Below the pieces are notes generated by a model. The model searched no databases. It had not been told where the DNA came from and saw nothing but the letters and a program-made list of their open reading frames with translations. Of a DNA stretch of 21,492 bases, positions 1 to 21,492 are shown piece by piece (positions within the stretch are counted from its first letter, which is position 1; each line of letters starts with the position of its first letter). Position numbers and translations under genes: made by a program. Origin of the DNA: a virus. Location: the IMG/VR virus record IMGVR_UViG_3300020182_002301, positions 1-21,492 of that record; one strand, given 5' to 3'.

Positions 1-119
1 GGCCCCATAACCTGAGAAATAATAGTGCAATTTGTTCTGAGGTGTAATAAAATAAATGGAATATATAGTGTAGGTTTGGATAAAACTAAAATTTCCCCCA
101 AGGGATCTCCCCCATTTCT

Positions 120-150
120 CTGAAACAAATAGACAATTAGGGTCTATAAT
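120..150 (+). promoter_or_regulatory. Promoter P1 upstream of the first small gene
   Basis: CTGAAA (120-125) followed by C, then TATAAT (145-150), with a 19-base spacer. The 13-base string GTCTATAATAATT (142-154) recurs exactly at 467-479 in promoter P2, and both promoters carry TGAAACAA at the upstream box. The start codon at 174 lies 24 bases downstream of the -10, a sensible distance. Seen directly; promoter activity is inference. Confidence 0.6.
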
Positions 151-173
151 AATTCTAAATAAAGAGAAATAAC

Positions 174-395
174 ATGGCAAACTATCAAAGAGGTCTAAAG
201 ACACAGAAAAAGATCAAATGCATGAATAGCGAACCTGAGACTTCGAAATGGAGGGCTTGGGCGCCAGATGGCGGATGCGAGGAAGAGGGAATGGTTGATG
301 ACGTAGTTGATGGGTGGTTGTGTAGTAAGTGCACGATGCGAACTACAGGTCAGCCCACTAATGAGACCTACATGGATGACGCTGACTGGTTCTAA
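174..395 (+). CDS. Small hypothetical protein with Cys pairs (73 aa)
   Basis: I do not recognise the family. The protein has a basic N-terminus with many lysines (MANYQRGLKTQKK), then a middle rich in Gly, Trp and acidic residues, and an acidic C-terminus ending DDADWF. Cysteines at about residues 16, 35, 50 and 53 include a CSKC pair near position 50, so a small zinc-binding knuckle is possible but unproven. The gene stands alone between two copies of a shared promoter motif, with an A-rich leader (AAAGAGAAATAAC) before the ATG. This is the typical look of a short early phage gene that may act on the host, but no function can be assigned. Confidence 0.65.
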   Translation: MANYQRGLKTQKKIKCMNSEPETSKWRAWAPDGGCEEEGMVDDVVDGWLCSKCTMRTTGQPTNETYMDDADWF

Positions 396-445
396 AGAAT
401 TGGCACAAAAATTTCCGAAATTTCCCTTCAGGATTCTGAATAGGG

Positions 446-475
446 TTGAAACAATTCTATCTGAGTGTCTATAAT
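446..475 (+). promoter_or_regulatory. Promoter P2 upstream of the DUF6378 gene
   Basis: TTGAAA (446-451) and TATAAT (470-475) with an 18-base spacer, the best -35/-10 pair in the window. It shares TGAAACAA and GTCTATAATAATT with P1. Two AAATTTCC copies (409-416, 418-425) lie 45-54 bases upstream of the -10; P1 has one at 89-96, a similar distance away. The predicted start point, near 482, supports translation from ATG 498 rather than the in-frame GTG at 465. Confidence 0.65.
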
Positions 476-497
476 AATTAGACTAATTAAAGTAAAT

Positions 498-794
498 ATG
501 AGCATTTTAGAAGAAGCAAACGAAATTGTAAACAACCGTGGCGAAGAGGCAGATCGCCAATATGGCCCATTTTCTGAGGGCATGGATCGCGCCGCTAAAA
601 TCTTTAGTGGAATGACTGGTTTGGATGTCACCGGTCGCGAAATGTTTATGGCACTGGTAGCACTCAAGTTCTCACGTGAGAGTTACAATCATAAGCGCGA
701 CAATTTATTAGATGCAGTTGCATATATCCAAGGCTTAGAAAACTATATCAACGAGAAAGGCCAATATCCAGAAGGTGAAGAGCGAATCTACTAA
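498..794 (+). CDS. DUF6378 family phage protein
   Basis: A 98-residue helical protein that I match to DUF6378, an uncharacterised family common in phages and prophages. Visible family features are an N-terminal EEANEIVNNRGEEADRQYG, a middle MDRAAKIFSGMTG, then an ALKFSRE segment followed by the family-typical KRDNLLDAVAYIQGLE. The role is unknown. The frame stays open back to a GTG at 465, but that codon sits inside the -10 region of P2, so ATG 498 is chosen. The 3' end overlaps the next gene by 20 bases, which suggests translational coupling. Family assignment is from remembered motifs and is fairly secure; function is not known. Confidence 0.75.
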   Translation: MSILEEANEIVNNRGEEADRQYGPFSEGMDRAAKIFSGMTGLDVTGREMFMALVALKFSRESYNHKRDNLLDAVAYIQGLENYINEKGQYPEGEERIY

Positions 795-1194
795 AAAACC
801 TGACCAGATAGTATGGGATAAAGAAGAGGGCTACAATGCTGCTCTTCTTCCCTATGCTACCAATGTTGGAGCACCTGCTATTATTCATGAAGATATAGAT
901 GCATGGAAACAGCGTGGTGTTAATAAGGTTAACCATCAGTTAAAGGCTAAATTTGAAGAGCTAAAAGCTGAATACCAACAAATGGTCGAAGAGTTTAAGT
1001 GGAACGAATTAGTTTACACGGCTAAATTTGCATATGAACCAGTAATTGGCGAAACATATCACCTATATGTTGGTAATGATGGTGGAGTATTTCTATCATT
1101 GATTGGTCCAACTGAATGGCGTAGAAAATGTATTGGTTCTTTTAGATTGAATAGCGAACAAAAGTGGATTAAAATAGAAGATGAAAGCAATTAA
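775..1194 (+). CDS. DUF2452-like conserved protein (139 aa)
   Basis: The sequence resembles the DUF2452 family of bacterial proteins of unknown function. Recognisable parts are NVGAPAIIHEDI near residue 30, a coiled helix KFEELKAEYQQMVEEFKWNELVY around 60-80, then a beta-rich end with PVIGETYHLY, FLSLIGPTEW and CIGSFRLNSEQKWIKI. No catalytic motif is evident. No ATG exists before the conserved part, so translation probably starts at GTG 775, inside the end of the upstream gene; an AGAAAGG string lies about 13 bases before it. The gene overlaps the SGNH hydrolase by 14 bases. Family call is moderate; it may be a host gene picked up by the phage. Confidence 0.65.
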   Translation: MKSESTKKPDQIVWDKEEGYNAALLPYATNVGAPAIIHEDIDAWKQRGVNKVNHQLKAKFEELKAEYQQMVEEFKWNELVYTAKFAYEPVIGETYHLYVGNDGGVFLSLIGPTEWRRKCIGSFRLNSEQKWIKIEDESN

Positions 1195-2230
1195 CGAAAT
1201 TAAAGGACAATTAGAGGGTAAAAAGATTGGAATTGACGATGTAGTAACTACTTATTCGTCAAAGATGGCATCACACAAGAGTGCGTGGTCATACTTATTG
1301 AAGGCACAACTTAACTATTTAGGCATCGATGCCGAAGTACTGGATAAGTCTTCAGATATTCATGAGTATGACGTATGGATGGTTGCGTTGCCAATGGAGT
1401 TTGCAGGTTCTTATAACTTGTTTGGAGGGGCAACTGACGAACCTGCTGCCAGAATTGAAAGATTCCTTGATTTTAAAGGACCTATCTATTGTCTGAATCG
1501 TGAAATGCCAGATGTTGGCGCCTTTGTTACTAGTCGAATGAAGAGCTGTTCAGAGCGCTGGTCAAAACTAGATGCGGAAGCTATTACACAAAAGTGCGAG
1601 ACAATAGAGACAATATCCCTGAGAACGGGTACCGGTACTTTTGTATTAGGAGATAGCCATTCAGTTTCAGTTTGTCCACCCAATGCTGACATCAGCCGAA
1701 ACGACGGTAAAACATTATTTGGAGTCATGAAAGAGGGCATGACTACTTATATTCCTGAAGGCACAACACATCTTGTCACCTATTTTGGAAACATTGATGT
1801 ACGCCATCATCTATGTCGTCAAAAGAATCCATACGAAGCTGCGGTAAAATTGGCTCAAGACTTTATTGAGCATTTAAAGTCTCTTAATATCGAAAGGGTA
1901 ACAGTACATACTTTATTACCTATCGAATTTGAGGGCCGCAGAATTCCAAAAACAGGCTGGTATAAAGGCACTCCATTTGCAGGTTCTAGAATAGAGAGGG
2001 TCGAAGTAATGGAGGCCTTTAACCACCAGGTACGAGTATTAGGTAAAGATGCTGGATTCGAGATTCTAGACTGGCCATCTCACTGGTTCGAAGAGAATCC
2101 TGAAGAATTTGCTAAAAACTACATGGAAAAACCAGGTTCGGTTCATTTAAGTAGAGAATACTACTATTGGAACTGGTCTACTGGTAAAAAGAATTCAAAA
2201 TTAACTAAAACGGTCCTAGGACTATTCTAA
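1181..2230 (+). CDS. SGNH/GDSL-type hydrolase-like protein (349 aa)
   Basis: Probably an esterase or acetylhydrolase of the SGNH fold. After about 150 residues of N-terminal region comes block I, VLGDSH (residues 155-160) with putative nucleophile Ser159. Next is a block III-like GNIDVRHH (203-210) with the oxyanion-hole Asn. Near the C-terminus SVHLSREYYYW (320-330) gives a candidate catalytic His322. There is no signal peptide, so it acts in the cell or on the virion. It overlaps the previous gene by 14 bases and its stop shares a base with the next start (TAATG). Substrate is unknown; neighbours linked to the cell surface suggest acylated glycans. The N-terminal part is unassigned, and a divergent non-enzymatic role is possible. 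Confidence 0.65.
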   Translation: MKAINEIKGQLEGKKIGIDDVVTTYSSKMASHKSAWSYLLKAQLNYLGIDAEVLDKSSDIHEYDVWMVALPMEFAGSYNLFGGATDEPAARIERFLDFKGPIYCLNREMPDVGAFVTSRMKSCSERWSKLDAEAITQKCETIETISLRTGTGTFVLGDSHSVSVCPPNADISRNDGKTLFGVMKEGMTTYIPEGTTHLVTYFGNIDVRHHLCRQKNPYEAAVKLAQDFIEHLKSLNIERVTVHTLLPIEFEGRRIPKTGWYKGTPFAGSRIERVEVMEAFNHQVRVLGKDAGFEILDWPSHWFEENPEEFAKNYMEKPGSVHLSREYYYWNWSTGKKNSKLTKTVLGLF

Positions 2231-3144
2231 TGAAAAAGTTATTAGCACTCTTAGCGCTATTAGTTACGGTTAACCTCAGTGCTTCACATATTCTTGGTGG
2301 AATTATTCAAGTTGCACAAACTAGTCAAGATTCTACATCTATTGGAATGTATGTTGTTTCAGATGCATTTCCAACAATGCCACAATCTGTTTCAGTACAG
2401 AAATGGGTTAAAGACTCTCAAGGTTGGTACCAATATGATGGTAATGTTACACTAACTAAGTTTAATACAGGAACACATCAAGGATTTAACACTGCAAATT
2501 ACGGTAGCGATTATTTAGATCTTGATTCAGGTCAATATAGATTCATTTACACAAATTGCTGCTGGCCGATGTTGGTGAATTCAACAAACTCAATACAATC
2601 AGACTTTGTTATCTCAACAGATTACTGGCATGTTCCGAATAATTCTACGGCATTTGGTGAGCAACCACTTTGGATTAATGTAGAGAAGAACTCAGTTAAT
2701 TCAATGAAACCTGTATGGGGAAACTACAATTGTCACTTTACAAATCCTAATCCAGGAGACTCAGTTAACTTAACAATGACTGAAATTTACTCATCGTATT
2801 CTAACGGTGTTTTTGTACCTCAAGTACAGACTTCAACTAATGTATTAGCAGGTAACGATTCAATCACATTTGTTGGTACAAATCTAGGTTCTCATGGATA
2901 TGGTTTTCAGATTGACAAATACCGAAATAGTTACTTGATGTCTACTCAGAGAATTCAATGGACTTTTATTGTTCGTAATTCTACGCTTAATATTGAAGAG
3001 AATCAGAAAGAAAAAGAAGTGATCGGAATATGGGACTGGCAAGGTCGCTATATTCAAGAAGATATAGAAATGCTGCCGGGCAATAGACTATATTTAATTA
3101 GATATAGCAATGGTACAACCGAAAAGATTCTTATAATCAAGTAG
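2230..3144 (+). CDS. Secreted protein with SHILGG-type N-terminus and T9SS-like sorting tail
   Basis: A Sec signal peptide is clear: two lysines, a Leu/Ala-rich core at residues 4-12, and likely cleavage after SAS (residues 17-19). The mature protein begins HILGG, and a TNCCWPM motif sits at 108-114. Both recall the Bacteroidota surface family whose members begin SH(I/L)xGG and carry a DCCRN-like motif, often linked to gliding proteins. Residues about 254-304 look like a type IX secretion sorting domain: IWDWQGRYI, then PGNRLYLIRYSNG, ending EKILIIK. If so, the product crosses the outer membrane of the host. It is 1-base coupled to the SGNH gene. Seen: motifs. Inferred: export by T9SS and a role in altering the host surface. 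It could instead be a lysis-released or virion protein. Confidence 0.7.
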   Translation: MKKLLALLALLVTVNLSASHILGGIIQVAQTSQDSTSIGMYVVSDAFPTMPQSVSVQKWVKDSQGWYQYDGNVTLTKFNTGTHQGFNTANYGSDYLDLDSGQYRFIYTNCCWPMLVNSTNSIQSDFVISTDYWHVPNNSTAFGEQPLWINVEKNSVNSMKPVWGNYNCHFTNPNPGDSVNLTMTEIYSSYSNGVFVPQVQTSTNVLAGNDSITFVGTNLGSHGYGFQIDKYRNSYLMSTQRIQWTFIVRNSTLNIEENQKEKEVIGIWDWQGRYIQEDIEMLPGNRLYLIRYSNGTTEKILIIK

Positions 3145-3145
3145 T

Positions 3146-3316
3146 ATGATATTAAATGACAAGATATTCGAAGATGCTCATATTTCATTAGGAATATACA
3201 TGGCGATTGAAGATTACTTCAAAATTACGCTAAAAGACGCGGAAATTGTAAATATTGAACTACCGGAAGAGCTAATTAATCTTGTTAAGGGCAAGATGAA
3301 CACCCGCCAAATGTGA
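3146..3316 (+). CDS. Small hypothetical protein (56 aa)
   Basis: An ATG one base after the preceding stop opens a 56-codon frame ending in TGA at 3314-3316. The product starts MILNDKIFEDAHISLG and has a mixed amphipathic, mildly acidic composition with a plausible helix near YMAIEDYF and a later strand-helix (VNIELPEELINLVKG). No family is recognised. Tight spacing after the secreted protein and protein-like composition argue for a real gene, but there is no independent support. Its last codons run into the palindrome at 3312-3327. Confidence 0.5.
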   Translation: MILNDKIFEDAHISLGIYMAIEDYFKITLKDAEIVNIELPEELINLVKGKMNTRQM

Positions 3317-3327
3317 TAAATATCACA
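3312..3327. promoter_or_regulatory. CRP-like palindrome upstream of inositol synthase
   Basis: TGTGATAAATATCACA has perfect 7-base arms around an AA centre and matches the CRP/FNR-family pattern TGTGA-N6-TCACA at all ten fixed positions. Its centre lies about 78 bases upstream of the start point predicted from promoter 3362-3391. It has no T run, so it is not a terminator. Whether a host or phage CRP-like protein binds it is unknown. Confidence 0.4.
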
Positions 3328-3361
3328 CGGCGCACATAAAGTGAATTTTTTTAAACTAATT

Positions 3362-3391
3362 ATGAAACTTTTCTTCAGAACGCTGTATAAC
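3362..3391 (+). promoter_or_regulatory. Promoter P4 of the inositol synthase gene
   Basis: ATGAAA followed by C (3362-3368) and TATAAC (3386-3391), spacer 18, the same AAAC-N17-TATAAT layout as P1-P3. The start point would be near 3398, upstream of ATG 3431 but downstream of the in-frame GTG 3341, which supports the shorter protein. Confidence 0.5.
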
Positions 3392-3430
3392 ATATACAAT
3401 AACATAAATAAAGGTTTAACAAAGAAAATT

Positions 3431-4642
3431 ATGGACAACAAGAAAATCAAAGTTGGGATTATCGGTACAGGGAATTGTGCTAAGTCCCTAGTTGAAGGCG
3501 TTCAGTACTACACTGAGCACACTGATGCAAAAACTGGTATGATGAAATTTGATATCGGTGGTTACAAAGCAGAAAATATTGAATTCGTAGTAGGATTCGA
3601 TATTGACGAACGTAAAATTGGTCTTCCTCTTGGAGAGGCTCTTAAGCAGAGACCAAACTGTGCATACGACATTGTAGAGACTATTACTAATACCTCTCCA
3701 GTGTATGAATCTCCAGTTATTGATGGATACGCATCTCTAATGGACCACTACCCAGAATCAAATCGTTTCTTAGTAGATGAGGATCTTCGTAACGAGACTG
3801 ATATGAATCGTACGGCATGGACTTCTAAAAAAGAACGCCAATGGAAAGATCGCGTAATCGCTCAATTACAAGAGCACGGTGTAGAAGTATTGGTAAACTA
3901 TCTACCAGTAGGTTCTCAAAAGACTACAGAGTTTTGGGCTGAAATCTGTTTAGAAACTGGAATCTCTTTCGTAAACTGTATTCCAGTCTTTATCGCATCA
4001 GATCCAAAATGGGAGCAGCGTTTCATCGATGCAGGAATTCCATTGATTGGAGACGATATGCGTAGCCAATTTGGTGCTTCAATCCTTTCTCAAATGCTAC
4101 AAGAACTTGCATTTGAACGTGGACACCACGTAAAAGCTCACATCCAACGTAATGTTGGTGGTAACACAGACTTCTTGAACATGGAAGACAAATCACGTCT
4201 TGCTTCTAAGAAGATCTCTAAAGAGAACGTAATCCGCGCTCAGAATGAAATTCGTAACATCTCAACTGAGGATTCATTCTTACATGCTGGACCATCTGAG
4301 TACATTCCATACTACGCAGATAACAAAGTGGCTAACTTCCGTCTTGAAATGGAAGGATTTGGAGGAGCTCCAGTTATCTTTGATGCTCAGCTATCTGTAC
4401 AAGATTCACCAAACTCTGGTGGTGTTGTGATCGACGCTCTTCGCTATGTAAAAGTAGCCCGCGAAATGGGAATCGTTGGCGCTCTTCGTGGACCTTCTGC
4501 TCTTACGCAAAAGACTCCACCTCAGCAAATGATGTTCCGCGATGGGGTTGTTGAATGTGATGCATTGGCAAATCGCGAGTTGACAGAAGTTACAAAGAAG
4601 CAACTTAAGTCAGTAAACACAAGAACTAAAGCAACTGTTTAA
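3431..4642 (+). CDS. myo-Inositol-1-phosphate synthase
   Basis: Converts glucose-6-phosphate to inositol-1-phosphate (L-myo-inositol 3-phosphate) using NAD in the cytoplasm, the first step of inositol synthesis. The 403-residue protein has the Rossmann motif VGIIGTGNCAKSLVEG near residue 8-23 and the family blocks NYLPVGSQ, FVNCIPVFIASDPKWEQRF, LIGDDMRSQFGA and GGNTDFLNMEDKSRLASKKISK, which carry the active-site lysines. It resembles the bacterial/archaeal form rather than the longer eukaryotic one. An in-frame GTG at 3341 would add 30 hydrophobic residues but lies upstream of the predicted transcription start, so ATG 3431 is chosen. It forms a single-gene unit between its own promoter and a strong terminator. 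In Bacteroidota, inositol phosphate feeds inositol sphingolipids, so lipid remodelling is a plausible role. Confidence 0.93.
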   Translation: MDNKKIKVGIIGTGNCAKSLVEGVQYYTEHTDAKTGMMKFDIGGYKAENIEFVVGFDIDERKIGLPLGEALKQRPNCAYDIVETITNTSPVYESPVIDGYASLMDHYPESNRFLVDEDLRNETDMNRTAWTSKKERQWKDRVIAQLQEHGVEVLVNYLPVGSQKTTEFWAEICLETGISFVNCIPVFIASDPKWEQRFIDAGIPLIGDDMRSQFGASILSQMLQELAFERGHHVKAHIQRNVGGNTDFLNMEDKSRLASKKISKENVIRAQNEIRNISTEDSFLHAGPSEYIPYYADNKVANFRLEMEGFGGAPVIFDAQLSVQDSPNSGGVVIDALRYVKVAREMGIVGALRGPSALTQKTPPQQMMFRDGVVECDALANRELTEVTKKQLKSVNTRTKATV

Positions 4643-4661
4643 CCTTTATTTAGTTGTAGTA

Positions 4662-4690
4662 AGGGAGCCCTAGTTGGCTCCCTTTTTTTT
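4662..4690 (+). terminator. Rho-independent terminator after inositol synthase
   Basis: Stem GGGAGCC (4662-4668) and GGCTCCC (4675-4681), 6-base loop CTAGTT, followed by a run of eight T. The stem is identical to that of the terminator at 13546-13575. Confidence 0.9.
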
Positions 4691-4723
4691 CAAGATATTA
4701 AGATAGTATAAGATTAAAAGAAT

Positions 4724-5107
4724 ATGAGCAATAAAGAACACGAATTTTACGGATATGATTTTGATGGTGTTGTTTCAATTGGAGTAACTCCTAGATTTTC
4801 TGACGATATCATAATTACAGGAAGATGTATTGATGAAAAAGAATATGTTTTTGAAAAGTTAAAAGAACTGGGCGTAACGTCTAACGTATATTTTAACCCA
4901 ATGACTCTAGCTGAAAGAGGAAACCATACGGTACAGGCTAGAACATATTCAGGTCAACATAAAGCAAGAACAATAAAAAAACTTAGAGAAGAAGGGTATA
5001 ATTTAACCAGATTCTTTGAAGACGACCCAGTACAAAAAGCCCTTATCGAAGAGTCTAATCCGGAAATTGAGATAGTTCATATTGTATCAAATCTAGTACA
5101 AAAATAA
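4724..5107 (+). CDS. HAD-superfamily phosphatase-like protein (127 aa)
   Basis: A short HAD hydrolase without an obvious cap domain. Motif I is DFDGVV (residues 12-17, Asp12 nucleophile, Asp14 general acid), motif II is ITGR (31-34), a conserved-type lysine lies in HKARTIKKL (79-87), and motif IV is FFEDDPVQ (98-104). It should remove a phosphate or cleave a phospho-substrate; which one cannot be read from sequence. It is the first gene after the terminator at 4690, with TATAAG at 4707-4712 but no AAAC box. The FkbM methyltransferase gene starts 2 bases after its stop. It could be a nucleotide or sugar phosphatase, or the phosphatase half of a nucleic-acid end-repair activity. Confidence 0.8.
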   Translation: MSNKEHEFYGYDFDGVVSIGVTPRFSDDIIITGRCIDEKEYVFEKLKELGVTSNVYFNPMTLAERGNHTVQARTYSGQHKARTIKKLREEGYNLTRFFEDDPVQKALIEESNPEIEIVHIVSNLVQK

Positions 5108-5109
5108 CT

Positions 5110-5778
5110 ATGCCGCTTACTAAAGAACAAAAAGCCCTCAAGCGTAGATACGTAAAGGAGCTTAATGCACAGGAGAATGTAGATCGCGATATGATTTCTG
5201 AATCAATCAGAAACTATATCACTGACGAAATTAATTATTCTGATAAAGTATGCCTAGATTTAGGAACAAATATCGGAGCTTTTACTAAAATAGCGCTTGA
5301 CCACGGTGCACATAGGGTTTATGGTGTGGAATGTGATTTTAGAAACTATAACATTGCGGCTTCTAACTTCTCAGAAAGTATTAAGGCAAAAATAATCCAT
5401 GCTGCTGTTTCAGCGCTTGACCAAGATACACTACAAATCTATAAGTCAAATGCAAAAAGCAATCACAGCTCTACTTCAATTATTAAACGTAGAGGATCTT
5501 TTTCAGAATACGATGAAGTTAAGAACTATCATGTTACCGAATTACTGGAAGAAGTCAAGCCAGATATTGTAAAAATAGACATTGAAGGAGCAGAGTATGA
5601 TATTATAGAACATGTTCTGTCGTATAAGCCAAAGGCTCTATTTATAGAACTACATGGCAACGATGATCGAGCAAAATCAGCTCTACAAAGACTTACCGAA
5701 AGTTACAAAAATAACAGAATAGAAGAAATCATCATCTTCCAAAAAGTGGGAGGATATGACTGTCTATTCTTTGATTAA
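5110..5778 (+). CDS. FkbM-family methyltransferase
   Basis: An S-adenosylmethionine-dependent methyltransferase. The SAM-binding motif I is CLDLGTNIGAFTKIA (residues 48-62), followed by VYGVECD (70-76) at the end of strand 2, and the FkbM hallmark DIVKIDIEGAEYDIIE (152-167) around strand 4-5. FkbM enzymes usually O-methylate sugars or polyketides, so the target could be a surface glycan, a glycan on DNA or a small molecule. About 40 N-terminal residues precede the domain. It sits 2 bases after the HAD gene and 14 bases before the glycosylase-like gene, suggesting one transcript. Family assignment is firm; substrate is unknown. Confidence 0.88.
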   Translation: MPLTKEQKALKRRYVKELNAQENVDRDMISESIRNYITDEINYSDKVCLDLGTNIGAFTKIALDHGAHRVYGVECDFRNYNIAASNFSESIKAKIIHAAVSALDQDTLQIYKSNAKSNHSSTSIIKRRGSFSEYDEVKNYHVTELLEEVKPDIVKIDIEGAEYDIIEHVLSYKPKALFIELHGNDDRAKSALQRLTESYKNNRIEEIIIFQKVGGYDCLFFD

Positions 5779-5792
5779 AATAATATAATAAT

Positions 5793-6845
5793 ATGGCTGA
5801 AGATATGAGAGCCCTTGTCAATATGGAAATTATTGACCGCATTGGATATTTCTTCAATAAGGTTAATGAACGTTCCGAATTGACATATGGCTACAGAAAT
5901 TCATATGATAGTGGAGGCGATGAAGCACTTGGCGAAACAGTTGAGTACTTTCACCCTCACATTTTATATGATGACAGGATGAGATACATTATGGAGAACA
6001 TTGTCCTTTCAGACATGGATATGGACAATATTATTTGTAATACTATAATCTCTCACTTTTATGGAGGACGAGGTATTCACCAGATCCTGACACGAGAACC
6101 AGATCCTAAGAAGGCACTTGTTGATTTTAAGAGACTCTTAGTCGATAAGGATTATGAGATGGAGATTCGTAAAAATATTGATGATGCCCTTGCCCTAGGG
6201 CTTGGAGTGTATGGAACAACGGAACTTCGAACTTCTCTGTATGGAGCGTCCAACCAATGGGTTGCTGAAACACGAGGAGTCGAAAGAAACGCAGATAAGA
6301 TTAACATATTACTTTGGGTAGCTGGATTTATTCCTCGTGGAATCACACGGAGAATGGCAAATGTCCAGTCACTTGCTGAAATGTATGGTATTCTTACCGA
6401 AATTGAAGGAGTAGGGTCATACTATGGATATCACTGCTCGACATCAAATTCAGTTAATCCGAACATTCCAATTAATCATGATGAAAGATTCTGTGTTCCA
6501 GGTCCTGGTGCAAGGCTGACCCTCGATATGATGTTCGGTGAAGGGTGTAAAATACCACATGGTGATCGAGTTGTTTGGTTCAGAGAGAACTATAAGGACT
6601 TGATTGGAGATATTCCACTTAATGAGAACGAACATAATATGGTAGTAAATGGAGTAAAGATCTTCCAAGAGGATCAGAACGAGTTGAAAACATATGGATG
6701 TGAAGTTGGTCTCTGTCAGTTTGGAGTCTATACCAGATTAAGTAGCAATCCTAATCTAATCAATAAGAGAAAGGTTGCGAGGGTAGATGAATCAACGATG
6801 CAATATTTCTTCAACAACAACTTTACGCAAAATACGCTATTCTAA
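5793..6845 (+). CDS. DNA-glycosylase-like protein of the aGPT-Pplase / HMUDK-helical superfamily
   Basis: This 350-residue protein has the layout I associate with the alpha-glutamyl/putrescinyl-thymine pyrophosphorylase and 5-hmdU kinase helical-domain superfamily, proteins that build hypermodified bases in phage DNA. Key parts are a helical region MDNIICNTIISHFYGG (77-92), a helix-hairpin-helix-like LTEIEGVGSYYGYH (201-214), then HDERFCVPGPGAR (229-241), where Asp230 sits roughly where HhH glycosylases keep a catalytic Asp, and a C-terminal EVGLCQFGVYTRL (304-316). No P-loop kinase domain is attached, which favours the pyrophosphorylase-like side. It shares a TAATG junction with the next gene. 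Superfamily call is from motif recognition without a search; the modified base (thymine or hydroxymethylcytosine) cannot be told. A plain DNA-repair glycosylase is the alternative. Confidence 0.6.
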   Translation: MAEDMRALVNMEIIDRIGYFFNKVNERSELTYGYRNSYDSGGDEALGETVEYFHPHILYDDRMRYIMENIVLSDMDMDNIICNTIISHFYGGRGIHQILTREPDPKKALVDFKRLLVDKDYEMEIRKNIDDALALGLGVYGTTELRTSLYGASNQWVAETRGVERNADKINILLWVAGFIPRGITRRMANVQSLAEMYGILTEIEGVGSYYGYHCSTSNSVNPNIPINHDERFCVPGPGARLTLDMMFGEGCKIPHGDRVVWFRENYKDLIGDIPLNENEHNMVVNGVKIFQEDQNELKTYGCEVGLCQFGVYTRLSSNPNLINKRKVARVDESTMQYFFNNNFTQNTLF

Positions 6846-7249
6846 TGAATCTATTTCTTGACGATATTAGAGAGGCTGCAGATGCCTATGAATATATGGT
6901 TCATAGAATAGGAGAAGCGGCCTTAAAATACCAGGATTTAGAATGGCAAATTGTCAGGAATTATGACCAGTTCGTAAAGTGGATTAATGATAATGGCATG
7001 CCAGATTTAGTATCGTTTGACCATGACCTGGTAGATGAACATTATGAAATCGTATGTGCATGCGGCTCAAGTGAAGACTTTCCTGAAGAATTTGAAGAAG
7101 AGACCGGGCTTGATTGTGCAAAGTACCTTATAGAGTATGCAAAGGACCACCCTGCTGAAAAGTTTCCGGAAGTGATGGTTCATTCAATGAATCCTTATGG
7201 TAGTGAGAGAATTCACGAAAATATAAACAAATATACAAAAACAATATGA
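6845..7249 (+). CDS. Cyclic-phosphate processing receiver (cPPR)-like domain protein
   Basis: The pattern fits the cPPR family, a receiver-like domain predicted by comparative genomics to process cyclic phosphates in RNA repair or nucleotide contexts. Visible motifs are LFLDDIR (3-9), IVRNYDQF (36-43), SFDHDL (57-62), TGLDCAKYL (87-95) and HSMNPYG (113-119). The Asp pairs and the two His-containing motifs would form the metal and phosphate site. There is an unusual acidic insert with CACGSS and EDFPEEFEEE (about 70-86). The gene overlaps its neighbours on both sides (TAATG and ATGA), so it is translated with the glycosylase-like protein and the oxygenase. Biochemistry of the family is largely unproven. 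The substrate could be a 2',3'-cyclic end or a defence signal. Confidence 0.72.
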   Translation: MNLFLDDIREAADAYEYMVHRIGEAALKYQDLEWQIVRNYDQFVKWINDNGMPDLVSFDHDLVDEHYEIVCACGSSEDFPEEFEEETGLDCAKYLIEYAKDHPAEKFPEVMVHSMNPYGSERIHENINKYTKTI

Positions 7250-7809
7250 TAGTAGTAATTGACAATTTCATTAAAGATGAAATGCTAAAAAGAGAAGTAG
7301 CGGATATGCAATTGCTATCTACTCCTGGGGAATATAAATGGTATAACGGCTGGTGGAACACTGAAGCAAATACAGCTGAACAAAAGTTGATTCAATATAT
7401 TTGGAGAGATAATTGTCCAATTAGAGAATCATTTGATATTAGTGGATTTGAATATTGGACAGGAATCCAGAGTGCTGAAGATATGAGGTACAATAATAAT
7501 CTAATACTACATGCTGATCGCGACGAAGATTTATGGGATAATACAGGGGAAACTAAGAATCCTTTGATTGGAACAATATATTATCCTGAACAGGCAGAAT
7601 TTGAAGGTGGAATGCTTGAAATTTATACAAATGGAGTTGACAGTGAACCTGAAAGAATCTATGCAAAACCAAATCGATTAGTTATATTTAACGCAGGAGA
7701 TGTGTTACACCGGGTCGATGTAGTTACCAAAGGTACCCGTAAAGCAATTGCAATTAATCTTTGGAAAGACCTAATTTATTCTGAAACTCTGAAACAAAAT
7801 GTATTATAG
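7246..7809 (+). CDS. 2-oxoglutarate/Fe(II)-dependent oxygenase (prolyl-hydroxylase type)
   Basis: A 187-residue single-domain oxygenase. The Fe(II) triad is His89-x-Asp91 (ILHADRDED) and His155 (VLHRVDVV), with Arg165 (GTRKAIAINLW) placed ten residues after His155 to bind 2-oxoglutarate. YNNNLILHAD and IYYPEQAEFEGGMLEIYTNG are typical of the prolyl-4-hydroxylase-like branch. It would hydroxylate a protein, a nucleobase or a small molecule using oxygen. The gene begins inside the stop of the cPPR gene (ATGA). Two substrates are attractive in this window: the proline island of the collagen-like protein and a modified base made by the neighbouring DNA-modification gene. Neither is shown. Confidence 0.82.
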   Translation: MIVVIDNFIKDEMLKREVADMQLLSTPGEYKWYNGWWNTEANTAEQKLIQYIWRDNCPIRESFDISGFEYWTGIQSAEDMRYNNNLILHADRDEDLWDNTGETKNPLIGTIYYPEQAEFEGGMLEIYTNGVDSEPERIYAKPNRLVIFNAGDVLHRVDVVTKGTRKAIAINLWKDLIYSETLKQNVL

Positions 7810-7818
7810 TGATACAAT
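7789..7818 (+). promoter_or_regulatory. Promoter P3 of the dUTPase-thymidylate synthase group
   Basis: CTGAAA followed by C (7789-7795) and TACAAT (7813-7818), spacer 18, with AATAA following. TGAAACAA is shared with P1 and P2. It overlaps the end of the oxygenase gene and lies 19 bases before ATG 7838, which also has an AAAGGA Shine-Dalgarno-like sequence. Confidence 0.55.
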
Positions 7819-7837
7819 AATAAAGGAATAATTTAAT

Positions 7838-8305
7838 ATGGCAAACGTAGATAATCAATGTAAGGATTTAGAAGTTCAAGACTTCTATGAAGAGTCAACA
7901 ACTCACCTTCAAGATATTATGGAGCATCAGAAAGAGATGCAAGAACAGACTTATGGTTTTAACTTTGAAGATATGTCGATCCGAGAAGTGATGAACTTTT
8001 GGCACGTTAACACCCATGCAGTTGTTGACGAAATCCATGAAATGACCGATGCTTTAGGAGGTATTAAAGATGGTTCTGGAAATGCAGTATGGAAATACTG
8101 GAAGAAAGACTTCTCGAAATACGAAACAATGAAAGTATCAGATTTATCTGAAGATGATCGTAAAGAGTTGTATATGGAATGGGTAGACATACTACACTTT
8201 TTCATTAACTACGCCGCCTCTATTGGATTAGACGCTCGCACTGCATATAACTACTATTTTGCAAAGGCTGAAGAGAACAAAGCTCGTCAAAAAAGAGGTT
8301 ACTAA
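7838..8305 (+). CDS. Dimeric (all-alpha) dUTPase-like pyrophosphatase
   Basis: Hydrolyses dUTP (and possibly dUDP) to dUMP, feeding thymidylate synthase and keeping uracil out of DNA. The 155-residue protein shows the all-alpha NTP pyrophosphatase pattern: metal-binding acidic helix VVDEIHEMTDAL (62-73), a KYWKKDF segment (86-92), second acidic helix EWVDILHFFIN (114-124) and the C-terminal KAEENKARQKRGY (143-155), matching the dUTPase_2 ending. A related MazG-type activity on other nucleotides is possible. In phages making modified cytosine, such enzymes may also act on dCTP, as T4 gp56 does. It heads a group of small genes leading to thymidylate synthase; its stop overlaps the next ATG. Confidence 0.82.
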   Translation: MANVDNQCKDLEVQDFYEESTTHLQDIMEHQKEMQEQTYGFNFEDMSIREVMNFWHVNTHAVVDEIHEMTDALGGIKDGSGNAVWKYWKKDFSKYETMKVSDLSEDDRKELYMEWVDILHFFINYAASIGLDARTAYNYYFAKAEENKARQKRGY

Positions 8306-8628
8306 TGTTAAAGGACAAAGACTTACGCAAGATTGATCAGGATTTTGTGCCTCTCAAGTATATTCTTGGAATACACGAAGAGTTGGCTTCATATCCTGAC
8401 TATCTTGACGTATTATGGGTGATAATTAATCAGGCAGTCCGCCGACCAGACCGTCAAAAAGATACATTTGGTCAGCTTGGCTTTTTTAACTATCATTCGA
8501 ATGGTAATATTGAGAATGCTAAATCAGCAATTGAAAAATTACTTGAATTAGGATGGATTGAGCCGGCAAAAACTAAACCCGGACATGAATCATATAGAAT
8601 TTTACATAACCCTTTTATTAAAAATTAA
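8305..8628 (+). CDS. Hypothetical protein, possible winged-helix fold (107 aa)
   Basis: No family is recognised. Residues about 36-60 (VLWVIINQAVRRPDRQKDTFGQLGFFN) and 68-98 (NAKSAIEKLLELGWIEPAKTKPGHESYRIL) read like a helix followed by a helix-wing pair, as in small winged-helix proteins, and the ending NPFIKN is basic. The start shares a base with the dUTPase stop (TAATG). It sits in the dUTPase-thymidylate synthase group. A DNA-binding or regulatory role is only a guess from the secondary-structure impression. Confidence 0.6.
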   Translation: MLKDKDLRKIDQDFVPLKYILGIHEELASYPDYLDVLWVIINQAVRRPDRQKDTFGQLGFFNYHSNGNIENAKSAIEKLLELGWIEPAKTKPGHESYRILHNPFIKN

Positions 8629-8631
8629 GAA

Positions 8632-8847
8632 ATGATTGATAATAATCAAAACAATCAAGAGGAGCAATTAATTATATCCGTAAGCCCTCAAAAATTAGTA
8701 GAGTACTTCGAAGGCAACATTAACGAAATCAAAGAATGGGCCGATATGAGTACTAAAGAAGAGCTGTTAATTTCAATTAAAGCGTTTCAGCGCGAAGGAA
8801 TGACAGAATACATTGATACATTACTTGAATCTTTAAATTCTAAATAA
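8632..8847 (+). CDS. Small acidic helical hypothetical protein (71 aa)
   Basis: Begins with a Gln/Asn-rich segment (MIDNNQNNQEEQ) and continues as predicted amphipathic helices (PQKLVEYFEGNINEIKEWA, then EELLISIKAFQREGMTEYIDTLLESL). The acidic, helical character suggests a small protein-protein interaction module, but no family is recognised. It is spaced 3 bases from its upstream neighbour and 1 base from the next, in the same nucleotide-metabolism run. Confidence 0.55.
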   Translation: MIDNNQNNQEEQLIISVSPQKLVEYFEGNINEIKEWADMSTKEELLISIKAFQREGMTEYIDTLLESLNSK

Positions 8848-8848
8848 A

Positions 8849-9127
8849 ATGGCAAATATCAAAGTTATTGAAGAACCCCGCGAGGTTTGGTGGGAAACAA
8901 CCAATGAAGGAATTCTAGAAGTTGATGGCGTAGCAGTTGACTATCGATGGAACGAAACTCCAAATGGAGCACATTTATTCTTGTACGAAGACGCCACATG
9001 GACTTCTGATCCTAGCAATGAACTATCAGACACATATGATTTATTGTGGGAAATGTTCTTAGAAGGAGGAGTAGATTATGTTTCTACGGAAGGTGAAGAA
9101 TTTAACTTTGATTTAGAAGATGAATAA
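8849..9127 (+). CDS. Acidic hypothetical protein (92 aa)
   Basis: Strongly acidic, with aromatic-rich strands (REVWWETTNEGILEVDGVAVDYRW) and an acidic C-terminus ending EEFNFDLEDE. No known motif is seen. The last 8 bases overlap the thymidylate synthase gene, whose ATG (9120) lies inside the final codons, so the two are probably coupled in translation. A DNA-mimic role could be imagined from the charge, but there is no evidence for it. Confidence 0.58.
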   Translation: MANIKVIEEPREVWWETTNEGILEVDGVAVDYRWNETPNGAHLFLYEDATWTSDPSNELSDTYDLLWEMFLEGGVDYVSTEGEEFNFDLEDE

Positions 9128-10058
9128 TTTAGACAAACAATATCAATCACTACTTGCCGATGTTTTAAATAACGGAGTAGAAAAAAGCGATCGTACCGGA
9201 ACAGGTACGATTTCTGTATTTGGGCGACAGATTCGCCATAATATGCAAGAAGGTTTTCCTTTGCTAACCACAAAAAAGATGGCAGTCAAAACTATGATGA
9301 CTGAATTGAAGTGGTTCTTAAAAGGAGATACCAACATTAAGTATTTGGTTGATAACGGATGTAACATTTGGAATGGTGATGCTTATAAAAGGTATAAAGA
9401 AGATAAGCAAGGGCTGGCAATGAGCATGGAAGCTTTTATCGAGAACATTAAGACTAATGATGAGTTTGCTAGAACGTGGGGTGAGTTAGGTCCTATTTAT
9501 GGTAAACAATGGAGAGAGTGGGGTCACGGAGTTTTAGAAAACAAACATTTAGGACAAATAGACCAAATCAAAAATCTAATCAACGACCTCAAGAACAATC
9601 CCGATAGTAGAAGACTAATGGTATCTGCTTGGAATGTTGGGGAGTTGGATGGAATGACTCTACCACCTTGTCACTATGGTTTCCAAGTGTATACACGCCC
9701 AACGACACGAGAAGAAAAGATTACTAACCCTGGAAAGTATAGAGCAGTCTCATTAATGTGGAACCAAAGATCAGTCGATACATTCTTAGGTCTGCCTTTT
9801 AATATCGCATCGTATGGCATGCTGCTAGAGTTGATTGCGAATGAATGTAATATGGTAGCTGATGAATTAATTGGTAATTTAGGAGACGTTCATCTTTATA
9901 AGAATCACACTAAACAGGCAAAAACTCAAATTAGTAGAGAACCTTATCCTCTTCCAGCCTTAACTAAATTAGAAAGTAACATGCTAGAAGGCGAATTCGA
10001 TTACACTATTGAATACTATGAAAGTTGGCCTAAAATCGAAGCACCATTAAGTAATTAA
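9120..10058 (+). CDS. thyA: Thymidylate synthase (ThyA type)
   Basis: Methylates dUMP to dTMP with methylene-tetrahydrofolate. All hallmark sites are present: DRTGTGT (24-30) for phosphate/folate contact, NIW (82-84), LGPIYGKQWREW (123-134), catalytic Cys184 in LPPCHYGFQ, RSVD (217-220), and LPFNIASYG (225-233) whose Asn228 selects uracil over cytosine. GDVHLYKNH (255-263) follows, and the C-terminus ends KIEAPLSN, a variant of the usual APVA. At 312 residues it is longer than E. coli ThyA, with inserts near residues 86-115 and 193-208 of the kind seen in T4-like phage enzymes. Together with the dUTPase it forms a dTMP supply line. It is distinct from the second synthase-like gene at 16134, which carries Asp at the selector position. 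Confidence 0.95.
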   Translation: MNNLDKQYQSLLADVLNNGVEKSDRTGTGTISVFGRQIRHNMQEGFPLLTTKKMAVKTMMTELKWFLKGDTNIKYLVDNGCNIWNGDAYKRYKEDKQGLAMSMEAFIENIKTNDEFARTWGELGPIYGKQWREWGHGVLENKHLGQIDQIKNLINDLKNNPDSRRLMVSAWNVGELDGMTLPPCHYGFQVYTRPTTREEKITNPGKYRAVSLMWNQRSVDTFLGLPFNIASYGMLLELIANECNMVADELIGNLGDVHLYKNHTKQAKTQISREPYPLPALTKLESNMLEGEFDYTIEYYESWPKIEAPLSN

Positions 10059-10075
10059 TAAAATAATATAGTATT

Positions 10076-10291
10076 ATGACCAGAATTATTAGAAAAATCA
10101 GAAGAGCATTCACAAATGCACCTGACCGTGGTTTTACATGGTCTGTCGAAGATTTTGAACGTGCAAAAAGCTGGGCAAAATCAGTAGACTATCCAGAAAA
10201 TCCAAGCATATCTCTTTGGGATCATGTGTATTCTATTAGAAAAGAATCTGCTGAAATTCTGCATGAATTAAATTCTTTTCTAGAAGAATAA
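10076..10291 (+). CDS. Small hypothetical protein with basic N-terminus (71 aa)
   Basis: The protein begins TRIIRKIRRAF, a strongly basic amphipathic segment, followed by a Trp-rich, mostly helical body (DRGFTWSVEDFERAKSWAK, then LWDHVYSIRKESAEILHELNSFLEE). No family is recognised. It lies 17 bases after thymidylate synthase, with an AT-rich AATAATATAGTATT leader rather than a Shine-Dalgarno site, a leader style also seen before 5793 and 16134. Confidence 0.58.
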   Translation: MTRIIRKIRRAFTNAPDRGFTWSVEDFERAKSWAKSVDYPENPSISLWDHVYSIRKESAEILHELNSFLEE

Positions 10292-10298
10292 ATACAGA

Positions 10299-10475
10299 AT
10301 GAAGAGAATACTTAAACCACTTAGCCTTTTTGCTGCAGGATTACTTGCTTGGTTTTCACCAATACAGCAGGTACCTCACGGTGAAGGGCTTTGTTGTGCT
10401 GAATGCGCGATGAAGAGAGAAGACGAGATAGAATTTGTCGAAGAAATTGACGAGGAAGAAAACACAGAAGCATGA
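10299..10475 (+). CDS. Small exported or membrane protein with CCxxC motif (58 aa)
   Basis: MKRILKPLSLFAAGLLAWFSP gives a basic start and a hydrophobic stretch at residues 8-21, long enough for a signal or single membrane span. It is followed by QVPHGEG, a CCAEC cluster (32-36) and a very acidic tail (EFVEEIDEEENTEA). The Cys cluster could bind metal or take part in disulphide exchange. The stop overlaps the GH16 start in an ATGA junction (10472-10475), which strongly supports a real, co-translated gene. It could help locate the glycosidase at the membrane or act in lysis; both are guesses. Confidence 0.6.
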   Translation: MKRILKPLSLFAAGLLAWFSPIQQVPHGEGLCCAECAMKREDEIEFVEEIDEEENTEA

Positions 10476-11383
10476 TTAAACACAGTTTAAAGGACACAAT
10501 CTCAAATCTAAAATCAAGAATTAAGGCTAACCTTTGGTCTAACGTTTATAATGGAGGGGATAGAATATTCACTCCACCATCTGACTATAAACTAGTTTTT
10601 GAAGACAACTTCGATAACCCACTTAATCTACAAGAATGGAGATATGGGCAGCCTTGGGGCGATTTCCATGCCGATGTACTATGCCAATATTATGGTAAAG
10701 GAGATCTTGCATACGTATCAACCGAAGGATTGGCATTAGAATTACGCAATATTCCAAAGACCTATAAGAAAAGTGAGTTGCCTCTTTGGAGACAGAAGGA
10801 TCATTTACCTGAAGAATTTACAATTCCAGTAGGGGTTGGTATGGTTTCAACTAAACAGAGCTGGAAATATGGATGGTTTGAGGCTGAGATTAAATTACCA
10901 AAAGGAACTCCATATTGGGCAGCATTTTGGTTAAGTGGAGCTGAGACTTGGCCTCCTGAAATCGATATATTCGAGGCATATAGTGATGAAGGTGATGTCT
11001 ATTCTAAAAAGAACATATTTGGTAAATTAACCCAAAATAAAAAGATACAGCCTAACCTACATTATGGTAACGTTAATGAAGGGTCTAAAACAATGTACGG
11101 ATCTTATAGTGTTTCCGTAGCAGATTGTACTGAAAGATATGTTCAATATGCGTGTCTTTGGGAAGAGGACAGAATAGAAATATATTATGATGGTATTAGA
11201 GTATTCAAATGTACTGACCCTGAAATACTAAAATGGTATAATGCTGAAAATTCAAATCAATTTGTAATTCTCAATCATGGATATTACCATTATGCTGATT
11301 TAGAAAAGGATATACCACGCGAAAGTGCAGTCCTGGTAAAATCTTTTAGAGTATTGCAGAAAAATAATGTAACCGCAGTTTAA
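10472..11383 (+). CDS. Glycoside hydrolase family 16 enzyme
   Basis: A beta-glucanase/laminarinase/agarase-type glycosidase. The catalytic signature EIDIFE lies at residues 163-168, with Glu163 as nucleophile, Asp165 assisting and Glu168 as acid/base. Flanking strands match the GH16 jelly roll: KLVFEDNFDNPLNLQEWRYG (40-59), WKYGWFEAEIKLPKG (131-145), YWAAFWLSG, and a closing VLVKSFRVLQKN near 290. There is no signal peptide, so it probably acts from the virion or after lysis on a host capsule, matrix or marine polysaccharide. It starts inside the stop of the 58-aa gene. Directly after its TAA, a +1 frame stays open to 11483, possibly a lost or frameshifted extension. Family is secure; substrate is not known. 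Confidence 0.9.
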   Translation: MIKHSLKDTISNLKSRIKANLWSNVYNGGDRIFTPPSDYKLVFEDNFDNPLNLQEWRYGQPWGDFHADVLCQYYGKGDLAYVSTEGLALELRNIPKTYKKSELPLWRQKDHLPEEFTIPVGVGMVSTKQSWKYGWFEAEIKLPKGTPYWAAFWLSGAETWPPEIDIFEAYSDEGDVYSKKNIFGKLTQNKKIQPNLHYGNVNEGSKTMYGSYSVSVADCTERYVQYACLWEEDRIEIYYDGIRVFKCTDPEILKWYNAENSNQFVILNHGYYHYADLEKDIPRESAVLVKSFRVLQKNNVTAV

Positions 11384-11483
11384 ATATGGCGAGAGAATCG
11401 CGTTAGATACCACAATTAATGGTAAAAGAACACTTGTCCTGTATAAGGATAATAAGCCAGTAAAAAGTATTGCACATTTTTAG
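11373..11483 (+). pseudogene. Start-less +1 reading frame after GH16 (possible extension or remnant)
   Basis: In the +1 frame relative to GH16, codons from 11373 to the TAG at 11481-11483 encode a protein-like sequence including KYGERIALDTTINGKRTLVLY and ending VKSIAHF. It alternates beta-strand-like and turn segments and has no usable start codon; an in-frame TAA at 11370-11372 closes it upstream. It overlaps the GH16 end, where GTT TAA A could in principle allow a +1 slip. It may be a frameshifted C-terminal piece, a decayed gene end, or chance. Confidence 0.3.
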
Positions 11484-11510
11484 TAGATATATAAAACATT
11501 AGGTCTAACT

Positions 11511-11540
11511 CATAAACTTTTTGGGACTTCCGGATATAAT
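11511..11540 (+). promoter_or_regulatory. Possible promoter P5 overlapping a terminator hairpin
   Basis: CATAAA followed by C (11511-11517) and TATAAT (11535-11540), spacer 18, the same geometry as P2-P4. The -10 box falls in the loop of the hairpin at 11522-11555, so termination and re-initiation would share the same bases. The next ATG is at 11573. Confidence 0.35.
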
Positions 11541-11561
11541 ATTCTGGAAGTCCCATTTTTT
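11522..11561 (+). terminator. Rho-independent terminator after GH16
   Basis: A 10-base perfect stem, TGGGACTTCC (11522-11531) with GGAAGTCCCA (11546-11555), a 14-base AT-rich loop and a T run. It closes the 10299-11383 group. Confidence 0.85.
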
Positions 11562-11572
11562 ATTAATAGATT

Positions 11573-11785
11573 ATGCAACTAAATTACACTAGACTTAATG
11601 GAGAATATCTGGACTGGTCGCTTAAAAATGGCGACGGCAGAAATTCAGATGACCTAAGATTTGGTCAATACTTATATTCTAAGTATGACATGTCACAATT
11701 CACGGATGTTTTCTATCCTGAATCTTGTGAATATGTTTACTCAACCCTTTTAAAAGATTTATATGAGCTTGAACCGAAAGACTGA
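11573..11785 (+). CDS. Small hypothetical protein (70 aa)
   Basis: Rich in Tyr, Asp and Leu, with the sequence YSKYDMSQFTDVFYPESCEYVYSTLLKDLYELEPKD in its second half. No motif or family is recognised. It is the first gene after the terminator at 11561 and overlaps the LOG gene by 23 bases, so it may act as a leader cistron that couples translation into that gene. Confidence 0.55.
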   Translation: MQLNYTRLNGEYLDWSLKNGDGRNSDDLRFGQYLYSKYDMSQFTDVFYPESCEYVYSTLLKDLYELEPKD

Positions 11786-12425
11786 GGATGCTTGGCAGAT
11801 TCTGCGCATTCAAGGAGAATTCACTAAAGGATTTGATACATTTAACGAATTAGGACCATGTGTTTCAGTATTTGGTTCTGCAAGAACCCCTGAAAAAGAC
11901 ATATGGTACAAAGAGGCCCGCAAATTTGGTAAGCTTATGGCTGCTGCAAATATCGGTGTTATATCAGGCGGAGGTCCAGGTATTATGGAAGCCGCAAACA
12001 GGGGTGCATATGAAAATAATGGAGTTTCTGTTGGAGTTGGTATTGAATTACCATTTGAAGCTGAAATGAACCCATATATCAATGTAGGCGTGGAGAATAG
12101 ATACTTCTTCACACGTAAAGTCATGTTCATGAAATATTCTCAAGGATATGTAGTCTTTCCAGGCGGGCTCGGTACACTCGATGAACTATTCGAAGCGCTT
12201 ACATTAATTCAATGTGGTCATGTTCACCAACAACCTATTGTTCTAGTCGGTAAAAAATACTGGGCTGGACTTATGGATTGGCTAATGGATATGGTTAACG
12301 CAAGCGGTCGCATGAGCTTAAAAGACTTTGATCTATTTAGAATTGTAGACTCAGCTGAAGAAGCTGCAGATAAGATTATTGAATACCACGAAAAATACAG
12401 AAAAGATAACGAACCAAATTTCTAA
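11763..12425 (+). CDS. LOG-family nucleotide phosphoribohydrolase-like protein
   Basis: Member of the LOG ('lysine decarboxylase-like', TIGR00730-type Rossmann) family, which cleaves the N-glycosidic bond of nucleoside 5'-monophosphates, releasing base and ribose-5-phosphate. Visible motifs are VSVFGSART (34-42), the phosphate-binding GGGPGIMEAANRGA (69-82), FFTRKVMF (115-122) with the conserved Arg, and the catalytic PGGLGTLDELFEA (133-145). Length, 220 aa, is normal for the family. The preceding gene overlaps it; its stop overlaps the M42 start by one base. In a phage it could salvage bases, deplete a nucleotide or destroy a nucleotide signal. Family is firm; physiological role is open. Confidence 0.87.
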   Translation: MSLNRKTEDAWQILRIQGEFTKGFDTFNELGPCVSVFGSARTPEKDIWYKEARKFGKLMAAANIGVISGGGPGIMEAANRGAYENNGVSVGVGIELPFEAEMNPYINVGVENRYFFTRKVMFMKYSQGYVVFPGGLGTLDELFEALTLIQCGHVHQQPIVLVGKKYWAGLMDWLMDMVNASGRMSLKDFDLFRIVDSAEEAADKIIEYHEKYRKDNEPNF

Positions 12426-13516
12426 TGAAAAACGAAGAACAATTTATCTACAAGTACCTTAACGCATTCTCACCTGTTGGTGAAGAGAGCGAAGGCCAAC
12501 AAATTTGGATTGATGAGGTTAATAATTACGTCGACGGAATGTACGTTGATCCGTATGGAACCGCAGTTGGTCGAGTAGAGACTGATTCAGTTTATATGGA
12601 CAAAACCCCGCGAGTTGTTATCGAAGCGCACTGTGATGAGATTGCATGGATTATTACCAATATCGAAAAAGAGGGCTACATTAGAGTTAAGAGACATGGT
12701 GGTAGCGATAATATGATTGCACCTTCAAAGGATATTGTAGTACATACGAAAAATGGTAAAATAAACGGCGTATTTGGCTGGCCAGCAATCCACACTCGAG
12801 ATTCTTATGTCGAAGAGGGACCAGACCAACATGAGCTTTGGGTTGACTTAGGAGCTGAAGGCGATGAAGAGGTAGCTGAATTAGGAGTAGAGGTAGGAAA
12901 CATCGTTACATTCAACGATCCACTTCGTCAGATCGGAAACTACTGGGTAGGCCGTTCTCTTGATAACAAGATTGGAGGTTACATTATTGCTGAAGTAGCA
13001 AAAAGACTAAAAGAGCGAGATATTAAATTACCGTTCGACCTTTATGTTGTCAATTCAGTACAGGAAGAGGTTGGTTTGTATGGTGCTAAAATGATTGCAA
13101 AGCGACTACAGGCTGATTTAGCTCTAGTTCACGATGTTTGCCATAATACAAATACACCCAGAATTGAGAAGTCTAAAGATGGAAATATCAAAGGAGGTAA
13201 AGGACCAACCCTAGAATATACCGCACAAAATCATCGTAAGATTAATAACATGATCGAAGAGATTGCTAAGAAGAACGATATTCCGGTACAGAAGGCAGTA
13301 GGCTCGTATGGTAATGACACAATGGCATTCTTCCTAGAGAATACTCCAACTGCGATCTTGGCAACTCCACTTAAGTATATGCATACTACCGTAGAAATGG
13401 CTCACGTAGATGACGTTGAAAACTGTATTGAACTTTATATTAACGTATTACAAAGCATCGATAGTGAGGTTATTTCTGAGATACATAATAAGAAGCTGAA
13501 CAGTTTCACATTATAA
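12425..13516 (+). CDS. M42-family metallo-aminopeptidase
   Basis: A co-catalytic two-metal aminopeptidase of the M42 (glutamyl aminopeptidase/FrvX-like) family, acting on peptides in the cytoplasm. The expected ligands are in order: EAHCDEIAW with His69 and Asp71, SLDNKIGGY with bridging Asp180, VQEEVGLYGAK with catalytic Glu214 and Glu215, HDV with Asp237, and YMHTTVEMAHVDDVEN with His320. Long blocks such as GVFGWPAIHTR and IAPSKDIVVHTKNG resemble versions from Bacteroidota, pointing to capture from a host. It is unusual in a phage. It may finish peptides released by the Clp protease encoded downstream, since M42 enzymes act after larger proteases. Start shares a base with the LOG stop; a terminator follows. 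Confidence 0.9.
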   Translation: MKNEEQFIYKYLNAFSPVGEESEGQQIWIDEVNNYVDGMYVDPYGTAVGRVETDSVYMDKTPRVVIEAHCDEIAWIITNIEKEGYIRVKRHGGSDNMIAPSKDIVVHTKNGKINGVFGWPAIHTRDSYVEEGPDQHELWVDLGAEGDEEVAELGVEVGNIVTFNDPLRQIGNYWVGRSLDNKIGGYIIAEVAKRLKERDIKLPFDLYVVNSVQEEVGLYGAKMIAKRLQADLALVHDVCHNTNTPRIEKSKDGNIKGGKGPTLEYTAQNHRKINNMIEEIAKKNDIPVQKAVGSYGNDTMAFFLENTPTAILATPLKYMHTTVEMAHVDDVENCIELYINVLQSIDSEVISEIHNKKLNSFTL

Positions 13517-13545
13517 CCACGTGAATTTAACTTAAATTAATTTAA

Positions 13546-13575
13546 GGGAGCCTTCACGGGCTCCCTTTTAATTTT
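13546..13575 (+). terminator. Rho-independent terminator after the M42 peptidase
   Basis: Stem GGGAGCC (13546-13552) and GGCTCCC (13559-13565), 6-base loop TTCACG, then TTTTAATTTT. Same stem as the terminator at 4662-4690. Confidence 0.85.
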
Positions 13576-13581
13576 AACCGT

Positions 13582-14034
13582 ATGAAGTTTTACAAACTTA
13601 CCGATCCAGCTGGTTTTGAATTGGCACAGTATGTCAAGGAATACCTAAAAAAGCACGAAGGACATGACGTCAAAATCTATTTAGGTTGCGATAGTCAGAA
13701 TAAACAAATGACAACATATGCTACCACTATCGTATTCCACGTAGAATCTGCAGGATGCCACGTCATTTACAAAAAAAGTAGAGTTGATAAGATTAACGAC
13801 ATGTGGACGCGTCTCTGGGGTGAAGTCGAGAGATCAGTCGAAGTGGCATTGTATCTCCGCGAAAATGGAATCGAAATCAACACAATCGACCTTGACTACA
13901 ACATAGACCCTTCACACCAATCGAATAAATTGGTAAAAGCTGCCGTAGGATATGTTGAATCTCTTGGTATTCAGGCTAGGGTAAAACCAGATCTTTTACC
14001 AGCAGTATATGCTGCTGACGACATTGTAAACTAA
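13582..14034 (+). CDS. DUF458/YkuK-like RNase H-fold protein
   Basis: The 150-residue protein fits the DUF458 family (B. subtilis YkuK type), predicted to have an RNase H-like fold. Characteristic pieces are KIYLGCDSQNK (31-41) with the first acidic residue, TTYATTIVFH (44-53), MWTRLWGEVERSVE (74-87), IDLDYN (102-107) and the C-terminal VKPDLLPAVYAADDIV (134-149). The acidic residues Asp37, Glu81, Asp103/Asp105 and Asp146/147 could form a metal site for nucleic-acid cleavage. Cellular function is unknown in any organism I can name. It begins 7 bases after a terminator, so it may depend on read-through or a weak promoter not identified. Confidence 0.8.
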   Translation: MKFYKLTDPAGFELAQYVKEYLKKHEGHDVKIYLGCDSQNKQMTTYATTIVFHVESAGCHVIYKKSRVDKINDMWTRLWGEVERSVEVALYLRENGIEINTIDLDYNIDPSHQSNKLVKAAVGYVESLGIQARVKPDLLPAVYAADDIVN

Positions 14035-14094
14035 AATGAACCAGCGCATATAAGATTTATCGAATAAATAGAAAAAGAATAACAATACAAAAAT

Positions 14095-16107
14095 ATGTCA
14101 GTAGCAGACGGATACGAAAGCGAAAAAGGTCGCAGAAAAAAGTTCAAGACTAACACTCCATTCCTAGACGAATATGGTGAAGACTTGACTAGATTAGCGG
14201 CTGAAGGAAAGCTAGACCCTATTATCGGCAGGGATAAGGAGATTTATCGAATCTGCCAAATCTTGGCACGCCGCAAGAAAAACAACCCAATTATCCTTGG
14301 AGATCCAGGTGTTGGTAAAACTGCAATTGTTGAGGCAATCGCACAGAGAATTGTTAGCAAAAAGGTAGCACGTGTACTCTTAAACAAGAGAATCGTTTCT
14401 ATCAATATGACTACAATTGTCGCAGGTACCAAATATCGTGGAGAATTCGAAGAGAGAATGAAGCAAATCGTTGACGAACTAAAGTCAGTTGATAATGTTA
14501 TCGTTTTCATCGATGAGATCCATACAATTGTCGGTGCAGGTGGTGTTAGCGGAGCTCTTGATGCTTCGAACATCTTAAAGCCAGCCCTTGCAAGAGGACA
14601 GGTACAGTGTATTGGTGCTACTACACTTGATGAATATCGTGAGAATGTTGAAGATGATGGTGCATTAACCCGTCGTTTCCAAGAAATCTTTATCGATCCA
14701 CCATCAATTGAAGATACTATTGAGATTCTTAAGAGAATTAAAGGCCAATACGAAGAGCATCATGCAGTAGAGTATACTGAAGAAGCACTTGAAGCTTGTG
14801 TAAAAATGAGCGAACGCTACATTAAATCAAGAGAATTGCCAGATAAAGCAATTGACCTAATGGACGAGGCTGGAGCACGTACTCACCTGCTTGAAGTTAA
14901 AGTGCCTGCTAAAATTAAGAACCTAGAAAAAGATGCTGAATTAATTCGTGTTAAAAAAGAGAATGCAGTCGCATCTCAGGATTATGAATTAGCAGCGTCA
15001 CTTAGAGACGAACAGTTATCAATCGACCAAAAAGTTATTGATGAAACTCTTAAATGGGAAGAAAGTCTTAAGCAAACCAAAAGAATCGTAGGTATCGATG
15101 ATATTGCTGAAACCATCTCAAATCAAACTGGAATTCCAGTGAAGAGATTAGGGGTTGATGATAAGAAACTAATCATTCAAATGGCTGATGAATTAAAACA
15201 AAGAATCATTGGTCAAGATGAAGCAGTTGACGCGCTCGCAACAGTAATTAAAAGATCACGTACAGGCGTAAGCAGTCATAAAAAACCAGTCGGTTCATTT
15301 ATGTTCTTAGGTCCAACTGGAGTTGGTAAAACTGAGACTGTTAAGGCACTTGCTGAATATATGTTTGGCGATACTGATTCGATGATTCGTATCGATATGT
15401 CAGAGTACCAAGAGAAGTTTAACGTTTCTCGATTAGTTGGTTCGCCTCCAGGATATATTGGTCACGAAGATGGTGGTCAATTGACAGAGGCAGTTCGACG
15501 CAAGCCACACTCAGTTATCCTATTTGATGAGATTGAGAAGGCTCACCCTGATGTTTTTAATACTCTATTGCAAGTACTTGATGACGGTCGATTAACTGAT
15601 TCAGGAGGTCGTTTAGTTGACTTCACAAACTCAATCATTATTATGACTTCAAATGTAGGTGCTCGCAAACTTGCTGAATTCGGTACAGGAATTGGATTCC
15701 AAAGCGAAAGTACACTTGCACAAAAGAGCGGTAAAATTGAAGGCGTGATTAAGAAAGAATTAAAGAACAAATTTAGTCCAGAATTCTTGAATCGTCTAGA
15801 TGATATTATTCTATTCGATCACCTATCAAATGAAGATGTACTTTCAATCGTTGATATTGAATTAGGTCTCTTTAATGATAGAATGGCTGAAGAAGGATAT
15901 TCATTTAAATTCAATGCAGCTGCAAAACAATTTATCTGCAATGAAGGATACGACAAGGCGTTTGGAGCCCGTCCAATCAAGAGAGCAATTCAAAAGTACG
16001 TTGAAGATTTAGTAGCAGATGCTATTTTAACTGAACAAATTGAACCTAGAGAGAAGCCATATAATATCACAAAGCTGAAGTCTGAGGATAAACTAATCAT
16101 AAAATAA
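14095..16107 (+). CDS. ClpC/ClpA-type AAA+ unfoldase lacking the N domain
   Basis: A two-ring AAA+ unfoldase that should feed proteins into ClpP. AAA1 has Walker A GDPGVGKT (69-76), Walker B VIVFIDE (135-141) and Arg finger RRF (193-195). A short linker contains a UVR-like helix DYELAASLRDEQ (296-307), as in ClpC, not the long ClpB coiled coil. AAA2 has GPTGVGKT (405-412), VILFDE (474-479) and the sensor-2 GARPIKR near the C-terminus. GIGF (532-535) occupies the ClpP-docking loop, absent in ClpB. At 670 residues it lacks the usual N-terminal double Clp-N repeat (ClpC is about 800+), starting instead with a short basic tail, so substrate choice must differ from host ClpC. It precedes dCMP hydroxymethylase and ClpP. 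TATAAG at 14049-14054 is a possible -10. Confidence 0.93.
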   Translation: MSVADGYESEKGRRKKFKTNTPFLDEYGEDLTRLAAEGKLDPIIGRDKEIYRICQILARRKKNNPIILGDPGVGKTAIVEAIAQRIVSKKVARVLLNKRIVSINMTTIVAGTKYRGEFEERMKQIVDELKSVDNVIVFIDEIHTIVGAGGVSGALDASNILKPALARGQVQCIGATTLDEYRENVEDDGALTRRFQEIFIDPPSIEDTIEILKRIKGQYEEHHAVEYTEEALEACVKMSERYIKSRELPDKAIDLMDEAGARTHLLEVKVPAKIKNLEKDAELIRVKKENAVASQDYELAASLRDEQLSIDQKVIDETLKWEESLKQTKRIVGIDDIAETISNQTGIPVKRLGVDDKKLIIQMADELKQRIIGQDEAVDALATVIKRSRTGVSSHKKPVGSFMFLGPTGVGKTETVKALAEYMFGDTDSMIRIDMSEYQEKFNVSRLVGSPPGYIGHEDGGQLTEAVRRKPHSVILFDEIEKAHPDVFNTLLQVLDDGRLTDSGGRLVDFTNSIIIMTSNVGARKLAEFGTGIGFQSESTLAQKSGKIEGVIKKELKNKFSPEFLNRLDDIILFDHLSNEDVLSIVDIELGLFNDRMAEEGYSFKFNAAAKQFICNEGYDKAFGARPIKRAIQKYVEDLVADAILTEQIEPREKPYNITKLKSEDKLIIK

Positions 16108-16116
16108 TAATATAAT
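16087..16116 (+). promoter_or_regulatory. Promoter P6 of the dCMP hydroxymethylase gene
   Basis: GATAAA followed by C (16087-16093) and TATAAT (16111-16116), spacer 18, matching the AAAC-N17-TATAAT pattern. It overlaps the end of the ClpC gene and lies 17 bases before ATG 16134. Confidence 0.42.
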
Positions 16117-16133
16117 AGTAAAGTAATCTAAAT

Positions 16134-16982
16134 ATGAGTTTCTCACAAACATTTATAGATCTAATTGGCGAAATCAACACGTATGAGTCTGAGTCTTCTC
16201 CACGAGATTTAAAAGTAAAAGAAGCGCTTTTAGCTTCGTTCGATATCGATCCAACAAATCCAATCGCGGATTTTAAAGATCGTCCGTTCAACTTTAAGTA
16301 CTTTACTGGCGAATTGGCATGGTACCTACATCGCGATAAGAACATTGACTATATTAGTCACTTTTCTAGCTTTTGGAAAAACATCACCAATCCAGGTACT
16401 AATGAGATTAACTCAAACTATGGTAACTTAGTGTTTAATGAAGAGCAATTCGGTTGGGTTGTTGATTCTTTACGCAAAGACAAAGAGTCAAGACAGGCTG
16501 TAATGTTCTTTAATAGACCACAGTTCCAATTCGAAGACAATAAAGATTTTGTATGTACACTTTACGCAAACTTCTTTATTAGAAAGAATAAACTGTACAT
16601 GAAGATTCAAATGAGATCAAACGATATTTTCTTTGGTTTAACATTTGATGCGCCATTCTTTGCATTCCTTCATCAATCAGTTTACCATTCACTATTGAAG
16701 AATTACCCTGATCTAGAGTTAGGATATTACTTCCACTTTGTAGACAATATTCATTTTTACGAAAGACACTTCGATCTTGCAAGTGAGATTGTAGAGAATG
16801 GTGTAGGCAACGACTATTCATTAGTATTAAAAAAGCCTATGTTAGAATATGAAAACAATACACTAAGTCTAACCGATGCTGGTATTGAATTCCTACAAAG
16901 AGTTGATAATGCGATGGCCGCAGAAAAAAGAGGAGAACAAGTAGACTATAAACTAATTCTCAATGATTACTTTCAAATCTAA
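16134..16982 (+). CDS. Deoxycytidylate 5-hydroxymethylase (T4 gp42-like)
   Basis: A thymidylate-synthase-fold enzyme predicted to make 5-hydroxymethyl-dCMP for modified phage DNA. It follows T4 gp42 block by block: EINSNYG (91-97), SRQAVMFFNRPQFQF (119-133), NKDFVCT with catalytic Cys141, FIRKNKLYMKI (148-158), MRSND (160-164) and IHFYERHF (206-213). At the base-selector site, where thymidylate synthase has LPFN, this protein has LTFD (Asp172), the known switch from uracil to cytosine. The usual synthase C-terminal APVA is absent, as expected for a hydroxymethylase. At 282 residues it is somewhat longer than gp42 (246). It sits between ClpC and ClpP and has its own promoter-like site. A dUMP hydroxymethylase is the alternative, made less likely by Asp172. 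Confidence 0.83.
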   Translation: MSFSQTFIDLIGEINTYESESSPRDLKVKEALLASFDIDPTNPIADFKDRPFNFKYFTGELAWYLHRDKNIDYISHFSSFWKNITNPGTNEINSNYGNLVFNEEQFGWVVDSLRKDKESRQAVMFFNRPQFQFEDNKDFVCTLYANFFIRKNKLYMKIQMRSNDIFFGLTFDAPFFAFLHQSVYHSLLKNYPDLELGYYFHFVDNIHFYERHFDLASEIVENGVGNDYSLVLKKPMLEYENNTLSLTDAGIEFLQRVDNAMAAEKRGEQVDYKLILNDYFQI

Positions 16983-16983
16983 A

Positions 16984-17301
16984 ATGTCATACCTCGAAGA
17001 AAATAGAATCCCGACAATTTATGTCGATCCTCAGAAGTTCACTAAGCCTGACTTTGACCTGATGTTGATGTCTAAATACGATATCTTCTACCGTCGAATT
17101 GTTGAGTATGTGTTACACATCGTTGAGGGTGGAGATGAAGAGATGCTAGTAATCTTAGTTGACGACGAAGGAGTAGAATACGAAATGGTCTTACCAGAAG
17201 ACGGATTTTCAAAATCACTAACAAAAGCAAAAGAATACTTTGAATTAATAGAGGAATACGAAACATGCGACCTCATTAAACAGATTTTAAAGAACATATG
17301 A
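16984..17301 (+). CDS. Hypothetical acidic protein between hydroxymethylase and ClpP (105 aa)
   Basis: No family is recognised. The N-terminal half has mixed helices (MSYLEENRIPTIYVDP, then FDLMLMSKYDIFYRRIVEYVLHI), the middle an acidic strand pair (EEMLVILVDDEGVEYEMVL), and the end a helical SLTKAKEYFELIEEYETCDLIKQILKNI. An in-frame ATG at 16963 lies inside the hydroxymethylase gene; ATG 16984, one base after its stop, is preferred. The stop overlaps the ClpP start (ATGA), so it is co-translated with ClpP. An adaptor or regulator of the Clp protease is a reasonable hypothesis from position only. Confidence 0.65.
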   Translation: MSYLEENRIPTIYVDPQKFTKPDFDLMLMSKYDIFYRRIVEYVLHIVEGGDEEMLVILVDDEGVEYEMVLPEDGFSKSLTKAKEYFELIEEYETCDLIKQILKNI

Positions 17302-17981
17302 ACTACCTACCTAAAGATAAAGAATTTGAAAGATTCGCAAAGAGCGAATTTAATATTGGGTCAAGTACCGTAGATGCTTATAGCAAGCATATTCAAGGGT
17401 CAATGACTCCATATATTTTAGAGGAGAGAGAATTGAGAGCTACTCAAATGGACATCTTCTCAAGATTAATGATGGACCGTTTACTATGGGTAGCTGGTCC
17501 AGTAGACGACAGAATGAGCACAGTTGTACAAGCACAGTTGATGTTTCTAGACACTACGTCTACCGAAGATATAACAATGCATATTGATAGTCCGGGTGGT
17601 TCAGTTAAGTCGGGACTTTCAATGGTAGACGTTATGGAATACATTAAAGCCGATATTAGAACTATTAATACCGGAATGGCAGCTTCGATGGGTTCAGTCC
17701 TGCTTGGAGCTGGAACAAAAGGAAAACGTATGTCATTACGACATTCAAAAACTATGCTTCATCAATCTTCAGGCGGTTTTAGGGGTAACATCCAAGATGC
17801 TGAAATCGACTGGCAAGAATGGCAAAAAGTGAACCATGAATTATTTGTACTTCTAGGTTCATACTGTGATAAAGATCCAGAGCAAGTAAAAATAGATGCA
17901 ACCAGAGATTTTTGGTTATCTGCAGACGAGGCTTTAGATTATGGTATTATTGATGAAGTGATTAAAAACAAGAGAGCATAA
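17298..17981 (+). CDS. clpP: ClpP-type serine protease subunit
   Basis: Catalytic chamber subunit of an ATP-dependent protease. The Ser-His-Asp triad is complete: Ser130 in GMAASMGSVLLGAG, His155 in SKTMLHQSSGG and Asp204 in RDFWLSADEALDYGIID. IDSPGGSVKSGLSM (97-109) is the substrate-binding strand and glycine loop. The segment PYILEERELRATQMDIFSRLMMDR (38-61) resembles ClpP of Bacteroidota. At 227 residues it is full length with a propeptide-like N-terminus of about 35 residues. Close likeness to bacterial ClpP and the nearby ClpC-like unfoldase with a docking loop favour true regulated proteolysis over a capsid-maturation protease. Subunits might also mix with host ClpP. Confidence 0.92.
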   Translation: MNYLPKDKEFERFAKSEFNIGSSTVDAYSKHIQGSMTPYILEERELRATQMDIFSRLMMDRLLWVAGPVDDRMSTVVQAQLMFLDTTSTEDITMHIDSPGGSVKSGLSMVDVMEYIKADIRTINTGMAASMGSVLLGAGTKGKRMSLRHSKTMLHQSSGGFRGNIQDAEIDWQEWQKVNHELFVLLGSYCDKDPEQVKIDATRDFWLSADEALDYGIIDEVIKNKRA

Positions 17982-17983
17982 TC

Positions 17984-18292
17984 ATGAACAGAAGACAAAA
18001 AGAACGCGACATGTTTATCACACTGGTAAATAAACAACTTGAGCCGTTTAACGTAACTTATGAAGATGTGAAGTCAAACCCAGATTGGTATATGATGTAC
18101 CGCACGACTGAGGCAGCAGAGCAGGAGTTTATCGATTGGGGAACTGAACTTATTCGTAAAGAATTAAAGTTAAACAAAAACATGGCCAGAATGGAAATGA
18201 GCTGGTTCATTTTACAGTGGGGATTAACAACAGCAACAACTGAAAAAATCAAGCAGAAAGTAGCTAAGTCTACCAGGACAAAAAAGGCTTAA
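17984..18292 (+). CDS. Small basic-tailed hypothetical protein (102 aa)
   Basis: Begins MNRRQKERDMFITLVNKQLEPFNVTYEDVK, with a helical centre containing EQEFIDWGTELIRKEL and EMSWFILQWGL, and a Lys/Arg-rich C-terminal tail (KIKQKVAKSTRTKKA). No family is recognised. The tail suits contact with nucleic acid or an acidic surface. It starts 2 bases after the ClpP stop and so is likely co-expressed with it. As with the 16984 gene, a role as Clp adaptor or substrate is conceivable but unsupported. Confidence 0.6.
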   Translation: MNRRQKERDMFITLVNKQLEPFNVTYEDVKSNPDWYMMYRTTEAAEQEFIDWGTELIRKELKLNKNMARMEMSWFILQWGLTTATTEKIKQKVAKSTRTKKA

Positions 18293-18293
18293 T

Positions 18294-18650
18294 ATGGTTG
18301 ATGAACCAATTAGATTTGATACAACAAAAAGAGAGAAGACTGTAAAAGATCTTCCTACTAATCTAATTCGGAAATTTATAATTATTGAAAATAGAGACTC
18401 TAGAGGTAGGGTTTCTTTTCATCTTGCATTTAAGAAGAGTAGGCGTTCTAGACCTACAACCACACCAATACCAAAAAAATACAGAGTATTTGAATCTTTA
18501 ATTGAAGCAGAGTTAGCTATCTTTGAAATCGTAGATAGATACTTAAATGAGGGTCCAATTAGAGAACTTAGATTTATTGGTGATATTACATTTATCCAAA
18601 AAATTAAACATCTCTATAGAACCTTCCGAGGAACTAAATTGGATAAATAA
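18294..18650 (+). CDS. Basic hypothetical protein (118 aa)
   Basis: A Lys/Arg-rich protein with beta-like segments (KFIIIENRDSRGRVSFHLAFKK), a basic loop with RRSRPTTTPIPKKYR near residues 50-65, and a helical half (EAELAIFEIVDRYLNE, then FIQKIKHLYRTFRGTKLDK). No known motif is found. It lies one base after the preceding stop and is followed 3 bases later by the next gene, in a run leading to the fibre-type gene, so a virion or assembly role is possible. Confidence 0.58.
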   Translation: MVDEPIRFDTTKREKTVKDLPTNLIRKFIIIENRDSRGRVSFHLAFKKSRRSRPTTTPIPKKYRVFESLIEAELAIFEIVDRYLNEGPIRELRFIGDITFIQKIKHLYRTFRGTKLDK

Positions 18651-18653
18651 TCC

Positions 18654-19364
18654 ATGAGAAGCATACTTATAGTACCTTCCTGGGCAAATGAAGGCCCAGA
18701 AGACTTTGAATACAGAACATATCGAATGCTCTCACATGCTAATTCTCTCAGAGAAAAGTTAAAAAGTGGGAAGTTGTGGGATGCACTAATCGAAACAGAT
18801 GAAGTGCTTGACTTTCTGTATCACTATGACGCTGAGAAAATGATTGAACGAGATGTCTTCTCGTCAACCCAACTTACAAATGTTGATTGGGACAATATTG
18901 AATTAGTATACGAAACAGGATCTCAATTAGCAGACGAGAATCTTTTAGATGAACTAGTTGAACAGGCAATTGACATCTATGAAGTTTTACATTCTGAAAT
19001 CAGAGAACAATGGAGAATCCTAGATAGTGCAATGACTATCTCATACTCTGGAAATAGACCATATTTCGTAAATGATGGATTCGTGATCGTAACTACACCA
19101 GATAATATGGTACACTTATATTCTTTTAATAATCCATCGGTTAATTACCAGGCAGATTGGAAGAAGTTTAAGTTAGTACACATCTCAACTGAAAAATATA
19201 GCCCAGATGATGTCCTGTTACAAATCAGTGAGATTAAGGAGAAAGATGAAAATAAAATTGTATATAGAGTTAACCTAAAAAATACAATAAAACTTGAAGG
19301 AGGTCCAATAAATGTTATCTCGAGCAATGTTTTTATGCGCCTTCGAAAAGATTATGGATTTTAA
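18654..19364 (+). CDS. Hypothetical protein (236 aa) upstream of the fibre-type gene
   Basis: No family is recognised. The N-terminal half is helical and acidic (DFEYRTYRMLSHANSLREKLKSG, DALIETDEVLDFLYHYDAEKM, LLDELVEQAIDIYEVLHSEI). The C-terminal half turns beta-rich (AMTISYSGNRPYFVNDGFVIVTTPDNMVHLYSF onward to INVISSNVFMRLRKDYGF). It has no signal peptide or obvious catalytic motif. Its stop is 49 bases before the collagen-like gene, and late-promoter-like AT-rich sequence fills the gap. A structural or assembly function is a positional guess. Confidence 0.6.
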   Translation: MRSILIVPSWANEGPEDFEYRTYRMLSHANSLREKLKSGKLWDALIETDEVLDFLYHYDAEKMIERDVFSSTQLTNVDWDNIELVYETGSQLADENLLDELVEQAIDIYEVLHSEIREQWRILDSAMTISYSGNRPYFVNDGFVIVTTPDNMVHLYSFNNPSVNYQADWKKFKLVHISTEKYSPDDVLLQISEIKEKDENKIVYRVNLKNTIKLEGGPINVISSNVFMRLRKDYGF

Positions 19365-19371
19365 GACGATA

Positions 19372-19401
19372 TATAATACTGAAAAACTATACTTATAAAA
19401 A
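19372..19401 (+). promoter_or_regulatory. Possible promoter before the collagen-like gene
   Basis: TATAAT (19372-19377) lies here without an AAAC box at the spacing used elsewhere. A second string, TATAAAAATA (from 19394), lies 20 bases before the ATG and resembles the T4 late-promoter core TATAAATA. A late class for this structural gene is plausible but weakly supported. Confidence 0.3.
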
Positions 19402-19413
19402 TAAAGATAAGAA

Positions 19414-21492
19414 ATGCCACAAGTTTCTAGAAATAACCTGATTGCATATATCCCTCAGGTTTATCAATTAACAAAGGGACAAGCTCACAACATTACGATT
19501 ATCCTTTACCAAAACCAGGTAGGAAATCAAGTTGAAGCTTATTCCGCACAGTCAATTGAAGTTAAAGTCTACGATAAAGATTTAGCTTTTAAATATTCAT
19601 ATACGACAGCAGCAAGTCAAATTCAATTTGGTTCAACTGCGGCAAGTACTGAAGGTCACATTACCTTTAACATGTCTCAGTTACAAGTTGATTCACTTGA
19701 TGATGGATCAGTTTACGCAGAAGTTAAATACGTAACTGCAAATAACAGTGTAACACTACCTAAACTTAAAATCATTAGCCTTTCTTCGGCTGGAGGAGTT
19801 ACTTCAGGTGGTGTAGTAACTGGAAACGTATTTACCGTTCCAGCACCGTTATACAGAGTGCAGTCATTTAACTATGGCGCAAACGATCTTCCAGTTGCTG
19901 GTAAAATCGTTTTAGACAGCTCTAATCCTGCTTCAGTAACGAAGGTAATCTTCCATAACACCGATGAGAGAGGAAAGAGAAACTCTTACTTAGAAAACTA
20001 CTTAACAAATAGATTTACAGCTGATGGTGCTAATGTAACTATCGCCCTTACGGACGTATCGGACACGAGCATCTATAATCTATACAAAATTACAAGCTGG
20101 TCTAGAGTAGATATTAATGGAAATGCTACAACTAACGAATTAGCAGATGGTTTAGAATTAACACTTACTCACGAAGCAAGTCCAATTTCAGCTGAAAGTA
20201 CATTCCCATTCTTAGTTGAACAGAGAATTGGTATCCTATTAGATGCATACGGAGCTGCTGGAAACGGTGGTGGAGGTACATTCAACCTAACAATTGAAGA
20301 CGATAACACATCAGTTTCTTCAGTTAATGCAATCGATTTTGGTTCACATGCAACCATTACTGATTTAGGAAATGGTTCAATCTCAGTAAGCTTTGATTCA
20401 CATACATCAGGAACAAGTGGAGTTAGCGGTACGTCAGGTACTTCTGGAATTAGCGGAACAAGCGGTACTTCAGGAATTAGCGGAACATCTGGTACTTCAG
20501 GAGTAAATGGTACTTCAGGTACTTCAGGTTCAAATGGAACAAGCGGTACTTCAGGAGTTAGCGGAACCTCTGGTACTTCTGGAATTAGCGGAACATCTGG
20601 TACTTCTGGAATCAACGGAACATCTGGTACTTCAGGAGTAAATGGAACAAGCGGTACTTCAGGTTCAAATGGAACAAGTGGTACTTCAGGAGTTAGTGGT
20701 ACATCAGGTACATCAGGAGTTAGCGGAACAAGCGGTACTTCAGGTGTAAGCGGTGCTCCAGGTACAAGTGGTACATCAGGTATTAACGGTGCTCCAGGTG
20801 CTCCAGGTACCCCAGGTACTCCAGGTACTTCAGGTACTAGCGGTACTTCAGGAGCAACAGGTGCCCCAGGTACTCCAGGTACTCCAGGTACAAGTGGTAC
20901 ATCAGGTATTAACGGTGCTCCAGGTGCTCCAGGAACAAGTGGTACTTCAGGAGTTAATGGAACTTCAGGTACTTCAGGCTCAAATGGTACATCAGGTACT
21001 TCTGGAATTAGTGGTACTTCAGGTACTTCAGGAGTTAGCGGAACAAGCGGTACTTCAGGAGTCAATGGTACTTCTGGTACAAGTGGAGTTAACGGAACTT
21101 CAGGAACTTCTGGTTCAAATGGTACTTCAGGTACTTCAGGAGTTAGCGGTACTTCAGGTACATCAGGAGTTAGCGGTACTTCAGGAACTTCAGGAGTTAA
21201 CGGAACTTCAGGTACATCAGGAGTTAGCGGTTCATCAGGTACATCAGGTATTAATGGTACTTCAGGTATCTCGGGTGTCGATGGTACACCAGGTACTTCA
21301 GGTACATCAGGAGTTAGCGGAACAAGCGGTACTTCTGGAATTAGCGGTACTTCAGGAACTTCAGGAGTTAATGGAACTTCAGGAACTTCAGGAGTTAATG
21401 GAACTTCAGGAACTTCAGGAGTTAATGGAACTTCAGGAACAAGCGGAGTTAGTGGTACTTCAGGTACATCAGGAATTAGTGGTACATCAGGT
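19414..21492 (+). CDS. Collagen-like repeat structural protein, probably a tail fibre (3' end beyond window)
   Basis: The frame starts at ATG 19414 and is still open at the window edge, giving 693 residues. Residues 1 to about 330 are beta-rich and non-repetitive (RNNLIAYIPQVYQLTKGQ at the start, a Gly-rich GAAGNGGGG linker near 285). Such a region could be a virion attachment domain. From residue 333 the protein is a continuous Gly-X-Y run, mostly GTSGTSG followed by VS, IS, VN or SN, a 9-residue rhythm. A proline island near residues 447-506 contains GAPGAP and GTPGTP. This composition predicts a trimeric collagen-like shaft; such shafts occur in phage fibres and adsorption appendages. The C-terminal tip, which would bind the receptor, is not in the window. 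No signal peptide is visible. Confidence 0.85.
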   Translation, partial: MPQVSRNNLIAYIPQVYQLTKGQAHNITIILYQNQVGNQVEAYSAQSIEVKVYDKDLAFKYSYTTAASQIQFGSTAASTEGHITFNMSQLQVDSLDDGSVYAEVKYVTANNSVTLPKLKIISLSSAGGVTSGGVVTGNVFTVPAPLYRVQSFNYGANDLPVAGKIVLDSSNPASVTKVIFHNTDERGKRNSYLENYLTNRFTADGANVTIALTDVSDTSIYNLYKITSWSRVDINGNATTNELADGLELTLTHEASPISAESTFPFLVEQRIGILLDAYGAAGNGGGGTFNLTIEDDNTSVSSVNAIDFGSHATITDLGNGSISVSFDSHTSGTSGVSGTSGTSGISGTSGTSGISGTSGTSGVNGTSGTSGSNGTSGTSGVSGTSGTSGISGTSGTSGINGTSGTSGVNGTSGTSGSNGTSGTSGVSGTSGTSGVSGTSGTSGVSGAPGTSGTSGINGAPGAPGTPGTPGTSGTSGTSGATGAPGTPGTPGTSGTSGINGAPGAPGTSGTSGVNGTSGTSGSNGTSGTSGISGTSGTSGVSGTSGTSGVNGTSGTSGVNGTSGTSGSNGTSGTSGVSGTSGTSGVSGTSGTSGVNGTSGTSGVSGSSGTSGINGTSGISGVDGTPGTSGTSGVSGTSGTSGISGTSGTSGVNGTSGTSGVNGTSGTSGVNGTSGTSGVSGTSGTSGISGTSG
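20410..21492 (+). repeat. Collagen-like coding repeat (9-base triplets, 27-base higher unit)
   Basis: About 120 consecutive Gly-X-Y units, each 9 bases, mostly grouped as three units (27 bases) encoding GTSGTSG plus a variable pair. Codons vary silently between copies (GGT/GGA, ACT/ACA/ACC, TCA/TCT/AGC/AGT), so the DNA copies differ more than the protein. A proline-bearing island spans 20752-20931, with one more Pro unit at 21283-21291. The repeat continues past the right edge. Confidence 0.95.

Follow-up and report, generated by a model that had tools for sequence, protein, structure and literature searches.

The window, by which we mean the whole 21,492-base stretch analysed here, is a fragment, an IMG/VR virus record classed there as viral, and on its plus strand carries a gene of 304 codons plus stop (2230-3144) with an ATG start. 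This ATG overlaps the stop codon of the upstream open reading frame (1181-2230), so that translational coupling of the two is likely. The product opens with a predicted Sec signal peptide (2230-2283; residues 1-18, MKKLLALLALLVTVNLSA), judged, like those of all 11 family members, from hydropathy and residue layout, with a peak hydropathy of 3.1 over 11 residues and a predicted cleavage between A18 and S19, immediately before SHILGG. The signal peptide has no lipobox cysteine, and lipoprotein sorting was rejected. An N-terminal β-sandwich (Ig-like) module follows (2284-2634; residues 19-135), which begins with SHILGG and contains TNCC at residues 108-111, and is succeeded by a remaining body (2635-2982; residues 136-251) with DSV, FVP, YRN and QRIQW motifs, for which the structural model is of low confidence. 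A linker (2983-2994) presents Thr252 and Ile255, invariant family-wide in the pattern T-[LVI]-x-I, as a candidate PorU cleavage region. The C-terminus (2989-3141; residues 254-304, 51 amino acids) is best described as an abridged (short) type A T9SS C-terminal domain (CTD), in which motif B is WDWQGR (3031-3048; residues 268-273), motif D is GNRLY (3079-3093; residues 284-288) and motif E is EKILIIK (3121-3141; residues 298-304), with Lys299 invariant in the family.

The first-pass annotation had singled out this reading frame for its Sec signal, SHILGG opening, TNCC motif and tail motif, and these are confirmed here, all being conserved in an 11-member family of 38-78% identity to the window protein that was found in IMG/VR contigs only. 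All members share the Sec signal peptide, '(S/T)H..GG', 'NCC' and a C-terminal tail, and the layout of the signal together with (S/T)H..GG is the same in 11 out of 11. Identity to the window protein over the alignment is 78% for L003, 72% for L004, 65% for L005-L008, 60% for L023, 53% for L015, 48-49% for L019-L021 and 38% for L017, while a second contig, L002, carries an identical copy. A scan of GTDB genome contigs by a few exact peptide patterns, which a divergent relative could escape, gave no bacterial relative, and tblastn with the window protein or that of L017 gave nothing credible among isolate phages and plasmids, matches to Klebsiella and Flavobacterium sequences at E 3 being discarded as noise. 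HMMER comparison of the window protein with NCBIfam, Pfam and PHROGs returned no PHROG match and, whatever the E-value, nothing for TIGR04183 or Pfam; a devC match at E 0.13 was likewise set aside as noise. PDB sequence searches with the family profile, or with the tail profile alone, produced chance matches only.

The full-length model has a mean pLDDT of 56, and its residues 16-140 match generic Ig folds only, from which no specific function can be read; profile and structure comparison recognised neither a ligand-binding site nor an enzyme family in the body. The SHxxGG module with which it opens is frequent in Bacteroidota surface proteins and also opens, as SHLSGG, a type B T9SS protein of one sister phage, G010 (L039 1396-3447; 684 aa, CHU_C 80 bits). 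Family members resemble this TIGR04131/CHU_C protein in signal peptide, SHxxGG opening, CC motif and a co-linear body similarity (E 3e-8), but consist of one module with a short type A-like tail in place of 684 residues ending in a type B CTD. When the signal and SHxxGG are removed, the comparison of the bodies yields a probability of 13.5% and E 0.002, above 100 out of 100 shuffles, suggesting a partial homology to the N-terminal module of the type B protein that is only moderate without those two elements. Membership of the family itself in type B was rejected, as TIGR04131 matches neither the window protein nor the family copies and is matched in this different G010 protein. The L039 type B protein has relatives of 80-84% in two other viral contigs, and its CTD region is matched in huge uncultured phages of 634-642 kb (LR756502.1 518983-519387, E 3e-5; LR745206.1 27601-27960, E 9e-5).

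The first-pass annotation had named a missing profile match for the last 50 residues as refuting its T9SS reading, and formally this applies to the window protein: TIGR04183, a model of 72 columns with a curated cut-off of 23 bits, finds nothing in it, whereas profile, motif and fold tests at the level of the family favour T9SS. In the sister L023, TIGR04183 is the one model that matches at all, at 12.8 bits and thus under the cut-off (E 0.089, residues 267-306 of 307). The window protein apparently escapes this model because its abridged tail lacks the expected 'YPNP' half, which is absent from 11 out of 11 family tails and retained by the standard cargo that sister phages encode. The phage tails share motifs B and E and the C-terminal position with the type A domain of TIGR04183 and PF18962, and may share its motif D and β fold; they differ from it in the missing YPNP half and in their scores, no member tested having reached the curated cut-off. 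Motifs B and E sit at the very C-terminus of the family tails, where the motif B glycine and the motif E lysine are invariant. Motif D is GLY in six members and is altered in L003, L004, L015, L019 and the window protein, which has its glycine displaced and so lacks the usual one two residues before the tyrosine (GxY); in HBP35, the single changes G324A and Y326A in motif D are tolerated.

When the ends of 225 ORFs were ranked with a profile built on five structurally solved T9SS C-terminal domains, all 11 family tails fell within the top 22, just under the standard T9SS tails (Mann-Whitney p 1e-8, which ignores the relatedness of the sequences), with the window protein among the weaker members at 3.2 bits (E 1.1). 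Compared directly, the profile of the family tails and that of the standard type A tails of sister phages give a score that beats 200 out of 200 column shuffles. A C-terminal B-D-E motif occurs in 14 of the 225 ORF ends, every one of them a family member or a standard T9SS-tailed protein, and in 5 of 22,500 shuffled tails, which at the level of sequence excludes chance for the tail. Modelled with AF2, the tail (61 residues; pLDDT 71 on average and about 84 within the strands) has strands at 21-26, 31-33 (short), 43-49 and 54-59, that is, three main strands plus a short strand or turn. The best VIA match of this model, among the 1000 chains ranked highest by Foldseek from a pool of 350,542, is the C-terminal domain of P. 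gingivalis HBP35 (rmsd 2.2 Å over 42 residues, 19% identity), with a Z of 3.5 that is weak and equalled by unrelated folds; in Foldseek the RemA CTD, from the T9SS complex 8gl6, stands second, at an E of 1.0 that is likewise weak and tied. That a predicted model should bring two T9SS domains to or near the top of two rankings is notable despite such scores.

The closest precedent for a tail of this size comes from Prevotella intermedia, where short CTDs of 43-55 residues were described in 48 cargo proteins; three strands are predicted for them, forming one sheet, at times with an additional short strand or helix between the first and the second (PMC11969387). These short CTDs are cleaved and glycosylated; position +2 of the cleavage site is a conserved Ile, the cleavage consensus is PT/GI, and the authors stated in 2025 that no species other than P. 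intermedia had been reported to have both short and long CTDs (PMC11969387). The phage tails resemble them in length (49-56 residues in the family and 51 in the window protein, counted from the residue before the invariant Ile to the end), in the small number of predicted strands and the three-stranded AF2 model, and in the Gly plus Arg/Lys of motif B, the basic motif E and an Ile next to the cleavage site. However, the candidate cleavage site is T-[LVI]-x-I rather than PT/GI, the carriers are phages and not Prevotella, and the spacing, by our own motif boundaries, is 11-14 from cleavage site to B and 10-14 from B to D, compared with 6-11 and 1-6 in P. intermedia (PMC11969387), which places the phage tails between short and long CTDs. 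As length, strands and motif chemistry match while spacing differs, we call them abridged or short-CTD-like and not members of the class. For HBP35, experiments located what is needed of the CTD within its last 22 residues (PMC3120885, PMC10202324). In RgpB, on the other hand, the motif B region is needed and an internal CTD deletion abolished secretion (PMC11285876, PMC11969387), so that some hosts might not secrete a protein with a domain cut down in this way.

The 21 kb window fragment has no portal, capsid or other hallmark gene, and the phage setting of the family is instead read from the other contigs that bear it, several of which span 79-297 kb and include T4-like genes for capsid and portal. 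The T4-type portal (PF07230) is found in 6 of 12 family-bearing contigs, the Gp23 major capsid protein (PF07068) in 5 of 12, and neither in 14 control genomes; Gp20 portal and Gp23 occur together in five of these contigs, and G005 carries the portal. In L015 the family gene shares an 8.6 kb contig with a gp25-like gene and with a portal gene whose closest counterparts come from huge uncultured phages and Prevotella Lak phages. The presence of portal and capsid genes on the same contigs indicates that the family gene is phage-borne. The sister phages also encode standard T9SS cargo that exceeds the curated cut-offs, namely, besides the type B protein of G010 described above, an M9 collagenase with 51.5 bits to TIGR04183 in G001, the phage of the 78% relative (L041 2510-5014, minus strand), a cohesin-type protein in G010 (47 bits) and GCTD-repeat proteins in G003, G004 and G007 (about 50 bits).

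A second recurrent companion is a DNA/RNA non-specific endonuclease (PF01223), present in 8 of the 12 family-bearing contigs and, in the copies read, with a signal peptide (L019 5402-6004, L020 2044-2646, L003 1225-1821, L006 3704-4447, L017 996-1619). In six out of eight contigs it lies within about 4.5 kb of the family gene, and it is immediately upstream in L019, with a 4-base overlap, and in L020, a few bases away. TonB-dependent outer-membrane receptors, an unusual cargo for a phage, are found in three contigs; copies lie at L017 3017-4990, directly upstream of the family gene, and at G006 20324-21838, G002 48294-49778 and G010 23033-24544. QueC/QueE/FolE-like genes flank the family gene in L019 (2140-4682 and 10555-11250) and L020 (3-596 and 4499-5209), which suggests a 7-deazaguanine DNA modification in those phages.

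Signal peptide, tail tests and phage context together support the earlier proposal that this phage gene encodes a protein exported by Sec and ending in a T9SS-type sorting tail, and through that tail the Bacteroidota host proposed with it; judged from its sequence features, the product is very probably a phage-made T9SS cargo protein. During infection, Sec would export the protein to the host periplasm, where the T9SS of the host, with its SprA/Sov translocon and PorV shuttle, would recognise the abridged type A domain by its motifs B, D and E, carried on three main strands instead of seven. The protein would then reach the outer surface, to stay exposed there or be released, probably once PorU has cut within the linker (residues 252-255), leaving a mature part that may be a compact Ig-like binding module of adhesin type, akin to the N-terminal module with which larger T9SS surface proteins begin. 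In this reading, secretion, cleavage near T252-I255 and surface anchoring are inferred, as is the biological role considered next.

The linkage to the exported nuclease suggests that the two act jointly, and in the role that we prefer the protein may work at the surface of the living infected cell together with this nuclease, which several sister phages encode nearby; superinfection exclusion and scavenging are both compatible with this. Among specific roles, superinfection exclusion is quite conceivable, if clearly short of probable; capture of external nutrients appears doubtful, and adhesion or aggregation, like any other function, rather unlikely. The body is under strong constraint, with dN/dS of about 0.06-0.14 where dS is unsaturated, which speaks mildly against a fast-evolving arms-race decoy. 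For the first-pass suggestions of receptor masking, a block of gliding or exclusion of rivals, no support was obtained. It may be instead that a surface-acting partner of the nuclease in superinfection exclusion is the wrong picture, and that the protein serves nutrient capture or adhesion, keeping the infected host feeding or attached, a prospect to which we give a little less than even standing. The M9 collagenase, cohesin-like cargo and TonB-dependent receptors of the sister phages and the GH16 enzyme of the window would fit such scavenging, as would the strongly conserved body; against this, neither a ligand-binding site nor an enzyme family was recognised, and the nuclease linkage suits either role.

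Returning to surface display by T9SS, an improbable alternative is that the protein is Sec-exported and remains periplasmic or associated with the outer membrane, its T9SS-like tail being a decayed remnant and not a T9SS substrate. The tail is indeed without the first half of the type A domain, scores under curated cut-offs and evolves faster than the body (dN 0.33 compared with 0.15 between the window protein and L004). However, no family member departs from the motif B Gly or the motif E Lys, and across relatives the tail shows a dN/dS of 0.12-0.36, a moderate constraint, from which we conclude that the tail is maintained; moreover, short CTDs work in P. intermedia, and standard T9SS cargo is encoded by these very phages. 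Phage virions commonly bear Ig-like domains and the L015 gene is close to a portal gene, yet a non-exported virion protein of tail or head decoration, with only incidental resemblance in signal and tail, is highly improbable given that the signal peptide is kept in 11 out of 11 members, that the tail matches T9SS domains and that the neighbours elsewhere are metabolism, nuclease and DNA-modification genes and not virion genes.

Bellas et al. (2020; PMC7468147) described T9SS type A cargo genes encoded by Cryophage, and an earlier report had placed T9SS sorting domains near or in crAss-BACON proteins (PMC6949934). As here, the Cryophage cargo is phage-encoded, bears a T9SS sorting domain and was proposed to be secreted by the T9SS of the host; it comprises endoglucanase, GH39 and PA14 proteins whose annotation includes a type A sorting domain (PMC7468147), whereas the present proteins form a small family of T4-like phages in which no enzyme domain was recognised and the abridged sorting domain escapes standard profiles. 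As far as our searches reach, three things are new: that T4-like phages have a conserved small family of this kind, that the abridged tail occurs outside Prevotella, and that these phages carry a wider set of surface proteins. Phage use of T9SS is thereby extended from the Cryophage and crAss-like cases to a dedicated, conserved family of small cargo, and the abridged CTD of one Prevotella species may be used more widely and be missed by the TIGR04183 and PF18962 models. These proteins suggest that a virus displays or releases a protein of its own on the outer surface of its host while the infected cell still works. The tail also gives a host signal, T9SS-positive Bacteroidota, for large phages that are otherwise unassigned, and a natural tail of about 51 residues could help to find out what the translocon and PorV require of a CTD. 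More speculatively, and as a whole somewhat unlikely, a T4-like phage lineage might remodel the surface of the living Bacteroidota host by a self-encoded secretome of short and standard type A and type B T9SS cargo, TonB-dependent receptors and exported nucleases, short CTDs then being a broader class missed by profiles; that the short-CTD protein, whose gene is in one relative translationally coupled to that of an exported nuclease, would work within it at the surface, for example by excluding other phages, we hold to be similarly tentative.

Several other genes of the window deserve mention. Two thymidylate-synthase-family proteins and a 5-hmdU DNA kinase-like helical domain (9120-10058, 16134-16982 and 5793-6845) point to a hypermodified thymine in the phage DNA. 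A myo-inositol-1-phosphate synthase (3341-4642) is about 53% identical to versions from Stenotrophomonas phages. The GH16 glycoside hydrolase (10472-11383), also encoded by the sister phage L003 (3173-4078), is without an obvious signal peptide. A Clp ATPase (14095-16107), a ClpP-like protease (17298-17981) and an M42 aminopeptidase (12425-13516) make up a phage protein-turnover set, and a long GTSGTSG collagen-like repeat protein, probably a tail fibre, runs off the end of the window (19414-21492).
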